NCBI RefSeq assembly: GCF_018283675.1
Contig: NZ_JAGVRK010000001.1
Location: forward strand, 1,054,001 to 1,118,000
DNA: 64,000 nt
Origin: Metabacillus flavus
Lineage (GTDB): Bacteria; Bacillota; Bacilli; Bacillales; Bacillaceae
Reading direction: 5' to 3'
Positions 1 through 64,000 of this stretch are shown in pieces. A program made the translations under genes and the position numbers. The number at the start of each line of letters is the position of its first letter. The stretch's first letter is position 1. The notes beneath the pieces are model-generated. The model did not search any database. It had not been told where the DNA came from and worked only from the letters and a program-made list of their open reading frames with translations.

Positions 1-1209
1 CAATTAATGAAATCCCTGAACCGATCCCTGATTCTGAATATTATCCGCTCTTCAGGGACGATATCCAGGGCAGAAATCGCGAAGAAAACGAGGCTTACTC
101 CGCCGACCGTAACAAATATCGTTCATGAACTTCTGAGCGAGGAATTAGTGATAGAAGGTCAGACCGGGCCTTCGAGCGGTGGCCGAAAGCCTATTATGCT
201 GAGGATCAATTCCAGAAACTTTTATATCATCGGGGTGGATGTGGGTGTCAAAAAAGTCCGTTTTGCCGTTACTGATTTAAATGCGGAGATTCTGATGAAA
301 AGCATCGTATCCATTAGCGAGAGAATGACAGAAGAAGAGCTTGTAAAAATGCTGATAAAGCAGATTTATATTCTGAAAAACAAGGCCGCTATTTCTATGG
401 ATAAAATTATGGGAATTGGAATCGGCATGCATGGAATTGTTGATGCCGAGCGCGGGATTTCTATTTTTGCTCCCAATCTTCATATGAAGAACATTCCTCT
501 GAAAAGCATGCTGGAATCTGAATTCCTGATTCCTGTAAAGGTAGAAAATGATGTGAGGGCGATGGCTCTTGGCGAAGCATGGTTCGGCAGCGGCATTGGC
601 TTTGAGGATCTCATCTGCATCAACGTTGGATATGGGATTGGGGCAGGAATTATTATGAACAACAAGCTGTTTAGGGGACGTCATGGCCTGGCGGGTGAAA
701 TCGGGCATACGGTCGTTGATTTAAATGGACCAAGGTGTACATGCGGAAGCTATGGATGCCTTCAAACCCTTACGGCACACGACGGATTAAAGAATGCAGC
801 CATGAAGGAGATCATTCTTGGGAGGAGGACCCTTATTTCTGAGCTGACAGATGGAGATGTTGATAAAATCAGCGGGAAAATTATACATGAGGCAGCAAAA
901 CTGGGAGATGATTTGGGGATTGAAATATTACAGACGGCCGGCAAATATCTTGGGGCAGCCATTTCCAATTTGGTTCACATCTTAAATCCTCCCAAAATCA
1001 TTATTGGAGGCGGAATTTCAAAGGCAGGTCCTTTTCTATTTGAACCTCTTAAGGAAGTGGTTCTTAAGCGGGCGCTGAGTGATGAGGCAAGGGAAACGAT
1101 CATCGTCGAATCAGGACTTGGAGACCGTGCGGGACTTGTTGGGGCCGTCACTTTAATTTTAGAGGATATGTTTTCATTAAACTATGAAAATAGAAAACAA
1201 ACTGTTTGA
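1..1209 (+). CDS. ROK-family transcriptional repressor (XylR type), 5' end cut by window edge
   Basis: Sugar-responsive repressor with an N-terminal winged helix (about residues 5-60, RAEIAKKTRLTPPTVTNIV) followed by a ROK sugar-kinase-like domain. The ROK signature GEIGHTVVDL and the zinc-type cluster CTCGSYGCLQ are visible, as is the GIGIGMHGIV segment. The first ATG is at 7, but the two codons before it read Gln-Leu, exactly as inside the paralogue at 6084 (SFQLMKSLNRSL), so the true start probably lies about 10 codons upstream of the window. It precedes a binding-protein/permease set transcribed in the same direction and is its probable local regulator. The ligand is not readable from sequence; a galactoside or derived sugar is inferred from the enzymes downstream of the paralogue. 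Confidence 0.9.
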   Translation, partial: QLMKSLNRSLILNIIRSSGTISRAEIAKKTRLTPPTVTNIVHELLSEELVIEGQTGPSSGGRKPIMLRINSRNFYIIGVDVGVKKVRFAVTDLNAEILMKSIVSISERMTEEELVKMLIKQIYILKNKAAISMDKIMGIGIGMHGIVDAERGISIFAPNLHMKNIPLKSMLESEFLIPVKVENDVRAMALGEAWFGSGIGFEDLICINVGYGIGAGIIMNNKLFRGRHGLAGEIGHTVVDLNGPRCTCGSYGCLQTLTAHDGLKNAAMKEIILGRRTLISELTDGDVDKISGKIIHEAAKLGDDLGIEILQTAGKYLGAAISNLVHILNPPKIIIGGGISKAGPFLFEPLKEVVLKRALSDEARETIIVESGLGDRAGLVGAVTLILEDMFSLNYENRKQTV

Positions 1210-1266
1210 GAAAGCCCTTACATTTTTAAAAAAAGTGTGCTATTTTAATAGTAGTTCGTTATATTA

Positions 1267-1284
1267 TTTAATTAATTAAGTAAC
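1267..1284. promoter_or_regulatory. Candidate ROK operator upstream of the first binding-protein gene
   Basis: The 15-mer AATTAATTAAGTAAC at 1270-1284 recurs exactly at 7341-7355, in front of the second binding-protein gene. Its AATTAATTAA core also lies at 6022-6031, ahead of the second ROK gene. Placement just upstream of both target genes makes it the best candidate operator for one or both ROK repressors. This is an inference from repetition; low-complexity AT sequence could match by chance. Confidence 0.45.
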
Positions 1285-1303
1285 ACCTTTTATTTTGGGA
1301 GAA

Positions 1304-1318
1304 ATGAAAGCGGATACA
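1304..1318 (+). promoter_or_regulatory. CcpA cre site candidate
   Basis: ATGAAAGCGGATACA matches the published cre consensus WTGNAANCGNWNNCW at every fixed position. It lies 16 bases before the ATG of the first sugar-binding lipoprotein, where bound CcpA would block transcription. Carbon catabolite repression of a sugar-uptake operon is the expected biology. Confidence 0.65.
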
Positions 1319-1334
1319 AAAAAGGGGGATTTAT

Positions 1335-2642
1335 ATGAAAAAGGTTTGGGCATTATTGATGGCTGCAGTCATGACAGTGGGGATGCTGTCTGCATGCAGT
1401 TCACAGGGATCAGGCGGTTCCGCTGGGGATGGCGGAAAGCCTAAGGGAGAAATTACCGTTTGGGGCTGGAATGTTGCAGCAAGCTCAATGGAATTGGCTG
1501 TAGATAATTTCAAGAAAAAATACCCGGATGTAGAAGTTAAAGTCCAGGATATCGGGCGTTTGGATTTATACGATAAGCTGACAGTCGGGCTTGCTGCCAA
1601 TGGTGCCGGACTTCCGGATGTACTGATGGTTGAAAGCGACCGTCTGGATAACTATAAAAAGCAGTTCCCGAACGGTTTTATGGATCTTTCTGAAAAAGGG
1701 TTTGATAAATATGAAGATAAATTCGGGAAATCAAAGATTGCTACAGCTAAAAACAAAGATGGTAAATTTGTTGCTATGCCTTGGGACATTGGGCCAACCG
1801 GCGTTTATTACCGAACTGATATTTTTGAAAAAGCAGGAGTAGATCCTAAATCGATTGAAACGTGGGATGATTTTATCGAAGCGGGGAAAGTGATCAAAGA
1901 GAAAACAGGTTCTGCGATGGTTCCGGTGGATATCGCAAAGGATGATGCCCTGTACCGTATGATGCTGAACCAGCAAAGTGCGTTTTACTTTGATGATAAA
2001 GGCAACATTGACTTCCAGTCTGACGAATCCGTTAAGGCCATGTCCATGATTCAAAAGCTTCAGGAAAACAAGCTGGTAGCTAATGTGGACGGATGGGATG
2101 GAACCGTAACCGCGACTGTAAACGGAACCGTTGCAACCGTTCCGTTCGGCGTTTGGTATACAGGAACAATCATGGAACAGGCAAAGGATCTTGAAGGGAA
2201 ATGGGATGTAATGAAGCTTCCGGCATTTGAAGCCGGAGGAAACCGCGATGCCAATCTTGGAGGATCGGATATCGTTATACCAGCAGCCTCCAAAAATAAA
2301 GACGCCGCATATGCATTTGCTGAATTTTTTACTACAGATAAAGACACACAAGTCAACGTGCTGAAAAAATATGGAATATTCCCGTCGCTGCTTGAAACAT
2401 ACGATGACAAGTACTTTGATGAGCCAGTTGCTTTCTTTAACAATCAGCCAATCTTCCGTATGTTCGCAGACGAAGTGGAAAATATTCCTCCTGCCAATTA
2501 CACAAATGATTACCCTCGCGGACTGAAATATGCAGCAGACGCTCAGGCTGCGGCTCTTCTTGATAAGAAGGATCCGGCTGAGGCGCTGAAAGCAGCTGCA
2601 GATCAGCTTGCAAATGAATCGAAACGCGAAATTAATAAGTAA
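1335..2642 (+). CDS. Sugar ABC transporter substrate-binding lipoprotein (module 1)
   Basis: Extracellular solute-binding protein of family 1 (MalE-like), 435 aa. A lipoprotein signal peptide is visible: KK at residues 2-3, a hydrophobic stretch, and the lipobox LSAC with Cys21, so the mature protein should be lipid-anchored to the outer face of the membrane. The mature part starts with the typical EITVWGWN strand and contains the family pattern GLPDVLMVESDRL. The RBS AAAGGGGG precedes the ATG. It delivers sugar to the two permeases that follow. It is clearly paralogous to the protein at 7386. The ligand is probably an oligosaccharide or galactoside (inference from context). Confidence 0.92.
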   Translation: MKKVWALLMAAVMTVGMLSACSSQGSGGSAGDGGKPKGEITVWGWNVAASSMELAVDNFKKKYPDVEVKVQDIGRLDLYDKLTVGLAANGAGLPDVLMVESDRLDNYKKQFPNGFMDLSEKGFDKYEDKFGKSKIATAKNKDGKFVAMPWDIGPTGVYYRTDIFEKAGVDPKSIETWDDFIEAGKVIKEKTGSAMVPVDIAKDDALYRMMLNQQSAFYFDDKGNIDFQSDESVKAMSMIQKLQENKLVANVDGWDGTVTATVNGTVATVPFGVWYTGTIMEQAKDLEGKWDVMKLPAFEAGGNRDANLGGSDIVIPAASKNKDAAYAFAEFFTTDKDTQVNVLKKYGIFPSLLETYDDKYFDEPVAFFNNQPIFRMFADEVENIPPANYTNDYPRGLKYAADAQAAALLDKKDPAEALKAAADQLANESKREINK

Positions 2643-2647
2643 GTAAT

Positions 2648-2685
2648 AGAAGGGAGGGCTGCTTGTTTAAGGGCAGCCCTCTTCT
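2648..2685 (+). promoter_or_regulatory. Intercistronic stem-loop after the binding-protein gene
   Basis: The arms AGGGCTGC and GCAGCCCT, extended by AGAAG/CTTCT with a one-base bulge, form a strong hairpin around a loop of about ten bases. No real T-run follows. In sugar ABC operons such hairpins commonly protect or partially terminate the upstream message, giving more binding protein than permease. A similar hairpin lies at the same place in module 2 (8662-8689). Confidence 0.6.
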
Positions 2686-2751
2686 TTACCCGGTTCCTAA
2701 ATTTAATTAACAAACGCGTTTCATTCAAGGTCCCGAGAGGAGGATTTCACA

Positions 2752-3675
2752 ATGGCAGAGCTTCAAAAAGAGACCGCTGCCAAGCAGGTCTATGAACCAA
2801 AAGCTCATAAGAAAAATTGGATTACACCGAAAAACTTTCCGTATATTCTCATTGCCCCTACCGTGATCCTTTTCTGTTTATTCACGGTATACCCGGTTAT
2901 CTCATCGTTTATCATGAGCTTTCAAAAAAGTGATGGGGCCGGGATGGCATTTGTCGGCTTAGAAAATTATGTAAGGCTATTTAGGGATCCTCTCTTTTTA
3001 ACAGCCTTAAAAAATACGTTTTTCATCTTAATCATTCAGGTCCCGATTCAGCTGTTCCTGGCATTGATCCTTGCCGCAGCCCTGAATTCGAAGCTTGTCA
3101 AAATGAAAGCTTTTTTCCGGATTTCCTACTTTATGCCGGCCATCACAGCACTCGTTGCTTATTCCATTGTTTTTATGATCATGCTGGATGAAAATTATGG
3201 AATTATCAACTACTTTCTTTCCTTGCTTGGAATGGAAAAGGTCGGCTGGCTGACTAGTACGACATGGTCCAAAGTTGCTCTAATGATAGCCATTACATGG
3301 AGATGGACAGGCTACAATATGGTGATTTACCTCGCCGGACTTCAAAATGTATCTGAATCCTTATATGAGGCGGCAAGCATTGACGGCGCGGGCAGGATCC
3401 GGCAGTTCTTTTACATTACCATCCCGCAGCTGCGTCCGATTATTTTGTTTACATTCGTCCTGTCTACCATCGGAACACTGCAGCTGTTTGATGAACCGTT
3501 TATCCTGACAGAAGGCGGACCGAATAACTCCACGTTAACGATTTCGCTGTACTTGTACCAAAACGGTTTTAAATACTTTGATTTTGGCTACGCATCTGCC
3601 ATTGCTTACGTGCTTGTGATTATGATTGCGATCCTTTCGTGGATTCAAATGAAAGTCGCAGGTGATCAGGACTGA
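2752..3675 (+). CDS. Sugar ABC transporter permease, MalF type (module 1)
   Basis: Integral membrane permease of 307 aa with six predicted hydrophobic segments after a charged N-terminus of about 30 residues. The EAA loop that docks the ATPase is seen as EAASIDGAGRIRQFFYITIP. The RBS GAGGAGG lies before the ATG. Its stop overlaps the next start by one base (TGATG), so the two permeases are translationally coupled and probably form a heterodimer. No ATPase is encoded nearby. Confidence 0.93.
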   Translation: MAELQKETAAKQVYEPKAHKKNWITPKNFPYILIAPTVILFCLFTVYPVISSFIMSFQKSDGAGMAFVGLENYVRLFRDPLFLTALKNTFFILIIQVPIQLFLALILAAALNSKLVKMKAFFRISYFMPAITALVAYSIVFMIMLDENYGIINYFLSLLGMEKVGWLTSTTWSKVALMIAITWRWTGYNMVIYLAGLQNVSESLYEAASIDGAGRIRQFFYITIPQLRPIILFTFVLSTIGTLQLFDEPFILTEGGPNNSTLTISLYLYQNGFKYFDFGYASAIAYVLVIMIAILSWIQMKVAGDQD

Positions 3676-4502
3676 TGAAAACACAGAAAAACATTTCAAA
3701 AGTATTGCTGTATACCCTGCTAATTGCTGGTGTCATTTGCTCCATCGGCCCGTTTTATTGGATGGTGATCGGAGCTTCCCATACGAGCGGCGAAATTTTT
3801 AAAGTTCCTCCGAATTTTCTGCCTGGCAGCGAGCTATGGACCAACCTTAAAAACCTGGATGAATCCATAGGTATTCTAAAGGTTCTGGGTAATTCCTTAA
3901 CGATAACCCTGATATATACAGCATTGGCCCTGATGATTTGTTCTGCTTCAGGCTATGCTTTTGCCAAGTTCAAGTTTAAAGGAAGAGATGCCATCTTCTT
4001 TGTTCTGTTATTAGCTATCATGATTCCGTATCATGTGACGCTGATTCCGCTGTTTAAAATGATGGCTGCTTTAGGCTGGATCAATACTTATCAGGCCGTT
4101 ATTCTGCCGAATCTGGCCTATCCTTTCGCGATTTTCCTGATGAGGCAAAATATGAAGGCGCTGCCGGACTCGCTGCTTGAGGCAGCTAGAGTGGATGGAG
4201 CAGGGGAATTTAAAATCTTCTTTACAATTGTTTTGCCGACAATGAAACCGTCTCTTGCAGCGGTTGCGATCTTCCTATTTATGTTTCAATGGAACAACTT
4301 CCTATGGCCGCTTGTTATTTTAAATGAACAAGATATGTACACATTGCCTGTCGCATTATCCAGTCTGATTGGCCTGTCGAAAGTGGATTACGGACAGCTG
4401 ATGATGGGAACGGCCATTTCGACTCTGCCGATTATGATTTTCTTCCTGCTGCTGCAGCGCCAGTTTATATCCGGGATGCTTGGAAGCTCTGTTAAAGAAT
4501 AA
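3675..4502 (+). CDS. Sugar ABC transporter permease, MalG type (module 1)
   Basis: Partner permease of 275 aa with six predicted membrane segments and the EAA motif EAARVDGAGEFKIFFTIVLP. The ending FISGMLGSSVKE is typical of MalG-type proteins. The start overlaps the preceding stop by one base. It is the last gene of the first module, which has no sugar hydrolase of its own, unlike the second copy. Confidence 0.93.
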   Translation: MKTQKNISKVLLYTLLIAGVICSIGPFYWMVIGASHTSGEIFKVPPNFLPGSELWTNLKNLDESIGILKVLGNSLTITLIYTALALMICSASGYAFAKFKFKGRDAIFFVLLLAIMIPYHVTLIPLFKMMAALGWINTYQAVILPNLAYPFAIFLMRQNMKALPDSLLEAARVDGAGEFKIFFTIVLPTMKPSLAAVAIFLFMFQWNNFLWPLVILNEQDMYTLPVALSSLIGLSKVDYGQLMMGTAISTLPIMIFFLLLQRQFISGMLGSSVKE

Positions 4503-4604
4503 ATCGTAATATCTATAGATCAGAAAGCAATTTTTACATTTTGAAATTTGTGTATGGCTGCAGCAGCTCCAATCAGTCTTCCTTTTAAGCTCTGTTAAAC
4601 TTGG

Positions 4605-4651
4605 CTGTTGATTGCAGCTACCAGGCGTGCGCCTTCCGCTCCAATCAACAG
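4605..4651. repeat. Palindromic element with perfect 10-bp arms
   Basis: CTGTTGATTG (4605-4614) and CAATCAACAG (4642-4651) are perfect inverted repeats enclosing 27 bases that contain a smaller GGCG/CGCC inverted repeat. The flanks repeat short pieces: GCTCCAATCA occurs at 4566 and 4638, and versions of CTGTTAAA occur around 4493, 4591 and 4654. It looks like a short interspersed palindromic repeat of the sort scattered through Bacillaceae genomes, but I cannot name a family. Confidence 0.45.
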
Positions 4652-4695
4652 GTGTTAAAGAATCAAACACCATGCTTTAACATAGCCTTAAAAAT

Positions 4696-4732
4696 AAACC
4701 CGGAAATGCAGCTTTGAGCGTTTCCGGGTTTT
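4696..4732. terminator. Rho-independent terminator
   Basis: AACCCGGAAA and TTTCCGGGTT form a 10-bp stem with a 14-base loop, followed by TT on the plus strand and preceded by AAAAA. It can end module 1 from the left and the decayed HIT gene from the right. Confidence 0.75.
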
Positions 4733-4743
4733 CATATTCGTAT

Positions 4744-5025
4744 TTACCTTGCAGTAATCAGCCGCTCTATTTCCGCTCTTAATCTATCTCTCAATTTTTC
4801 TAATTCATCTTCCTCAGGCTCTACTTCCTCAGCAAACATATCTTCCCGGTCTACCTACCATACGGGTCCTTTTATAGGGGCATCGTTTTTCTTCCTGGGA
4901 AATAAATTCCAATGCATATGAGAATCCCCGTTTCCAAGCAGTTCATAATTCATTTTTTCAGCACCAAAAGCTTTTTGAACCGCTTCTGCAAAGATGCTAG
5001 ATCCGCTTTGGGCACTTTGCCCCGT
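4744..5025 (-). pseudogene. HIT-family (Ap4A hydrolase-like) protein, broken remnant
   Basis: Minus-strand translation gives a clear C-terminal half of a HIT-domain hydrolase: AEAVQKAFGAEKMNYELLGN, then GDSHMHWNLFPRKKNDAPIK, then GPVW, a TAG stop at 4855-4857, and VDREDMF through to a terminal TAA at 4744. Relatives usually read PVWWVDRE here, so one TGG to TAG change explains the internal stop. The N-terminal half is missing: the frame runs into TGA at 5026-5028 and no matching upstream sequence remains. The usual HxHxH reads HMHWN, so the second conserved His is also altered. Decay is therefore well supported. Confidence 0.8.
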
Positions 5026-5163
5026 TCATAATGTAAATTCAGCTTCTCTTTTTGTTTACAAATATTATAAAAAATAGTTGTTATTGGTATAAGTAAAAGA
5101 TATTGTAAATGTAAAACCGATTTTTCTAGAATTAAACTTATTATACGGGGGGAGGTTATTTAT

Positions 5164-5850
5164 ATGAAATATACTCTTTTAATCGTTCCATATATACAGA
5201 TCTTACTGAGAATACCCTATTATCTGCAAAATTACGATTATAAATTATTAATGTTTTCTCATTTCATTACCAGCATTATTAACAGTACATTCGTTGCCAT
5301 ATTACTTTTTTTCCTTTTAAAAAACACCAAAATCAATAATTTTTTGAGCATTTTAGTTTTTGGGACTTTCTCATTTTATTTAAATTTCTTATTTACTGGG
5401 ACTATTGGATTTCCTTTTCATTCAATCGTATTAAATCAAGTACACCCAACATACTTATTTACAGATAAAATGCAACTCCCTATAAACATAGTCCCTATAC
5501 TCCCCATGATATCCACTTTGAACAATTCACTGGCGTTATTATATCTTTTTTATAATTTGATGTTATTAGCTCCTGCTACATTCACAATTCTTTACTTTGG
5601 ATGGATAAAAAACATTAAAAAAATACTACTTTTAGCTTTTATTAGTAGTATATTTATAGAACTAATTCAGTTAATTGAAATGGTCATATTATCTTTTTAT
5701 GAAATAGATGAACTTAGAGCTGCAGATATTAATGATGTTATACTCAATTTCATAAGTGGAGTAATCGGAATAATTGTTTTTAAAGTTTATTTTAAATTTT
5801 CTACTAAATTTAAGTCCGACAAAACTTTCTTAGTTTTTTTTAGAAGCTAA
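5164..5850 (+). CDS. VanZ-like membrane protein, AT-rich
   Basis: Membrane protein of 228 aa with about six hydrophobic segments. The C-terminal half resembles the VanZ-like family: NIVPILP, then a helix, then SIFIELIQLIEM and the characteristic DINDVILNFISGVIGIIVF. VanZ-like proteins are poorly understood; some confer low-level teicoplanin resistance. The N-terminal half is not recognised. The RBS GGGGGAGG precedes the ATG. Codon use is far more AT-rich than in the flanking sugar genes, which suggests acquisition by transfer. It stands alone between the two modules with its own terminator. Confidence 0.7.
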   Translation: MKYTLLIVPYIQILLRIPYYLQNYDYKLLMFSHFITSIINSTFVAILLFFLLKNTKINNFLSILVFGTFSFYLNFLFTGTIGFPFHSIVLNQVHPTYLFTDKMQLPINIVPILPMISTLNNSLALLYLFYNLMLLAPATFTILYFGWIKNIKKILLLAFISSIFIELIQLIEMVILSFYEIDELRAADINDVILNFISGVIGIIVFKVYFKFSTKFKSDKTFLVFFRS

Positions 5851-5855
5851 AAATC

Positions 5856-5890
5856 AAAACGCCATTTAAAAGGGGCGTTTGTTTTTTATA
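5856..5890 (+). terminator. Terminator after the VanZ-like gene
   Basis: AAACGCC and GGCGTTT form a short stem with an AT-rich loop, followed by GTTTTTTAT. It lies directly after the stop codon. Confidence 0.75.
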
Positions 5891-5961
5891 AAAGGACCAA
5901 TAGTATCCGGGTCATTAAAATCTACCTTAAATGAATTAAAACATAAACACCTAATTAAGTC

Positions 5962-5990
5962 TTGCAAAATATGAAAACGCTTGCCATAAT
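5962..5990 (+). promoter_or_regulatory. Sigma-A promoter with embedded cre site for the second ROK gene
   Basis: TTGCAA (5962-5967), a 17-base spacer and CATAAT (5985-5990) make a good sigma-A promoter. The spacer holds TGAAAACGCTTGCC (5972-5985), which matches a cre consensus at 13 of 14 positions. CcpA bound there would exclude RNA polymerase, so the whole second module should be shut off in rich sugar. Confidence 0.7.
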
Positions 5991-6083
5991 ACATGTAAGT
6001 GCTTTCGTAAAAACATAATTAAATTAATTAATTTTCTGGAATAGAAAGGAATTAATTGTTTAAGCAGCAGGGAGGATGAATAG

Positions 6084-7319
6084 ATGGCTAGCCATCTTGT
6101 CGGAAGCTTTCAACTAATGAAATCGCTTAACCGGTCTTTGATATTAAATATTATTCGGTCAACGGGCGGGATTTCTCGAGCAGAGATCGCAAAGAAAACG
6201 AAGCTGACTCCCCCTACCGTAACGAATATCGTCAGTGAATTGCTGAACGACGGACTGGTAGTTGAAGGCCAGCAAGGTCCTTCCAGCGGAGGAAGAAAAC
6301 CGATTATTCTAAGAATCAATTCCAGGAACTTTTTCGTTGCAGGAATTGATGTAGGAGTAAGTAAAATTCGTTTTGCTCTTACAGATCTGGAAGCGGAAAT
6401 TGTGATGCAGAATACGATTCCAATTGATGATTCGATGACGGAGGAGGATTTTGTCCAGATTATCATCCGGGAAATTCATCGTCTCGTGAAGACAGCAGCC
6501 ATCCCAAAAGATAAGCTGATCGGCATCGGTATCGGCATGCACGGTATTGTCAACTCTTCCAAGGGGGTAGCATTGTTTGCGCCTAACCTTAATTTTAAGA
6601 ACATCCCGCTAAAGGAGAGGCTCGAAGAGGCATTGCTCGTTCCTGTACGAGTGGAAAATGACGCAAGGGCAATGGCTCTTGGCGAGTCCTGGTTTGGAAA
6701 CGGTGTTGGAGCAGAGGATCTGATTTGCATCAATGTCGGCTACGGAATCGGGGCCGGGATCCTGATGAACAATGAATTATTCAGAGGGCGCCATGGACTG
6801 GCAGGGGAAATCGGGCATACGGTCGCAGATTTAAACGGCACGAAATGCACATGCGGCAACTATGGATGCCTGCAAACTGTGGCAGGACATGATGGGCTAA
6901 AGCGAGCAGCCATGAAGGAAATCTCCTTCGGCAGAAAGACGATGATTACTGACCTGATCAATGGAGACGAGAACAAGATCAGCGGAGAATTGCTGCACAG
7001 AGCTGCACTACAGGGGGATGAGCTGGCGATTGAGATTTTCCGCAATGCCGGGAGATACATCGGTACAGCTGTAACGAATCTGATCCATATTATGAACCCT
7101 TCAAAAATTATTATCGGCGGGGGCATTTCTAAAGCAGGACCCTTCTTGCTTGATCCTATCAGGGAAGTAGTAAAACAACGGGCATTGGATGATGAAGCAA
7201 AGGAAACACGGATCGTTCAGTCCGGTCTTGGAGACCAGGCAGCCTTGATTGGAGCAGCCACGCTCATACTGGCAGAAATGTTTGCGGTGCAGTACCAAAA
7301 TCAAAAAGAGATTATATAA
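6084..7319 (+). CDS. ROK-family transcriptional repressor (module 2)
   Basis: Full-length paralogue (411 aa) of the gene at the window start. The layout is the same: winged helix (RAEIAKKTKLTPPTVTNIV), then a ROK domain with GEIGHTVADL and CTCGNYGCLQ. The start ATG at 6084 is preceded by GGGAGG at good distance and gives the N-terminus MASHLVGSFQLMKSLNRS. It lies upstream of the second importer and is probably its repressor. The two ROK proteins are similar along their whole length, including most of the HTH, so cross-binding to the shared AATTAATTAAGTAAC sites is plausible. Confidence 0.93.
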   Translation: MASHLVGSFQLMKSLNRSLILNIIRSTGGISRAEIAKKTKLTPPTVTNIVSELLNDGLVVEGQQGPSSGGRKPIILRINSRNFFVAGIDVGVSKIRFALTDLEAEIVMQNTIPIDDSMTEEDFVQIIIREIHRLVKTAAIPKDKLIGIGIGMHGIVNSSKGVALFAPNLNFKNIPLKERLEEALLVPVRVENDARAMALGESWFGNGVGAEDLICINVGYGIGAGILMNNELFRGRHGLAGEIGHTVADLNGTKCTCGNYGCLQTVAGHDGLKRAAMKEISFGRKTMITDLINGDENKISGELLHRAALQGDELAIEIFRNAGRYIGTAVTNLIHIMNPSKIIIGGGISKAGPFLLDPIREVVKQRALDDEAKETRIVQSGLGDQAALIGAATLILAEMFAVQYQNQKEII

Positions 7320-7340
7320 GTCTAAATAGTTTGTTTCATA

Positions 7341-7355
7341 AATTAATTAAGTAAC
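7341..7355. promoter_or_regulatory. Candidate ROK operator, second copy
   Basis: AATTAATTAAGTAAC is identical to 1270-1284. It ends 30 bases before the ATG of the second binding-protein gene. Confidence 0.45.
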
Positions 7356-7385
7356 TAGATAGCCAGAATAATAAGGAGGGAAATC

Positions 7386-8648
7386 ATGAAAAGAAAATTG
7401 AGCATGTTACTGTGCCTCGTTTTAGGAATCGGACTGCTGGGAGGATGTTCAGGTAAGGCTGATAATCCAAATAAATTAACAGCCTGGGTCTGGAATGTTA
7501 ACGTCCCGGTATTGGAGGCTGCTGAAAAGCGATATCAGGAAGATCATCCTGAATTTGATCTTGAGATTGTTGAAATGGGTACAAGCGATGTTTATCAGAA
7601 ACTGACCACGGGCCTGCTTGCAGGCGGACAGGGCCTTCCGGATATTGTTCTTGTGGAGGATGACCGTATACAAGGCTACATCGATTCCTTTCCGGATGCA
7701 TTCCTGAACTTATCAAAACACGGATTTGATGAAAAGAAAGAATCCATGTTTCCCGAGTTTAAAAGAGATTTAGTTTCAAAGGACGGAGATATGTATGCGT
7801 TTCCTTTTGATGCGGGTCCTACCGGGGTCTTTTATCGAAAAGATATATTCGATAAAGCCGGCGTAAACGCAGAAGATATGAAAACATGGGCTGATTTTAT
7901 TGAAGCTGGAAAAACAATTAAAGAGAAGACAGGCAAGGATATGATCGGACTCGATTTAAACGGGGATGACGGTCTCTACCGTATGATGCTGAATCAGCAA
8001 GGAACCTTTTATTTTGATGAAAATGAAAAGCCGAATCTGACTTCACCAGAGTCAGTTAAAGCCATGAAGGTTCATAAGCAGCTGAAGGAAGCGGATCTTG
8101 TGAAAAATACGGTTGGCTGGGACGCTTGGATCAGCTCCATGGTTCAGGGGGACGTAGCGACAGCTCCTTCGGGTGCGTGGCTTGCAGGCTCGATTACCCA
8201 GCAGGGGAAAGATTCGGCTGGCAAATGGGGAGTCATTCCTTTACCGGCATTTGAGGAGGGCGCAAACCGTGCCTCAAACCTTGGCGGGAGCAACTATACG
8301 ATCATGAAATCATCTGAAAATGCGGAAATGGCGTATGACTTCCTGGAGTACTTTTCAACAGATGAACAAACACAGATTGAAGCAATGAACGGAGGGCTCT
8401 TTCCTTCACTGACCACCATTTATGATGAAGATGTGTTCACTAATGGAGTAGATTTCTTTGGCGGACAGGCTGTATGGAAAACGCTTGCCGATCAGATGAC
8501 AGACATTCCTTCGGTTAACTATACCGGCGATTTTCCGTATGCCAAGGACGAAGCGGTGAAAGCGCAATCCCAGGCAATGGGAGGAAAGCTTACGATCGAA
8601 GAAGCATTTAAAGCAGCTCAAAAGCGTTTGAAGAATAGAATGCTTTAG
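7386..8648 (+). CDS. Sugar ABC transporter substrate-binding lipoprotein (module 2)
   Basis: Family 1 solute-binding lipoprotein of 420 aa. The signal peptide ends in LGGC with the lipidated Cys at residue 21. The mature protein has the same landmarks as the module 1 copy (LTAWVWNV, GLPDIVLVEDDRI, DAGPTGVFYRKDIFDKAG) but is well diverged, so ligand preference may differ. The RBS is AAGGAGGG. It supplies the permeases at 8712 and 9563. Confidence 0.92.
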   Translation: MKRKLSMLLCLVLGIGLLGGCSGKADNPNKLTAWVWNVNVPVLEAAEKRYQEDHPEFDLEIVEMGTSDVYQKLTTGLLAGGQGLPDIVLVEDDRIQGYIDSFPDAFLNLSKHGFDEKKESMFPEFKRDLVSKDGDMYAFPFDAGPTGVFYRKDIFDKAGVNAEDMKTWADFIEAGKTIKEKTGKDMIGLDLNGDDGLYRMMLNQQGTFYFDENEKPNLTSPESVKAMKVHKQLKEADLVKNTVGWDAWISSMVQGDVATAPSGAWLAGSITQQGKDSAGKWGVIPLPAFEEGANRASNLGGSNYTIMKSSENAEMAYDFLEYFSTDEQTQIEAMNGGLFPSLTTIYDEDVFTNGVDFFGGQAVWKTLADQMTDIPSVNYTGDFPYAKDEAVKAQSQAMGGKLTIEEAFKAAQKRLKNRML

Positions 8649-8661
8649 AGTAAAAAATCCG

Positions 8662-8689
8662 GAAAGAGCTGGAGGGATTTAGCTCTTTC
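8662..8689 (+). promoter_or_regulatory. Intercistronic stem-loop after the second binding-protein gene
   Basis: GAAAGAGCT and AGCTCTTTC are perfect 9-bp arms around a 10-base loop, just before the permease RBS and without a T-run. It matches the position of the hairpin in module 1, which suggests conserved control of binding protein to permease ratio. Confidence 0.6.
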
Positions 8690-8711
8690 TCTACTAAAGG
8701 CGGGATTGCAG

Positions 8712-9563
8712 ATGAGTCGTTCACGATTGTTTCCTTATTGGTTTTTAGCTCCGGCACTGGTTTTGTTTCTCATATTTACCGTATACCCTGTCGCTGCTTC
8801 ATTTATTTTAAGCTTTCAGAAGTTTGAGGCAGGATCTTATGCATTTAACGGATTAAACAACTATATTCGTCTCTTTAATGACGAGATTTTTTGGACAGCA
8901 CTGAAGAATACGTTTATCATTTTCGTTTTTCAGGTGCCGATCATGCTGCTGCTCGCCATAGTCTTAGCAGGAGCATTGAACAGCCAGCTATTAAAGCTGA
9001 AAGGATTTTTTAGGGTTTCCTTTTTCCTTCCAGCTGTAACCTCTCTTGTTGCCTATTCCATCCTTTTCTCGATCATGCTTCAGGAGGAAGGGATTATCAA
9101 CAACGCGTTGAGCTATCTTGGAATTGCAGCCGTCCCCTGGCTTTCGGATGGGTTTTGGGCAAAGGCATCGATTATTCTTGCGATGACATGGAGATGGACG
9201 GGCTACAACATGGTCATTTTCCTTGCTGCTCTTCAAAATATTCCTGAGGAAATTTATGAAGCAGCCTCATTGGATGGTGCAGGAAAGATCCGTCAATTCT
9301 TTCATATCACCATCCCTCAGTTAAAGCCCGTCATCCTGTTTGCCGGTACATTGAGCACGATTGGAACACTGCAATTGTTCGATGAGCCATTTAACCTGAC
9401 TAAAGGGGGACCGGCAGATTCAACGATGACGCTGGGACTTTACATTTATCAGAACGGTTTTGAATATTTCCAATTTGGCTATGCATCCGCCATTGCTTAT
9501 GTGGTAGTTGTACTAGTAGCAATCTTGACCTTCATCCAATTTAAAGTGGCAGGTGATCGATAA
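8712..9563 (+). CDS. Sugar ABC transporter permease, MalF type (module 2)
   Basis: Permease of 283 aa with six predicted membrane helices and the EAA loop EAASLDGAGKIRQFFHITIP. I chose the ATG at 8712 over the in-frame TTG at 8706, because AAAGGCGGG sits seven bases before the ATG but directly against the TTG. The stop overlaps the next ATG (TAATG). It lacks the long charged N-terminal tail of its module 1 counterpart. Confidence 0.92.
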   Translation: MSRSRLFPYWFLAPALVLFLIFTVYPVAASFILSFQKFEAGSYAFNGLNNYIRLFNDEIFWTALKNTFIIFVFQVPIMLLLAIVLAGALNSQLLKLKGFFRVSFFLPAVTSLVAYSILFSIMLQEEGIINNALSYLGIAAVPWLSDGFWAKASIILAMTWRWTGYNMVIFLAALQNIPEEIYEAASLDGAGKIRQFFHITIPQLKPVILFAGTLSTIGTLQLFDEPFNLTKGGPADSTMTLGLYIYQNGFEYFQFGYASAIAYVVVVLVAILTFIQFKVAGDR

Positions 9564-10423
9564 TGGAAGCAGTAAAAAGTGTACCTATGACACAGGAAAA
9601 AAAGAACAGGAAGCTTCCGCAAAAAATAGGCATGTATGCAATGCTGGGAATTTTTCTAGTCGTCTCTATTTTTCCTTTCTACTGGATGTTCATCGGGTCT
9701 ACAAATGAATCCGGGAAAATGTTTACGAATCCTCCAACGCTGCTTCCCGGAACGAAGCTCGTGGAAAACTATCAGAACCTGAATTCCGCTATTGATGTAT
9801 CAAGAGTGTTATTTAACTCATTGTTTGTTTCCCTGCTGTATGTCGTTTCCGCATTGATTGTATGTTCTCTCGCTGCTTATGCACTGGCGAAGTTAGAATT
9901 TAAAGGGAAAAATCTGATCTTTACAGCTTTTCTGCTTTCCATGATGATTCCTTATCAGGCAACCTTGATTCCGCTCTTTCAAATGATGTCTTCGGCAGGA
10001 TGGCTGAATACGTATTTTGCGGTCATTGCTCCGCAAATCTGTTATCCTTTTGCCATTTTTCTGCTGCGGCAGAATTTCCTGGCTTTTCCGACTGAGCTGA
10101 TTGAAGCGGCGCGTCTTGATGGGGCGAGTGAATTAAAGATTTTCGCAAAAGTCGTCATGCCGGCTATGAGGCCATCTCTTGCGGCTGCATCCATTTTCTT
10201 ATTCATGACTCAGTGGAATAACTTCCTATGGCCGCTCGTTGTATTGAATGATTCATCTATGCATACTTTCCCTGTAGCTCTTTCCAGTTTAATGGGATTA
10301 TCGTACATTGATTATGGACAAGTGATGATGGGTGTTTCCATAGCGACCATTCCAATCATTATCTTCTTCCTTGTTCTACAGAAACAATTTATATCAGGAA
10401 TGCTTGGAAGTGCTGTTAAATAA
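9563..10423 (+). CDS. Sugar ABC transporter permease, MalG type (module 2)
   Basis: Permease of 286 aa with EAA motif EAARLDGASELKIFAKVVMP and the family ending FISGMLGSAVK. It starts inside the stop of the preceding gene and is followed 11 bases later by the beta-galactosidase gene, so uptake and hydrolysis genes form one operon. Confidence 0.93.
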   Translation: MEAVKSVPMTQEKKNRKLPQKIGMYAMLGIFLVVSIFPFYWMFIGSTNESGKMFTNPPTLLPGTKLVENYQNLNSAIDVSRVLFNSLFVSLLYVVSALIVCSLAAYALAKLEFKGKNLIFTAFLLSMMIPYQATLIPLFQMMSSAGWLNTYFAVIAPQICYPFAIFLLRQNFLAFPTELIEAARLDGASELKIFAKVVMPAMRPSLAAASIFLFMTQWNNFLWPLVVLNDSSMHTFPVALSSLMGLSYIDYGQVMMGVSIATIPIIIFFLVLQKQFISGMLGSAVK

Positions 10424-10434
10424 GGAGGGTTTCT

Positions 10435-12156
10435 ATGCTGACAGCAAAGGACGGACAATTTTTTCTGAACGAAGAACCTTTTCAAATCCTATCAGGAAGC
10501 ATCCATTATTTTCGAGTGGTGCCGGAATACTGGGAAGACCGATTGAAAAAGTTGAAGATGCTCGGTTTGAATACGGTTGAAACGTATATTCCATGGAATG
10601 TGCATGAGCCGAAAAAAGGAGATTTCCAGTTTGAAGGAATGGCAGACTTGGAAAGATTTATTCAGACAGCGGATAAATTGGGTCTGCATGTGATCCTGCG
10701 GCCAGCGCCATATATTTGCGCGGAGTGGGAATTCGGCGGTCTGCCTGCCTGGCTGCTGAAGGGACAGGATATGGAGCTTCGAAGCTCCGATCCTGCGTTT
10801 TTGAATCACTTGACCGAATATTTTCACGTTCTCCTGCCGAAGCTGGTGCCTTATTTATCTGGAAATGGCGGACCGGTCATCGCGATGCAAATTGAAAATG
10901 AATATGGAGCCTATGGAAATGATCAGCAATATTTGAAATATTTAAGGAAGCTTTATCAGCAGGAGGGAATAGATGTCCTGCTCTTTACTTCTGATGGTCC
11001 CGAGTTTATCCAGCATGGTTCGCTGGAGGAAGCGGTAACTACGCTGAACTTTGGCTCCAGGCCGGAGGAAGCGTTCAGCGCGCTGGAAAGGTTCAGGCCG
11101 GGCTCGCCTCTAATGTGTGCGGAGTTTTGGATCGGCTGGTTTGACCACTGGGGCGGTGAGCACCACAGAAGGGACGCAGCGGAAATGACGGCTGTATATG
11201 AAACCATCCTTTCCAAAGGGGCATCCGTTAACTTTTATATGTTCCATGGAGGAACGAACTTCGGCTTTATGAATGGAGCCAACCATTACGAAACGTATAC
11301 TCCGACGATCACAAGCTATGATTATGACGCATTGCTGACAGAATGGGGAGATCCCTCAGATAAATATTTTGCAGTGAAAGAGATATTGACCAGGTATAAG
11401 GAGGTTCCTGAAGAGGATCCGGAGCCCGGTGAGAAAAAAACATACGGCAAGGTGGCATTATCGGAAAGCACCAGCCTGTTTGATGGGATTCAAAATCTAT
11501 CGACTCTTAAAGCCATTGCTCCCAGAGCAATGGAAGAGTTTGATCAAAGCTATGGAATGATTCTTTATCGTACTAAGGTAGAGAAGCAGGGAGAGCTGGA
11601 GATGGATATTTCGCCGATCAGAGACCGGGCGCTTATCTATATAAATGGAAAGCATGTGAAGACCATCTATCGGAATGATACGGAGAAAATGATTACGCTG
11701 CCCTTTGATCAGTCCATAAATGTCCTTGAAATTCTGGTGGAAAATATGGGCCGGGTAAACTACGGCAAGCATTTAAAAGACCGGAAAGGCATTATTCAAA
11801 ACCTATGGATCGGCCAGCAGTACTGGTTTAATTGGGAAGTAATTCCGATTGAACTGAACCCTGAGCAAGTTGATTGGCTTCAGGGAACAGATACAAGGTT
11901 TCCGCGATTTTACAAAGGTACCTTTAAGGCAAAAGAATGTGCGGATACATTCGTCGATTTAGCCGGATGGACAAAAGGATATGTATGGGTGAACGGCTTC
12001 AACCTGGGCCGCTATTGGCAAACAGAAGGGCCTCAAGTAAGCCTTTACATACCGGCGCCCCTTTTAAGAGAGGGAGAAAACGAAATACTTGTGCTGGAGC
12101 TTGAAGAGACTTCATCGAGCATGGTTGAATTGTCAGATCAACCCGATATCGGATAA
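10435..12156 (+). CDS. GH35 beta-galactosidase (BgaC-like)
   Basis: Hydrolyses terminal beta-galactosyl residues, in characterised relatives mainly beta-1,3 links. At 573 aa it is close to Bacillus BgaC-type enzymes. The N-terminal GH35 barrel has ISGSIHYFRV, the motif RPAPYICAEWEFGG, the acid/base Glu in QIENEYGAYG and the nucleophile Glu in MCAEFWIGWFDHWGGE. The C-terminal part holds beta-sandwich domains ending near GRYWQTEGPQ. There is no signal peptide, so it acts in the cytoplasm on sugar imported by the preceding transporter. The RBS AAGGAGGG lies at normal distance. Confidence 0.93.
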   Translation: MLTAKDGQFFLNEEPFQILSGSIHYFRVVPEYWEDRLKKLKMLGLNTVETYIPWNVHEPKKGDFQFEGMADLERFIQTADKLGLHVILRPAPYICAEWEFGGLPAWLLKGQDMELRSSDPAFLNHLTEYFHVLLPKLVPYLSGNGGPVIAMQIENEYGAYGNDQQYLKYLRKLYQQEGIDVLLFTSDGPEFIQHGSLEEAVTTLNFGSRPEEAFSALERFRPGSPLMCAEFWIGWFDHWGGEHHRRDAAEMTAVYETILSKGASVNFYMFHGGTNFGFMNGANHYETYTPTITSYDYDALLTEWGDPSDKYFAVKEILTRYKEVPEEDPEPGEKKTYGKVALSESTSLFDGIQNLSTLKAIAPRAMEEFDQSYGMILYRTKVEKQGELEMDISPIRDRALIYINGKHVKTIYRNDTEKMITLPFDQSINVLEILVENMGRVNYGKHLKDRKGIIQNLWIGQQYWFNWEVIPIELNPEQVDWLQGTDTRFPRFYKGTFKAKECADTFVDLAGWTKGYVWVNGFNLGRYWQTEGPQVSLYIPAPLLREGENEILVLELEETSSSMVELSDQPDIG

Positions 12157-12170
12157 GAGGAGGAACCCCC

Positions 12171-14396
12171 ATGCCAATCCATACCAACGAATCAACAAAG
12201 CAATTTCACTTAACGAACGGACAGATCAGCTATATTTTTCACGTGATGAAAAACGGGGAGCTTGGCCATTTATACTATGGAAAAGCGCTGAAGCACCAGG
12301 AGGATTTTTCCCATTTTCAGAATGCGTTTGTTCCCACAGCGGCTAGCTGCCATGTTGAAAAAAACGACCCTGCCTTTTCCCTGGAAACATTAAGACAGGA
12401 ATATCCGGGCTACGGAACTACAGACTTCCGGGAGCCGGCTCTTTCGATTAGAAGAGAAAACGGAAGCTCTGTCCACCGCTTTGAATACGAGGCATATGCC
12501 ATTACGGATGGGAAGGAACGAATTCCAGGCATGCCAGCTACCTTTGCGGAGCAAGGGGAAGCGAAGAATCTCGCTATTACTCTGATCGACCGGACAGCCG
12601 GACTGAAGCTGATCTTGAACTACACCCTATTCGAGCATCTTCCTGTTATTGCAAGGAGGACGACAGTAGAAAATATCGGCACTGAAAACGTTCAGCTTGA
12701 ACGGGTGATGAGTCTGTCGCTTGATTTAAATGACCGTGACTATACGATGATGCATCTTTCCGGGACCTGGTCAAGGGAGCGCCATCTGAAGGAGCGTGTG
12801 CTTGAGACCGGCATTCAGTCCATTTCAAGTGCAAGAGGAGCGAGCTCGCACCACCATAACCCATTTATAGCACTTCGCCGCCAGGAAACAACCGAGACAC
12901 TGGGAGAAGCAATTGGCGCTCATTTCATTTACAGCGGAAATTTTCTCGCCCAGGCCGAGGTAGACCATTACGACACGACGAGAATCACAATGGGAATTCA
13001 TCCCTTCCAATTTAATTGGAACCTGAATCCAGGTGCGGTTTTCCACTCTCCTGAGGCTGTATTGACCTATTCGGATCAAGGGCTGAACGGATTAACAAAA
13101 AGTGTGCATGATTTATTCCGGAAACATTTGATTTCGCCAAACTGGCGCGATAAAGAAAGACCGGTTCTCATTAATAATTGGGAAGCTACGTATTTTGACT
13201 TTAGTGCAGAGAAGATTACGCAAATTGCGAGAAGGGCAAAAGAACTTGGAATCGAACTTTTCGTTCTCGATGACGGGTGGTTTGGAAAACGGAATGATGA
13301 CACATCTTCACTTGGAGATTGGTATGTGGATGAAAACAAGCTGCCGGAAGGAATAGAAGCCCTTTCCAAATCGATACGCGGAGAAGGTCTGCAGTTTGGT
13401 TTATGGTTTGAGCCGGAGATGGTTAATGAGGAAAGCGATTTATTTGAGAAGCACCCGGATTGGGTGGTTCATGATCCCGAGCGTCCTAAATCCTATGGAC
13501 GAAATCAATGGGTGCTCGATTATACCCGCAAGGAAGTCGTTGACTATTTGTATGAACGGATGTCTTTCTTTATCCGCTCTGCCAAACTCAGCTACATCAA
13601 ATGGGATATGAATCGGAATATTACAGAAGCTTATTCTGCTTCTTTGGGCAGGGATCGGCAGGGTGAGTTTTTTCATCGCTATATTTTAGGCGTTTATGAT
13701 CTGTACGAACGGCTCACCTCAGAATTCCCGGACGTCCTCTTTGAATCATGTGCGGGAGGAGGAGGCCGCTTCGATGCCGGCATGCTTTACTACGCTCCTC
13801 AGGCATGGACGAGCGATGATACGGATGCAGCTGAAAGAATGAAGATTCAATACGGTTCTTCTTTTGTGTATCCTATCTACAGCATGGGCTCTCACGTATC
13901 GGATATTCCGAATCATCAGACCATGAGAAAGACATCGCTTAAAACACGGGGAGATGTCGCGTATTTTGGAACGTTCGGCTATGAACTGGATCCCAATCGC
14001 ATGACAGAGGAAGAGAAGGAAGAAGTGAAAGGGCAGATTGCGCAATACAAGCAGCTTCGCACCCTGATCCGGGACGGAGATTTTTACAGACTGATCAGTC
14101 CGTTCACATCGAACGAATTGCTTTGGATGATTGTGGCGAAGGATCAGTCTGCAGCCATCGCCGGCTGGTATAAAACACTGGCTGTTCCGAATCCGAAAAA
14201 AGAGCAGGTGATTAAGCTGACCGGGCTTAATCCTCAAGCAGCCTATTCGATTGAGGGCCGTTCCAGGACCTATATGGGTGATGAACTAATGAGTAGAGGA
14301 CTGAACTTATCGACTGAATTCAACGGAGTCAATGCCAAGCACGCTGAAAGAGGCGGAGACTTCCAATCAGAAGTCTTTCTTTTGAAAAAAGTCTGA
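12171..14396 (+). CDS. GH36 alpha-galactosidase
   Basis: Cytoplasmic alpha-galactosidase of 741 aa, acting on raffinose-family sugars or melibiose-type ends. Visible marks are LFVLDDGWFGKRNDD, the nucleophile Asp in IKWDMNRNITE, the FESCAGGGGRFD segment and the acid/base Asp in TSDDTDAAERM. It starts 14 bases after the GH35 gene with RBS AGAGGAGG. Together with the GH35 enzyme it lets the cell strip both alpha- and beta-galactosyl units from the imported oligosaccharide. No galactokinase or Leloir genes are in view. Confidence 0.95.
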   Translation: MPIHTNESTKQFHLTNGQISYIFHVMKNGELGHLYYGKALKHQEDFSHFQNAFVPTAASCHVEKNDPAFSLETLRQEYPGYGTTDFREPALSIRRENGSSVHRFEYEAYAITDGKERIPGMPATFAEQGEAKNLAITLIDRTAGLKLILNYTLFEHLPVIARRTTVENIGTENVQLERVMSLSLDLNDRDYTMMHLSGTWSRERHLKERVLETGIQSISSARGASSHHHNPFIALRRQETTETLGEAIGAHFIYSGNFLAQAEVDHYDTTRITMGIHPFQFNWNLNPGAVFHSPEAVLTYSDQGLNGLTKSVHDLFRKHLISPNWRDKERPVLINNWEATYFDFSAEKITQIARRAKELGIELFVLDDGWFGKRNDDTSSLGDWYVDENKLPEGIEALSKSIRGEGLQFGLWFEPEMVNEESDLFEKHPDWVVHDPERPKSYGRNQWVLDYTRKEVVDYLYERMSFFIRSAKLSYIKWDMNRNITEAYSASLGRDRQGEFFHRYILGVYDLYERLTSEFPDVLFESCAGGGGRFDAGMLYYAPQAWTSDDTDAAERMKIQYGSSFVYPIYSMGSHVSDIPNHQTMRKTSLKTRGDVAYFGTFGYELDPNRMTEEEKEEVKGQIAQYKQLRTLIRDGDFYRLISPFTSNELLWMIVAKDQSAAIAGWYKTLAVPNPKKEQVIKLTGLNPQAAYSIEGRSRTYMGDELMSRGLNLSTEFNGVNAKHAERGGDFQSEVFLLKKV

Positions 14397-14485
14397 CGCG
14401 GGCAAGCCGTCTTGTTCTACCCTCATAATCCTCTTCATACGCTGATAAGGGAACAACTTCAGACATCAAGAGAGGGGGAGCCTGC

Positions 14486-15352
14486 GTGGTTTACCGCATG
14501 CTTGCATTGAACATAGACGGAACGCTGCTTCGCTCAAATGGCCGCCTTCATCAGGCGACAAGAGAAGCCATTGAATTTGTGCAGAAAAAAGGTGTGTACG
14601 TCTCGCTTGTAACAAACCGCCATTTCCAGTCCGCCAGAAAACTTGCGAGAGCCTTAAAACTAGAATCGTTTTTGGTTACTCACAGCGGCGCCTTTATCGC
14701 AGAAAAAATAGATGAGCCGCTTTTTGAAAGAAGACTTGGAGAAACGCTGACGTATAGCCTTGTTCAGGTGCTCGAAAACTATGAATGCCATATCCGGATC
14801 ATTCATGAGCGCTACAGCATCGGGAACAGGGTTAAGGTCACGCCTCATATGACAGGCAGTACGGTCATCCAGTCCTCTGAACCGCTTTTCTATCCGAACC
14901 AGTATGTAGAATCACTTGGTGATGCATTAAGAGATGAACCAATTGATGCTCCAAAGCTGGAAGTGCTTTTTCAGAGCAAAAGGGAGAAAGAGGCGGCTGC
15001 TGCTTTTCTGAATGAAACTTTTAATGAGGTGACCATTTCAGACCGGAATGCACTCCGCTTTGATCTAATGGCTAAAGGAGTGACCAAAGCAACCGGACTG
15101 GAGCTTCTTTGCAGCCATCTTAAGATACCGATGAGCGAAGTTGTCGCGATTGGAGACAGCTCGGATGACAGGGATATGATTGCAAATGCCGGACTTGGTG
15201 TCGCTATGGGCCAGGCGCCGTTTGAAGTTAAGCAGGCGGCCGACTGGGTCACACGCTCCAATGAAGATTCCGGAGTTGCCTACATGATCAAAGAACATTT
15301 CAGAAAACAGTACCGGCTTGGATACTTGGACAAAATTAAGCTGGACCAATAA
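14486..15352 (+). CDS. yhaX: HAD superfamily Cof-type protein YhaX, nucleophile replaced
   Basis: Cof/HAD-IIB-type protein of 288 aa. Motif I reads ALNIDGTLL where active phosphatases have DxDGT, so the nucleophilic Asp is Asn9. Motif II (VTNR), the motif III Lys in MAKGVTKATGL and the motif IV cluster GDSSDDRDMI are intact. Start is GTG with RBS GAGGGGG. Position before hemZ fits YhaX of B. subtilis. With Asn9 the ordinary phosphatase mechanism should fail unless the residue deamidates or the protein has another role. Confidence 0.85.
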   Translation: MVYRMLALNIDGTLLRSNGRLHQATREAIEFVQKKGVYVSLVTNRHFQSARKLARALKLESFLVTHSGAFIAEKIDEPLFERRLGETLTYSLVQVLENYECHIRIIHERYSIGNRVKVTPHMTGSTVIQSSEPLFYPNQYVESLGDALRDEPIDAPKLEVLFQSKREKEAAAAFLNETFNEVTISDRNALRFDLMAKGVTKATGLELLCSHLKIPMSEVVAIGDSSDDRDMIANAGLGVAMGQAPFEVKQAADWVTRSNEDSGVAYMIKEHFRKQYRLGYLDKIKLDQ

Positions 15353-15355
15353 GAG

Positions 15356-15386
15356 AAAGGCTGACCCTGAGGGGTTGGCCTTTTTT
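15356..15386 (+). terminator. Terminator after yhaX
   Basis: AAGGCTGACCC and GGGTTGGCCTT form a stem closed by a TGAG loop, and TTTTTT follows. Confidence 0.85.
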
Positions 15387-15471
15387 GGGGGTACAGACCA
15401 TGGGGAAGGGGGGGAGACGAGAACGTTTTGCCAGGGTCAGGATCCATAATGTATGGCCTCTGCATAAGAAC

Positions 15472-16398
15472 TTATGAAGGTCGAACACCTGGTTCAAGAA
15501 TGGTGAAGGTATTAGCAGATGTATTTAAATTTGCGCGGGCCCCGATTGGAATGGCTGCCTTATAATATCCGTGTGCCGTCGTTACGTTTGTCATAAGCGG
15601 TTTTCCAAGAGGAATAAAAAATTCATTGATAAGGTCTTCATAGGATTTTCCGTATGCAGTTTCGCATTTTGTGCATTCACCGAGAACAATTCCGGCACAA
15701 TCTTCTAGTTTTCCTGCAAGCTTAAGATGGTTAACATATCGGTAGATTTTATTAATGGGTTCTTCCGTCTCCTCAATAATGAGAATCTTTCCATTTGTAT
15801 CAATGTCATAAATCGTTCCAAGCACATCCGTAAAGGAAGTTAGGTTCCCCCCAACCGTTTGGCCTGTTACATTTCCAGGTATTCTGCTGACCTGAGGAAT
15901 CCCGGGAGGATTTGTAATTTGACGAGGGGATTGGAGGGTAGCCGTGGCGGCAAAAAACTGCTGAAAATTATAGGCCGGGGTTTCCGGCACAAAATCAAGC
16001 AGCAGCAGACTCTGAAACGTAATTAAATCTGCATATTGGAATAAGACATTTTGCAATACCGTAATGTCACTGTAGCCGCTCAGTATTTTTGGATTTTGAC
16101 GGATAATTGAATAATCAAGATAAGGAAGAATTCCGGCAACACCCACCCCGCCTCTTGTCGGCAGGATCATTTTAACTTCCGGATTGGAAAACATCTTCAT
16201 TAAATCCGCTGCCCTCTGTTCATCGGTTCCGCCCAGAAAACCGTTTACAGTGTATACGTAGTCACCAAGGACAACCTTAAATCCCATGCCTCTTAAAGTT
16301 GCAATCCCCTGGTTGATTTTTGCCTCATCAAGCGGACTGCCAAGTGTAACGATTCCGATGGTATCACCCTGCTGTAAAATAGGCGGTCTTTCTGCCAT
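15472..16398 (-). CDS. Peptidase S66 (LD-carboxypeptidase-like) protein
   Basis: Homologue of muramoyl-tetrapeptide carboxypeptidase, 308 aa from the ATG at 16398, which has GGAG close upstream; the 29 extra in-frame residues look untranslated. Family marks are GDTIGIVTLGSP, RGGVGVAGILPYLDY (residues 82-96), ILSGYSDIT, GGNLTSFTDVLGT, IIEETEEP with the presumed catalytic Glu, and TTAHGYYKAAIPIGA with the catalytic His. The usual nucleophile region RGGYG(S/AS) reads RGGVGVA here, so the expected Ser is absent. No signal peptide is seen. Monocistronic and divergent from the next gene. Confidence 0.82.
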   Translation of the reverse strand: MAERPPILQQGDTIGIVTLGSPLDEAKINQGIATLRGMGFKVVLGDYVYTVNGFLGGTDEQRAADLMKMFSNPEVKMILPTRGGVGVAGILPYLDYSIIRQNPKILSGYSDITVLQNVLFQYADLITFQSLLLLDFVPETPAYNFQQFFAATATLQSPRQITNPPGIPQVSRIPGNVTGQTVGGNLTSFTDVLGTIYDIDTNGKILIIEETEEPINKIYRYVNHLKLAGKLEDCAGIVLGECTKCETAYGKSYEDLINEFFIPLGKPLMTNVTTAHGYYKAAIPIGARANLNTSANTFTILEPGVRPS

Positions 16399-16499
16399 AT
16401 CCTTCACTCCTTCAATCCAAATCATGCTGTAACATGTATATGTGGCAGTGATGCGAAAAAGAAGAGCCTTTATCCTGAAGTGCATTGCGTAGGTTTTTC

Positions 16500-16530
16500 A
16501 TTGACCAGAAGTTCAATCATAAGATAGGAT
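16500..16530 (+). promoter_or_regulatory. Promoter with overlapping imperfect palindrome
   Basis: TTGACC (16501-16506), 18 bases and TAGGAT (16525-16530) form a plausible promoter for the hydrolase-TetR pair. ATTGACC-AGAA-GTTCAAT (16500-16517) is an imperfect palindrome over the -35 box, a typical place for a TetR-type operator. The linked TetR gene at 17325 is the obvious candidate to bind it. Confidence 0.45.
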
Positions 16531-16560
16531 GGACATGTCAGATAAATTAGGAGGGCTTAT

Positions 16561-17325
16561 ATGGATTTGCATGCCGAAGTTCAAGGCAGCGGCCGCCCCG
16601 TTATTCTCATTCACGGGCCTGGAACGGATTTGCGTGAATGGGTTTTCATCATCCCTTATCTTCTTAAAACGTGCCAAGTCATTGCTTATGACGTCAGAGG
16701 GTCAGGAAAGTCTCCGTCTCCGGTTGAACCGATGAACTTAGTCGACGATTTAAGAATGCTTATGGACGGTCTTCACATTGAAAAAGCCACATTGGTCGGG
16801 CATTCAAGAGGCGGGCAGGTAGCTGCAGATTTTGCATTAACAGATCCTTCACGCATTGAGAAGCTCATCTTAATTTCTCCCTCATTAACCGGTTATGAAT
16901 ATTCACAGCAGTATAACTTTTGGATGAACAAAATAAATTCAGCACCCCGCGATATCAACGGCATTGCTGAACATATTATGAACGGCCCCCATCACTCAAT
17001 CATTAAAACTTCCGAGCATTTTGCTCTTTTTGGAGAAATGATGAGGACGTATGTAAGAAAAGCTCTTACCGAATGGAAAAGTTACGAAATCATTTGGCCC
17101 GAGCCTCCGGCGATTCAAAGACTTAAAGAAATGCAAGCCGCTACTCTTTTTATTCAGGGAACGAAGGAATTTGAAGATATGTATCAAATAAGAGAACATT
17201 ATGACAAAATTCCGTCCATTGAATTTGTCATTATCCCCCGTGCCGATCATATGTCCACCTTGACTCATCCTGAAGAAATTGCCGAAAATATTTTAGAGTT
17301 TATAAAGGAGGAAGCTAAACACTAA
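16561..17325 (+). CDS. Alpha/beta-fold hydrolase
   Basis: Esterase/lipase-like hydrolase of 254 aa with no signal peptide. The oxyanion region is VILIHGPGTD and the nucleophile elbow is VGHSRGGQ (Ser near residue 83). A late His lies in RADHMSTLTHPEE and an acid residue is expected near FIQGTKEFED. The RBS AGGAGGG precedes the ATG. It is coupled by TAATG to a TetR regulator, which suggests induction by its own substrate or a toxic ester. The substrate is unknown. Confidence 0.85.
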   Translation: MDLHAEVQGSGRPVILIHGPGTDLREWVFIIPYLLKTCQVIAYDVRGSGKSPSPVEPMNLVDDLRMLMDGLHIEKATLVGHSRGGQVAADFALTDPSRIEKLILISPSLTGYEYSQQYNFWMNKINSAPRDINGIAEHIMNGPHHSIIKTSEHFALFGEMMRTYVRKALTEWKSYEIIWPEPPAIQRLKEMQAATLFIQGTKEFEDMYQIREHYDKIPSIEFVIIPRADHMSTLTHPEEIAENILEFIKEEAKH

Positions 17326-17909
17326 TGCCGCGCACCCCTGAAGCTTATGAGAAGATAAGAAAGCAAAGCAGCGAAAGATTATTAACTGCTGCTTTAGACC
17401 TCTTCATAAAAAAGGGATATCACTCCACCTCTATTGAAGAAGTGACTAAACTTGCCCAAGTCTCAAAAGGGCTGCTTTATCATTATTACCAAGGCAAGGA
17501 AGGCCTCCTTGAGGCAATGATCCAGATGAGGATTGAAAACCTTCGGGCTGTGATGGATGGTGCCCTCACCAAAAGGACACCTAAAGAAAAGCTTTGCCAC
17601 ATAGCGGAAGGAACGCTGGATAACGTGTTTCAGAATCCTGAGCTTTACCGTTTTTATATGAATCTTCAAACCCAGCCCCATCAGGATCAGGTACTCGCAA
17701 AATATGCGGATATCCTGAAGAAGGAGTTTGAAAGAAATTTTGAAATTCAGAGCAGGATTTTCGAAATGCTAGGTATTCAAGACCCGAGGAAACGTTCCCT
17801 GCTTTTTTCCTCCACTCTCAATGGCATTATGCTGATGATTTGCAGCTATCCGGATCACTTTCCGATTGAAGAAATGAAGTCCCAGGTGATTGAGGAGTTT
17901 TGCAAGTAA
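17325..17909 (+). CDS. TetR/AcrR-family transcriptional regulator
   Basis: Regulator of 194 aa. The N-terminal HTH (about residues 15-60) reads LFIKKGYHSTSIEEVTKLAQ followed by VSKGLLYHYYQGKEGLLE. The C-terminal ligand domain is not assignable. The start overlaps the hydrolase stop by one base, so it is probably an autoregulator of the two-gene operon. Confidence 0.9.
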   Translation: MPRTPEAYEKIRKQSSERLLTAALDLFIKKGYHSTSIEEVTKLAQVSKGLLYHYYQGKEGLLEAMIQMRIENLRAVMDGALTKRTPKEKLCHIAEGTLDNVFQNPELYRFYMNLQTQPHQDQVLAKYADILKKEFERNFEIQSRIFEMLGIQDPRKRSLLFSSTLNGIMLMICSYPDHFPIEEMKSQVIEEFCK

Positions 17910-17980
17910 GCCCTTATTGTGTTCGCATCCCCCATCATGTACACTAAGGACAGTTTTTAAATTTTTCCTAAAAGGTGATT

Positions 17981-19489
17981 ATGTTGCGTATATATATAAA
18001 AGGAAATCAGGATGAACGGTTTCATCGGCCGCTTAGACTGATTTCCAATTTGTTTTTTGAAGAGACAGAACTTTTGTTTGAAGAAGGTGAAGCAGATTTA
18101 ACCGCGTCTATTGTGATTGAAGACCGCGGACAATCAGTTCTCGTTTCCGGAATCGCGGAAGCAGGCTGCCGCACCTATACGGCAAGCCACGAAAAGGATC
18201 TGACTGCTTTCTCTATAGAAAAGGAACGGTTTAAACAGATTAAAAACACATTGGCCCGCGTATACCTCATGCTGCTTCAAGAGCATACCGGCATTATTCA
18301 GCAGTGGGGCATCCTGACAGGAATGCGCCCGGTCAAACTGCTTCACAAAATGCTGCAGGACGGCATGACGAAAGAAGCAGCCCACCATAAGCTGCGGGAA
18401 GAATATTTAATTACCGAACAAAAAATACAGCTCATGCAAAGCATTGTGGACCGTCAATTAAAGGTGATTCCCGATCTCTATGACCTCGGCAGGGAAATCA
18501 GCATTTACATCGGAATTCCATTTTGCCCGACTAAATGCGCTTACTGCACATTCCCTGCGTTCGCTATGAATGGAAAACAAGGCAGAGTCGATTCGTTCCT
18601 TGGAGGTCTCCACTACGAAATGGAAGAGATCGGAAAGTACCTGAAGGAAAGCGGCATCAAAATTACGACTGTCTATTACGGCGGAGGAACGCCAACAAGT
18701 ATTTCTGCAGAGGAAATGGACATGCTGTACGAACGCATGATGGAAGTCTTCCCCGATGTGAAGAACATCCGGGAAGTGACCGTTGAAGCAGGACGCCCTG
18801 ATACGATCACACCTGAAAAGCTGGATGTCCTGAAGAAATACAGCATTGACCGCATCAGCATCAATCCGCAGTCCTATACACAGGAAACACTAAAGGCAAT
18901 CGGACGCCACCATACTGTGGAAGAAACGATTGAAAAGTTCCATCTTGCCCGCAAACACGGCATGAACAATATCAACATGGACCTGATCATTGGACTGCCA
19001 AATGAAGGGGTGGAGGAAATGGCGCACTCTCTTGCTGAAACGGAAAAGCTTATGCCTGAATCGCTCACCGTTCATACGCTCTCATTCAAACGCGCATCCG
19101 AAATGACCCAGAACAAAAAGCGCTATAAGGTGGCGAGCCGAGAAGAGACAAGCGACATGATGGGACTGGCTGTTGACTGGACTGCGAAAAACGGATATGA
19201 GCCGTATTACCTTTACCGTCAAAAGAATATCCTCGGGAATCTGGAGAACGTAGGATATGCGCTTGAAGGACAGGACTCCCTTTACAACATCATGATTATG
19301 GAAGAACAGCAGACCATACTCGGACTTGGCTGCGGAGCCGCCAGTAAATTCCGCGATCCTGAAACGGGAAAGATCTCACACTTCAACAACCCGAAGGATC
19401 CAAAATCGTATAATGATGGGTATAAGCATTATACAGAAGAGAAAATTCGGATTATGAGGGAACTGTTTGGTGTTAAGGAAGAGGTATAA
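17981..19489 (+). CDS. hemZ: HemZ, oxygen-independent coproporphyrinogen III oxidase-like radical SAM protein
   Basis: Radical SAM protein of 502 aa. The 4Fe-4S motif CPTKCAYC lies near residues 181-188, followed by the SAM-binding YYGGGTPTS and VTVEAGRPDT. It belongs to the HemN/HemZ/HemW group; B. subtilis HemZ is associated with coproporphyrinogen oxidation under low oxygen, although many HemN-like proteins have other roles. I chose the ATG at 17981 rather than the GTG at 17975, because AAAGGTG overlaps the GTG. It is followed by a strong terminator. Confidence 0.9.
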   Translation: MLRIYIKGNQDERFHRPLRLISNLFFEETELLFEEGEADLTASIVIEDRGQSVLVSGIAEAGCRTYTASHEKDLTAFSIEKERFKQIKNTLARVYLMLLQEHTGIIQQWGILTGMRPVKLLHKMLQDGMTKEAAHHKLREEYLITEQKIQLMQSIVDRQLKVIPDLYDLGREISIYIGIPFCPTKCAYCTFPAFAMNGKQGRVDSFLGGLHYEMEEIGKYLKESGIKITTVYYGGGTPTSISAEEMDMLYERMMEVFPDVKNIREVTVEAGRPDTITPEKLDVLKKYSIDRISINPQSYTQETLKAIGRHHTVEETIEKFHLARKHGMNNINMDLIIGLPNEGVEEMAHSLAETEKLMPESLTVHTLSFKRASEMTQNKKRYKVASREETSDMMGLAVDWTAKNGYEPYYLYRQKNILGNLENVGYALEGQDSLYNIMIMEEQQTILGLGCGAASKFRDPETGKISHFNNPKDPKSYNDGYKHYTEEKIRIMRELFGVKEEV

Positions 19490-19498
19490 GGTTTTTGG

Positions 19499-19527
19499 AA
19501 AGCCCGGCCGGAGAGCCGGGCTTTTTT
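19499..19527 (+). terminator. Terminator after hemZ
   Basis: AAGCCCGGC and GCCGGGCTT form a perfect stem with a CGGAGA loop and a run of T. Confidence 0.92.
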
Positions 19528-20118
19528 CAGTTGTGCAGGATTGATGGTAGCGGGGGAGATATGTTTGGGGAGGTGAAAAAAGGATGAGGCTTTGAAAAGA
19601 TAATAGTGAATCAGATTGGGTAAGCGGGCGTTATAATGATGGTCGGCGGGGCAAAAACCTGTGTGGAGTGCGGCTGTATAGTTTAAGTTTGCTACTGGAT
19701 CGGAATCCGGCAGGTCGAAACGTCCCGAATCGAAAATATATTGAAGTTTTCGATCATAAAGGACGCGATGCCAGGCAATGCGGACCGGACCCAGGTACTG
19801 ATTTGGTTTATGATGAAAAATTTTCGGTTTATGATGAATTTTTTTGGTTTATGATGAAATTCCTCCGGGTTATGATGAATTTTTCCAGATTATGATGAAA
19901 TTCTGAAATATATGATGAAATTGCAAATTATATGCTGAAAACGCATTACCCAGGCATCATGCAGTAAGTAGTCCAAATACTGCGAACCGCGTTCAGACCT
20001 GCTGAACTGCATCCAGCCAATCTCTTCATTTCTCACAATCTGTAACTTTACATCCCCCGATACGTCTTTTAAAATAGAATTTCCTATAGGTTTTGCTTTA
20101 GGACAGGAGGATCTTATT
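19528..20118. other. Gene-free spacer of about 590 bases
   Basis: I find no credible gene here. The longest open frame (19668-19895) has no good RBS and is largely made of the repeat described separately. The left part has a GC-rich stretch, the centre holds the phased TATGATGAA array, and the right part (19940-20100) leads to the RBS of the acetyltransferase. In B. subtilis, as I recall, the khtSTU genes lie between hemZ and yhaR, so this is a rearranged junction. Confidence 0.7.
19809..19939 (+). repeat. Seven-copy degenerate repeat phased at two DNA turns
   Basis: The core TATGATGAA occurs exactly at 19809, 19830, 19850, 19871, 19891 and 19911, with TATGCTGAA at 19931. Spacings are 21, 20, 21, 20, 20 and 20 bases, close to two helical turns. 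Flanks are AT-rich and variable, often TT before and ATT after the core. Even phasing on one face of the helix resembles iterons or multi-site operators. No function is known to me. Confidence 0.85.
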
Positions 20119-20556
20119 ATGTTTGAGATAAAACCAATTCAATCAATGGAAGCGATTCCGCTTCGCCAGATGGTGATTTCACCGGACTCGCCATTGGAAG
20201 AGAGCAAGTATACCGGAGATGAAAACGAAGATACCATACATATTGGAGCGTTTGCGAAGGATCAGCTTGTCGGGGCAGCCTCTTTTTATAAGGAGCAGCA
20301 TGCTAAATTAAGCGGTAAAAGCATGTACCGCCTTAGAGGGCTTGCAATTGATCCCGGTCACCGCAATGAGTTAAGAGGGCAGACACTTATTCTGTTCGGT
20401 GAGAACCTTTTAGCACAAAATGGAATTGATGTGCTTTGGTGCACGACAAAGCTGTCAAATCTGCCATACTATCAGCATCTTGGATTCCAGGAGACAGAGC
20501 ATACCTTCAATGAAGGAGAAAAAGGTCTTCAGGTTTTGATGGTTAAGCATATATGA
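20119..20556 (+). CDS. GNAT-family N-acetyltransferase
   Basis: Small acetyltransferase-like protein of 145 aa with the GNAT pattern RLRGLAIDPGHRNELRGQTL and the late FQETEHTF strand; LPYYQHLGF matches the usual YxxxGF. The pyrophosphate loop (normally RxxGxG/A) reads HRNELRGQ, a little unusual. The RBS is ACAGGAGG. Stand-alone gene with its own terminator; substrate unknown. Confidence 0.8.
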   Translation: MFEIKPIQSMEAIPLRQMVISPDSPLEESKYTGDENEDTIHIGAFAKDQLVGAASFYKEQHAKLSGKSMYRLRGLAIDPGHRNELRGQTLILFGENLLAQNGIDVLWCTTKLSNLPYYQHLGFQETEHTFNEGEKGLQVLMVKHI

Positions 20557-20567
20557 TTATTTCAGCC

Positions 20568-20601
20568 GAGCGGGCATGATTGAATGCCCGCTCATTTTTT
20601 A
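20568..20601 (+). terminator. Terminator after the acetyltransferase gene
   Basis: GAGCGGGCAT and ATGCCCGCTC form a perfect 10-bp stem, followed by ATTTTTTAT. Confidence 0.92.
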
Positions 20602-20653
20602 TGGCGCAAAAGAAGGATTTTACCAGAATGATAGGAAAGTATATAGAGAGACA

Positions 20654-20686
20654 TTCATTTTTACAGAAAAAATGAAAGCGATTCCA
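20654..20686 (+). promoter_or_regulatory. cre site plus inverted repeat ahead of the beta-oxidation operon
   Basis: ATGAAAGCGATTCCA (20672-20686) matches the cre consensus at all fixed positions. It overlaps an inverted repeat, TTCATTTTT (20654-20662) and AAAAATGAA (20668-20676). A -10-like TATATA lies just upstream at 20640. CcpA repression is likely, and the inverted repeat may bind a second, fatty-acid-responsive repressor. It does not have the orientation of the B. subtilis FadR box (TGAATGA-N4-TCATTCA). Confidence 0.6.
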
Positions 20687-20703
20687 AATTTGGAGGGGAT
20701 ACG

Positions 20704-22263
20704 ATGTATTCATCAATCGGGAAGCTTTTTGATTTAGCGGCGGAAAAGGGCAGGGATAAAGAGGCGCTTGCTGATGTTTCTCGCGGTATAAGAAGGACTT
20801 TCAGCGAATGGAAGACAGATGTGAATCAATGTGCAAATGCTCTTCATGAAGCTGGGGTGAAAAAGGGAGACCGTGTTTCCACTTTCCTTTTTAACTGTGC
20901 GGAGCTTGCGACGGTGTTCTTTGCCTGTGCAAAGATTGGGGCAGTGCTGAACCCGATTAATTTTCGCTTGAAATCACAGGAAGTAGCATTTATTTTAACG
21001 GACTGTTCTCCGAAGCTCGTACTGTTTGAGAAAGCTCTCACACCTGAAATTGATGCGCTGCATGAGCAATTCCCCTATACGCTTTTCTGGTCCATTGATT
21101 CGGCTCCTCCATCGTATGCGTCCTATTATCATGACAAGGTGAAATCCGCTCCTGTTCATGATGTGCAGACAGAGGTTGCTGAGGATGATTTGTATGCCAT
21201 TATGTACACGAGCGGGACAACGGGCCGTCCAAAAGGCGTGCTTCACAGGCACCGTGACATGATTGATCAGGCGATGGTTTGCGCTATGGCACTTCGGCTC
21301 ACTCCAAATGACTGCGGTCTGACAGCCGCTCCGATGTTTCACTGTGCCGAGCTTCATTGCTGCTTCCTTCCAAGAGTATTGATTGGGGCTAAAAATGTAA
21401 TTCTGCACCATTTTGATCCTAAGCAGGTCCTGGATGTTATAGAAAAAGATCAGGTTACTATTATGTTCGGAGCCCCGACGATGTGGAATATGCTCCTGCA
21501 GGAAGACTTGGGGTTAGCTGACTTCAGCAGTATGAGGGTTGGTCTTTATGGTGCTGCCCCAATGGCTCCTGCTTTAGTAAAAGCCCTAAAAGAGGCGGTT
21601 GGTATTGATCTGGTTCAGGCATATGGCATGACGGAGATGGGTCCGGCTGTGACCTTCCTTGCTGAGGATGAACAGCTGACAAAGGCCGGTTCTGCAGGAA
21701 GAGTATGCTTTGGGCATGAACTGATTATCGCACGTCCGAATGAAGAGGGACCGGCCGAACCGGATGACCGGCTCAAGCCTTATGAGGTGGGGGAAATTCT
21801 CGTTAAGGGCCCATCCGTAATGGCAGGCTATCATCAAAGACCGGAGGCGAGTGAGAAGGCTTTGTATAAAGGGTGGTATCACTCTGGAGACCTCGGTTAT
21901 TTGGATAAAGACGGCTATTTGTTCGTTGCAGACCGTGTGGATGACATGATAATCAGCGGCGGAGAAAACGTATATCCGCGCGAGGTGGAAGACGCTCTGT
22001 ATGAGCATGAAGGTGTTCTTGACGCAGCCGTTCTCGGAGAGCCGGATGAAAAATGGGGCGAAACCGTGGTGGCGTATATTGTAAAGAAAAATCCAGAATT
22101 GACAGAGGATGATCTTGAAATTTTTTGCAAGGAAGGAAGCCGGTTAGCGGCCTATAAGCGACCGCGAAAATATATTTTTACTGAACAGCTGCCAAGAAAT
22201 GCAAGCGGGAAAATCCAGAAGTTCCTGCTGAGGGAGCAGCTTGCCGCACATACACAAGCGTAA
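20704..22263 (+). CDS. Acyl-CoA synthetase (AMP-forming fatty acid:CoA ligase)
   Basis: Activates fatty acids to acyl-CoA, first step of the linked pathway; 519 aa. The ANL-superfamily P-loop YTSGTTGRPKG is near residue 168, then QAYGMTEMGP, YHSGDLGYLDKDGYLFVADR, DDMIISGGENVYPREVE and the catalytic Lys in PRNASGKIQKF. The RBS is GGAGGGG. It overlaps no neighbour but is followed within 20 bases by the acyl-CoA dehydrogenase start. Chain length is not readable. Confidence 0.92.
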   Translation: MYSSIGKLFDLAAEKGRDKEALADVSRGIRRTFSEWKTDVNQCANALHEAGVKKGDRVSTFLFNCAELATVFFACAKIGAVLNPINFRLKSQEVAFILTDCSPKLVLFEKALTPEIDALHEQFPYTLFWSIDSAPPSYASYYHDKVKSAPVHDVQTEVAEDDLYAIMYTSGTTGRPKGVLHRHRDMIDQAMVCAMALRLTPNDCGLTAAPMFHCAELHCCFLPRVLIGAKNVILHHFDPKQVLDVIEKDQVTIMFGAPTMWNMLLQEDLGLADFSSMRVGLYGAAPMAPALVKALKEAVGIDLVQAYGMTEMGPAVTFLAEDEQLTKAGSAGRVCFGHELIIARPNEEGPAEPDDRLKPYEVGEILVKGPSVMAGYHQRPEASEKALYKGWYHSGDLGYLDKDGYLFVADRVDDMIISGGENVYPREVEDALYEHEGVLDAAVLGEPDEKWGETVVAYIVKKNPELTEDDLEIFCKEGSRLAAYKRPRKYIFTEQLPRNASGKIQKFLLREQLAAHTQA

Positions 22264-22282
22264 CGGGAAGGATGAAGCAGCA

Positions 22283-23431
22283 ATGACAGCAGCCGTCTAT
22301 GTAAAAGAAGAGCATGCCATTTTCAGAAGTTCTTTGAGGAAGTTTTTGCAGAAGGAAGCCGTGCCTTTTTATGAGAAATGGGAAAAGGACCGTCTTATTC
22401 CAAGAGATTTTTGGATCAAAGCGGGGAAGGAAGGTTATTTATGTCCATGGGTCGATGAAGAATACGGCGGACTGAATGCAGATTTTGGCTATTCCGTCAT
22501 CTTGAATGAAGAAATGGAGAAGGTCGGCTCAAGTCTGATCGGTTTCGGACTTCATAGCGATATCACCGTCCCATATATTCATGAATTCGGAACAACAGAG
22601 CAAAAGCAGCGCTGGCTGCCCGGCTGTGTAACCGGCGACTTGATTACCGCCATTGCCATGACCGAACCCGGAGCAGGTTCGGATTTAGCGGGGATCAAGA
22701 CCACTGCGGTGAAAGAGGGCAATTCCTACAGGCTGAATGGTTCGAAAACGTTCATTACGAACGGTATACATGCGGACCTTGTGATCGTCGTCTGTAAAAC
22801 AGATCCGAAGGCGGTTCCTGCGCATAAAGGAATCAGCCTGATTGCTGTAGAGAAAGAAACCATCGGTTTTCACAAAGGGAAAAAGCTCGACAAGGTGGGG
22901 CTGCATGCCCAGGATACAGCTGAGCTGTATTTTGAAGATGCGATCGTACCTGCAGAGAACCTGCTTGGGGAAGAAGGAAAAGGCTTCTACTATCTCATGC
23001 AGATGCTTCAGCAGGAGCGGCTGCTTGTCGGAATTTGTGCGCAGGCTTCTGCGGAACGGATTTTGGAACTTACGACCGATTATGTGAAGGACCGTGAAGC
23101 CTTTGGAAAATCAATCAGCAAGCTCCAAACCGTTCAATTCCGTCTTGCTGAAATGGCGACCGAAGTGCAAATTGGCCGTTCATTTTTAAATGAAGCCATT
23201 CAGGAGCATATGGAAGGAAAGGATGCCGTTCAAAAGGTATCAATGGCTAAATGGTGGCTCACTGACATGGCAAAGCGCATAGCCGCAGAAGGAATACAGC
23301 TGCATGGCGGGTATGGATACATGGAGGAATACGAGGTTGCCAGACGGTACCGTGATATTCCGGTTATGGCCATTTACGCCGGCACAAACGAAATCATGAA
23401 AACGATTATTGCGAAAAAGATGGGACTTTAA
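22283..23431 (+). CDS. Acyl-CoA dehydrogenase
   Basis: FAD enzyme making the 2,3-double bond of acyl-CoA; 382 aa from the ATG at 22283, which lies behind GGGAAGG. In-frame codons further upstream overlap the ligase gene and have no RBS. FAD and substrate marks are AMTEPGAGSDLAGI, NGSKTFITNG and LHGGYGYMEEYEVAR. The usual C-terminal base motif YEGT reads YAGTNEIM, as in long-chain and isovaleryl types, where the base is a Glu in the earlier helix. QQERLLVG offers that Glu. A long or branched acyl substrate is therefore favoured. Confidence 0.92.
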   Translation: MTAAVYVKEEHAIFRSSLRKFLQKEAVPFYEKWEKDRLIPRDFWIKAGKEGYLCPWVDEEYGGLNADFGYSVILNEEMEKVGSSLIGFGLHSDITVPYIHEFGTTEQKQRWLPGCVTGDLITAIAMTEPGAGSDLAGIKTTAVKEGNSYRLNGSKTFITNGIHADLVIVVCKTDPKAVPAHKGISLIAVEKETIGFHKGKKLDKVGLHAQDTAELYFEDAIVPAENLLGEEGKGFYYLMQMLQQERLLVGICAQASAERILELTTDYVKDREAFGKSISKLQTVQFRLAEMATEVQIGRSFLNEAIQEHMEGKDAVQKVSMAKWWLTDMAKRIAAEGIQLHGGYGYMEEYEVARRYRDIPVMAIYAGTNEIMKTIIAKKMGL

Positions 23432-23447
23432 ATAGGGGGAGAAGCTT

Positions 23448-24323
23448 ATGGGCCTTACAAAAATAGCGGTGATCGGGGCAGGGTTAATGGGAAGCGGCAT
23501 TGCCCAGTCGCTTGCAATGGGAGGGAAACGGGTCAAACTCTATGATTCCTCCAAACAGTCTCTGAAAAGGGCAGAAGACTCTATTGAAAAAAGCCTGCAG
23601 CGCTTCGTTAAAGCAGGGACAATGAATGAAGAGGCTGTTTTCACGGTTATGGAGCATATTCATCCCGTTCATGATGTGTGGGAAGCCGTAAAGGATGCAG
23701 AGCTTGTCATAGAGGCGGTTCCGGAATCACTCTCATTAAAAAAACTAGTATTTGAGGAAATCGACCGGCTGGCGCCGGAGGAAGCCATTTTGGCCACAAA
23801 TACATCTGAATTAAGTGTTACAGCGATTGCGGCTGCGACAAGCCGGCCGGATAAAGTACTCGGTATGCACTGGTTCAATCCTGCGCCGGTCATGAGGCTG
23901 ATTGAAATTGTGCAGGGCGAGGATACATCACCTGAAACCATTAAAGCCGTTGAAGAGGTTTCACAGGAAATAGGGAAGGAAACGGTTCTCGTCAAGGATC
24001 GGCAGGGCTTTGTCACGACAAGGGCTCTTACTGCACATCTGCTGGAATGCATAAGGATGCATGAAGAAGGGGTGGCAAATGCCAAAGATATTGATAAAGC
24101 CATCCGATTGGGTCTGAACTATCCAATGGGACCGCTGGAGCTTGCCGATCTTATAGGACTTGATACGATGCTGTTCGTCAGCGAAGGAATGACCGCTGCC
24201 TACGGCGATCGCTTTTTGCCCCCTCAGAGTTTGAGAAAAATGGTTGAAGCAGGTCATTTTGGACGAAAAACGGGAAAAGGTTTTTATACTTATACTGTTC
24301 AAAGGGAGACGAGTAAGCAATGA
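23448..24323 (+). CDS. 3-hydroxyacyl-CoA dehydrogenase (3-hydroxybutyryl-CoA dehydrogenase type)
   Basis: NAD-dependent oxidation of L-3-hydroxyacyl-CoA; 291 aa. The Rossmann motif is IGAGLMGSGIAQ, with the catalytic His in LGMHWFNPAPVMRLIEIV and the C-terminal domain signature DIDKAIRLGLNYPMGPLEL. The RBS is GGGGGAG. Its stop overlaps the thiolase start by four bases (ATGA). A single-domain enzyme, so hydratase activity must come from the gene at 25488. Confidence 0.93.
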   Translation: MGLTKIAVIGAGLMGSGIAQSLAMGGKRVKLYDSSKQSLKRAEDSIEKSLQRFVKAGTMNEEAVFTVMEHIHPVHDVWEAVKDAELVIEAVPESLSLKKLVFEEIDRLAPEEAILATNTSELSVTAIAAATSRPDKVLGMHWFNPAPVMRLIEIVQGEDTSPETIKAVEEVSQEIGKETVLVKDRQGFVTTRALTAHLLECIRMHEEGVANAKDIDKAIRLGLNYPMGPLELADLIGLDTMLFVSEGMTAAYGDRFLPPQSLRKMVEAGHFGRKTGKGFYTYTVQRETSKQ

Positions 24324-25474
24324 GCAGAGAAGCCGTCATCATTGAAGCGGTCCGCACACCCGCAGGCAAGAGAAAGGGAGTCTGCCGCGAAACGCATCCG
24401 GTGCATCTGGCTTCTGGAATCCTTAAAGAATTGACTCGGCGTTCGGGATTAGATCCAAGCCTAATCGAAGATGTGGTCATGGGATGTGTCAGTTCTATCG
24501 GGGAACAGGGCTTAAACATTGGCCGCCTGGCTTCTCTGGATGCTGGTTTTCCAGTAACCGTGCCATCTGTTCAGCTGAATCGGATGTGCGGTTCAGGATT
24601 GCAGGCGATCCAGTTTGCCTGCCAGGAAATTACGTCCGGAGATATGGACATTACGGTCGCCGCAGGAGTGGAGAGCATGACTAAGGTGCCGATTTTGAGC
24701 GATGGAAATGATCAAACCATTCCCCCTTCTTTAAAGGGAAAATATGACTTTGTTCATCAGGGAGTATCGGCCGAACTTATTGCAGAAAAATACAACCTTA
24801 CACGGGAAGAACTGGATCAATTTTCATTTGAAAGCCACCAGAAGGCGCTTGCGGCTCAGAAAAATGGAAGATTCGATGCGGAAATTTTCCCTGTAACAGG
24901 AATTGACCGTGACGGAAATACTATCACAGTAGCACAGGACGAAGGACCTCGTGCTGATACATCAGTGGAAGCCCTGGCAGCATTGAAGCCTGTTTTTAAA
25001 GAAAATGGTGTCATTACAGCGGGAAATGCCAGCCAGATGAGTGACGGGGCTGCGGCTGTGCTGCTGATGGAAAAAAACAAAGCGCTAGAAATGGGATTCA
25101 AGCCCCGCGCGAGAATTGTCGCAAATACAATCGTTGGGTCAGATCCGATTTTAATGCTGGATGGAGTTATCCCAGCGACGAAAAAAGTGCTCGGTAAAGC
25201 CGGGCTGAAGATTGAAGACATCGATCTGTTTGAAATAAACGAAGCCTTCGCGCCTGTCGTTTTAGCCTGGATGAAGGAATTGGGACCGGACAGAGCGAAA
25301 GTAAATGTAAACGGAGGGGCCATAGCACTCGGTCATCCGCTTGGAGCAACTGGCGTTAAACTAATGACGACACTGCTTCATGAACTGGAACGCAGAAACG
25401 GCCGCTATGGACTTTTGACCATCTGCATCGGCCACGGAATGGCTGTCGCAACCATCATTGAACGATTAAACTAA
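24320..25474 (+). CDS. Acetyl-CoA C-acyltransferase (thiolase)
   Basis: Thiolytic cleavage of 3-ketoacyl-CoA, or acetoacetyl-CoA formation; 384 aa. The acylated Cys is in LNRMCGSGLQA (near residue 89), the His in GGAIALGHPLGATG (near 338) and the second Cys in CIGHGMA, where CIGGG is usual. The mid-region NASQMSDGAAAV is present. Coupled to the dehydrogenase by overlap. It completes the thiolytic step of the operon. Confidence 0.93.
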   Translation: MSREAVIIEAVRTPAGKRKGVCRETHPVHLASGILKELTRRSGLDPSLIEDVVMGCVSSIGEQGLNIGRLASLDAGFPVTVPSVQLNRMCGSGLQAIQFACQEITSGDMDITVAAGVESMTKVPILSDGNDQTIPPSLKGKYDFVHQGVSAELIAEKYNLTREELDQFSFESHQKALAAQKNGRFDAEIFPVTGIDRDGNTITVAQDEGPRADTSVEALAALKPVFKENGVITAGNASQMSDGAAAVLLMEKNKALEMGFKPRARIVANTIVGSDPILMLDGVIPATKKVLGKAGLKIEDIDLFEINEAFAPVVLAWMKELGPDRAKVNVNGGAIALGHPLGATGVKLMTTLLHELERRNGRYGLLTICIGHGMAVATIIERLN

Positions 25475-25487
25475 AGGGGATGAAGCA

Positions 25488-26258
25488 ATGAACACAGTAA
25501 ATGTAGTGTATGAGGGAAGAGTTGCAAAAGTCGAAATGAGCAGACCGGACGTACTGAATGCGATGGACAGTGAGATGCTGAGTGAGCTTCTTGCAGCATT
25601 TAAAGAAGTGCGCGATAGTGAAGCCGATATTTTAGTGATTTCAGGAGCGGGAAGAGGATTTTCTTCTGGCGGTGATATTAAGTCGATGCTTTCGGATATG
25701 GATGAGTCCGCATTTTCATCCGTCATGTATACCATCTCGCAAATGATTACGGAGCTATATACGATGCCGAAACTCACCATCAGTGCCATTCACGGTGCGG
25801 CGGCGGGACTTGGTTTCAGCCTGGCACTTGCATGTGACCATGTAATCGCGCATGAAACGGCGATTCTCTCTATGAACTTCATCGGAATCGGTCTGATTCC
25901 AGACGGCGGCGGCCACTTCTTTATGGAAAAACGTTTAGGCGAAACGAAAGCGAAGCAGATGATCTGGGAGGGAAGAAGACTCTCAAGCGAAGATGCGAAG
26001 CAAGCAGGCCTTATCGATCAAATGGTGGCAGGGGATATGAAAGCGGCAGTTGAAGAGAAAATCTCTGAATGGCTTGAAAAACCAATTGCTGCCATGATTG
26101 AGACAAAACGCATTTACACATCCAGAAGTGCAGCAGATCTTGAATCCATTTTAAGTCTAGAAACCTCTTCTCAATATAAGATGAGACAAACAAATGATCA
26201 CAGAGAAGGAATTTCTTCTTTCTTAGAAAAAAGACAGCCTCAGTTTTCAGGTAAGTAA
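25488..26258 (+). CDS. yhaR: Enoyl-CoA hydratase/isomerase family protein YhaR
   Basis: Crotonase-fold protein of 256 aa. Oxyanion-hole segments are SGAGRGFSSGGDIKSM and HGAAAGLGFSLALACD. In classic hydratases two Glu residues lie in the next helices; here the region reads FIGIGLIPDGGGHFF, with Asp at the second position, like PaaG-type isomerases. It may be a hydratase, an isomerase, or both. Last gene of the beta-oxidation operon, 13 bases after the thiolase. Position next to yhzD and yhaQ supports the name yhaR. Confidence 0.87.
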   Translation: MNTVNVVYEGRVAKVEMSRPDVLNAMDSEMLSELLAAFKEVRDSEADILVISGAGRGFSSGGDIKSMLSDMDESAFSSVMYTISQMITELYTMPKLTISAIHGAAAGLGFSLALACDHVIAHETAILSMNFIGIGLIPDGGGHFFMEKRLGETKAKQMIWEGRRLSSEDAKQAGLIDQMVAGDMKAAVEEKISEWLEKPIAAMIETKRIYTSRSAADLESILSLETSSQYKMRQTNDHREGISSFLEKRQPQFSGK

Positions 26259-26287
26259 TTCAAATGCTATAGAATAGGCAAACACAC

Positions 26288-26314
26288 AAAAGAGGTGCAT
26301 ATAGCACCTCTTTT
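26288..26314. terminator. Bidirectional terminator between yhaR and yhzD
   Basis: AAAAGAGGTGC and GCACCTCTTTT form a perfect stem with an ATATA loop. A and T runs on both sides allow function in both directions between two converging genes. Confidence 0.92.
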
Positions 26315-26315
26315 C

Positions 26316-26501
26316 CTAACGCTCAAATAACACCATCTTGCCGGCCGCATTCACACAGCGGTGCGTTTTCTTTGTATAATTTTTTTCCTCGAGTTTTTGA
26401 ATTCCGAGATCCTTTGCTTCCTGCTCGCTGGCTGCCTCGAAGCTTTCATCCAGCAGCTTTTCCCCATTTTTTTCAAATACTGTTAAGTAGTACTTTCCCA
26501 T
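26316..26501 (-). CDS. yhzD: YhzD-like small protein
   Basis: Protein of 61 aa: MGKYYLTVFEKNGEKLLDES, then a Glu/Ala-rich helix, then KTHRCVNAAGKMVLFER. Start, length and the YYLTVFEK and THRCV segments match YhzD of B. subtilis as I recall it. Function unknown; no membrane segment or signal peptide. It ends at the shared terminator and faces away from yhaQ. Confidence 0.8.
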   Translation of the reverse strand: MGKYYLTVFEKNGEKLLDESFEAASEQEAKDLGIQKLEEKNYTKKTHRCVNAAGKMVLFER

Positions 26502-26544
26502 CGCTGTCTCCCCTTTGCATCATTAAAATCGTCATCTATTATTA

Positions 26545-26565
26545 TTTCGGAAACGAATTCCGAAA
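26545..26565. promoter_or_regulatory. Inverted repeat between yhzD and yhaQ
   Basis: TTTCGGAA and TTCCGAAA are perfect 8-bp arms around a 5-base centre (ACGAA), in the divergent spacer. No T-run follows, so an operator is more likely than a terminator. The binding protein is unknown. Confidence 0.4.
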
Positions 26566-26657
26566 ATCCTTCTTCTAACTTCAGTTTTAATCATTTAAGA
26601 TAAAATTGAAACTTTTTACCAGCAGGCACGTAACTAATCATTAGAGGAGGGATACTT

Positions 26658-27557
26658 ATGGCTTTGATGTTAAATAAAGTAACGAAGAATTTCGGTGCAC
26701 ATACAGCTGTCAATCAGCTGAATCTTGAAATACCAGAGAAAGAGATTTTCGGCTTTTTAGGAGCGAATGGTGCGGGAAAAACGACCACATTCAGAATGGT
26801 TCTTGGGCTTCTGCATCCAAGCGGCGGTGAAATCAGCTGGCAGGGAGAGCCCATTAATTACAAGACCACTGATCAAATCGGCTATTTGCCAGAGGAGAGA
26901 GGCCTTTACCCGAAACTTAAGGTGAAGGACCAGCTTGTATATTTGGCTAAATTAAAAGGTATGAACAAAAACGAATCAGAAAAAGAACTGATTAGATGGC
27001 TTGATCGCTTTAAGGTGCCAGAGTACTTGAATAAAAAAGTAGAAGAGCTGTCTAAAGGAAATCAGCAGAAAATCCAATTTATCACGGCAGTGCTTCACAA
27101 GCCGAAGCTGCTAATTTTGGATGAACCTTTCTCAGGGCTTGATCCGGTGAACGTTGAGCTTTTGAAAGAGGCGGTTGAAGAATTGAGGGAGCAGGGTACG
27201 TCGATCGTTTTCTCAAGCCACCGAATGGAGCATGTTGAGGAGATGTGCAACCATTTATGCATAATGCATAAAGGAAAGCCGGTTGTTCATGGCGGACTAA
27301 AGGATATCAAACGGTCCTTTGGAAAGAAAAATGTAATCATTCATGCTGATTTTGATTTAGCTTATCTCAGTGATGTTCCAGGTGTAATCAAGCATAAGAA
27401 AACGTCGGAAGGCATCAGGCTCCAGGTAACCGGCGAGGAAGTGTCCCAGGATGTGCTGGCAGCCATTCAAAATAAAGGATTTATCCGGAAATTCGTCTTG
27501 GAAGAACCGTCTTTAAATGATATTTTCATTGAGAAGGTAGGTGCATCCTATGAGTAA
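26658..27557 (+). CDS. yhaQ: ABC exporter ATP-binding protein YhaQ
   Basis: ATPase of 299 aa with Walker A GANGAGKTT (residues 35-43), the Q-loop region GYLPEERGLYP, signature LSKGNQQKIQ, Walker B LLILDEPFSGLDP and switch SSHRMEHVEE. The C-terminal extension is typical of NatA-like exporters. It pairs with the permease YhaP, whose start overlaps by eight bases. B. subtilis YhaQ-YhaP resembles the NatAB sodium exporter; the substrate here is not known. The RBS is AGAGGAGGG. Confidence 0.92.
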   Translation: MALMLNKVTKNFGAHTAVNQLNLEIPEKEIFGFLGANGAGKTTTFRMVLGLLHPSGGEISWQGEPINYKTTDQIGYLPEERGLYPKLKVKDQLVYLAKLKGMNKNESEKELIRWLDRFKVPEYLNKKVEELSKGNQQKIQFITAVLHKPKLLILDEPFSGLDPVNVELLKEAVEELREQGTSIVFSSHRMEHVEEMCNHLCIMHKGKPVVHGGLKDIKRSFGKKNVIIHADFDLAYLSDVPGVIKHKKTSEGIRLQVTGEEVSQDVLAAIQNKGFIRKFVLEEPSLNDIFIEKVGASYE

Positions 27558-28800
27558 ATTTTGGGTTGTTATGATGTATACATACCAAAACAAAATTAAG
27601 TCAAAATCTTTTCTGATTACAACCGGTATTTCCCTTCTTTTAATATTCGGCATTTCCAATCTGCAGAATGTAATGGAGATGTTCAATAAAAACGAACCGA
27701 AAAAAATTGCTGTAATTGACGAAAGCGGCTCACTTTTCGAGCCGTTCCGCCAAAATGCAGAAGCACTTGATAAGGATTTGGAGATTAAGCCATCATCAGA
27801 AAATGAAGCCACTCTCAAAAAACAGGTGCTTGACGGAAAGCTAGATGCTTATGTGGTGCTGAAAATTGATGCAGAAGGCTTGCCGGAGGGAACCTTTAAC
27901 GCTGAATCTGTCGTTGATACCGGTTTCGCGTACAGTCTTGATCAGTCGCTGCAGCAGACAAAGGTGGCGATAGGTACAGAAAAACTCGGTGTGGATACTG
28001 CTCAGATTTCAAAGCTTCTTGCTCCAGTGGAAATGGAAAAGATCGCACTTCAGGAAAATGCAAAGTCTGAGGAAGAATTGAATCAGGCCCGCGGACTTGT
28101 TTATGTCATGCTGTTTGTCATTTATTTCTCTGTCATTACGTATGCGAGCATGATTGCCATGGAGGTAGCAACGGAAAAATCCTCCAGAGTAATGGAAATC
28201 CTGATCTCAAGCATCTCGCCGATTCAGCAGATGTTCGCTAAAATTTTGGGAATTGCTCTTGTCAGCTTAACGCAGCTTGCGATCATGATTGGTGTCGGAT
28301 TCCTTGCTGTCAAAGATAAAATGGCTCAAATTGATGCGATGAGCGGCGGGGTAATGGGCATTTCAAATACATCTCCTGCAACCATTGCGTATTGCTTCAT
28401 TTTTTTCCTTCTTGGCTATTTCCTTTTTGCTACACTGGCGGCGTTCCTTGGCTCGCTGGTAAGCAGAATCGAAGACGTTCAGCAGATGATTACCCCGATG
28501 ATATTCATCGTCGTTGCCGGCTTCATGATTGCGATGTTCAATCTTGGCAACCCGGATAATACGTTTGTTACGGTAACATCCTTTATACCATTTTTCGCTC
28601 CGATGATTATGTTCCTAAGGGTAGGGATGCTGGATGTTCCGTTCTGGGAGGTTGGACTGTCAATCTTTATTTTGATTGTTTCCATTTATCTGCTTGCTTA
28701 TTTCGGTTCGCGTGTATACAAAGGCGGGGTGCTCATGTATGGAAGTTCAAGCTCGCTGAAGGATATAAAGAAAGCGATTAGCCTCGGAAGGGATCACTAA
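27550..28800 (+). CDS. yhaP: ABC exporter permease YhaP (NatB-like)
   Basis: Membrane protein of 416 aa of the ABC-2/NatB type. One N-terminal helix is followed by a long extracytoplasmic part (about residues 45-190) and a C-terminal group of about five helices. SSRVMEILISSISPIQQMFA is the usual cytoplasmic coupling segment. I use the ATG at 27550 rather than GTG at 27541. It is followed by a good terminator. Confidence 0.9.
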   Translation: MSKFWVVMMYTYQNKIKSKSFLITTGISLLLIFGISNLQNVMEMFNKNEPKKIAVIDESGSLFEPFRQNAEALDKDLEIKPSSENEATLKKQVLDGKLDAYVVLKIDAEGLPEGTFNAESVVDTGFAYSLDQSLQQTKVAIGTEKLGVDTAQISKLLAPVEMEKIALQENAKSEEELNQARGLVYVMLFVIYFSVITYASMIAMEVATEKSSRVMEILISSISPIQQMFAKILGIALVSLTQLAIMIGVGFLAVKDKMAQIDAMSGGVMGISNTSPATIAYCFIFFLLGYFLFATLAAFLGSLVSRIEDVQQMITPMIFIVVAGFMIAMFNLGNPDNTFVTVTSFIPFFAPMIMFLRVGMLDVPFWEVGLSIFILIVSIYLLAYFGSRVYKGGVLMYGSSSSLKDIKKAISLGRDH

Positions 28801-28804
28801 ATAG

Positions 28805-28836
28805 AGAGCCCAGGTGTGAAGTCGGGCTCTTTTTTC
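28805..28836 (+). terminator. Terminator after yhaP
   Basis: AGAGCCC and GGGCTCT with a T-run. Confidence 0.85.
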
Positions 28837-28903
28837 TATACGGGATGATAATTAAAAGAACGGTACCGGCAGAAAACTCAAAGGTTACGAAGGGGCTGAA
28901 ATC

Positions 28904-28930
28904 TAAAAAAACCTGCTTCATGAAAGCAGG
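28904..28930 (-). terminator. Terminator of the DUF3889-like gene
   Basis: Read on the minus strand, CCTGCTT and AAGCAGG form the stem, followed by TTTTTTT. Confidence 0.85.
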
Positions 28931-28937
28931 CCTGTGC

Positions 28938-29267
28938 TTATTTCATTTCATGCACCTGTACAGATTGAACCTTTTTGCTTCCCGTTTTGTAATGAATCAC
29001 AACAATCACTTGAATTGTTCTCTGTCCTTCTGCAAGTGTCAGATGATACTGTTTCAGCGATTGGTCTTTTTTTGTCTGCTCGAAAATTTGTTTCGCCATA
29101 ATGACCTGGCTTAACGGATAAACTTTTACCGCTTCTTTTTTCGCTGCAGCCGTGAAATCAGGGGTTTTCGCTGCTTGTGCTGAATAACTGGAAAATGAAA
29201 CCTTTTCCAGGTTCCAGCCGTATATAATTACAAGGGAAGCAAAAAGGGAAATCCACCACTTTTTCAT
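28938..29267 (-). CDS. Secreted small protein, DUF3889-like
   Basis: Protein of 109 aa with an N-terminal signal-like segment (MKKWWISLFASLVIIYGW) and a likely cleavage region around SAQAA. The mature part, with AAKKEAVKVYP, LTLAEGQRTIQVIVVIHYKT and a final VQVHE strand, resembles the DUF3889 group of Bacillus exported proteins. I use the ATG at 29267, spaced correctly from GGAAGGTG; the GTG at 29276 overlaps that RBS. Function unknown. Confidence 0.65.
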   Translation of the reverse strand: MKKWWISLFASLVIIYGWNLEKVSFSSYSAQAAKTPDFTAAAKKEAVKVYPLSQVIMAKQIFEQTKKDQSLKQYHLTLAEGQRTIQVIVVIHYKTGSKKVQSVQVHEMK

Positions 29268-29339
29268 TTTTATCACCTTCCTGCTGGATAGTCTTCCCTT
29301 ATATCTGGTTGATATTCTATTAAATTGGAGGATCCGGAC

Positions 29340-29615
29340 ATGGAGGTTCGGGCGGTGGATTTTAATCGGAGAATACTAAAAGATTGGGGGAATCGTCATA
29401 TGGCATGGATAGGTTTGGCTATTATAGCGGGAATAACATTTATCATTTATAAAGCGATTAAGGGAACGAAAAATCATCAGGGAAACAGAAACAGCAGCAG
29501 CTCAGGTTTTACCCCGTTTTTTTACTCAGGTGACTCAGGTGACTCGTCATCAGACGGCGGAGGCTTTGACTGCGGCGGGGGCGGAGATGGCGGAGGCGGT
29601 GGTGGAGGCGATTGA
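29340..29615 (+). CDS. Single-span membrane protein with glycine-rich tail
   Basis: Protein of 91 aa, or 71 aa if it starts at the ATG at 29400. One hydrophobic helix (AWIGLAIIAGITFIIY) is followed by a polar linker and a tail of Gly, Asp and Ser ending GGGDGGGGGGGD with a single Cys (GFDCGGGG). The ATG at 29340 has GGAGGA eight bases before it, the better RBS; the 29400 start has only GGGGG. Such Gly-rich tails occur at the C-terminus of many TPM-domain and short Bacillus membrane proteins. Function unknown. Confidence 0.65.
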   Translation: MEVRAVDFNRRILKDWGNRHMAWIGLAIIAGITFIIYKAIKGTKNHQGNRNSSSSGFTPFFYSGDSGDSSSDGGGFDCGGGGDGGGGGGGD

Positions 29616-29710
29616 CGCTTCCTCTTTTTATTCCCTTTTTTCAATAGTGTTCTTAAAGGATTTCCAGTACCTCACAGAGAATGACTAAAACAGACAAAAG
29701 GGGGACAATC

Positions 29711-30532
29711 ATGCTTTCAGAAGAACAATTGTCAGATATAAAAAAGCTTCAAGCGGTATGTGAAGAAGCGGATGGAATTCAGTTAAAGCTCAACTGGGAC
29801 ATGCTGGAGTACCGGGAAAACGGAGTAAAGCAGGACTTCTTTCATTATGAAACAGATGGATTAGCGGCTTTCATAGGATTATATGGATTCGGCAATAAAG
29901 TCGAGGTGTGCGGGATGGTGAATCCAGGGTACCGCCGTAAAGGCCTGTTTTCTGCAATGTTTAAGGAAGCCCTGGAAGAAGCACGAAGTCAGGGATATCA
30001 CACAATCCTGTTAAATGCGCCTTCTAACTCCAAATCGGCAAAAGGTTTCTTAGATGAGATCCAGGCCCCTTTTGCTTTTTCCGAGCATCAGATGAAATGG
30101 ATGGGCGGGCCGCTTCCAGTTTCAGAGGACGTCATTCTCCGAACGTCGGAAAAAGAGGATTTTGCACTGGAGGTTCAGCTAGAAGCAGACTGCTTTGGAT
30201 TCTCGTTTGAAGAAGCAGAAGCGTTCACAAAGCAGAGGAAACAGGAGCAGGACCATGAGTTCTGGATAATTGAGTACAATGGAAAAGCGGTTGGAAAAGT
30301 GCGGGTCGCAGGTGAAAAAGGAGAAGCGTGGATTTATGGGTTTGCTGTTTCTCCGGAGCATCAGAAAAAAGGGATTGGCCGAAAAACACTGTTCCGCATC
30401 CTGAAAGAGGAAACAGCTAAAGGCAATTCTGTTTTTCTAGAGGTGGAGGCAAAAAACACCCGCGCATTGAAGCTGTATGAATCGTGCGGATTCAGGGCTT
30501 ATTATGCACAGGATTATTATTTATCGAAATAA
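29711..30532 (+). CDS. GNAT acetyltransferase, two-domain
   Basis: Protein of 273 aa from the ATG at 29711 behind AAAAGGGGG. Two GNAT folds are visible: one with VCGMVNPGYRRKGLFSAMF and one with YGFAVSPEHQKKGIGRKTLF plus LYESCGFRAYY. The second has a complete acetyl-CoA loop (KKGIGR); the first (RRKGLF) is weaker. Substrate unknown. Stand-alone gene. Confidence 0.85.
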   Translation: MLSEEQLSDIKKLQAVCEEADGIQLKLNWDMLEYRENGVKQDFFHYETDGLAAFIGLYGFGNKVEVCGMVNPGYRRKGLFSAMFKEALEEARSQGYHTILLNAPSNSKSAKGFLDEIQAPFAFSEHQMKWMGGPLPVSEDVILRTSEKEDFALEVQLEADCFGFSFEEAEAFTKQRKQEQDHEFWIIEYNGKAVGKVRVAGEKGEAWIYGFAVSPEHQKKGIGRKTLFRILKEETAKGNSVFLEVEAKNTRALKLYESCGFRAYYAQDYYLSK

Positions 30533-30541
30533 TCGTAAACG

Positions 30542-30569
30542 GAACTTCCTTAAGTGGAGGTTCTTTTTA
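30542..30569 (+). terminator. Terminator after the two-domain GNAT gene
   Basis: GAACTTCC and GGAGGTTC (one G-T pair) with TTTTT. Confidence 0.75.
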
Positions 30570-30658
30570 CTATTATGTAAGGAAATGTATAAGAACGTGC
30601 ATTCGCCTTCCTGTGATGATAGAATATATGCAAAGGTCTAAAGAGAGTAGGAATTACC

Positions 30659-31906
30659 ATGCCACCTATTAAATTTATTCATGCCGCTGATTTGCATCTG
30701 GATAGTCCATTCGCCGGGCTTAACCATCTGCCTGAATCCATTCTGCACCGGCTGAAGGAAAGCACGTTTGCAAGCTTTTCAAATCTGGTGTCATTCACAA
30801 TAGAAGAAAAAGCAGATTTCCTTCTTTTAGCCGGAGATTTATTCGATGGAGAAAATCGGAGTTTAAAAGCGCAGCTCAGGCTAAAAAGAGAGTTTGAGAA
30901 ATTGAACGAGTTTGGAATTCCGGTATATGTTATACACGGTAATCATGACCATTTAGGCGGAAAATGGCTTCAAATAGAGTGGCCCCAAAATGTCCATGTT
31001 TTCAGTCATGAACAGGTAGAGTGCCTGCCATTTTATAAAAACAAAGAACTGGCTGCACATCTTTATGGGTACAGCTATCCGGAGCGCTCAGTTACAAAAA
31101 ACCTTACATCGCACTACATAAAACAGTCTGGGGCACCCTTTAATATCGGACTCCTCCATGGTTCGCTTGAAGGAGGAACGGAGGAGCATGATGTATACAG
31201 CCCCTTTACTATCCGTGAACTGGAGTCAGCCGGTTTTGATTACTGGGCACTTGGCCATATCCACAAAAGAGCCATTCTCCCTTCACACGAAACCACAATT
31301 GTTTATCCGGGAAACCTTCAGGGCAGACACCGGAAGGAAACGGGAGAAAAAGGGTGCTATACAGTCACAATAAATGAACCAGGTGTGAATACTGCTTTTT
31401 CGCCGCTCCATGATGTACTGTGGCTGGAACGTACCATCATTTTAGATGAAACGGAAACAGCGGATCAGCTATTGGAACTCATCAAAACAGAAAAAGAAGC
31501 CCTCCGGAAAGAGGGGTGTCCGGTTATCTTAACCATTAACCTGTCAGGAAAAACACAGCTTGCAGCAGATTTAAAGCGGGCCGAAACAGCAATAGACTTG
31601 CTTGCTGCGATTAATGAGGGCGAGGAAGATCGCCGCGAATTTGTTTGGACTGGAAAAATAACTGACAATACGGTCATTCATGCGGATAAAGAAAAACTTA
31701 AGCAGGATTCCGTTTTTTACAGGGACTTTTTGAACGTTACAGAACAATACGAATCCTTTGCAGAAGCGGCTGCACCTTTGTACGGAAATGCATTGGTTCG
31801 AAAATACTTAGAAGCGTTTTCGGAGGAAGAGCAGCAGGAAATGATCCGGGAAGCGGAGTCTCTCGTTTTAGCAGAGCTTTTGAAGGAGGGAGAGCTTCAT
31901 AAATGA
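30659..31906 (+). CDS. yhaO: YhaO, SbcD-like nuclease subunit
   Basis: Calcineurin-like metallophosphoesterase/nuclease of 415 aa. Metal ligands appear in HAADLHLDSPF (residues 8-18), LLAGDLFDGEN, VIHGNHDHLGG, LLHGSLEGG and ALGHIHKRAIL. It resembles SbcD/Mre11 and precedes the coiled-coil ATPase YhaN, overlapping it by four bases (ATGA). The pair is expected to form a DNA end-processing complex in the cytoplasm. Confidence 0.92.
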   Translation: MPPIKFIHAADLHLDSPFAGLNHLPESILHRLKESTFASFSNLVSFTIEEKADFLLLAGDLFDGENRSLKAQLRLKREFEKLNEFGIPVYVIHGNHDHLGGKWLQIEWPQNVHVFSHEQVECLPFYKNKELAAHLYGYSYPERSVTKNLTSHYIKQSGAPFNIGLLHGSLEGGTEEHDVYSPFTIRELESAGFDYWALGHIHKRAILPSHETTIVYPGNLQGRHRKETGEKGCYTVTINEPGVNTAFSPLHDVLWLERTIILDETETADQLLELIKTEKEALRKEGCPVILTINLSGKTQLAADLKRAETAIDLLAAINEGEEDRREFVWTGKITDNTVIHADKEKLKQDSVFYRDFLNVTEQYESFAEAAAPLYGNALVRKYLEAFSEEEQQEMIREAESLVLAELLKEGELHK

Positions 31907-34900
31907 AAATCCGCGAGCTTAGAATTTATGGATATGGCCAGTTTACCAATCGGCACATCGTACTGGAGAATGCTCCGGCTGCTTTGTTTTACGGGCAAAA
32001 TGAAGCGGGTAAGTCTACGATTATGTCCTTTATACATAGTATTCTTTTCGGGCTGCCTCAAAAACTGCAGACTGACAGCAAATACGAACCGAAAGATGGG
32101 CAGGTTTTCGGCGGGGCTATTATCGCTGAAGTGAGCGGTTCAGGCCTTGTGAAAATAGAACGTGTCCGCGGCCGCTCAGGAGGAGAGGCAAGAATTGATC
32201 TCCCGGACGGCAAGACAGCGGGTGAAGCCTTGCTGCGCGAGTGGACAGGGGGGATGGATAAAGCGTTCTTCCAATCTGTTTTTTCATTTGATCTGCATGG
32301 CCTTCAGCAAATTGAACGGCTCAACGAAGAGGAGATAGGCAAATTCCTTTATGTAACGAGCATGGTAGGGACAGATGCTATTTACAAGCTTGAGCAGAGG
32401 CTCGGCAAAGAACAGGATCGGTTATTCAAGCCCAATGGCAAGAAGCCTGTTCTAAATGAGAAGCTGGCAAAAGTGAAGAAAACGGCAGACGCAGTAAAAG
32501 CAGCTGCTCAGGCAGCCAGTGAATATCAGCCTTTGATAAAGCAGAAGGAAGATGCCGAGAAGGAAGTTCTTCAGCTGGAGTTTGATTTAAGAGAAGGCAG
32601 AAAAAAGCATTCTTATTTAAGCAGAGCAGTTTCTTATTTGCCGCTACTAAGGGATCAGAAAGTTTTAGGGGAAGAGCTTGAATCTTTGCCGGACACGAGC
32701 CGCTTTCCGGCAGATGGGATGAATAGACTTGAAAAACTATTAACAGAGATTGAACCCCTTAAAGCCCAAACTGAACGATTGAGGGAACAAATTCAGCAGC
32801 TGAAGGAAAAATCCGAAGCTTTTAAAGCGAATGGGAACATTCTTGAAAAAGAAGCACATATAGTTGAATTGAAAGAGCAGTCGGGCAGGTATCAGGCTCT
32901 GATAGACGAGCGTTCAGCACTGGAATCAGCCATTCAGGTTTTGGATGAGGAGCTGGCTGTTCTCGCAGGGCAAGTGTATGAAAACCCTCCAAGTCAGGAA
33001 GAAATATGCCGAATTGATACGACGATAAAAATGAAATCCGCCATAGCTGATTTAACGGAAGAAGCCAAAACTTTGTCCATGCAAAAAAAACAGCTGGATG
33101 AGCAGTTTGACCGGGCTAAAGAGGCGCTTGATATAAGTGAAAACCGCCATGCTTCCCTTTTAGAAAAAGGGATGGATCAGGATGAGCGGACTGCTTTGGA
33201 ACAGGAGCTTTCTAATTTAGAAAAGGCGGATAACCACCAGCAGACCGGGCAGCTCAAAAAGGAACTTGAGAATATGAAGCTGGAGCTTGAAAACCAGCGG
33301 AAACGATCAGATAATAGCAAAAAACGAAGCTCTGCAAGCCTGATGTTCGTTTTACTTATTGCGGCTGCCGGCTGTATATGGTCGGTTATCCAGCAGCAAT
33401 GGGTATTGGGAGGCCTTCTTTTTACAGGTTTGGCTGCTGGAGTGCTTTTTTTCCGAAGCTTACAAACTGACAGAGATCCGCTTCTTGAGCATTTGCGGAA
33501 AAGAAAGCGGGATTTGGAGCAGGAGCTGCAGGAACAAACAGATCCATCCCCTATTGTTTTACAGCGGCTGGAAGAGCTTAGGGGCATTCTGTGGAAGGAT
33601 GAGCAAATAAAGCAAATGGCGGAGCTTGAGAAACTTAGAACAGAGCAGGAGACAAGAGTCTGTGACCGGGTCATTGCAAAGTACGAAGAATGGGAAAAGG
33701 AGCGTTTTCAGCTTGATCATAAGGTGAAGCCGGTTCTAAAAGCATTCTATTTACCTGAAACAGCCCCAGCTTCTTCTCTGGCGGAGTCACTTGCCATTCT
33801 TGAAAAATACAAAGAGAAGATATCAGAAAAACGCAGGAAAGAGGAACATAAACAATCAGGTTTATCGGATACCGCACAGTATGAGCAAAAAGCAGCCAGT
33901 TCCCTCAATCTTGCTGGAGCTTCCGGCAATGGCCTTCTCATACAGATCGATGAGCTCTATTCTGATCTAATACAGGAGAGAGAGAAAGCAAGAAAGCTTG
34001 AGGATCTGGATCTTCGCTTAAATGAGCTATCAGGAGAGTATGAAGAAAGGCTTCTGCTTCTCAATAATAAGAACGAAGCTTACCGAAAGCTTTTAGAAAT
34101 GGCTTCTGCTTCAGATGAAGAAGCATTCAGAAGCATAGCTATTCAGCATGGGAAACGGGAAGAAATCAAAAAGCAATTAACGTGGACCTCCAGACAGCTT
34201 CAGACAAGTAACATCACTCAAAGTCTGGCAGAGGACTGGACCACGCTTGAAGACGAACTGGCTAAAGTCACGCTGCATATCGAAGAGCTGGAAAAACAGC
34301 TGAAATCCCGGCAGGAACAGGTGTCTTTTTTACAGGCAAAGCTTGAGGCACTGGAAGCAGATGGAAGCTATTCGGACCATTTGCATTTGCATGAACTGCA
34401 AAAGGAAGAGGCAAGACGAACAGCGAGAGAATGGATGATTCATACTCTTGCAAGGGATTTTCTGCTGCGGACGATTGATTATCATCGGACAGTTCGGATG
34501 CCCAAACTGCTGGAAAAGACCGTTCATTTCTTTACAAGCATAACTGACGGACGCTATGTGAATGTTTACCTGCCTGATCATGAACAGACGTTTATAGCAG
34601 AAAGGGCGGATGGACAAAGGTTTAATGCGGGTGAACTAAGTCAGGCTACCTCGGAACAGCTTTATCTTTCGCTAAGGCTTGCTCTTATTTCAAGCTTAAA
34701 CGAGTCATTGAATATGCCGGTTCTGATTGATGACGGGTTTGTGCATTTTGATGCAAAACGAACCGATAAGATGCTTGGCATTTTAAGAGACATATCGGTT
34801 GAACAGCAGGTGCTGATGTTTACATGCCAGACGCAGCTGGCTAATCAGTTCTTAGGGCCAGTTACGGTTTTAGAGCGGCAGGGCCTTCTAGGTGAGAGGA

Positions 34901-34914
34901 AAGAAACCGTATAG
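31903..34914 (+). CDS. yhaN: YhaN, SbcC/Rad50-like coiled-coil ATPase with membrane-like hairpin
   Basis: Protein of 1003 aa. The N-terminal Walker A is GQNEAGKSTIM (near residue 30). Long coiled coils follow, broken by two adjacent hydrophobic segments (about 477-520, SLMFVLLIAAAGCIWS and GGLLFTGLAAGVLFF). The C-terminal part has the ABC signature ELSQATSEQLYLSLRLAL and Walker B PVLIDDGFVHFD. The hydrophobic hairpin in the middle of the coil is normal for YhaN relatives but absent from SbcC, and suggests membrane contact. Confidence 0.92.
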   Translation: MKIRELRIYGYGQFTNRHIVLENAPAALFYGQNEAGKSTIMSFIHSILFGLPQKLQTDSKYEPKDGQVFGGAIIAEVSGSGLVKIERVRGRSGGEARIDLPDGKTAGEALLREWTGGMDKAFFQSVFSFDLHGLQQIERLNEEEIGKFLYVTSMVGTDAIYKLEQRLGKEQDRLFKPNGKKPVLNEKLAKVKKTADAVKAAAQAASEYQPLIKQKEDAEKEVLQLEFDLREGRKKHSYLSRAVSYLPLLRDQKVLGEELESLPDTSRFPADGMNRLEKLLTEIEPLKAQTERLREQIQQLKEKSEAFKANGNILEKEAHIVELKEQSGRYQALIDERSALESAIQVLDEELAVLAGQVYENPPSQEEICRIDTTIKMKSAIADLTEEAKTLSMQKKQLDEQFDRAKEALDISENRHASLLEKGMDQDERTALEQELSNLEKADNHQQTGQLKKELENMKLELENQRKRSDNSKKRSSASLMFVLLIAAAGCIWSVIQQQWVLGGLLFTGLAAGVLFFRSLQTDRDPLLEHLRKRKRDLEQELQEQTDPSPIVLQRLEELRGILWKDEQIKQMAELEKLRTEQETRVCDRVIAKYEEWEKERFQLDHKVKPVLKAFYLPETAPASSLAESLAILEKYKEKISEKRRKEEHKQSGLSDTAQYEQKAASSLNLAGASGNGLLIQIDELYSDLIQEREKARKLEDLDLRLNELSGEYEERLLLLNNKNEAYRKLLEMASASDEEAFRSIAIQHGKREEIKKQLTWTSRQLQTSNITQSLAEDWTTLEDELAKVTLHIEELEKQLKSRQEQVSFLQAKLEALEADGSYSDHLHLHELQKEEARRTAREWMIHTLARDFLLRTIDYHRTVRMPKLLEKTVHFFTSITDGRYVNVYLPDHEQTFIAERADGQRFNAGELSQATSEQLYLSLRLALISSLNESLNMPVLIDDGFVHFDAKRTDKMLGILRDISVEQQVLMFTCQTQLANQFLGPVTVLERQGLLGERKETV

Positions 34915-34977
34915 AAAGGCAGACGGTTTAAAGGTTATGGTATACTTATTCACAGATAAAAACAGGGAGGAATCAGC

Positions 34978-35922
34978 ATGTCTAAAGGAGTTATGCATTT
35001 TGATGTAGGGGAGCAGGTTGAACTTTATCTGCTCATTAAATCATCCACCAAGGGGGTAGCAAGCAACGGGAAACCCTTTTTGACCCTCATCCTCCAGGAT
35101 CAAAGCGGAGAAATCGAAGCGAAGCTCTGGGATGCAAGCCAGGGGGACGAACAAATTTATGGAGCTCAGGGCATTGTGAAAATCGCAGGGGATATCCATC
35201 ATTACAGAGGAAGAAACCAGCTGAAAATCAAAAACATCCGTCCGCTTCATGACCATGAAACGTTTGACGTATCGGACTTTTTGGAAACAGCCCCTCTGAA
35301 AAAAGAAGACATGATGGATACCATCACTCAATATATTTTTGAAATGAAAAATCCAAGTGTCCAGCGCATCACAAGACACCTTGTGAAGCAGCACCAGCAG
35401 GCATTTCTGGAATATCCGGCCGCGACGAAAAATCACCATGAATTCGTATCCGGTCTTGCATACCATGTAGTATCCATGCTGAACCTGGCTAAATCCATTG
35501 CAGCACTTTATCCGTCCCTCGACACTGACTTGCTCTATGCAGGCGTAATACTTCATGACCTTGGAAAAGTAACTGAGCTAAGCGGACCAATCAGTACAAC
35601 CTATACGGTAGAAGGCAACCTGCTTGGCCACATTTCCATTATGGTTAATGAAATAGCGCAGGCAGCAAAAGAATTGGGAATTGAATCTGAGGAAGTAGTC
35701 GTTTTGCAGCATCTTATTCTCTCCCATCATGGAAAAGCAGAATGGGGAAGTCCGAAGCCCCCAATGATTAAGGAAGCGGAAATCCTTCATTATATTGATA
35801 ACCTTGATGCGAAAATGAACATGCTTGACCGTGCGCTCGAACGAGTAAAACCCGGCGAGTTTTCCGAACGGGTCTTTGCCCTTGAAAATCGTTCCTTTTA
35901 CAAGCCGGTTTTTCACAACTAG
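34978..35922 (+). CDS. yhaM: YhaM, 3'-5' exoribonuclease
   Basis: Protein of 314 aa with an N-terminal OB fold (residues 15-90, [11 protein letters not shown]) and a C-terminal HD domain: [20 protein letters not shown] and [12 protein letters not shown] give the metal ligands. Characterised YhaM is a Mn/Co-dependent 3'-5' exonuclease that shortens RNA ends and also cuts DNA. RBS is ACAGGGAGGA. An extended -10 (TGGTATACT near 34938-34946) may drive it separately from yhaN. Confidence 0.93.
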
Positions 35923-35989
35923 CATAAAGCTTTCTCCTTCAGCATAAGCATGAGATAAAGGCTTGGGCTAATGAAGGAGGAATATTTGG

Positions 35990-36178
35990 ATGCTGACGTT
36001 GCCGTGGTGGATTTATCTTTGCATGGGCGGAGTGCTTTTCAGCGGTTTTAAATTTGTAACACTCACGAGAGAAGATATACGAACAGATGAGGAATTCATT
36101 GAACAGGAAGGACAAATTTATTTGGAGCGGATCAAAGCGGAAAGAGAGCGGAGAAAAGCTGAAAAGATGACTGTCTGA
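35990..36178 (+). CDS. yhaL: Sporulation protein YhaL
   Basis: Protein of 62 aa: one N-terminal membrane segment (PWWIYLCMGGVLFSGF) and a charged helical tail (YLERIKAERERRKAEK). Size, order next to yhaM and the FVTLTREDI stretch agree with YhaL, expressed in the mother cell during sporulation in B. subtilis as I recall. Molecular role unknown. RBS GAAGGAGG. Confidence 0.82.
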   Translation: MLTLPWWIYLCMGGVLFSGFKFVTLTREDIRTDEEFIEQEGQIYLERIKAERERRKAEKMTV

Positions 36179-36202
36179 ATCGTAAAGCTATTCCTTAAAT
36201 GC

Positions 36203-36234
36203 AAAAAAAGACTCCTGCTTGCAGGAGTCTTTTT
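36203..36234. terminator. Bidirectional terminator between yhaL and cspB
   Basis: AAAAAGACTCCTG and CAGGAGTCTTTTT form a perfect stem with a CTTG loop. Confidence 0.93.
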
Positions 36235-36247
36235 ATATGGGTAAAAC

Positions 36248-36448
36248 TTATGCTTTTTCTACGTTAGCAGCTTGGTCGCCACGGTTACCTTGAACGATTT
36301 CAAATGTAACTTTTTGGCCTTCTTCTAGAGTTTTGAATCCGTCGCCTTGGATAGCGGAGAAATGTACGAATACGTCGTCGCCATCTTCGCGCTCGATGAA
36401 ACCGAAACCTTTTTCTGCATTAAACCACTTAACTGTACCTTCTAACAT
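36248..36448 (-). CDS. cspB: Cold-shock protein (CspB type)
   Basis: RNA/DNA chaperone of 66 aa, start [20 protein letters not shown] at the ATG at 36448, which has AGGAGGTAAC before it. RNP1 (KGFGFI) and RNP2 (VFVHF) are both present. The nine extra in-frame residues upstream cover the RBS and are not coding. About 200 bases lie between it and prsA; a cold-responsive leader is expected but I cannot show its structure. Confidence 0.95.
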
Positions 36449-36628
36449 TTTGTTACCTCCTAGTGCATGACGCACAAACGTGTTACTATTCTTGCTCTAA
36501 AAATATCAAGCTGAAACGTATTCGATCTTAATATCCGAACAAAAATAATTCTTAATAAGGATAACAGGTACAGCAATAAATAGCAAGTGTCTAAAGCCGG
36601 GTGGAAAGAAAACGGTCCGGATCGGGAC

Positions 36629-36665
36629 CAAAAAAGAGAGGAAGCCCAAATGGCTCCCTCTCTTT
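36629..36665 (-). terminator. Terminator after prsA
   Basis: On the minus strand AAGAGAGGGAGCC and GGCTTCCTCTCTT pair around ATTTG, with TTTTTT following. Confidence 0.92.
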
Positions 36666-36676
36666 AATGAACTCTA

Positions 36677-37555
36677 TTATTGAGCCGGCTGAGCAGGCAT
36701 TGCTGGCTGTTCAGGGGCTTTAAAGGTATCTTTAAGCTGTTTGTCTTTTACTTCAACCTTAGCGTTTTTTAGCGCTTTATCGATTGCAGCCTGCATCGCT
36801 GCAGGGTCCTGGGTTTTTTGCTCTTTTACTTCAGCTTCCAGGCTTTTCTTCATTTGATCATACGATTTGTATGTTTCATCAATACGGATAATGTGGAAAC
36901 CGTATTCTGTTTTAACAGGCTGACTGACTTCGCCTTCTTTAAGTTTAAAAGCAGCTGCTTCAAATTCCTTTACCATTTGGCCTTTACCGAACCATCCTAA
37001 AGATCCGCCGGTTTGTGCAGATGGATCCTGGGAGTATTCCTTAGCAAGGTCTTCGAATTTAGCTCCGCCATCCAGTTTAGTTTTAACTTCTTTAGCTGTT
37101 TTCTCATCCTTAACAAGGATATGGCTTGCTTTCACTTTGTCTTTTAAGCTTTCATGGTACTTTTTAATGTCTTCATCTGTCACTTTTGATTCAGCTTCTG
37201 CAGCTTTTTTACGCAAAAGTTCAGTTTTTACCATATTGTCCACTGCGGCTTGACCTTGCTTTTTAACTAGCATGTCAATTTGCTCAGCGCCATATTGAGC
37301 TTTAATGGATTCAAGCTCTTTTTTAATCTCATCTTTGGAAACTTTGTATTTTTCACCCAGCACTTTGTTATGAACTAATTCAGTCAATACTTGTTCACCT
37401 GCGCGGGATTTCATAGCCTCGTAAAGCTCGTCCTTCGTAACGTTACCAGCTTTCGTCTCAGCCACAACATCAGAACCGCCTGCTGCTCCGTTGCTGCATG
37501 CGCCAAGTGTGAAAAGGCTCGTAGCTGTAATAGCCGCAATAGCCATTTTTTTCAT
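36677..37555 (-). CDS. prsA: PrsA foldase lipoprotein
   Basis: Extracytoplasmic peptidyl-prolyl isomerase/foldase of 292 aa that helps secreted proteins fold after Sec export. Lipobox LGAC with Cys20, then a helical N-domain, the parvulin domain (about 130-225: VKASHILVKDEKTAKE, GGSLGWFGKGQM, YGFHIIRI) and a helical C-domain with a Pro/Ala/Gln tail. I use the ATG at 37555; the TTG at 37567 is too close to GGAG. In B. subtilis prsA is essential and repressed by ScoC (Hpr), which is encoded nearby here. Confidence 0.95.
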   Translation of the reverse strand: MKKMAIAAITATSLFTLGACSNGAAGGSDVVAETKAGNVTKDELYEAMKSRAGEQVLTELVHNKVLGEKYKVSKDEIKKELESIKAQYGAEQIDMLVKKQGQAAVDNMVKTELLRKKAAEAESKVTDEDIKKYHESLKDKVKASHILVKDEKTAKEVKTKLDGGAKFEDLAKEYSQDPSAQTGGSLGWFGKGQMVKEFEAAAFKLKEGEVSQPVKTEYGFHIIRIDETYKSYDQMKKSLEAEVKEQKTQDPAAMQAAIDKALKNAKVEVKDKQLKDTFKAPEQPAMPAQPAQ

Positions 37556-37900
37556 TAGTCGATACAACTCCTGCCCTAATAGTGTTTGTACTAAATACTA
37601 TAAAACATTGTGCCATGTTCAGGGGACTTTTGCAACCTAATCTGAAAAGAGGAGAGGGAAGAGTGGAAAAAGATCATAAACACTTGAAAACCCCGATGCA
37701 AAGGGATTCTAGACAAGCTCTGTGTTTTCTGGGTTTTTTCATATAAGAACGGCAGTAATCTTACCGTGAAAATCCTAATATGTGAAATTATGTGAAATTC
37801 ATGGGATATGCAAGAAAGTTTTTTGGATGTGGGCGAAAGGCCCAATCAAGCAAATTCCGTCTTCATATAATGAGTTGACTGCGAAAGGAGGCTATACGTC
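37556..37900. other. Spacer between prsA and the YjcZ-type genes
   Basis: No gene found. It holds the divergent promoter zones, a direct repeat ATGTGAAATT near 37780-37800, and a CATATAATG box at 37864-37872 that resembles a sigma-K -10 element (CATANNNTA, last base differs) or a sigma-A TATAAT, ahead of the first small gene. Confidence 0.5.
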
Positions 37901-37984
37901 ATGGGAGGATATAATTCCGGCTTTGCGTTGATTGTTGTTTTGTTTATTTTGCTGATTATTGTGGGTGCAGCTTATATTTGCTAG
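37901..37984 (+). CDS. YjcZ-type small hydrophobic protein, copy 1
   Basis: Micro-protein of 27 aa: MGGYNSGFALIVVLFILLII followed by VGAAYIC. RBS AAAGGAGG lies ten bases before the ATG. The Gly-rich head and FALIVVLFILLIIVG membrane segment define the YjcZ family of sporulation-associated small proteins. Probably a spore or mother-cell membrane peptide; function unknown. It ends in Cys, unlike the next copy. Confidence 0.88.
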   Translation: MGGYNSGFALIVVLFILLIIVGAAYIC

Positions 37985-38087
37985 TCAATAAGGGCTGCTG
38001 ATAACTGCAATATGCAGGATGAACGCCCATTCGCAATACAAGAAAATTGCATAGTATATCTTAACCATCAGTAAGGAGGTGTGTTCA

Positions 38088-38171
38088 ATGGGCGGTTCTT
38101 ACGGCGGAGGTTTCGCGTTAATCGTTGTACTATTCATTTTGTTGATCATCGTTGGTGCAGCTTGGCTATAA
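38088..38171 (+). CDS. YjcZ-type small hydrophobic protein, copy 2
   Basis: Micro-protein of 27 aa: MGGSYGGGFALIVVLFILLI followed by IVGAAWL. RBS TAAGGAGG precedes the ATG. It shares the entire membrane segment with the copy 100 bases upstream, so the pair arose by tandem duplication. CATAGTATA at 38050-38058 fits the sigma-K -10 pattern CATANNNTA, although no good -35 AC is at the right distance. Confidence 0.88.
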   Translation: MGGSYGGGFALIVVLFILLIIVGAAWL

Positions 38172-38690
38172 GAAAAGTGTAAGGCGCTTGCTCAGCCCTG
38201 AAAGACGGTGGAGCTTCTGACAGAAGGGCGCTTTTTGCCCTGACAGAAGAAGCGAAGCGGCCGAAGGGCTAGCGCCTGGAACTAGACACCAGTTCCAGGT
38301 GAAAAATGAACAGCTTTACATGAACAGAGCGCTCCTAATTGGGGGTGCTTTTTCCTTTGGTAATGACCTCGAGGGGCGAGCCGCAGCAGTGGTATTTAGC
38401 ACCCAGCCAATAAATGCGGCGCTCCCAATCCGGGGTGCTGCTTCTAATGAAATATTGCTAAAAGAGGGGCGTGATGCCGTGCCGCAGAATGATCTTTGCA
38501 CTGACCTTCAGTGCATCACCGCATCGGGGGAATAAGGAACAGACCGAATATTGCATGAGGCTCATAGGTTTTCAAGAAAGGGGGACGGAGATTTAGTGCT
38601 TTAGCAAAGCGGGGGTCAGTGCTAAAACTAATCCCAAACAAAAAAACCGACCACCAAGTGGCCGGCTTTTCTGTGTATAACTCGATCGGA
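38172..38690. repeat. Gene-free region with palindromic repeat and a 90-bp spaced duplication
   Basis: AGGCGCTTGC-TCAGCCC (38182-38198) pairs with GGGCTAGCGCCT (38266-38277), enclosing a second hairpin (GGGCGC/GCCC near 38226-38240). The AGCGAAGCGG and GCGCCTGGAACTAGAC pieces resemble a palindromic repeat I have seen in other Bacillaceae. Further on, GCGCTCCTAATTGGGGGTGCT (38329) returns, degenerate, 90 bases later at 38419. The open frame across it (38299-38535) has no RBS and I do not call it a gene. Confidence 0.5.
38642..38671 (-). terminator. Terminator of the small membrane gene at 38708
   Basis: On the minus strand CCGGCCAC and GTGGTCGG pair around TTG, with TTTTTTTG following. Confidence 0.85.
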
Positions 38691-38707
38691 GCTGCAGATT
38701 CCGAGTT

Positions 38708-38887
38708 CTATGTATAAAGAATTTCAATATACGAAGAGATCAGCAGAATCGTAACAAGGACATTAATCATACGAAACACTCTCGTTTGACGGTCTTCAGG
38801 AATCTCACGAACTAAACAAAGCCTGTTCGTTAAAGTGTTGATGTAAAACAGAATGAAGACAGCAAAGAAAATGAACAAGATGATCAC
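38708..38887 (-). CDS. Small two-helix membrane protein
   Basis: Protein of 59 aa from a GTG at 38887, six bases after AAGGGGGAT. Two membrane helices (ILFIFFAVFILFYIN and MINVLVTILLISSYIEIL) flank a charged loop LVREIPEDRQTRVFR. Longer in-frame starts lack an RBS. It lies between prsA and yhaJ, where B. subtilis carries yhaK, but I do not recall that sequence well enough to name it. Confidence 0.65.
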   Translation of the reverse strand: MIILFIFFAVFILFYINTLTNRLCLVREIPEDRQTRVFRMINVLVTILLISSYIEILYT

Positions 38888-38985
38888 ATGAGATCCCCCT
38901 TTCCTTACTGATACATATAAGATTACCAAATATTCGCTGAAAAAGATAGGAAAAAGCCGGCTCATGCATGCGTTCTTCCTAAAGA

Positions 38986-39018
38986 AAAGAAGGAACCGTT
39001 ATTACAGGGTTTCCTTCT
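38986..39018 (-). terminator. Terminator of yhaJ-like gene
   Basis: On the minus strand GAAGGAAACC and GGTTCCTTC pair, with TTTTCTTT following. Confidence 0.75.
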
Positions 39019-39022
39019 CATT

Positions 39023-39565
39023 TCAAATCTTATTTTCTATTAATATCTCCAAAGCATTCCGGTCCTCTTCAACAATGCAGGTTCTTGGTGCGGCAATAAT
39101 TAGACGGGCGTAAATCAAATCAGGAACACACCAGCCGATATGGAGGGCTGCAGCCATGCAGAAGTAGTGAACGTATTCCGGCATTAGTATGCTGGCCTGA
39201 ATGCTGATTGCCGTAAATATGAGAAATGGAGAAAGCAGTGTTGCAAGCATTACTTGCTTTGTAATTCCCGCACATGGTTTGAGACGGATAATTGGAATCA
39301 TTGCTGCATATTCCATTTTCATTTTTGGCATTTTACCGCAAAGCATTAGCGGAAGGGCATGAAGAATTTTATGCAAGGGCAAAATCACAAGCAAAATCGC
39401 TAATAGGTAAAGAACGTGTCCTGCATCAAGCTTGCGGCTGGAGTCTACCAACGACAGAGGAAGGTAGAGGATAATAAAAGCCGTAATCGATGCTAAGACA
39501 AAATATAAAAAGAGACGCTGAAACCCATAATCTTTTGATAGGTCGATGGTTTTCCAGCAGTTCAT
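39023..39565 (-). CDS. yhaJ: DUF3267 membrane protein (YhaJ-like)
   Basis: Membrane protein of 180 aa with four to five hydrophobic segments. The second carries LHKILHALPLML, the position of the HExxH-like motif of DUF3267 putative metalloproteases; here His-Lys-Ile-Leu-His lacks the Glu, so proteolysis is doubtful. Later landmarks are TLLSPFLIF and CVPDLIYA. Its place between prsA and hpr fits yhaJ. Confidence 0.72.
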   Translation of the reverse strand: MNCWKTIDLSKDYGFQRLFLYFVLASITAFIILYLPLSLVDSSRKLDAGHVLYLLAILLVILPLHKILHALPLMLCGKMPKMKMEYAAMIPIIRLKPCAGITKQVMLATLLSPFLIFTAISIQASILMPEYVHYFCMAAALHIGWCVPDLIYARLIIAAPRTCIVEEDRNALEILIENKI

Positions 39566-39743
39566 AAACGATCACCGTCCATAGAAAAATAAATCCTTAC
39601 CTACTGTACTGCCGGCCGGTAAAAAAATCAACACGTTAGAAGGGAATGTAAGCGATTTAAATAAAAAAATGCTCAAAATCTTTTTCTGAGGGAGCACATC
39701 CGCTAAAATATGAGTATGAAAGAGAGAGAAAGAAGGGGTTTGC

Positions 39744-40082
39744 GTGGACTCATTTGAAGAAAGGCTGAATCGGATGGAATTTCAGATTCGTCTTTTGGCC
39801 TCATTGATTACCAAGGATGAGCATCCATATATGTATATGATTATTGAAAAACAGCTGTCTGAAAAGGAACATCAGCAGGTTATGGAATTGTGCGGCCGGC
39901 TGGAACAGCTTCACCAAAAACAAAAAGCGCAGGGATTTGTCCATTTTGAAGGACTCCTTACGCTTTTTGTTCAGGAATTAAATGAAAATCTGGAGGTTAA
40001 GGAAACGGCTCAAGCCCTTTTCAAACAGGGATTGTTTCCTCAGCTGATGAGTGATTTCCTGGTCATGCTGGACGATTATTGA
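39744..40082 (+). CDS. yhaI: YhaI, DUF1878 protein
   Basis: Soluble, mainly helical protein of 112 aa starting at a GTG behind [28 protein letters not shown]. Length and location beside hpr match YhaI. Function unknown. Its 3' end overlaps the convergent hpr gene by seven bases, so the two messages can form antisense contact. Confidence 0.85.
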
Positions 40083-40675
40083 TTAGCTGCAGCTTTAGGC
40101 TGCTCCTCTTCAGTAATTTTCTTTAAGCGTCCATTCTCTTCGCCGAATTCCTTTTCGATGTTGCTGAAAGAACGTTCAAATATCTCCATAAAATCATCAC
40201 CGTAAATGTTTCGGATGATGGCCATCATTTCGATAATCTCAGGAAATTTTCCGTACAGATTCTGCAGAGGCATGGCGCCTTTAAATACCGCATTTCGGGT
40301 AGGATCATAGTCCTCCATGAGCTGAAGAAGGATTCCCTCTCCTTTAGGAGTCAGCTCAATATACGTATTCCGTTTGTCATCCAGCTTTTTGGAAAATTCC
40401 AGATAGCCTCTTTCCTCGAGCTTTTTTGAAAAGTTGAAAGCTGTCGAGACATGCATCACTCCGAATTTAGCAATCTCGGAAATGGATGCTCCTTTCAGGT
40501 GGTAAGCAATCCAAAGAATGTGATGTTCGTTTATGTTCAAATCATAAGGCTTGATCCATTGCTGCCAGTCTTTTTCGATTGATTTCCACAAGGCTTTGCT
40601 TAACTGAGCGATTCTCTGGCTGAAGAGCAATGCCTCTTTTACAGTGTAATCCTTTTCATTTTTCTTCAAATTCAC
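40076..40675 (-). CDS. hpr: ScoC/Hpr, MarR-family transition-state regulator
   Basis: Represses protease, peptide-transport and sporulation genes in B. subtilis. 199 aa; very close to the B. subtilis protein in [40 protein letters not shown] and the [23 protein letters not shown] with its wing [10 protein letters not shown]. The GTG at 40675 sits directly on AGGTGA; a TTG at 40669 is better spaced and could be the real start. The C-terminal tail is acidic and variable. Confidence 0.95.
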
Positions 40676-40800
40676 TCACCTACTTTTCCGCATTTCTAAT
40701 ATTCTCTATTATCCCAAAAAAGTAAAGATTAATAAAGATGTAAATTAACAAAATTTTTAAAAAAATATTTTGAATCCAGTATTGTTATAAAAAAATACGG

Positions 40801-40840
40801 AAAAAAGGTGCTAAACCGACAAAGTTTGAGCACCTTTTTG
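40801..40840. terminator. Terminator of yhaH
   Basis: GGTGCTAAAC and GTTTGAGCACC pair around CGACAAA, with A-run and T-run on the two sides; in the minus direction it ends yhaH. Confidence 0.88.
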
Positions 40841-40870
40841 TTACAGATATTTCTTATATGGAAATATTCA

Positions 40871-41227
40871 TCAATTTTTAATCGTATCTTCTAATTGTTT
40901 GATTTTTTCTTCAATTGCTTCAATCTCTTTTTGGAGGTTCTCGCGGTGGGGCTCTATTTCCTCCTGAAATTCTTTCAGAGAGGTTTGAAGTTCTGTAGAC
41001 ACCTCTTTAATAACGTCTGCACTTTCCTTAGCAGCCTGAACTACCTGCTCCTTGAGCGCAATGCTTTCTTGTTTTAGCTGATTGATGGTATCCAGCATGC
41101 GGTCTTTGCTGTCTTTAATTTGTCCTCTTAAATCTCTGCCGGAAGATGGGGCTGAAAGCAAAGCTGCTGCGCCTCCAGCAACGGTTCCGGCTAGAATTCC
41201 AAGTAAAATGGATTTGGCTTTTGACAT
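40871..41227 (-). CDS. yhaH: YtxH-like protein YhaH
   Basis: Protein of 118 aa with an N-terminal Gly/Ala-rich hydrophobic segment (SILLGILAGTVAGGAAALLSAPSSG) typical of YtxH-domain proteins and a long coiled-coil C-terminus (EFQEEIEPHRENLQKEIEAI). YtxH proteins are linked to general stress; function unclear. RBS GGGAGTGA. Confidence 0.85.
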   Translation of the reverse strand: MSKAKSILLGILAGTVAGGAAALLSAPSSGRDLRGQIKDSKDRMLDTINQLKQESIALKEQVVQAAKESADVIKEVSTELQTSLKEFQEEIEPHRENLQKEIEAIEEKIKQLEDTIKN

Positions 41228-41377
41228 TAACTCATCACTCCCGTTCTCCGTTCTCTTTACACATTCAACATCATCATGAAAAATTCCTTCTTTACATGAT
41301 ACCCCTCATACGGTGACTTAAACGGAAATTCATACAATGAAGAAACGCAGATTTGTCTTCCAAAACCAAACATGTCT

Positions 41378-41406
41378 CATAGCGCGGATTTTATGGCATA
41401 TACATA
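41378..41406 (+). promoter_or_regulatory. Possible sporulation (sigma-E-like) promoter
   Basis: TCATA (41378-41382), 15 bases, then CATATACAT (41398-41406) resemble sigma-E -35 and -10 elements. It would serve the small membrane gene at 41433. Weak, pattern-only evidence. Confidence 0.25.
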
Positions 41407-41432
41407 AGCGTAAAAGGAGGAGAATGGGATGT

Positions 41433-41618
41433 ATGCTAGGGATACTATTCTACTTAATTAGTCTTGTTTTCTTATTGGTTTCTTTGCATTATATAAGACA
41501 GGCGCAGCAGGCCGCTTCCTATCCGCCTAAATGGATTCTCAAGCAACGGGCTATGATTATGGCCGGCGGGGCCGGGGTCACGCTGCTGATTGGGATCATG
41601 CTGTCTTTTCTGCATTGA
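41433..41618 (+). CDS. Small two-helix membrane protein
   Basis: Protein of 61 aa: MLGILFYLISLVFLLVSLHY, a short polar loop PPKWILKQRA, and a second helix MAGGAGVTLLIGIML. The ATG at 41433 lies ten bases after AAAGGAGGAG; an in-frame ATG at 41424 touches the RBS, and the far upstream ATG at 41337 adds a basic stretch with no RBS. Function unknown; yhzF of B. subtilis is in a similar place but I cannot confirm identity. Confidence 0.68.
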   Translation: MLGILFYLISLVFLLVSLHYIRQAQQAASYPPKWILKQRAMIMAGGAGVTLLIGIMLSFLH

Positions 41619-41625
41619 CATAAAG

Positions 41626-41658
41626 AAAGGGACTGGCCGCAATGGGTCAGTCCCTTTA
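41626..41658. terminator. Convergent terminator between the small membrane gene and trpP
   Basis: AAAGGGACTGGCC and GGGTCAGTCCCTTT pair around GCAAT. Only short T and A runs, but the stem is long. Confidence 0.7.
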
Positions 41659-41661
41659 AGT

Positions 41662-42177
41662 TTAAGCTGAAATTGGTTTTGATCGTCTGTGAATGGATGT
41701 AACAATCGGATAAATCAAACTGATTCCAATCGTATTAAGAGCTGTTGTAGGAAGAACAACTGCAATAAACAGAGCTGTAAATCCGCCAGGAAGCCCAACA
41801 ATCAGCAGCGCGCTTCCAAGAAAAATTACTCCTGAAATGATTGTTCCGGCTGCAGTAAGGATGGATACTGTTACAAGTTTAGATGCCAGTTTGCCAGCCA
41901 GCGTCAGCAGCAGGAAGAATGCTAGTGCTGTAATCGGCTTGTCAATGATGTTCGGCAGCTGTCCGCCTGGGAATCCAGTCGTCAAGGCTGATAATATACC
42001 CGTTAGTACTCCCAATAGCAGTGTGTTTTTAAGCGTTGGAAAAAGGGCAATTCCCAAAAACATCATCGTCAGCATCATGTCCGGCTTCATTCCAAGGAAT
42101 ATAGGCGGGATAATACTGTGCAAAGCAAGACCAATGGCAACAAACAGCGACATTGTAACAAGTTCTCTCGTTTTCAT
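41662..42177 (-). CDS. trpP: TrpP, probable tryptophan transporter
   Basis: Integral membrane protein of 171 aa with five to six helices and landmarks FPGGQLPNIIDKPITALAFF and VVLPTTALNTIGISLIYPIV. B. subtilis TrpP takes up tryptophan and is translationally repressed by the tryptophan-bound TRAP protein. The leader here carries GAG triplets over the RBS (separate entry). It is transcribed from just beyond the end of serC. Confidence 0.9.
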   Translation of the reverse strand: MKTRELVTMSLFVAIGLALHSIIPPIFLGMKPDMMLTMMFLGIALFPTLKNTLLLGVLTGILSALTTGFPGGQLPNIIDKPITALAFFLLLTLAGKLASKLVTVSILTAAGTIISGVIFLGSALLIVGLPGGFTALFIAVVLPTTALNTIGISLIYPIVTSIHRRSKPISA

Positions 42178-42202
42178 AACTCAACTCTCCTCTTCTTGGC
42201 TC
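42178..42202 (-). promoter_or_regulatory. TRAP-binding-like triplets over the trpP RBS
   Basis: The minus-strand leader reads GAG-cc-AAG-aa-GAG-ga-GAG-tt-GAG-tt-ATG. Four GAG and one AAG triplets recur every five bases and cover the ribosome binding site. TRAP binds NAG triplets (best GAG or UAG) with two-base spacers. Five triplets is fewer than the nine or so in the known B. subtilis trpP site. Confidence 0.6.
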
Positions 42203-42257
42203 AAAAGTATGCTTTCCAATGGTGAACTATTTTCCCATTGCAAAAGCGGTTAAATAG

Positions 42258-42287
42258 ATTATAACAGGGGCCGCACTTATTGAAAAG
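42258..42287 (-). promoter_or_regulatory. Probable trpP promoter
   Basis: A perfect TATAAT is read on the minus strand at 42263-42258, with TTTTCA 17 bases upstream. The -35 overlaps the 3' end of serC. Confidence 0.5.
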
Positions 42288-43380
42288 TAAAAGAACGGGC
42301 CGGATGATTTTTCCTGTAGCTGTTCATAAATTCGGCCAGTTTCTCACATGCTTCATATGGGACTGCATTATAGATGGAGGCGCGGCAGCCTCCGATACTG
42401 CGGTGACCGTTCAAACCGATAAATCCATGTTCGGAAGCTTTTGCAAGAAAATCCTTTTCAAGATCTTGATCGGGAAGGGTAAAGGTCACGTTCATATGAC
42501 TCTCGCTTTCTTTTAGGGCATGCCCGCTGTAAAAGCCTTCACTGCTCTCAATTGAATCATAAAGAAGAGCCGATTTTTCCTTGTTCTTCCTTTCGAGACC
42601 TGCGGTGCCGCCTTGTTCCTCTGCCCATTCCAGTACAAGCCCGAGCATATAAATCGCAAAAGTCGGCGGTGTATTATAAAGAGAATCAGCGGAAGCGTGA
42701 GTGTTGTAATCCAGGAATTTAGACAGGCTGTTTGTGCTCTGGCTCAGCCACTGTTTATTCGCGATTATGACGGTCACTCCAGAAGGACCCAGATTTTTTT
42801 GAGCACCGGCGTAGATGAGTCCGAATTTTCCAATGTCGAGCGGTCGGGACATGATATCGCTGGACATATCCGCAACAAGAGGAACATCTGTGTCAGGGAA
42901 CTCATGCCATTGCGTTCCATAAATAGTGTTGTTGGATGTAATGTGGAGGTAGGCAAGACCTTTCTCGTCACTCCACTCAGAACGGGAAGGGATGGAACGG
43001 TACAGACCTTCTTTTGAAGAAGCGATCACTTTTGTCCGGCCAATCCTCTCTGCTTCTTTCAATGCTTTTTCCGACCATGAACCAGTCAAAATGTAGCCGG
43101 CGGTCTCATTCTCTTTTAGAAAATTAATCGGAACCATTGAGAATTGAAGACTTGCTCCCCCTTGGAGGAACAGGATCTCATGTGAATCAGGAACTTCCAT
43201 CAGTTTTTTAAATCGTGCTTTAGCCCCGCTATGGACTGCATCATAATGCTTGCCTCTGTGGCTCATTTCCATGATCGACATACCGGTGCCTTGGTAATTA
43301 ACGAATTCCTTTTGTGCTTTTTCTAGTACTGGCAGCGGCAAGGCAGCAGGTCCTGCGCTGAAATTCAAAGCTCTCACCAT
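42277..43380 (-). CDS. serC: Phosphoserine aminotransferase
   Basis: PLP enzyme of serine synthesis (3-phosphohydroxypyruvate to phosphoserine) and of pyridoxal phosphate synthesis in some bacteria; 367 aa. Landmarks are NFSAGPAALPLPVLEKAQKE, the PLP-binding Lys in YAGAQKNLGPSGV and the C-terminal GHRSIGGCRASIYNA. Full length. No serA or serB nearby. Confidence 0.95.
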   Translation of the reverse strand: MVRALNFSAGPAALPLPVLEKAQKEFVNYQGTGMSIMEMSHRGKHYDAVHSGAKARFKKLMEVPDSHEILFLQGGASLQFSMVPINFLKENETAGYILTGSWSEKALKEAERIGRTKVIASSKEGLYRSIPSRSEWSDEKGLAYLHITSNNTIYGTQWHEFPDTDVPLVADMSSDIMSRPLDIGKFGLIYAGAQKNLGPSGVTVIIANKQWLSQSTNSLSKFLDYNTHASADSLYNTPPTFAIYMLGLVLEWAEEQGGTAGLERKNKEKSALLYDSIESSEGFYSGHALKESESHMNVTFTLPDQDLEKDFLAKASEHGFIGLNGHRSIGGCRASIYNAVPYEACEKLAEFMNSYRKNHPARSFTFQ

Positions 43381-43517
43381 GTTTATAGCCCCCTAAAGCG
43401 TTAATTGAATAAATTAGTTTCATGGTAACACAAATAACTGAGAGTTTTGAATATTAATTGTTTTTTAGCACCATGTTGAGTTGCATTCAGCACAATTTAC
43501 GAAAACAGCCTAAAAAA

Positions 43518-43541
43518 ATAAACAGCCCATTGAAGAGCTGT
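43518..43541 (-). terminator. Terminator after hit
   Basis: On the minus strand AAACAGCTC and GGGCTGTTT pair, followed by ATTTTTTT. Confidence 0.82.
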
Positions 43542-43549
43542 TTGATAAG

Positions 43550-43972
43550 TTAAATGTGAATTCCATCACGGATTTGGGAGGCAATTTCCTGAAGCTTTTC
43601 AGGAGTATAATCATTTGTATGAGTTTTCCATACTGCCCCAAAACCATCGCCTTTACCATAGCGCGGGAGGATGTGCATGTGATAGTGAAAGACGGACTGT
43701 CCAGCAGCTTCACCGTTATTGTTAAGCAAATTTAATCCTTCAGGCTGAAATTGTTCTTTAATGGAGCGTGTAATAGCAGGGATTGCTTCAAAGAAATGAC
43801 GGGAAATTTCAGGTGTCATTTCATAAATGTTTTCTTTATGTACTTTAGGAACAACAAGAGTGTGACCTTTCGTCACCTGGCTGATATCCAGAAAAGCAAG
43901 AACATGTTCATTTTCAAAAACTTTCGCTCCGGGAATTTCTCCATTAATAATTTTGCAGAAAATACAGCTCAT
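43550..43972 (-). CDS. hit: HIT-family nucleotide-binding protein
   Basis: HIT-domain protein of 140 aa with the His triad VFHYHMHILPR intact (HxHxHxx) and the N-terminal CIFCKIINGEIPGAKVFENE. Likely a nucleoside phosphoramidase or dinucleotide hydrolase. Divergent from ecsA, as in B. subtilis. A promoter-like TTCATT-17-TAAAAT lies upstream on the minus strand. This intact copy contrasts with the unrelated broken HIT gene at 4744. Confidence 0.93.
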   Translation of the reverse strand: MSCIFCKIINGEIPGAKVFENEHVLAFLDISQVTKGHTLVVPKVHKENIYEMTPEISRHFFEAIPAITRSIKEQFQPEGLNLLNNNGEAAGQSVFHYHMHILPRYGKGDGFGAVWKTHTNDYTPEKLQEIASQIRDGIHI

Positions 43973-44237
43973 CGAATCATTCCTTCCATAGGACTTGTTT
44001 AGGGGTATTTTACCATAATGAATAGATAGAATGAAACTTCAGCGGAAGTTCAGCGTATAAAGTCAAAGCAGGGAATTGGGCAGCAAAAACTACCAAGGCT
44101 ATCCTGGAAAAGAGTAAAACGGTAACGGCAGTACGAGTTTGAAAAATGACCTGTTAAAGCACTATATGAAAATTACGGGGTTAAGAAGAAAGGGGAACAC
44201 CCGGCCTGAGGATTATTAAATACGTGCACAATAGGAA

Positions 44238-44270
44238 AAGCAGGGCCAAGCCGATCAGCTAGCCCTGCTT
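44238..44270 (-). terminator. Hairpin ending the NEVFV repeat tract
   Basis: AAGCAGGGC and GCCCTGCTT are perfect 9-bp arms; on the minus strand TTTTCC follows. It lies 25 bases beyond the last stop codon of the repeat tract, which suggests that tract was or is transcribed. Confidence 0.6.
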
Positions 44271-44294
44271 AAGAAGAAGGGAAGGACTCATTTA

Positions 44295-44522
44295 TTACGG
44301 TAACATGTCTTCGACAAACACCTCATTTACAGAAGTGACTGGCTTAAATTCGTTTCAATCAGAAATCTTGCCTTTAACAAACACCTCATTTTTAAGCGAT
44401 GTGCTCGCGGATAAAATCCATGACTTTCCCTCTGGTGAATAAGTTTAAGCTAATACGTCTTTGACAAACACCTCATTCGCAAAAGTAAATGAACTTCCTT
44501 CTTCCTTAACTAGAATGTGCAG
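44295..44522 (-). pseudogene. Decayed tract with three in-frame NEVFV repeats
   Basis: On the minus strand one reading frame gives three segments each ended by a stop: ...SSFTFANEVFVKDVLA*, ...SASTSLKNEVFVKGKISD* and ...KPVTSVNEVFVEDMLP*. The shared DNA is ACAAACACCTCATT on the plus strand, at 44314, 44377 and 44464; the distances 63 and 87 are both multiples of three. No start codon or RBS is evident. It may be the remains of a repeat protein, a repeat of a gene 3' end, or an RNA element. The identity is unknown. Confidence 0.45.
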
Positions 44523-44641
44523 TTATCATAATGGTTATGCTTGGATTATTTTAGCAATAATCTGGCCAGCAGCAAGACATGAGTCCTTCTGTTTTGATAT
44601 GATGGGAACACAAAGTCTTATATATAGAAAGGAATAACGAG

Positions 44642-45391
44642 ATGACACTTTTACATGTAGATGGCATAACGGGTGGATATACCCGGAATCCAGTTTTAAA
44701 GGATGTTTCGTTTACCTTGGAAAAAGGCCAAATCGTCGGACTGATTGGCTTAAACGGAGCTGGAAAGAGTACAGCGATCAAGCACATAATCGGATTGATG
44801 GAGCCCAGGAAAGGCAAAATTTCCATTAATGGGCAAACGTTTGATGTAAATCATGAAGCTTACAGGCAGCAATTTACATTTATCCCTGAAACGCCGATTC
44901 TTTATGAAGAAATGACGCTGCATGAGCACCTTGAACTCACGGCCATGGCATACGGTCTTTCTAAAACGGAATTTGAAGCAAGACTCACGCCGCTAATCAA
45001 AGAATTCAGGATGGAAAAAAGGCTGAAATGGTTTCCGGCTCACTTTTCAAAAGGAATGAAGCAGAAGGTAATGATCATGTGTGCCTTCCTGGTAGAGCCT
45101 GAGCTCTATATAATCGACGAGCCGTTTGTTGGTCTGGATCCGCTCGCAATCAATTCATTGCTTGAGCAGATGAACACGGCTAAAAAAAGGGGAGCGGGCA
45201 TCCTCATGTCCACACATATTCTGGCAACAGCAGAACGATACTGTGATGCCTTTATTATTTTACATAACGGAAAAGTCCGTGCAAAAGGGACGCTTAGTGA
45301 TTTGCAGAGAGAGTTTGGAATGACGGGAGCCAATCTTGATGATTTATACATTCAGCTGACAAAGGAAGAAGAATATGAAGAACGTTCTTGA
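44642..45391 (+). CDS. ecsA: EcsA, ABC transporter ATP-binding protein
   Basis: ATPase of 249 aa: Walker A GLNGAGKST, signature region FSKGMKQKVMIM, Walker B LYIIDEPFVGLDP and switch STHILATAERYC. With EcsB it forms an exporter needed in B. subtilis for competence, secretion and intramembrane proteolysis by RasP. RBS AGAAAGGA. The gene overlaps ecsB by 17 bases. Confidence 0.95.
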   Translation: MTLLHVDGITGGYTRNPVLKDVSFTLEKGQIVGLIGLNGAGKSTAIKHIIGLMEPRKGKISINGQTFDVNHEAYRQQFTFIPETPILYEEMTLHEHLELTAMAYGLSKTEFEARLTPLIKEFRMEKRLKWFPAHFSKGMKQKVMIMCAFLVEPELYIIDEPFVGLDPLAINSLLEQMNTAKKRGAGILMSTHILATAERYCDAFIILHNGKVRAKGTLSDLQREFGMTGANLDDLYIQLTKEEEYEERS

Positions 45392-46595
45392 CCTTTGGGG
45401 AGCCCGTCTTAAGGAGCATATTAAAGAAATCCGCTCTTATCTAAAATACATGCTGAACGATCATCTGCTAATTGTTATGATTTTCCTTCTGGCTGGCGGG
45501 GCTCTTGGCTATCAATCATGGCTGAAGCAGCTTCCTGACGATTTTCCGGCTGAGATCATCATATCAATTGTATTCGGGGCATTGCTGGTTCTCTCCAGCG
45601 TGAGGACGCTCTTCAAGGAAGCGGATCTTGTTTTCCTGCTCCCGCTTGAAAAGGAGATGGGAAAATATATAAAGAAGGCGAAGCAGTTCAGTTATTTTCA
45701 GTCACTTCTTCCGCTGATTGTTTTATATCTCCTGCTTGGTCCGCTTTATCTGTCTGTATCAAATGATGGGACGGTTTATATGTACACAGGGGTTCTGCTC
45801 CTCGTCCTGAATTATGTGAATATGGAATGTGATTGGTATGTTTCCTTTTCCCAAGAGAATTCCTCCGGCCTTTGGGATCGTGCCGTACGGTTTGCGTTGA
45901 ATACTGTGCTGCTGTTTTTCGCGCTCTCTCACATGCTTTTATATGCATTGATTATAGCCGTGCTGATTGGTCTGTTTGTGCTCTATTTCAAACGGATTTC
46001 AAAAGGGAAAGGTCTTAAATGGGATCGCCTCATCCGTTCTGAAAACCGGAAAAAGCAATCATTCTACAGGCTTGCCAATCTTTTCACAGATGTTCCAAAA
46101 CTGAAAAAAGAAGCCCATAGAAGAGCGTATCTGGATTGGATATTACAAAATATTCGCTATGGAAAAGAACATGTATATATGTACATGTTTGCCAGAGCTT
46201 TTATTAGAGGCACCGACTATCTGGGAATCTTTTTCAGGCTAACGGTTATAGCCGGTCTTATTTTGGGCTTTGTGGAAATGAGCGAAACCGGGGCTGTCCT
46301 TCTAACAGCTGGAACGATTTTTTTAACAGGTGTTCAGCTGATTGTGCTCGTCCGGCATTTTGATATGCTATCTCTGCCGGATCTATATCCGGTTGCAGAG
46401 GATAGCAAAAATAAAAGCTTCCTTGCTTTGCTGCGAAATATCCTGTTTGTACAGGGCTTTATTCTGGGAGTCATTCTTTTATTGAAAATGGAATGGATCC
46501 AGGGAGCGGCTGCGATTGGAGGAGCCATCGTTTTCGTCTTTATTTTCGTAAACGCTTATGCGAAGAAACGAATAGATAAGATGAACAGGGGGTAA
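45375..46595 (+). CDS. ecsB: EcsB, ABC transporter membrane protein
   Basis: Membrane protein of 406 aa with about eight to ten hydrophobic segments, including LLIVMIFLLAGGALGY and the paired C-terminal helices FVQGFILGVILLL and AAIGGAIVFVFIFVN. An early motif FKEADLVFLLPLEKEMG is typical of EcsB. RBS AAGGAAG lies within ecsA. Confidence 0.93.
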   Translation: MKNVLDLWGARLKEHIKEIRSYLKYMLNDHLLIVMIFLLAGGALGYQSWLKQLPDDFPAEIIISIVFGALLVLSSVRTLFKEADLVFLLPLEKEMGKYIKKAKQFSYFQSLLPLIVLYLLLGPLYLSVSNDGTVYMYTGVLLLVLNYVNMECDWYVSFSQENSSGLWDRAVRFALNTVLLFFALSHMLLYALIIAVLIGLFVLYFKRISKGKGLKWDRLIRSENRKKQSFYRLANLFTDVPKLKKEAHRRAYLDWILQNIRYGKEHVYMYMFARAFIRGTDYLGIFFRLTVIAGLILGFVEMSETGAVLLTAGTIFLTGVQLIVLVRHFDMLSLPDLYPVAEDSKNKSFLALLRNILFVQGFILGVILLLKMEWIQGAAAIGGAIVFVFIFVNAYAKKRIDKMNRG

Positions 46596-46598
46596 TTC

Positions 46599-47315
46599 AT
46601 GAGCTATGAAAAAGAAGTGCTGGAGGAAGTTTTACTCTGGAAAAAGAGATTTTCGAAGCGTCCGGCAAAATGGCAAAGAAAATCAAAGGACATTCAAGCA
46701 TTCATGACTGACCGAATACCCGGAAAAGTCCATGATGCTCTAACGGAAAGTATCCGGCTCATGACGGAGATGACGATTAAAGGATCCCAGTGGACCAATA
46801 TGGCAGTGACGGACCTGGAAACTCTTAAGGAAAAAGATGTAGCCGTCCGATCGCTTCTATCCACTTATAAAAAAGCAGCGGCACTTGAAGGAGCAGCAAC
46901 AGGTGCAGGAGGATTCGCAGCGGGTATGGCCGATTTTCCTCTGCTGCTGGGCATAAAAATGAAATTTTTATTCGAAACAGCGGGCATCTATGGTTTTTCC
47001 CCAAAAAGCTTACAGGAGAGAGTTTATATCTTAATGATTTTTCAGCTCGCCTTTTCAAGTGAACCTGTAAAGGGGAAAACGCTCAGCATTTTGGAACAAT
47101 GGGAAACGCAGCCTCTGCCTATCGGGGATATGAACTGGCGGGAATTTCAGCAAGAATACCGGGATCATATTGATTTGGTTAAAATGCTTCAGCTCGTTCC
47201 GGGAATCGGAGCGGCTGTTGGAGGTACAGTAAATTACAGACTGCTAGACAAGCTCGGAGAAACCGCGATGAAGGTTTACCAGATGAGAATCCTGACCAAT
47301 GGAGATTTTGATTAA
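46599..47315 (+). CDS. ecsC: EcsC family protein
   Basis: Protein of 238 aa containing the EcsC domain, with ALEGAATGAGGFAAGMADFP as the Gly/Ala-rich landmark and LVPGIGAAVGGTVNYRLLDK near the C-terminus. It starts three bases after ecsB. Function unknown; in B. subtilis ecsC is dispensable for the ecsAB phenotypes. Confidence 0.92.
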   Translation: MSYEKEVLEEVLLWKKRFSKRPAKWQRKSKDIQAFMTDRIPGKVHDALTESIRLMTEMTIKGSQWTNMAVTDLETLKEKDVAVRSLLSTYKKAAALEGAATGAGGFAAGMADFPLLLGIKMKFLFETAGIYGFSPKSLQERVYILMIFQLAFSSEPVKGKTLSILEQWETQPLPIGDMNWREFQQEYRDHIDLVKMLQLVPGIGAAVGGTVNYRLLDKLGETAMKVYQMRILTNGDFD

Positions 47316-47327
47316 TCGAATAAAATT

Positions 47328-47358
47328 AAAGCGCCTGCCACATTCCGGCAGGCGCTTT
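47328..47358. terminator. Bidirectional terminator between ecsC and yhaA
   Basis: AAAGCGCCTGCC and GGCAGGCGCTTT form a perfect 12-bp stem with a 7-base loop. Confidence 0.9.
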
Positions 47359-47361
47359 CGT

Positions 47362-48576
47362 TTAATTTACTGCTGCGTTTTCAGTAGTAGTCTGATCGGC
47401 TCCGGCATGCTCATAATTCACAAACAGAGAGGCAAAGGTCTTCGCTGCAATCAGCATGGCCTTTTCATCAAAATCAAATTTGGGGTGATGGTGAGGCTGG
47501 GCTGCTTCTGGATCCGCGGGCATTGCTCCTGTGAAGAAGAAGCTGCCTTTCCGCTCCTGAAGATAGTAAGCAAAATCCTCTCCTCCCATTTGAAGCGGAC
47601 TTTCCTCGACAGTGGCTACACCCGGAATGCTGCCTGCGATTTCTTTTAAAAAAAGAGTTTCTTTTTCATGATTCACGACAGCCGGATATCCCCGGTCATA
47701 GAGGCAGGTATACTCCGCATCATAAAGCAGGCACGCCGCCTTTACTGCACGTTCAACCTCCAGCTCTGCCTGGTCTCTTACTTCTCCCTTAAAGGTTCTG
47801 GCTGTACCAATTAATTTTGCTGTGTCCGCTATTACGTTAAAGGCATTTTCCGCTTTAAAAGTACCCACTGAAACAACTGCCGCTTCCACAGGATCCACTT
47901 TTCTGCTGACAATCTGCTGCAGGTTCGAGATTACCTGAGAACCAATCACAATCGCATCTTTTGTTAGGTGGGGCTGTGCGCCGTGACCGCCTTTTCCTTT
48001 TATGACAATTTCAAAACGGTCAGCAGCGGCCATAATGGGTCCAGTACGATATTGAATGGTTCCAAGAGGGGCTATGGACCAAAGGTGAGTGCCAAACACA
48101 GCATCTGCACCTTCCAGGCATCCCGCTTCCACCATGCTTTTTGCTCCGCCTGGCGCATATTCCTCTGCATGCTGATGGATGAGAAGGATATTCCCGCTAA
48201 GCTGTTCCTGATGCTTCAGCATGACCTTTGCAAAAACAAGCAGCAGTGCGGTATGTCCGTCATGGCCGCAAGCATGCATGACACCTGGAACTGTGGATTT
48301 ATAAGGAACCGATTTTTCATCCTGAATAGGAAGAGCATCAAAGTCTGCACGGAAAGCTACCGTTTTACCTGGTTTGCTTCCCTTAATTACCGCAGTGAGG
48401 CCGTTGCCCCCGACTTTGTCTTTTACTTCAACCCCCAGGTTCTCGTAATACTCCTTAATAAAAGCGGCCGTTTTCCATTCCTGAAAGGAAAGCTCAGGAT
48501 GCTGGTGCAAATGCCTGCGGATCTCGACCATTTCTTCATAAGAACGGTCTAGTTCCTCGTAGATCTCTGTAAGCAT
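47362..48576 (-). CDS. yhaA: M20-family amidohydrolase YhaA
   Basis: Metal-dependent amidohydrolase (peptidase M20D, N-acyl amino acid hydrolase type) of 404 aa from the ATG at 48576 behind GGGGGAG. Metal-site motifs are HACGHDGHTA, QHAEEYAPGGA and the late GGEDFAYYL; GKTVAFRADFDALPI is typical. Substrates of relatives are N-acetyl or N-acyl amino acids and indole-acetyl conjugates. It lies next to a permease transcribed the same way. Confidence 0.92.
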   Translation of the reverse strand: MLTEIYEELDRSYEEMVEIRRHLHQHPELSFQEWKTAAFIKEYYENLGVEVKDKVGGNGLTAVIKGSKPGKTVAFRADFDALPIQDEKSVPYKSTVPGVMHACGHDGHTALLLVFAKVMLKHQEQLSGNILLIHQHAEEYAPGGAKSMVEAGCLEGADAVFGTHLWSIAPLGTIQYRTGPIMAAADRFEIVIKGKGGHGAQPHLTKDAIVIGSQVISNLQQIVSRKVDPVEAAVVSVGTFKAENAFNVIADTAKLIGTARTFKGEVRDQAELEVERAVKAACLLYDAEYTCLYDRGYPAVVNHEKETLFLKEIAGSIPGVATVEESPLQMGGEDFAYYLQERKGSFFFTGAMPADPEAAQPHHHPKFDFDEKAMLIAAKTFASLFVNYEHAGADQTTTENAAVN

Positions 48577-48668
48577 AAAACTCCCCCTATGTAAGATTTT
48601 ACTATTCATGTTATAGGTAAATTCGGAAAATTACAACAATAAAGAAGGGGCTATATATGCCCCCTGGT

Positions 48669-50048
48669 TTACAGCATGAATATAGCCGTTATTGTAGCTG
48701 CAGCAAGCCCAAGCAAAACTGGAATCAGATTTCGGCGCGCAAGCTCGAAAGGATCGACTCCGCATATGGCAGCAGCAGGGATAAGGGCCCATGGCACGAG
48801 TGTGCCGCCTCCAACCCAAATGGCTGAAATCTGTCCAAGGGCTGTCAATACAGCTGTATGGCTGTCTGATTCCCCGAAAATCTGAGCCACTGAGCCAACA
48901 AGAGAAATGCCGGAAAAACCGGAGCCATCCAAGCCGGTTATAGCCCCGATACCCGCAACAGCAAGCGCACCTGTCTGAGCGGCGATTGGCACGGCAGAGG
49001 CAAGGGCTGCTCCGAGATCATTCACAATCCCATGGGAAGCATGAGGGAGGTAATCACCAATGATTTTTCCAAATCCCGCATCCCCAAGATAAAAAAAGGC
49101 AGCAATCGGTATGACAGGAGCGAATACTCTAAACCCGAATTGAAAACCTTCGATTAAATAGGCTGTTGTTTTTTCAAATCCTTTTCCTTTATGGGTAATT
49201 AAAGAAAAAATCAACAGAAGTAGAATCGCCGTACCGCCAATAAGGGCAGTAGCATCCCCTCCTTGAAGCTTGAAATGAAACATAATGGCTACATCGCACG
49301 TAAAAACAAGCAGAACGGTAAGGGCAAGCCATTTTCTCATGATGCCGGTAAGGATTCCTTCCTCAGCTGCAGCGGTTTTTTCCTCTAGGACCGGAAATGG
49401 ACGTTCTAGCTTCATATCTTTTCTCAAGAAAAGAAAAGCAGAGATGGTTGTTACGGCACCCATTACGATGACGAGGGGAATACTTGCCTGGATAACCGTT
49501 TCTACTGGAAGACCGGCTGCATCTGCAGTAAGTTTAGGTGCACCCTGAATAATGAAATCGCTGGAAAGCGCGATACCATGGCCGAAAAGATTCATCGCCA
49601 TCGCAGCACCAAGCGCAGGCAATCCTGCTCTGATGGCTGCAGGCATGAGGACTGCACCAACTAAAGCAACAGCAGGGGATGGCCAGAAAAACCAGGAAAT
49701 CACCATCATGAATAATCCAATGATCCAAAAAGCAAGACCAGGACCCTTTATTAATTTTGCAAATGGAGCAACCATTGCTTGATTAATTCCTGCAGCAGAG
49801 AGAATTTTACTCATCGAAACAATGATGGATATGATGAGGATGGTCGGAAGCAATTCCGAAATAGCATATATAAAACTGTTAAACAGACTGCTGATGGCCA
49901 GTGTAAAGGAAGTGGTAGCTACGAGGGCAAGGATGAAGATACCGGCAATGCAAACAATAGATGTGTCTCTTCTGGCAATCATGAAAAAAATGATGGAACC
50001 TATGACAAGCACGTACAAACCGTGCAGAAGCGTGAGCTCTACCCCAAT
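48669..50048 (-). CDS. GntP/DcuC-like permease with probable ATT start
   Basis: Polytopic membrane protein, about 459 aa and 11-12 helices, of the ion-transporter superfamily (Gly/Pro-rich segments WFFWPSPAVALVGAVLMPAA, FGHGIALSSDF, SAVPIAAQTGALAVAG, GGGTLVPWALIP). The first ordinary start codon is a TTG at 50018 with no RBS. The frame stays open upstream, and an ATT at 50048 lies exactly eight bases after AGGAG (50061-50057), giving (M)GVELTLLHGLYVLVIG. I therefore favour ATT. It probably imports the acylated substrate used by YhaA; the substrate is unknown. Confidence 0.75.
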   Translation of the reverse strand: MGVELTLLHGLYVLVIGSIIFFMIARRDTSIVCIAGIFILALVATTSFTLAISSLFNSFIYAISELLPTILIISIIVSMSKILSAAGINQAMVAPFAKLIKGPGLAFWIIGLFMMVISWFFWPSPAVALVGAVLMPAAIRAGLPALGAAMAMNLFGHGIALSSDFIIQGAPKLTADAAGLPVETVIQASIPLVIVMGAVTTISAFLFLRKDMKLERPFPVLEEKTAAAEEGILTGIMRKWLALTVLLVFTCDVAIMFHFKLQGGDATALIGGTAILLLLIFSLITHKGKGFEKTTAYLIEGFQFGFRVFAPVIPIAAFFYLGDAGFGKIIGDYLPHASHGIVNDLGAALASAVPIAAQTGALAVAGIGAITGLDGSGFSGISLVGSVAQIFGESDSHTAVLTALGQISAIWVGGGTLVPWALIPAAAICGVDPFELARRNLIPVLLGLAAATITAIFML

Positions 50049-50229
50049 ACAATCAACTCCTGGAATACGTATTAATATAGTTTACGCCCGCAGTGAAATT
50101 GGGTGAATTTCTATCCTGGGTTATGAAAATATGGCCAAAATTTGTCATTTCCCAGGGAATATCATGGTGAACCAGAAGTCATATACTGTCAAAATAACGC
50201 CGTCGTGGTATATTGTTTCTTATTAAACA

Positions 50230-50251
50230 GAAAAAAAGATCCGCATGAGCG
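50230..50251 (-). terminator. Terminator after hmoB
   Basis: On the minus strand GGTCCGC and GCGGATC (one G-T pair) flank TCAT, with TTTTTTT following. Confidence 0.85.
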
Positions 50252-50263
50252 GACCCTTCACCG

Positions 50264-50794
<531 letters not shown>

Positions 50795-50985
50795 TTAATG
50801 GGGTTTGAAAACAAATATGCCATGCAGGAAAATGCTGTCCAGTTCCATCCGCGGGGTTTTATTTGAAAGCGGCAATCTTGCAGGACTGTATAAATCGGTT
50901 CAGCTTTTCCGCGTACATATTAATACCTTTAATTAACAATCCTAAAACATAACAGATTGGCCACATAATGAATCGGGGTGAAATG

Positions 50986-53127
50986 ATGAAAAGTCTAATT
51001 GTAAGGGCAGGTAGTGCAGCAGCCATTTTAATTGTTATTTCCATCGCCGGATACTTATTTATCCTGCTCGCCGGCAGTGCAATGATTGACGAGAAGAAAC
51101 TGGTTCTTCCATCAGCTACGAGGCTTGTAGATAAGAATGGAAAGGAAATCACCCGGCTGTATGAGCAGAATCGGGAAATTGTCTCCATTAAAAAGGTTCC
51201 GGAGCATGTTCAGCAGGCTTTTATTGCCGTAGAGGACCGCAGATTTTATGAGCATAGCGGAATTGATTTGAAATCAATCGGACGAGCTGTTTACAAGGAT
51301 CTTACCGCTGGAAGCAAGGTAGAGGGCGGAAGTACGATAACACAGCAGCTCGCTAAAAATAGTTTTTTATCAAGCGAAAAGTCCTGGCTTCGTAAAACGA
51401 AAGAAGCGATGATCGCCATTAATCTCGAAAACAAATACAGCAAGGAAAAGCTGCTGGAAATGTATTTAAATCAGCTGTATTTCGGTCACGGAGCCTATGG
51501 TGTCGAAGCCGCTTCCCAGTATTTTTTCCAGAAGAACGTGTCCGAGCTGACCGTTGCCGAAGGAGCCATGCTCGCCTCCCTTCCGAAGGCACCGTCCTCT
51601 TATTCTCCCATTTTGCACCCCGTAAAATCGAAGGAACGAAGAGATACGGTTCTTTCATTAATGCAGGAACAAGGTTATTTGTCAGCTGAGGATACAGTCA
51701 GACTTCAAGGAAAGACCCTTGCACTCAACCTCAGCAAAAAAATGGATCATCCCTGGCTTTACAGTTATGTCGACCTCGTCATGGATGAAGCAGAAAATTT
51801 GTACTCTCTCTCCAATCAGGAGCTTTTAAGAGGAGGGTATACCATCCAGGTTCCCTTGCAGCAGGATATCCAAAAAAGAGCGTATGACATGTTTCAATCA
51901 AACAGCTATTTCCCGGGAACCGATCAGCATGCACAAGGATCATTCGTCTTGCTGGATAACCGTTCAGGAGGTGTCATGGCGGCAATTGGCGGAAGGGATT
52001 ATACGCCTAAAGGCTATAACAGGGTAACGTCGAAAAGGCAGCCAGGCTCTACCTTCAAGCCGCTCGCGGTCTACGGTCCGGCAATGGAGGAAAAGCTTTA
52101 TGAACCCTATTCGCTGCTCTCTGATTCCTATCAAACCTATGCTGGAAGCTATGCTCCGGAAAACAATGACGACCGCTATTCAGGTCAGGTTACGATGTAT
52201 GATGCATTAATCAAGTCCAAAAATGCTCCTGCCGTATGGGCTATGAATGAGCTTGGTGTGGAAAAGAGCAAATCCTACCTTGAAAAACAGGGGCTTCCTG
52301 TTCCGGATAAAGGGCTGGCCATTGCTCTCGGAGGGCTGAAGGAAGGAGTCAATCCTTTGCAGCTCGCTAACGCATACCGGATTTTTCCGGAGGCAGGGGT
52401 TTATTCTGAGCCTTATTTTATTGAAAAAATAGAAGACCGTGACAACAAAGTGATTGCTGAGAAGCCGCAGAAAGAAGTAAGAGTATACTCTGCTCAGACT
52501 GCCTGGAACATGACAAGAATGCTGCAGCATGTTATCTCGGAAGGGACAGCTAAAAGCGGCAGTTACCCTGGAGAATTGGCAGGTAAAACAGGGACAACCT
52601 CTTATCCTGAAAAAGAAGGGGCGGTCATGGATGCCTGGTTTGCAGGGTATACGCCGGACGTAACCGGTGCTTTATGGATGGGCTACGATCAAACCTCCAA
52701 GGATCAGCATCTTACTGGTGGAAGTGCCTATCCGGCCAGGCTGTTTAAAAAAATCCTGAGCGAATCGGAAACCGTACGAAAAACGGCGTTTGCCGTTCCT
52801 AAGGGAGCAGATGATCTCGAAAGTCCGATCCGATTAAAGCCGCTGGAACAGGTAGACGCGGATTATGCATTTGATCCGCTGGGACTCATAACGGTTTCGT
52901 TAAAATGGAAAAAGCAGGAGGACCCGCGTGTAGAATACAGAATCTATGAAAAATCCGGAGAAAACGAGAAGCTGATTGGAAAAGTCAAAAATGACAGCAC
53001 CTATGAAATCCCATTCAGCAATGTCTTCTCATCAGCATCCTATAAAGTCGTCCCGTTTAATGAGCAGACCAAACAAGAGGGGAAAGGAACCCCATACGCA
53101 GAACCTAAAATCTTTTCAGGCCGATAA
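50986..53127 (+). CDS. pbpF: Penicillin-binding protein 2C, class A
   Basis: Bifunctional peptidoglycan synthase of 713 aa. An N-terminal membrane anchor (AAAILIVISIAGYLFILLAG), then glycosyltransferase motifs EDRRFYEHSGID, GGSTITQQLAKN and ERR, then transpeptidase motifs STFK (PGSTFKPL), SKN (LIKSKNAPA) and KTGTT. A short fibronectin-like C-terminus follows (VSLKWKKQEDPRVEYRIYEK). The ATG at 50986 follows GGGGTGA; ATGs at 50968 and 50983 are less well placed. PbpF acts in spore-wall and vegetative wall synthesis in B. subtilis. Confidence 0.93.
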   Translation: MKSLIVRAGSAAAILIVISIAGYLFILLAGSAMIDEKKLVLPSATRLVDKNGKEITRLYEQNREIVSIKKVPEHVQQAFIAVEDRRFYEHSGIDLKSIGRAVYKDLTAGSKVEGGSTITQQLAKNSFLSSEKSWLRKTKEAMIAINLENKYSKEKLLEMYLNQLYFGHGAYGVEAASQYFFQKNVSELTVAEGAMLASLPKAPSSYSPILHPVKSKERRDTVLSLMQEQGYLSAEDTVRLQGKTLALNLSKKMDHPWLYSYVDLVMDEAENLYSLSNQELLRGGYTIQVPLQQDIQKRAYDMFQSNSYFPGTDQHAQGSFVLLDNRSGGVMAAIGGRDYTPKGYNRVTSKRQPGSTFKPLAVYGPAMEEKLYEPYSLLSDSYQTYAGSYAPENNDDRYSGQVTMYDALIKSKNAPAVWAMNELGVEKSKSYLEKQGLPVPDKGLAIALGGLKEGVNPLQLANAYRIFPEAGVYSEPYFIEKIEDRDNKVIAEKPQKEVRVYSAQTAWNMTRMLQHVISEGTAKSGSYPGELAGKTGTTSYPEKEGAVMDAWFAGYTPDVTGALWMGYDQTSKDQHLTGGSAYPARLFKKILSESETVRKTAFAVPKGADDLESPIRLKPLEQVDADYAFDPLGLITVSLKWKKQEDPRVEYRIYEKSGENEKLIGKVKNDSTYEIPFSNVFSSASYKVVPFNEQTKQEGKGTPYAEPKIFSGR

Positions 53128-53128
53128 A

Positions 53129-53154
53129 ACAGGAGCTTCCGGGCTCCTGTTTTT
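53129..53154 (+). terminator. Terminator after pbpF
   Basis: ACAGGAGC and GCTCCTGT pair around TTCCGG, followed by TTTT. Confidence 0.9.
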
Positions 53155-53165
53155 ACGGCGATTTT

Positions 53166-53194
53166 TTGACAATTACAGTCATCTGCTATACTAA
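53166..53194 (+). promoter_or_regulatory. Promoter of the haem operon
   Basis: A perfect TTGACA (53166-53171) is followed by TACTAA at 17 bases, or TATACT at 15 bases. It sits 61 bases before hemE. Confidence 0.65.
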
Positions 53195-53255
53195 TGGAAC
53201 GATAAAGTTTATATTGATAACAAATACATACGAGATCAAGTAAGGTGGGAGAATC

Positions 53256-54299
53256 ATGGAGTCTAAACAATTCAATGATGCTTTTTTAAAGGCATGCAGA
53301 GGGGAAAAAACAGATCACGTGCCGCTATGGTTTATGAGGCAGGCAGGACGCTCCCAGCCGGAGTACCGCAAGATAAAGGAAAAGTACGGCTTGTTTGAAA
53401 TCACTCATCAGCCTGAGCTGTCAGCTTATGTGACGAGGCTGCCAGTTGAGCAATATAATACAGATGCAGCCATCCTGTATAAAGATATTATGACGCCGCT
53501 TCCTGCAATCGGTGTAGATGTAGAAATCAAGACAGGCATCGGTCCGGTAATCAGCAATCCAATCCGAAGCCTTCATGATGTTGAAAAGCTTGGAGAGATT
53601 CATCCGGAGCAGGACATCCCCTATATTCTTGAAACCATCCGGATCCTCACTCAGGAACAGCTGAGTGTGCCGCTTATCGGCTTTGCAGGAGCGCCATTTA
53701 CCCTTGCCAGCTACATGATTGAGGGCGGTCCATCGAAAAATTACAATAAAACGAAAGCGTTCATGTACGCAGAACCGAAAGCATGGTTCGCTCTGATGGA
53801 CAAGCTTGCTGATACGATGGTTACCTATGTGGAGTCACAGGTGAAAGCAGGAGCAAAAGCGATCCAGATCTTTGATTCCTGGGTTGGCGCCTTGAATGTT
53901 CAGGATTACCGCACCTTTATTAAACCAGTGATGAATCGGATCTTTACAAGCCTGGCACCTCTAAATGTTCCGCTTATCATGTTCGGCGTCGGCGCGAGTC
54001 ATTTAGCGAAGGAATGGCATGATCTGCCGCTCGATGTAGTGGGTCTTGACTGGAGATTGCCGATCAGTGACGCGCGTGCGATGGGTCTGACGAAGACACT
54101 TCAGGGCAATCTCGATCCTGCCATATTGCTTGCTCCGTGGCATGTCATTGAGGAACGTTTGAAGGAAATCCTGGATGAGGGAATGAAATCCGACAGCTAT
54201 GTGTTTAACCTAGGGCACGGCGTATTCCCGGAAGTTCAGCCGGCAACGTTAAAAAAAGTAGCCTCCTTTGTTCATGAATATTCCGCTTCAAATAAATGA
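53256..54299 (+). CDS. hemE: Uroporphyrinogen decarboxylase
   Basis: Converts uroporphyrinogen III to coproporphyrinogen III; 347 aa. Signature 1 is [16 protein letters not shown], signature 2 [17 protein letters not shown], and the C-terminal [10 protein letters not shown] is intact. RBS GGTGGGAG. First gene of the conserved hemE-hemH-hemY set of coproporphyrin-dependent haem synthesis in Gram-positive bacteria. Confidence 0.97.
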
Positions 54300-54304
54300 T
54301 TGAA

Positions 54305-54337
54305 AAACATTCCAAGAGCATCCCGCTTGGAATGTTT
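54305..54337 (+). promoter_or_regulatory. Intercistronic stem-loop between hemE and hemH
   Basis: AAACATTCCAAG and CTTGGAATGTTT are perfect 12-bp arms around GAGCATCCCG-type loop bases (9 bases). Only TTT follows, so it may be a partial terminator or message stabiliser rather than an operon end. Confidence 0.6.
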
Positions 54338-54412
54338 CCGTCTGAAATGGCAAAATGGATTACATAGGGAAAAGGATTGTGTTTCTTTTCACAAAACAGA
54401 AGAGGTGCATGA

Positions 54413-55345
54413 ATGATGAAAAAGAAGATGGGACTTCTTGTGATGGCTTACGGAACTCCATATAAAGAAGAGGATATTGAGCGCTATTATACGCACATCC
54501 GCCGCGGCAGACCGCCTGCTCCTGAAATGCTGCAGGATTTAAAAGACCGCTATGAAGCAATTGGAGGCATCTCTCCTCTTGCTAAAATTACTCAGGATCA
54601 GGCAGAAAAGCTTGAGCAGCACTTAAACAGCATCCAGGATACTATTGAATTTAAAATGTATCTTGGCTTGAAGCATATTGAACCTTTCGTCGAAGATGCA
54701 GTGAAGCAAATGCATGAGGACGGCATAACAGAGGCTGTCAGCATTGTTCTTGCTCCGCATTATTCTACCTTCAGCATCAAATCCTATAATGGACGCGCAC
54801 AGGAAGAGGCCGAAAAACTTGGCGGGCTGACCATTACTTCTGTTGAAAGCTGGTATCAGGAGCCGAAGTTTATCCGCTATTGGTCGAACAGAGTTAAAGA
54901 AACCTTCAATTCCATGTCCGAAGAAGAACGGGCAAAAGCAGTCTTAATCGTTTCAGCCCACAGTCTTCCGGAGAAAATCATTGCAGCAGGCGACCCTTAT
55001 CCGGATCAGCTCCAAGAGACAGCTGAGCTAATTACAGAGGCAGCCGGCGTCAAAAATTATGCCATTGGCTGGCAGAGTGCAGGAAATACCCCGGATCCTT
55101 GGATTGGTCCGGATGTTCAGGATTTAACACGCGAGCTTTATGAGGAAAAAGGCTTCCGCAGCTTTGTCTATACTCCTGTCGGATTCGTTGCGGATCACCT
55201 CGAAGTTCTTTTTGATAATGATTACGAATGCAAAGTTGTAACAGACGAACTTGGTGCAGCCTACTACCGTCCTGAAATGCCGAATGATCAGGCTGAATTT
55301 ATCGATTGCCTGGCAACAGTCATAATGAAGCATCTTCAAATGTAA
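54413..55345 (+). CDS. hemH: Coproporphyrin ferrochelatase (HemH/CpfC)
   Basis: Inserts Fe(II) into coproporphyrin III; 310 aa, soluble. The metal/proton residues are in SAHSLPEKI (His) and the [15 protein letters not shown] region (Glu is replaced by positions seen in Bacillus enzymes; the conserved Glu follows in DHLEVLFD). The N-terminus [19 protein letters not shown] is typical. ATG at 54413 or 54416 behind AGAGGTG. Followed closely by hemY. Confidence 0.95.
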
Positions 55346-55363
55346 TGTAAAGAAGGCGAAATG

Positions 55364-56761
55364 ATGGAAAAGAAAAAAAGAGTGGCAATCCTCGGCGGAG
55401 GTCTAACCGGTTTATCCGCGGCTTACTATCTTCAAAAAGAGCTGCAAGAGGACGTAGAAATCACACTAATTGAAGCTAGTCCGCGGCTTGGAGGCAAAAT
55501 TCAGACGGTCCGGAAAAATGGATGCATCATTGAAAAAGGACCTGATTCTTTTCTTGAGCGAAAGGCGAGTGCTCCGCAGCTTGTGCGGGAACTCGGTCTT
55601 GAAAACCAGCTGGTAAACAACTCTACCGGCCGTTCGTTTGTCCTGTTAAAAGACGGTCTTCATCCCATTCCGGGGGGAGCTGTTATGGGGATCCCTACTC
55701 AGGTTCGCCCATTCGTCACATCAGGTTTGTTTTCGTTCTCCGGGAAACTGCGTGCAGCTGGAGACTTTGTTCTTCCTAAGGGAGAGCGTAAAGGCGATCA
55801 ATCGCTCGGCCAGTTTTTCAGAAGAAGACTTGGAGATGAGGTCGTTGAAAATCTGATTGAGCCGCTCCTCTCAGGCATCTATGCCGGAGACATAGATAAG
55901 CTTAGCCTGATGTCTACATTTCCGCAGTTTTATAAAACTGAACAGGAGCATAGAAGCCTGATTTTAGGAATGAAAAAATCATTGCCTCCAACGAGTCAGA
56001 AGCATGATCCTTCTAAAAAAGGAATATTTCAAACTCTGACCGGAGGACTTCAGACACTAATTGAGGCTCTTGAAAAAAATCTCAGTTCGGTCAAAGTGAC
56101 GAAGGGCACAAAGGTCACGGGTCTTCAGAAGAAGCCGTCAGGGACGTATTCATTAGAACTAAGCGGGGGGACCATGATGGAAGCGGATGCGGTTATTATG
56201 ACAATCCCGCATGCGTCCGCCGGCAGTCTCTTGAAGGAGAGCGAGTTTGATTATTTCAGGACAATGGAATCTACGTCGGTTGCAAACGTAGCGATGATTT
56301 TCCCCAAAGAGAACGTTCGAATGCTAAAAGAGGGAACTGGCTTTGTCATATCGAGAAACGGCGGGTATTCAATCACTGCCTGCACATGGACGAATAAAAA
56401 ATGGCCGCATACAGCACCTGCTGATAAAGTGATTTTGCGGGCGTATGTCGGCAAAGCAGGAGAAGAAACCATCGTTGATCAAACAGATGAACAGCTCGTG
56501 AAAATTGTTCTGGAAGATTTTAAAAAAGCAATGGAAATTACCGGATTGCCGGAAGACTATGTTGTAAGCCGCTGGAAAAAGGCGATGCCTCAGTACAATG
56601 TCGGCCACATGGAAAATGTTCGGAGAATCTATAGCTTTGTCAGCAAACAATACCCTGGTCTTTTCCTTGCAGGAGCCTCGTTTGAAGGAGTGGGACTGCC
56701 AGATTGTATTGATCAGGGAAAAGCCAGCGTTGAACAAGTAAGGCAATATTTGCATTTGTAG
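55364..56761 (+). CDS. hemY: Coproporphyrinogen III oxidase (HemY/CgoX)
   Basis: FAD-dependent oxidation of coproporphyrinogen III to coproporphyrin III, the step before HemH in this pathway; 465 aa. The dinucleotide-binding motif is VAILGGGLTGLSAAYYL, followed by ITLIEASPRLGGKIQT, the GPDSFLERK segment and the C-terminal FLAGASFEGVGLPDCIDQG. The second of two ATG codons (55364) has the better distance from AAGG. Ends the operon at a terminator. Confidence 0.95.
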   Translation: MEKKKRVAILGGGLTGLSAAYYLQKELQEDVEITLIEASPRLGGKIQTVRKNGCIIEKGPDSFLERKASAPQLVRELGLENQLVNNSTGRSFVLLKDGLHPIPGGAVMGIPTQVRPFVTSGLFSFSGKLRAAGDFVLPKGERKGDQSLGQFFRRRLGDEVVENLIEPLLSGIYAGDIDKLSLMSTFPQFYKTEQEHRSLILGMKKSLPPTSQKHDPSKKGIFQTLTGGLQTLIEALEKNLSSVKVTKGTKVTGLQKKPSGTYSLELSGGTMMEADAVIMTIPHASAGSLLKESEFDYFRTMESTSVANVAMIFPKENVRMLKEGTGFVISRNGGYSITACTWTNKKWPHTAPADKVILRAYVGKAGEETIVDQTDEQLVKIVLEDFKKAMEITGLPEDYVVSRWKKAMPQYNVGHMENVRRIYSFVSKQYPGLFLAGASFEGVGLPDCIDQGKASVEQVRQYLHL

Positions 56762-56790
56762 AGCCAGCTGAAAAAGCGGCTCTTTTTTTC
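56761..56790 (+). terminator. Terminator after hemY
   Basis: GAGCC-AGCT and AGC-GGCTC pair, followed by TTTTTTT. Confidence 0.85.
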
Positions 56791-56831
56791 TTGCATTGTT
56801 TGCTTAAGGCGTGTATATTAAAAGTACTAAC

Positions 56832-56854
56832 TGACTAAAATGTTCATTTGGTCA
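56832..56854. promoter_or_regulatory. 23-bp operator ahead of yhgD
   Basis: TGACTA, twelve bases, GGTCA: an imperfect palindrome (TGACTAAAATG-TT-CATTTGGTCA read in halves). A second 23-bp site beginning TGACTAAA and ending GTCA lies before yhgE. TetR proteins bind such palindromes, so YhgD autoregulation is likely. Confidence 0.6.
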
Positions 56855-56874
56855 TTTTTAGGAGTGGAACTGAA

Positions 56875-57447
56875 GTGAGTGTAGACCGGAAGCAATTAAT
56901 TATCGAGGCGGCAAAGAAATCCTTTACGCAGTTTGGATACAAAGCAACGACGATGGACATTGTAGCAAAGCATGCAAATGTAGCAAAAGGGACGATTTAT
57001 ACATTCTTTAAAAACAAGGAAGAACTGTTTGGTGAAATCATTACGACTCTTTTAGCCGAAATCAAGCATGCAGCTGATGACGCAATCAGTCCGGAATGCA
57101 GCTTTTTTGAAAATGTTCACCGTGCACTGTACAGCGTGCTTGAATATCGGAAAAAGCATCAGCTTACCATCAAGATCTTTCAGGAGAGCACCGAGCTCGG
57201 TACTCCTGCCGTCCAGGAAGTTGTAGCCCGTCTCGAAGGAATGGTGATCGGCTACATTAAGCAAAAGATTCATAAAGCAATAGCTAAAGGAGAAATCCGC
57301 CCATGCGATCCGGAGCTGACCTCGTTCCTCATGCTGAAGCTTTACATTTCTCTTATTTTTGATTGGGAAAAACATCACGATCCGCTTCCTAAAGAAAAAA
57401 TAGCTGAACTATTTGAACTTTATTTTCTAAAGGGATTATCCGCTTAG
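56875..57447 (+). CDS. yhgD: YhgD, TetR-family regulator
   Basis: Regulator of 190 aa from a GTG at 56875 (AGGAG eleven bases before), giving MSVDRKQLIIEAAKKSFTQF. The HTH reads ATTMDIVAKHANVAKGTIYT with the following FFKNKEELF. Length and linkage match B. subtilis YhgD. Longer in-frame starts would overlap the operator. It probably controls yhgE. Confidence 0.9.
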   Translation: MSVDRKQLIIEAAKKSFTQFGYKATTMDIVAKHANVAKGTIYTFFKNKEELFGEIITTLLAEIKHAADDAISPECSFFENVHRALYSVLEYRKKHQLTIKIFQESTELGTPAVQEVVARLEGMVIGYIKQKIHKAIAKGEIRPCDPELTSFLMLKLYISLIFDWEKHHDPLPKEKIAELFELYFLKGLSA

Positions 57448-57473
57448 GATAGCCTATCTTTTTTGGTGAAAAA

Positions 57474-57496
57474 TGACTAAATGAACAATATAGTCA
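57474..57496. promoter_or_regulatory. 23-bp operator ahead of yhgE
   Basis: TGACTA, eleven bases, TAGTCA: same length and same ends as the site at 56832. It sits 27 bases before the yhgE start. Confidence 0.6.
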
Positions 57497-57523
57497 GATG
57501 TACATTTACAGGAGGTTTTATAC

Positions 57524-59731
57524 ATGTCACTGCTCGCAAAAGAGTGGAAGGCGCTAGTTACAAACAAGAAAATTTTGATTCCCGTCATAGCGGTTCTCTT
57601 TATCCCTGTATTATATGCAGGAATGTTCTTATGGGCATTCTGGGATCCATATGAGAATCTTGAAGATCTTCCGGTAGCCGTTGTCAACCAGGATAATGGC
57701 GCTGAATATGAAGGAGAAAATCTGCAGGTAGGGAAAGAGCTTGTGGATAATCTAAGGGATAATCCAGAGTTTAAGTGGAAATTTGTTGATGAAAAAACAG
57801 CAGATCAAGGTCTTAAAGATCAAAAATACTATATGAAAATTGAAATTCCAGAGAATTTTTCAGCAAATGCAACAACCCTGCTGGATGATCAGCCGAAAGA
57901 GCTTGAAATGAAGTATGTTCCAAATGAAGGATTTAACTTCCTTTCTGCTCAAATTGGTAATACGGCAGTCGAACAAATTAAAGAAGAAGTGGCAAATGAA
58001 GTAACTAAAACGTACGCAGAAAGCATCTTTGGTAAAATTGGAGAGGTTGCAGACGGCTTGGGTGAAGCAAGTGATGGCGCAGCTGAAATCGATTCCGGAA
58101 CTGGAAAGCTTAAAGATGGATCAGGAAAATTGAAGGAAAATCTGGCTAAGCTTGCAGAGAGCTCAGTTACCTTTAAGGAAGGTCTTCAATCAGCTTCTGA
58201 CGGTACAACCCAGCTTTCTAAAGGAGCTGCAGATCTTGATAAGGGACTTGGCCAATTAAACCAAGGATATACAAAGGTTGAAGATGGCTCAAAGGCTCTT
58301 GCAGATGGGAATGCTAAGCTGGCAGCCGGTTCGAATGAACTGTACAGCAAAATGCAGGAACTAAACCAAGGTGTGCCTCAGCTTACGGATGGAACGAAAA
58401 AAGTAAGTGAAGGAGCCACTGCCCTTAACCAGGGATTGACACAATTTGATGCAGGCCAGCAGGATGCCAAAAAAGGTGCAGAGCAGCTTGCAGCCGGCAT
58501 CGATCAGCTTCAGGCAAATATGAAGCAGCTGGAACCTGTACTTGCAGCTCTTCCGGAAGAAAAGCGTAACGAATTGACCGCTGCTCTTGAACAGCTCAAC
58601 CAGGGCAGTGATAACCTATCAGCCGGAGTCGGCAAACTTGCTGAAAATTCAACGGTCATTGCCGGAAAATCAGGTGAGCTTGCTCAGGGAGCTACTGCTG
58701 TTTATGAAAACCAGCAAAAGGTTCAAAACGGCGTCAGCCAGCTAACCGAGGGCCAGAAAAAACTAAACACTGGTTTGAATGATGCTTCCAAAGGGGCTAA
58801 TGAATTCAGCCAGGGCGTAGCGTTATTCGGCACGAAACTAGGTGAAGCAAAAGAAGGTTCCGCGCAATTGGCAAGTGGGAGCACGGAACTGAATTCCGGA
58901 ATTTCCAAGCTTTCAGATGGATCTGGCCAACTTGAATCCGGAGCAGGCAAGCTTGCAAATGGAGCCGCTGATTTAGATAAAGGGGTCGGCGAACTTTCCG
59001 GCGGTACTTCCGAGCTCAGCTCTGCACTTGCAGATGCTGCAGATCAAACAAAAGAAACAAAAGGGTCTGACCCGCTTTATGACATGATGGCTAAGCCTGT
59101 TGATGTTAAAAATGAAAAAATTAATGAAGTGCCGAACTATGGTACAGGGTTTACGCCTTACTTCCTTTCACTGGGATTATTTGTAGGAGCATTGCTGATC
59201 TCTATCGTTTACCCTCTTAAACAGTCGGTGGGAGAACCTAAATCAGCGCTCTCATGGTTCTTTAGTAAATTTGGCGTATTGCTTGCCGTGGGAATAATTC
59301 AGTCCTTAGTGGCAGACGCGGTTCTGCTGATGGGCCTTCAAATTGAAGTCCAGAATGTCGGTTTGTTCATCCTGTTCAGTATTCTGACAAGCTTAACATT
59401 CCTTGCACTGATTCAATTCTTTGTAACTTCCCTCGGCGATCCGGGACGATTTGTAGCTATTGTTATTTTGATTTTGCAGCTGACAACCTCAGCAGGAACT
59501 TTCCCGCTTGAGCTTATACCGGAGCCTCTGCAAATCTTTAACTACTGGCTGCCGATGACGTACTCTGTTGCCGGATTTAAAGCCGTTATTTCAAGCGGCG
59601 ACTACGGTTATCTGGGTACCCAATCCCTTGTCTTAGCCGGTATGATGCTGCTCATGATCATTGGGACCATCACGTATATGTTTTTCCAGGTTCGGAAAAA
59701 CAAGCAAGAAGTTTCTGAAGAAGCACTTTAA
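57524..59731 (+). CDS. yhgE: YhgE, YhgE/Pip-type membrane protein with heptad-like repeats
   Basis: Protein of 735 aa. An N-terminal helix (ILIPVIAVLFIPVLYAGMFL) is followed by a large extracellular part, about residues 180-510 of which consist of 7-11-residue repeats such as LDKGLGQLNQG and LASGSTELNSG that form long helical rods. Five to six C-terminal helices resemble ABC-2 permeases. It is the Bacillus member of the family that includes the lactococcal phage infection protein Pip. RBS ACAGGAGG. Likely repressed by YhgD. Confidence 0.92.
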   Translation: MSLLAKEWKALVTNKKILIPVIAVLFIPVLYAGMFLWAFWDPYENLEDLPVAVVNQDNGAEYEGENLQVGKELVDNLRDNPEFKWKFVDEKTADQGLKDQKYYMKIEIPENFSANATTLLDDQPKELEMKYVPNEGFNFLSAQIGNTAVEQIKEEVANEVTKTYAESIFGKIGEVADGLGEASDGAAEIDSGTGKLKDGSGKLKENLAKLAESSVTFKEGLQSASDGTTQLSKGAADLDKGLGQLNQGYTKVEDGSKALADGNAKLAAGSNELYSKMQELNQGVPQLTDGTKKVSEGATALNQGLTQFDAGQQDAKKGAEQLAAGIDQLQANMKQLEPVLAALPEEKRNELTAALEQLNQGSDNLSAGVGKLAENSTVIAGKSGELAQGATAVYENQQKVQNGVSQLTEGQKKLNTGLNDASKGANEFSQGVALFGTKLGEAKEGSAQLASGSTELNSGISKLSDGSGQLESGAGKLANGAADLDKGVGELSGGTSELSSALADAADQTKETKGSDPLYDMMAKPVDVKNEKINEVPNYGTGFTPYFLSLGLFVGALLISIVYPLKQSVGEPKSALSWFFSKFGVLLAVGIIQSLVADAVLLMGLQIEVQNVGLFILFSILTSLTFLALIQFFVTSLGDPGRFVAIVILILQLTTSAGTFPLELIPEPLQIFNYWLPMTYSVAGFKAVISSGDYGYLGTQSLVLAGMMLLMIIGTITYMFFQVRKNKQEVSEEAL

Positions 59732-59739
59732 TAGAAAGC

Positions 59740-59772
59740 AAAACCCGGCTCCTTTATAGGACCGGGTTTTTG
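59740..59772 (+). terminator. Terminator after yhgE
   Basis: AAAACCCGG and CCGGGTTTTT pair around a loop that includes TCC/GGA, with the T-run at the end. Confidence 0.85.
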
Positions 59773-59870
59773 TATGTGTAAAATCATCCTCATCGCAACA
59801 GTGGATGAAGCAGAAATCAGCGGCAGCGGGGAAGAAGTCAGCAGAAAAAGTATTCTCTATGAATCTTTTA

Positions 59871-59919
59871 TTGAAATTATGAAAGCATTTTCATATAATG
59901 GAAAATGTAAGCGCTTGCT
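59871..59919 (+). promoter_or_regulatory. Sigma-A promoter with cre/LacI-type operator at +1
   Basis: TTGAAA (59871-59876), 17 bases, TATAAT (59894-59899) is a strong promoter. ATGTAAGCGCTTGCT (59905-59919) matches the cre consensus at all fixed positions, and TAAGCGCTTGCTTA is nearly palindromic about CG, as LacI-family operators are. CcpA, the encoded LacI protein, or both could bind it. Confidence 0.7.
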
Positions 59920-59944
59920 TATGTTGGGGAGAGGTGGGAGAGAA

Positions 59945-60970
59945 ATGGCAACGATCGAAGACGTGGCAAGAAGGGCAGGGCTTTCCCGGACAACTGTGTC
60001 AAGGGTAATTAATGAACACCCCTATGTATCAATTACGAAAAAAAAGAAGGTAATGGAAGCCATGGAGGAGCTTGGGTATGTTCCTAACTCGGCAGCGAGG
60101 AGTTTAAGAAACCAGCGGACAGGTGTTATTGCCGTTCTGATTCCACGGGTGATGAATCCTTTTTTCAGCCAGCTCATTGAGACACTGGAGCACGCAGCAT
60201 CCGAAAGCTTCCACCAGCTCATTATATGTCAAACACAATATTCCGCTAAAAAGGAATTAACGTATTTAAATCTGCTGAAAACAAAGCAAGTGGATGGAGT
60301 CATCCTCACATCAGCCGAGAATGACTGGAGTGTTATTGAGGAATACCTCGATTACGGACCAATTGTTCTGTGCAATGAATTCGAAGAGAGAGCCAATGTT
60401 CCGATGGTTTTTATGGATCAAAAGGAAGCAGGCTACAAGGCAACGAAACACCTGATTGAAATGGGGCACCGGAAAATTGCCTACTGCTGTGGAAGGTACC
60501 GAAGCAACGTTGCGAGTGCCCGCGAGGAAGGCTTTAGTAAAGCGCTGGCAGAAGCAGGACTTGTTTTCGATGAACGAGATGCATTTCGTGAAGCAATAAC
60601 TAGTGAAGATGGAATCGATATTTTCAATAGCATTCGAACAAGAGGCTCTAACAGGCCAACCGCTATCTTTACAGGCTCTGACGAGGTTGCAGCCGGCATC
60701 GTATCAGAAGCGGCCCGCAGCAATTGGAGCATCCCGCGCGACCTTGCCGTAACAGGCTTCGACAATCAGGTGATCACTGAACTGATGAATCCAAGAATTA
60801 CGACTGTAGAACAGCCTGTTTGCGAGATGGCTCTGAAAACGATGGAAGTCATGATGGCTAGAATCAGATTGAGGCAATTCACAGGCAGGGAAATGCACAA
60901 GTTTTATATGAAGCTGATCATACGTGAATCAACGAAAATGCAGGCTGAACTGGCAAGGATTCCATATTAA
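59945..60970 (+). CDS. LacI-family transcriptional regulator
   Basis: Regulator of 341 aa starting at the ATG at 59945 (MATIEDVARRAGLSRTTVSR), with GGGAGAGGTGGGAG before it. The frame is open back to 59774, but that stretch contains the promoter and operator. The HTH is complete (VINEHPYVS, hinge NSAARSLRNQRTG), then a periplasmic-binding-protein-like domain with VIAVLIPRVMNPFFS and the late AVTGFDNQVITELMNP. Targets and effector unknown; autoregulation is suggested by the site at its +1. Confidence 0.88.
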   Translation: MATIEDVARRAGLSRTTVSRVINEHPYVSITKKKKVMEAMEELGYVPNSAARSLRNQRTGVIAVLIPRVMNPFFSQLIETLEHAASESFHQLIICQTQYSAKKELTYLNLLKTKQVDGVILTSAENDWSVIEEYLDYGPIVLCNEFEERANVPMVFMDQKEAGYKATKHLIEMGHRKIAYCCGRYRSNVASAREEGFSKALAEAGLVFDERDAFREAITSEDGIDIFNSIRTRGSNRPTAIFTGSDEVAAGIVSEAARSNWSIPRDLAVTGFDNQVITELMNPRITTVEQPVCEMALKTMEVMMARIRLRQFTGREMHKFYMKLIIRESTKMQAELARIPY

Positions 60971-61028
60971 ATGGAGGAAGCCGGTTTGGCTCTTTTTATT
61001 AGGGCAGTGAGGGAATGAAACAAACAAA

Positions 61029-61056
61029 AAAAGAGCCTCGCCGGCTCTTTTTTCAT
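61029..61056. terminator. Bidirectional terminator between the LacI gene and yhfH
   Basis: AAAGAGCC and GGCTCTTT pair with T and A runs on the two sides. A weaker hairpin (AGCC/GGCT, then TTTTT) lies at 60979-60997. Confidence 0.85.
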
Positions 61057-61191
61057 TTACAGATCCTGTACATTCATACAATTGCTGCAGGTATTTCCAT
61101 AGCATTCATGCTGCTCTTCAATTTCTTTTCCACATTCTGCACATTGTTTACCGGGCAAATTTCTGAAAAATTCAGTCAAATTAACTAACAT
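61057..61191 (-). CDS. yhfH: YhfH-type small zinc-ribbon protein
   Basis: Protein of 44 aa: MLVNLTEFFRNLPGKQCAEC then GKEIEEQHECYGNTCSNCMN. Four Cys in CAEC and CSNC (plus one Cys between) make a zinc ribbon. RBS GGAGGGGATAAC precedes the ATG at 61191. Short size and place next to yhfI match YhfH. Function unknown. Confidence 0.88.
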   Translation of the reverse strand: MLVNLTEFFRNLPGKQCAECGKEIEEQHECYGNTCSNCMNVQDL

Positions 61192-61411
61192 GTTATCCCC
61201 TCCATGTTGTTTTGATATTTATATTGTATTATAACAGAAACAAAAGGTCAACTCCTGTTTTGTAACAAACTGCAAAAATAGCAAAAATGGGCAGATGGTC
61301 TTCTCAGAATAATTTATCGCACAGAACAGAAATGCTTTCAGCTTGCGGTTCCACGGATGTATTGGGTATATTGAAGGGTAGGAAATCATTTAGGAAGCAG
61401 GAGAGTGAACG

Positions 61412-62185
61412 ATGAAATTAACCATAATCGGACACTGGGGCGGTTTTCCCGGCCCAGGAGAAGCCTCATCCGGGTATTTGCTGCAAAAGAACGGTTTCAA
61501 TTTGCTGATCGATTGCGGAAGTGCTGTATTATCACAGCTGCAGTTTTATATGCCTTTGAAAGAGCTGGATGCTGTTCTGATTTCCCATTATCACCATGAT
61601 CACGTTGCAGACATTGGCCCGCTTCAATACGGACGGCTTGTTGCCGGTTTTCTGGAAGAGGACATTCCCGTTTTGCCGATTTATGGACATAATGGAGATA
61701 AAGAGGGGTTCAGCAGGCTAACCTATAAACATACGACGCTTGGGAATGCTTATAATCCAGATGAAACACTTGAAATTGGACCCTTTCAAATAAGCTTCCT
61801 AAAAACAAATCATCCCGTGGAATGCTACGCGTTCCGGATTACAGATGGAGAGTCTGTCATTGTTTATACGGCAGATTCAAGCTTTAAAGAGGAATTTATT
61901 CCTTTCGCTGAAGGGGCTGACCTGCTGATTTCCGAGTGCAATTTCTATGCAGGGCAGGATGGAAAAAGCGCTGGACATATGAACAGCCTCGATGCTGCGG
62001 CTATTGCGAGAGATGCCGGTGTAAAACAGTGCATCCTGACCCATTTGCCGCATTTTGGGAATCATGAAGAGTTACTTGCAGAAGCAAAGACCCTTTACAA
62101 AGGTTCGCTGTCTTTAGCATCAAAAGGTTTAACATGGTACCGAGACGAAGGAGGAAAAGCGAATGGCCCAAATGCTGTTTATTGA
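61412..62185 (+). CDS. yhfI: Metallo-beta-lactamase-fold hydrolase YhfI
   Basis: Protein of 257 aa, RNase Z-like MBL fold. Zinc motif SHYHHDHVADIGPLQY (HxHxDH), further ligands in LKTNHPVECYAFRI, YTADSSF and HLPHFGN. No signal peptide. RBS CAGGAGAG. Overlaps lplJ by 23 bases, so the two genes are co-transcribed. The substrate is unknown. Confidence 0.9.
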   Translation: MKLTIIGHWGGFPGPGEASSGYLLQKNGFNLLIDCGSAVLSQLQFYMPLKELDAVLISHYHHDHVADIGPLQYGRLVAGFLEEDIPVLPIYGHNGDKEGFSRLTYKHTTLGNAYNPDETLEIGPFQISFLKTNHPVECYAFRITDGESVIVYTADSSFKEEFIPFAEGADLLISECNFYAGQDGKSAGHMNSLDAAAIARDAGVKQCILTHLPHFGNHEELLAEAKTLYKGSLSLASKGLTWYRDEGGKANGPNAVY

Positions 62186-63161
62186 TAATAACCATATTAC
62201 GGATCCAAGAATGAATCTGGCAATCGAGGAGTACTGCCTCAAAAATTTAGACCCCGAACAATCCTATCTGCTGTTTTACATAAATGAACCTTCCATCATC
62301 ATTGGGAAAAATCAGAATACGATTGAAGAAATTAACACGAAATATGTGGAGGAACAGGGACTTCATGTAGTAAGAAGGCTCTCAGGCGGAGGCGCGGTAT
62401 ATCATGACCTTGGCAACCTGAACTTCAGCTTTATCACGAAGGATGATGGTGACAGCTTTCATAACTTCAAGAAATTCACCGAACCGGTGATTGAAGCGCT
62501 GAAGAAACTTGGTGTTAACGCAGAACTCAGCGGACGGAATGATATCCTCGCTGAAGGCAGGAAAATCTCAGGCAATGCCCAGTTCACAACGCGAGGAAGA
62601 ATGTTCAGTCATGGAACGCTCCTGTTCGATTCTGAAATGGAGAATGTCGTGTCTGCCCTCGTCGTGAAAAAAGATAAGATTGAATCAAAAGGGATAAAAT
62701 CGATACGCAGCCGCGTTGCAAACATCAGTGAGTTTTTGGAAAAGAAAATCACAATCGAAGAATTCAGATCGCTCTTGCTCAGCTATATTTTTGATACAAA
62801 CGGGGAAGTCCCTCAATATGTCTTAACAGAAGATGATTGGGACAAGATCCGCAAACTTTCAGAAGAACGCTATCAAAATTGGGAGTGGAATTACGGAAAG
62901 TCTCCGAAGTTCAATCTTCAGCACTCCCATCGCTTCCCAGTCGGACAAATTGATGTCCGGATGGAAGTAAGCAAAGGAATCATCCATGAGTGCAAAATCT
63001 ACGGGGATTTCTTCGGCGTAGGCGATGTTGCTGAAATTGAGGAGCTGTTGACGGGAGCCCGCTATGAAAAATCCGAGCTTGATAAGCTGATGAGACCAGT
63101 CAATGTCCAGCAGTATTTCGGAAATGTATCGAAGGAACAGTTTTTAGATTTGCTTTATTAA
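62163..63161 (+). CDS. lplJ: Lipoate-protein ligase LplJ
   Basis: Attaches free lipoate to 2-oxoacid dehydrogenase E2 and GcvH proteins in the cytoplasm; 332 aa. The lipoyl-binding loop is RRLSGGGAVYHDLGNLNFSF and the catalytic Lys is in ILAEGRKISGNAQF. The C-terminal accessory domain is present. RBS GAAGGAGG lies inside the end of yhfI. Confidence 0.95.
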   Translation: MAQMLFIDNNHITDPRMNLAIEEYCLKNLDPEQSYLLFYINEPSIIIGKNQNTIEEINTKYVEEQGLHVVRRLSGGGAVYHDLGNLNFSFITKDDGDSFHNFKKFTEPVIEALKKLGVNAELSGRNDILAEGRKISGNAQFTTRGRMFSHGTLLFDSEMENVVSALVVKKDKIESKGIKSIRSRVANISEFLEKKITIEEFRSLLLSYIFDTNGEVPQYVLTEDDWDKIRKLSEERYQNWEWNYGKSPKFNLQHSHRFPVGQIDVRMEVSKGIIHECKIYGDFFGVGDVAEIEELLTGARYEKSELDKLMRPVNVQQYFGNVSKEQFLDLLY

Positions 63162-63168
63162 ACGGGTG

Positions 63169-63208
63169 ACTGGCGTAAAAGGGATTCCTTTTACGGCAGT
63201 TTTTTTGT
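63169..63208 (+). terminator. Terminator after lplJ
   Basis: ACTGGCGTAAAAGG and CCTTTTACGGCAGT pair around GATT with one mismatch, followed by a long T-run. Confidence 0.92.
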
Positions 63209-63220
63209 GAGGAAAGGTGA

Positions 63221-63483
63221 GGTGGTGCCTGACCCGCGATTCTTCACCGCAATGGGGGACAGAGACAGAGGCTATTGAACCCTTGTGTATCAACAGATTG
63301 AAGAGAGCGGTGCCAGAGCTTTAGTACGGTGAAATTTTTGGGGACTGACACGGTGCCAGTCCCGTTCTTCTTCACCGCAGCGGGGGACAGAGACGCAGGC
63401 CGCTGAATCCTTACGTATCAACAGTTTGAAGTGGGTGGTGCCAGAGCTTTAGTACGGTAAAATATTTGGGGACTGGCACCACC
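63221..63483. repeat. Two-unit 128-bp tandem repeat with inverted termini
   Basis: TTCTTCACCGC starts at 63240 and again at 63368; the intervening 128 bases are repeated with about one difference in six. Shared blocks include GGGGGACAGAGAC, TATCAACAG and GGTGCCAGAGCTTTAGTACG. The outer ends are related inversely: GGTGGTGCC at 63221 and GGCACCACC ending at 63483. No open frame of note. It has the look of a small non-coding repetitive element (MITE-like or structured RNA), family unknown. Confidence 0.8.
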
Positions 63484-63662
63484 ACCGCCACTGTCATCAA
63501 ATAATTCTTTCCTCTGCGTTCTAATCAATAATTTTCAGCAACTCGTCTTACCGTTTCCTGCTGTGACTTGTTAAGCTTCCGCCTTCCTTACTTAGATTCA
63601 AAATTCTCGAAGCGGGTATTGAAGAAAGTAAGCTTTCTCGATATAGAAAGGGATGAAATATC

Positions 63663-64000
63663 ATGGCGAGAACTGGGGAAATCATGGCTGAGATCCTGGA
63701 AAAGTGGGAAATCGACCACCTTTACGGAATGCCGGGGGATTCCATTAATGAGTTTGTAGAAGAATTAAGAAAAGCGAAAAACGAATTGCGATTTTATCAG
63801 GTTAGGCATGAAGAGGTGGGGGCCCTTGCAGCGTCTGCCTATGCAAAGCTCACAGGAAAAATTGGAGTCTGTCTTTCTATTGCAGGGCCAGGAGCCATTC
63901 ATTTGCTTAACGGACTATATGATGCAAAAGCCGACGGCGCTCCTGTATTGGTATTGGCAGGGCAGGTACATAGCACACAGGTAGGAACCGACGCCTTTCA
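63663..64000 (+). CDS. Pyruvate oxidase-type thiamine diphosphate enzyme, 3' end outside window
   Basis: The first 112 codons are visible: MARTGEIMAEILEKWEIDHL, YGMPGDSINEF, the catalytic Glu region YQVRHEEVGALAASAYAKLT and SIAGPGAIHLLNGLYDAKAD. This is the N-terminal TPP-binding domain of the pyruvate oxidase/acetolactate synthase family, and GAPVLVLAGQV favours pyruvate oxidase (YdaP/SpxB-like). RBS AAAGGGATG. The rest is beyond the window, so cofactor and product cannot be judged. Confidence 0.85.
   Translation, partial: MARTGEIMAEILEKWEIDHLYGMPGDSINEFVEELRKAKNELRFYQVRHEEVGALAASAYAKLTGKIGVCLSIAGPGAIHLLNGLYDAKADGAPVLVLAGQVHSTQVGTDAF

Follow-up and report, generated by a model that had tools for sequence, protein, structure and literature searches.

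The window, by which we mean the whole stretch of 64,000 nucleotides analysed here (G000:C1:1054001-1118000, part of the 4.03-Mb genome G000), carries a radical-SAM gene at 17975..19489 on the plus strand (Pfam PF04055; the label hemZ stems from a sequence-only reading of this DNA, and the domain alone was checked) and a GNAT acetyltransferase gene further downstream on the same strand (20119..20556, Pfam PF00583). A terminator-like hairpin with a T-run, recognized by eye, lies 3′ of the radical-SAM gene at 19500..19527 (+); a consensus terminator scan gave no hit there, perhaps because the stem extends into the T-run. The gap between the two genes contains an array of seven 9-bp cores at 19809..19939, all on the plus strand, which consists of six exact copies of TATGATGAA (19809..19817, 19830..19838, 19850..19858, 19871..19879, 19891..19899 and 19911..19919) and a terminal variant with a single mismatch, TATGCTGAA (19931..19939). 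The steps between cores are 21, 20, 21, 20, 20 and 20 bp, and positions and steps agree throughout with those given in the sequence-only reading. In the related genomes G075 and G076 a 13-bp alignment gap removes half of the terminal core. Promoter-like hexamers (TTTACA-17-TAAAAT) occupy 20047..20075 (+), starting 108 bp past the array, and both are identical in G075 and G076; promoter-like sites around the array numbered two, compared with 1.8 expected in shuffles.

One further exact copy of TATGATGAA was found in the window on either strand, at 8421. When the window was matched against itself at lags of 12-39 in 60-bp stretches, at least 40 of the 60 positions agreed only at lags 20 and 21, both of which peaked at the array. 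The spacer looks gene-free, as had been claimed: two ORFs of at least 40 aa overlap the array, both mechanical, namely a plus-strand ORF of 75 aa that ends within it and a minus-strand ORF of 48 aa that overlaps its end, and the mixture of 20- and 21-bp steps means that a reading frame cannot be maintained across the array. The proposed synteny break did not hold up, since the order hemZ, gap, acetyltransferase gene is uninterrupted in G075/L047, G076 and G077. We rejected a plasmid or phage origin of the array, since the 519-bp window gap had no match in plasmids or phages and triples of ATTGCTGAC, a second core described below, occurred in no stretch of the viral contigs.

Further repeated words were noticed in and around this gap. 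Another phased word is present in two degenerate forms, TCGAAAATA and TCGATCATA, 20 bp apart at 19730..19758 (+), the spacing being judged by eye, and the orthologous gap of G077 holds a longer series of TCGATAATA-like words with steps of ~20-22 bp, also by eye. Just upstream of the window array we observed GATGCCAGGCAATGC, which resembles the GATGCCGGACAAGAATGCCGGACATGG-like units that recur in G077 with a period of ~41 bp, corresponding to four helical turns (L317:7093-7346 and L328:5132-5967). A 128-bp tandem repeat of 1.9 copies with GGGGACTGACACGGTGCCAG-like words at 63240-63479 of the window showed no sign of kinship with the array.

Two families of phased arrays

Searching G000 for pairs of TATGATGAA yielded 48 occurrences at 12 places and none for the reversed-read control. 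The window array is hence not the one special site that it had been taken for; it is one of 12 arrays of this core in G000, which we refer to as B arrays. Placed in register, the 12 arrays have cores and phase in common, and their spacers and flanks mostly look unrelated, with a few spacers recurring between arrays, for example at 434 and 440 kb. For the B core in general, the conserved stretch is ~14 bp, T-TATGATGAA-WTTT. Counting in-phase cores with at most one mismatch each, eight of the G000 arrays have six cores, three have five and one has seven. All nine B arrays at the G077 loci L191-L205, a set that does not include the array in its window gap, have five or six cores, those of G076 have three, six and six, and the eight arrays of G074 have four to nine. 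The arrays also have a polar end: the last core is TATGCTGAA in seven of 12 arrays in G000 and in six of nine in G077, and TATGCGGAA in one and two more, respectively, and TATGCTGAA was found at none of the internal positions in either genome (0 of 46 and 0 of 32). The single-mismatch seventh copy in the window corresponds to the word with which such arrays usually end and is not a case of random decay. In G074, TATGCTGAA makes up 18 of 28 internal B cores (the 18 from a tally of the six commonest words, the 28 derived from array sizes), and this core change is common to dispersed loci, which suggests a changed binding preference.

The second core, ATTGCTGAC, forms arrays with the same 20- and 21-bp steps (A arrays), again with a conserved stretch of ~14 bp, TA-ATTGCTGAC-TTT. 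Pairs of TTGCTGA numbered 23 in G000, 3 in G073, 137 in G074, 34 in G075, 44 in G076 and 36 in G077, with one pair each in the backward controls of G074 and G076 and none in those of the other four genomes; the three A-like pairs of G073, a member of the same genus in which no B pairs were found, look like chance. The size range of A arrays is wide, from 3 to 29 copies, and some are built of alternating, locally duplicated units. Where A and B modules share a gap they lie on the same strand, with A usually preceding B (e.g., L018, L190, L191, L195, L207, L209, L217, L218 and L222) and B preceding A in L194 and L205, and among clusters of at least three cores we found no gap with arrays on both strands. 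A third module of TGATTGAGG- or TGATGGAA-like words is located upstream of A on the same strand in L018, its ortholog L190 and L207. Another phased word, ATATCGACTATTTTT, with steps of ~20-21 bp, was seen at L227:13571-13639 and L228:4021-4089 (G076) and at G000:C1:471941-471972.

None of the 12 B arrays in G000 is more than ~1.2 Mb from the likely origin, which parS-like sites place near 0/4.03 Mb. An origin-proximal partition role was not relied on, given that G077 has one B array further out and that A arrays extend to 1.93 Mb. Between 1.93 and 3.29 Mb of G000:C1, a third of the chromosome, the pair searches found neither A nor B arrays.

Helical period and taxonomic spread

Steps were counted between consecutive cores 15-28 bp apart, the array in the window gap of G077 being outside these counts. 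The 103 B steps in G000, G076 and G077 comprise 52 of 21 bp and 51 of 20 bp and no others, and 215 of the 218 A steps in G000, G074, G076 and G077 are of 21 bp (179) or 20 bp (36), the remaining three being 19, 25 and 26 bp. In 855 kb of genus sequence, from stretches mostly chosen for their A or B arrays, chains of at least three identical 8-mers filled 79 bins at 20/21 bp and 61 at 41/42 bp; settings that share a step with these gave 20 (19/20), 47 (21/22), 29 (40/41) and 34 bins (42/43), and the remaining settings from 10 to 44 bp gave six bins at 39/40 and zero to two everywhere else. In 239 kb of G077 that had been chosen only for orthologous gaps, there was one bin at 20/21, six at 40/41, five at 41/42 and one at 42/43, and the other periods from 10 to 39 bp yielded two chains (14/15 and 17-19). 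Random stretches of G073 (60 kb) and G075 (20 kb) contained no phased chain. Outside the genus, a random 302 kb from other genera of the family contained one 20/21 array (L254, from G052, of TTTTGCAA) and three further chains with periods of 9-12 and 38-40 bp, the 8-mer scan of another 400 kb from the family detected two chains, at 14/15 and 41/42, and no 20/21 array, and a random 356 kb from other families of the order gave no chain at any period.

Similar phased arrays are present in relatives; their absence would have counted against the sequence-only reading by its own account. Pairs of TATGATGAA were detected in five of 80 family genomes, four of which are among the six genus members, and the fifth has a single pair with a 19-bp step. 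Pairs of ATTGCTGAC were detected in one of 397 order genomes, which is G000 itself, the other genus members lying outside that sample. A named relative with an array is Bacillus sp. SJS (L047), which has the same sequence as G075 at the window locus. Triples of TTTTGCAA at 20/21 steps occurred in three of 41 family genomes, and these three belong to a single genus. We also noticed TTTTTTGCAACTTT-like arrays with 20-21 bp steps in another genus of this family (L283 in G067, L282 in G052 and L284 in G069).

Triples of TATGATGAA in the species collection amounted to 17 stretches, of which L047 has mixed 20/21 steps and the other 16 have strict 21-bp steps; we took these 16 distant stretches, from the step alone, to be in-frame coding repeats and did not accept them as the same arrays. 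Pairs of TATGATGAA in viral contigs, at least 80 rows with nearly all steps of 21 bp, were likewise read as coding repeats. The strict 21-bp arrays of TATGATGAA in the species collection include those of a Bacteroidales MAG at L040, with 13 copies, and at L043. A triple of TTGCAACTTT occurred in one stretch of the viral contigs. A contig of the viral collection that is possibly host DNA ends near a TTGCAACTTT array (L306:8943-8990).

Core constraint and turnover of arrays among relatives

The sequence-only reading had proposed, from the window array alone, that the cores and their phase are kept and the spacers vary, and the comparison of relatives agrees with this. In 14 pairs of related arrays, cores had changed at 20 of 694 sites (2.9%), spacers at 246 of 834 (29.5%) and flanks at 814 of 3303, with the core conservation inflated, as the arrays were located via their cores; gap openings numbered two in cores, six in spacers and 65 in flanks, which corresponds to 8 for 1528 array sites vs 65 for 3303 flank sites. 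These 14 pairs are a selection from the related pairs (L180/L194, L182/L174 and L189/L178, among others, are outside the comparison) and they overlap, three G000 arrays being used twice; in the two 3725-kb pairs the "spacer" takes in the stretch that separates the A module from the B module, and one of the 14 is a copy at another locus with non-homologous flanks. Compared with its counterparts in G075 and G076, respectively, the window array is unchanged at all 54 core sites, differs at three and four of 57 spacer sites, and has flanks that differ at 18 of 280 and 16 of 267 sites.

Several gaps carry arrays in more than one species. The gap that separates a SpoIID-family gene from a PF00275 (murA-like) gene carries both A and B arrays in G000, G074, G076 and G077, as does, in G074, G076 and G077, a gap beside an InhA-type protease gene, where G000 has a single A pair. 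Gaps can also retain an array while the core word changes: beside a DUF520 gene, the gap of G000 has a TATGATGAA array, that of G076 a ATTGCTGAC array, and that of G077 three AATTGCAC words at 41-bp intervals. In G052, which belongs to another genus of the same family, a 21-bp array of a different word, around CGTC, occupies the gap that follows the murA-like gene (the spoIID side of this gap was recognized by eye only). Self-identity at lags 21 and 42 is 0.443 and 0.434 there, vs 0.293 (sd 0.043) at other lags, the highest of which reached 0.376. An exact pair of this word at the steps asked was found in none of 40 genomes, G052 included, and the murA-like gap in eight other genomes showed no array (seven genomes from outside the genus by the lag measure, G073 by reading).

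The window gap of G077 contains a reduced array of TATGATGAA, TATGGTGAA and TATGATGAA, followed 24 bp on by an out-of-phase TATGCTGAA; a gap at 325 kb has five cores in G000, one in G076 and none in G077, and at a gap at 440 kb the array is absent in both G076 and G077. As arrays are absent or reduced at orthologous gaps, none of these sites requires an array. A B array together with some upstream sequence was found at two unrelated loci, L195 of G077 on the one hand and L013 of G000 and L193 of G077 on the other, a recurrence that suggests either copying or recombination between arrays.

Genomic context and possible function

By type of gap, 20 of 55 arrays are located in convergent, 32 in codirectional and three in divergent gaps, and in the codirectional gaps the array strand runs with the genes in 15 cases and against them in 17. 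With other gaps of at least 200 bp from the same stretches as controls, genes called by a simple ORF caller and orthologous gaps counted separately, divergent gaps were depleted (3 of 46 array gaps vs 39 of 184 others, p=0.019, one of two tests made), and the enrichment of convergent gaps was non-significant (16 of 46 vs 46 of 184, p=0.20). A terminator-like hairpin comes before the array at 30 of the 59 gene ends that face one. Ten neighbouring proteins examined belong to unrelated families, so that the fixed neighbour looked for in the sequence-only reading was not found. Ten RNA folds compared with shuffles were inconsistent (z from +1.0 to -2.8): three were better than nearly all shuffles (z -2.1 to -2.8), and those of the window array did not stand out from shuffles (z +1.0 and 0.0). 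A search of Rfam over 2.1 kb returned 17 rows at E up to 10, none at gathering score; weak snoRNA-like rows, below gathering scores, were set aside, the core words TGATGA and CTGA being their probable cause. Such a context agrees better with an element that acts at the DNA level, outside promoters, than with an operator or a sense RNA.

A multi-site operator of the downstream gene, which in the window would be the acetyltransferase gene, was among the functions first suggested for the array. The promoter-like pair past the window array, unchanged in G075 and G076, is what such an operator would lead one to expect, but the idea is weakened by the scarcity of arrays in divergent promoter gaps, by the 20 arrays in convergent gaps, where no gene starts, and by neighbours that are functionally unrelated, and we regard it as decidedly improbable. 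An element that acts as RNA, in a 3′ UTR or as a small RNA, appears very improbable, since against the three better folds stand the unremarkable folding of the window array, the balance of array strands between codirectional neighbours, the hairpins ahead of arrays and the Rfam result. Centromere-like sites of a ParMRC type partition system would have a similar plan, parC consisting of serial direct repeats of 10 bp that are bound by ParR (PMC4911067), and chromosomal ParMs exist (PMC12270681). In the system described in PMC4911067, parC is located just upstream of parM and parR, whereas the arrays here are scattered over a dozen loci and the window array, between radical-SAM and GNAT genes, has no partition gene directly beside it; hence we give this idea hardly any credence.

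The arrays could also be neutral minisatellites that arise via slippage or unequal exchange on a mutational ruler of ~20.5 bp, without a selected function. The widely varying copy number of A arrays, some with locally duplicated units, the gap with five cores in G000 vs one in G076 and a period common to many unrelated words are all in keeping with this. Duplication would preserve spacers too, yet spacers differ ten times more often than cores in the (biased) pairs, B arrays are near-constant in size with a distinctive last core, and the same core recurs at dispersed sites among spacers that are mostly unrelated. A freely evolving minisatellite should show drifting spacing and cores that change like their spacers, and neither was observed, with the bias of the conservation data applying here as well. 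We therefore consider neutral minisatellites unlikely. Distinctly unlikely, too, is a selfish or mobile short repeat with cores that would serve as recombinase or transposase binding sites and be copied between gaps. The dispersal of the arrays and the block with the array of the 458-kb locus that reappears, with some upstream sequence, at a different locus of G077 (L195) speak in its favour, but this sole copying event can be recombination between arrays, many loci are common to two to four species, no transposase is among the 10 annotated neighbours, and visual inspection of the ortholog alignments revealed neither terminal inverted repeats nor target duplications.

Among known repeats, REPs are palindromic, and plasmid iterons are tandem direct repeats at helical spacing. 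The arrays described here have asymmetric direct-repeat cores without a palindrome or a consistent fold, in which they differ from REP/BIME repeats. They are dispersed and intergenic, as REP/BIME repeats are dispersed and extragenic (PMC3733652). Tandem direct repeats at helical spacing are a feature that they share with iterons and with parC as described in PMC4911067; they differ from both in their many chromosomal copies and, at the window array, in having neither a rep nor a par gene as a direct neighbour. The bcr1 element of the Bacillus cereus group, by its title description a dispersed DNA repeat with mobile element characteristics (PMC2267715), is likewise a dispersed repeat of the Bacillaceae, and the likeness refers to this description and not to sequence.

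The closest published geometry is that of LytTR-domain sites. Those of the AgrA/AlgR/HdrR type are described as 9-bp direct repeats 12 bp apart, in a minority 11 or 13 bp, with repeat sequences that are poorly conserved and a length and spacing that are kept, and the SilA site has an AT-rich spacer (PMC6193735, PMC2766830). The arrays, too, are 9-bp direct repeats with spacers of 11-12 bp, and their core sequence varies when length and spacing do not. The two differ in number and placement: LytTR sites, in these sources, are pairs just upstream of a promoter, whereas the arrays have 3-29 copies and lie mostly off divergent promoters, and in the window the nearest downstream promoter-like pair is found well beyond the array and not with its -35 adjoining it. 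We suggest that the array may work like a LytTR site and do not claim it as one. A LytTR-related fold is also present in RemA, which is proposed to form a ring that wraps DNA and protects its target DNA periodically, in six or more regions, and RemA and LrpC of Bacilli are both proposed to wrap DNA as oligomers (PMC8481266). RemA shows that Bacilli possess LytTR-related proteins for which DNA wrapping is proposed; its protected regions of 7 bp at 3-bp intervals, which are AT-rich, weakly conserved and located upstream of promoters (PMC8481266), differ from the strong 9-bp core at every 20-21 bp of the arrays.

We favour the explanation that an oligomeric, sequence-specific protein docks on the array at the level of the DNA, with a geometry like that of LytTR sites, and see about an even chance that this is correct. 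Asymmetric 9-bp words that stand head to tail two turns apart, with spacers that drift, point to each word being read from one face of the helix. The cores would be bound head to tail, one for every two turns, by a single sequence-specific DNA-binding protein or by members of a small protein family. Five or six molecules or dimers would thereby be aligned on one face of the DNA, probably wrapping or stiffening it. The docking site would be ~125 bp long, and the near-fixed size and polar end of the B arrays suggest a complex of defined length. The shift of the core in G074 would suggest a trans-acting reader with a changed preference. A role in architecture or topology would be more likely than the switching of one neighbouring gene. 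The shared cores and phase, the same-strand composites, the avoidance of divergent gaps, the inconsistent RNA folds and, with the bias noted, the core constraint among relatives are the observations with which docking agrees. It is opposed by several unrelated cores within one genus and genome, which one protein would not explain, by the coming and going of arrays, and by the window array of G077 with its changed core and last step of 24 bp.

A wider and more speculative view, which we put forward tentatively and think unlikely, is that these form a genome-wide class of intergenic "ruler arrays" in the Bacillaceae, in which the chromosomal position and the two-turn period of 20-21 bp would be long inherited and the 9-bp word would be replaced within and between genera. 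Word families that coexist on the same strand would then form a distributed scaffold that organizes the chromosome between transcription units and is read by a fast-evolving family of DNA-wrapping or LytTR-like proteins. Among the titles and abstract openings of the matches listed, a scope that leaves out most subscription papers, we found no description of such arrays. If they are docking sites, they would point to a sequence-specific protein system on the chromosomes of Bacilli that changes its target word and keeps its helical geometry, which would amount to a natural experiment in the co-evolution of proteins and DNA. The arrays could also provide a handle on how Gram-positive chromosomes are organized between transcription units.
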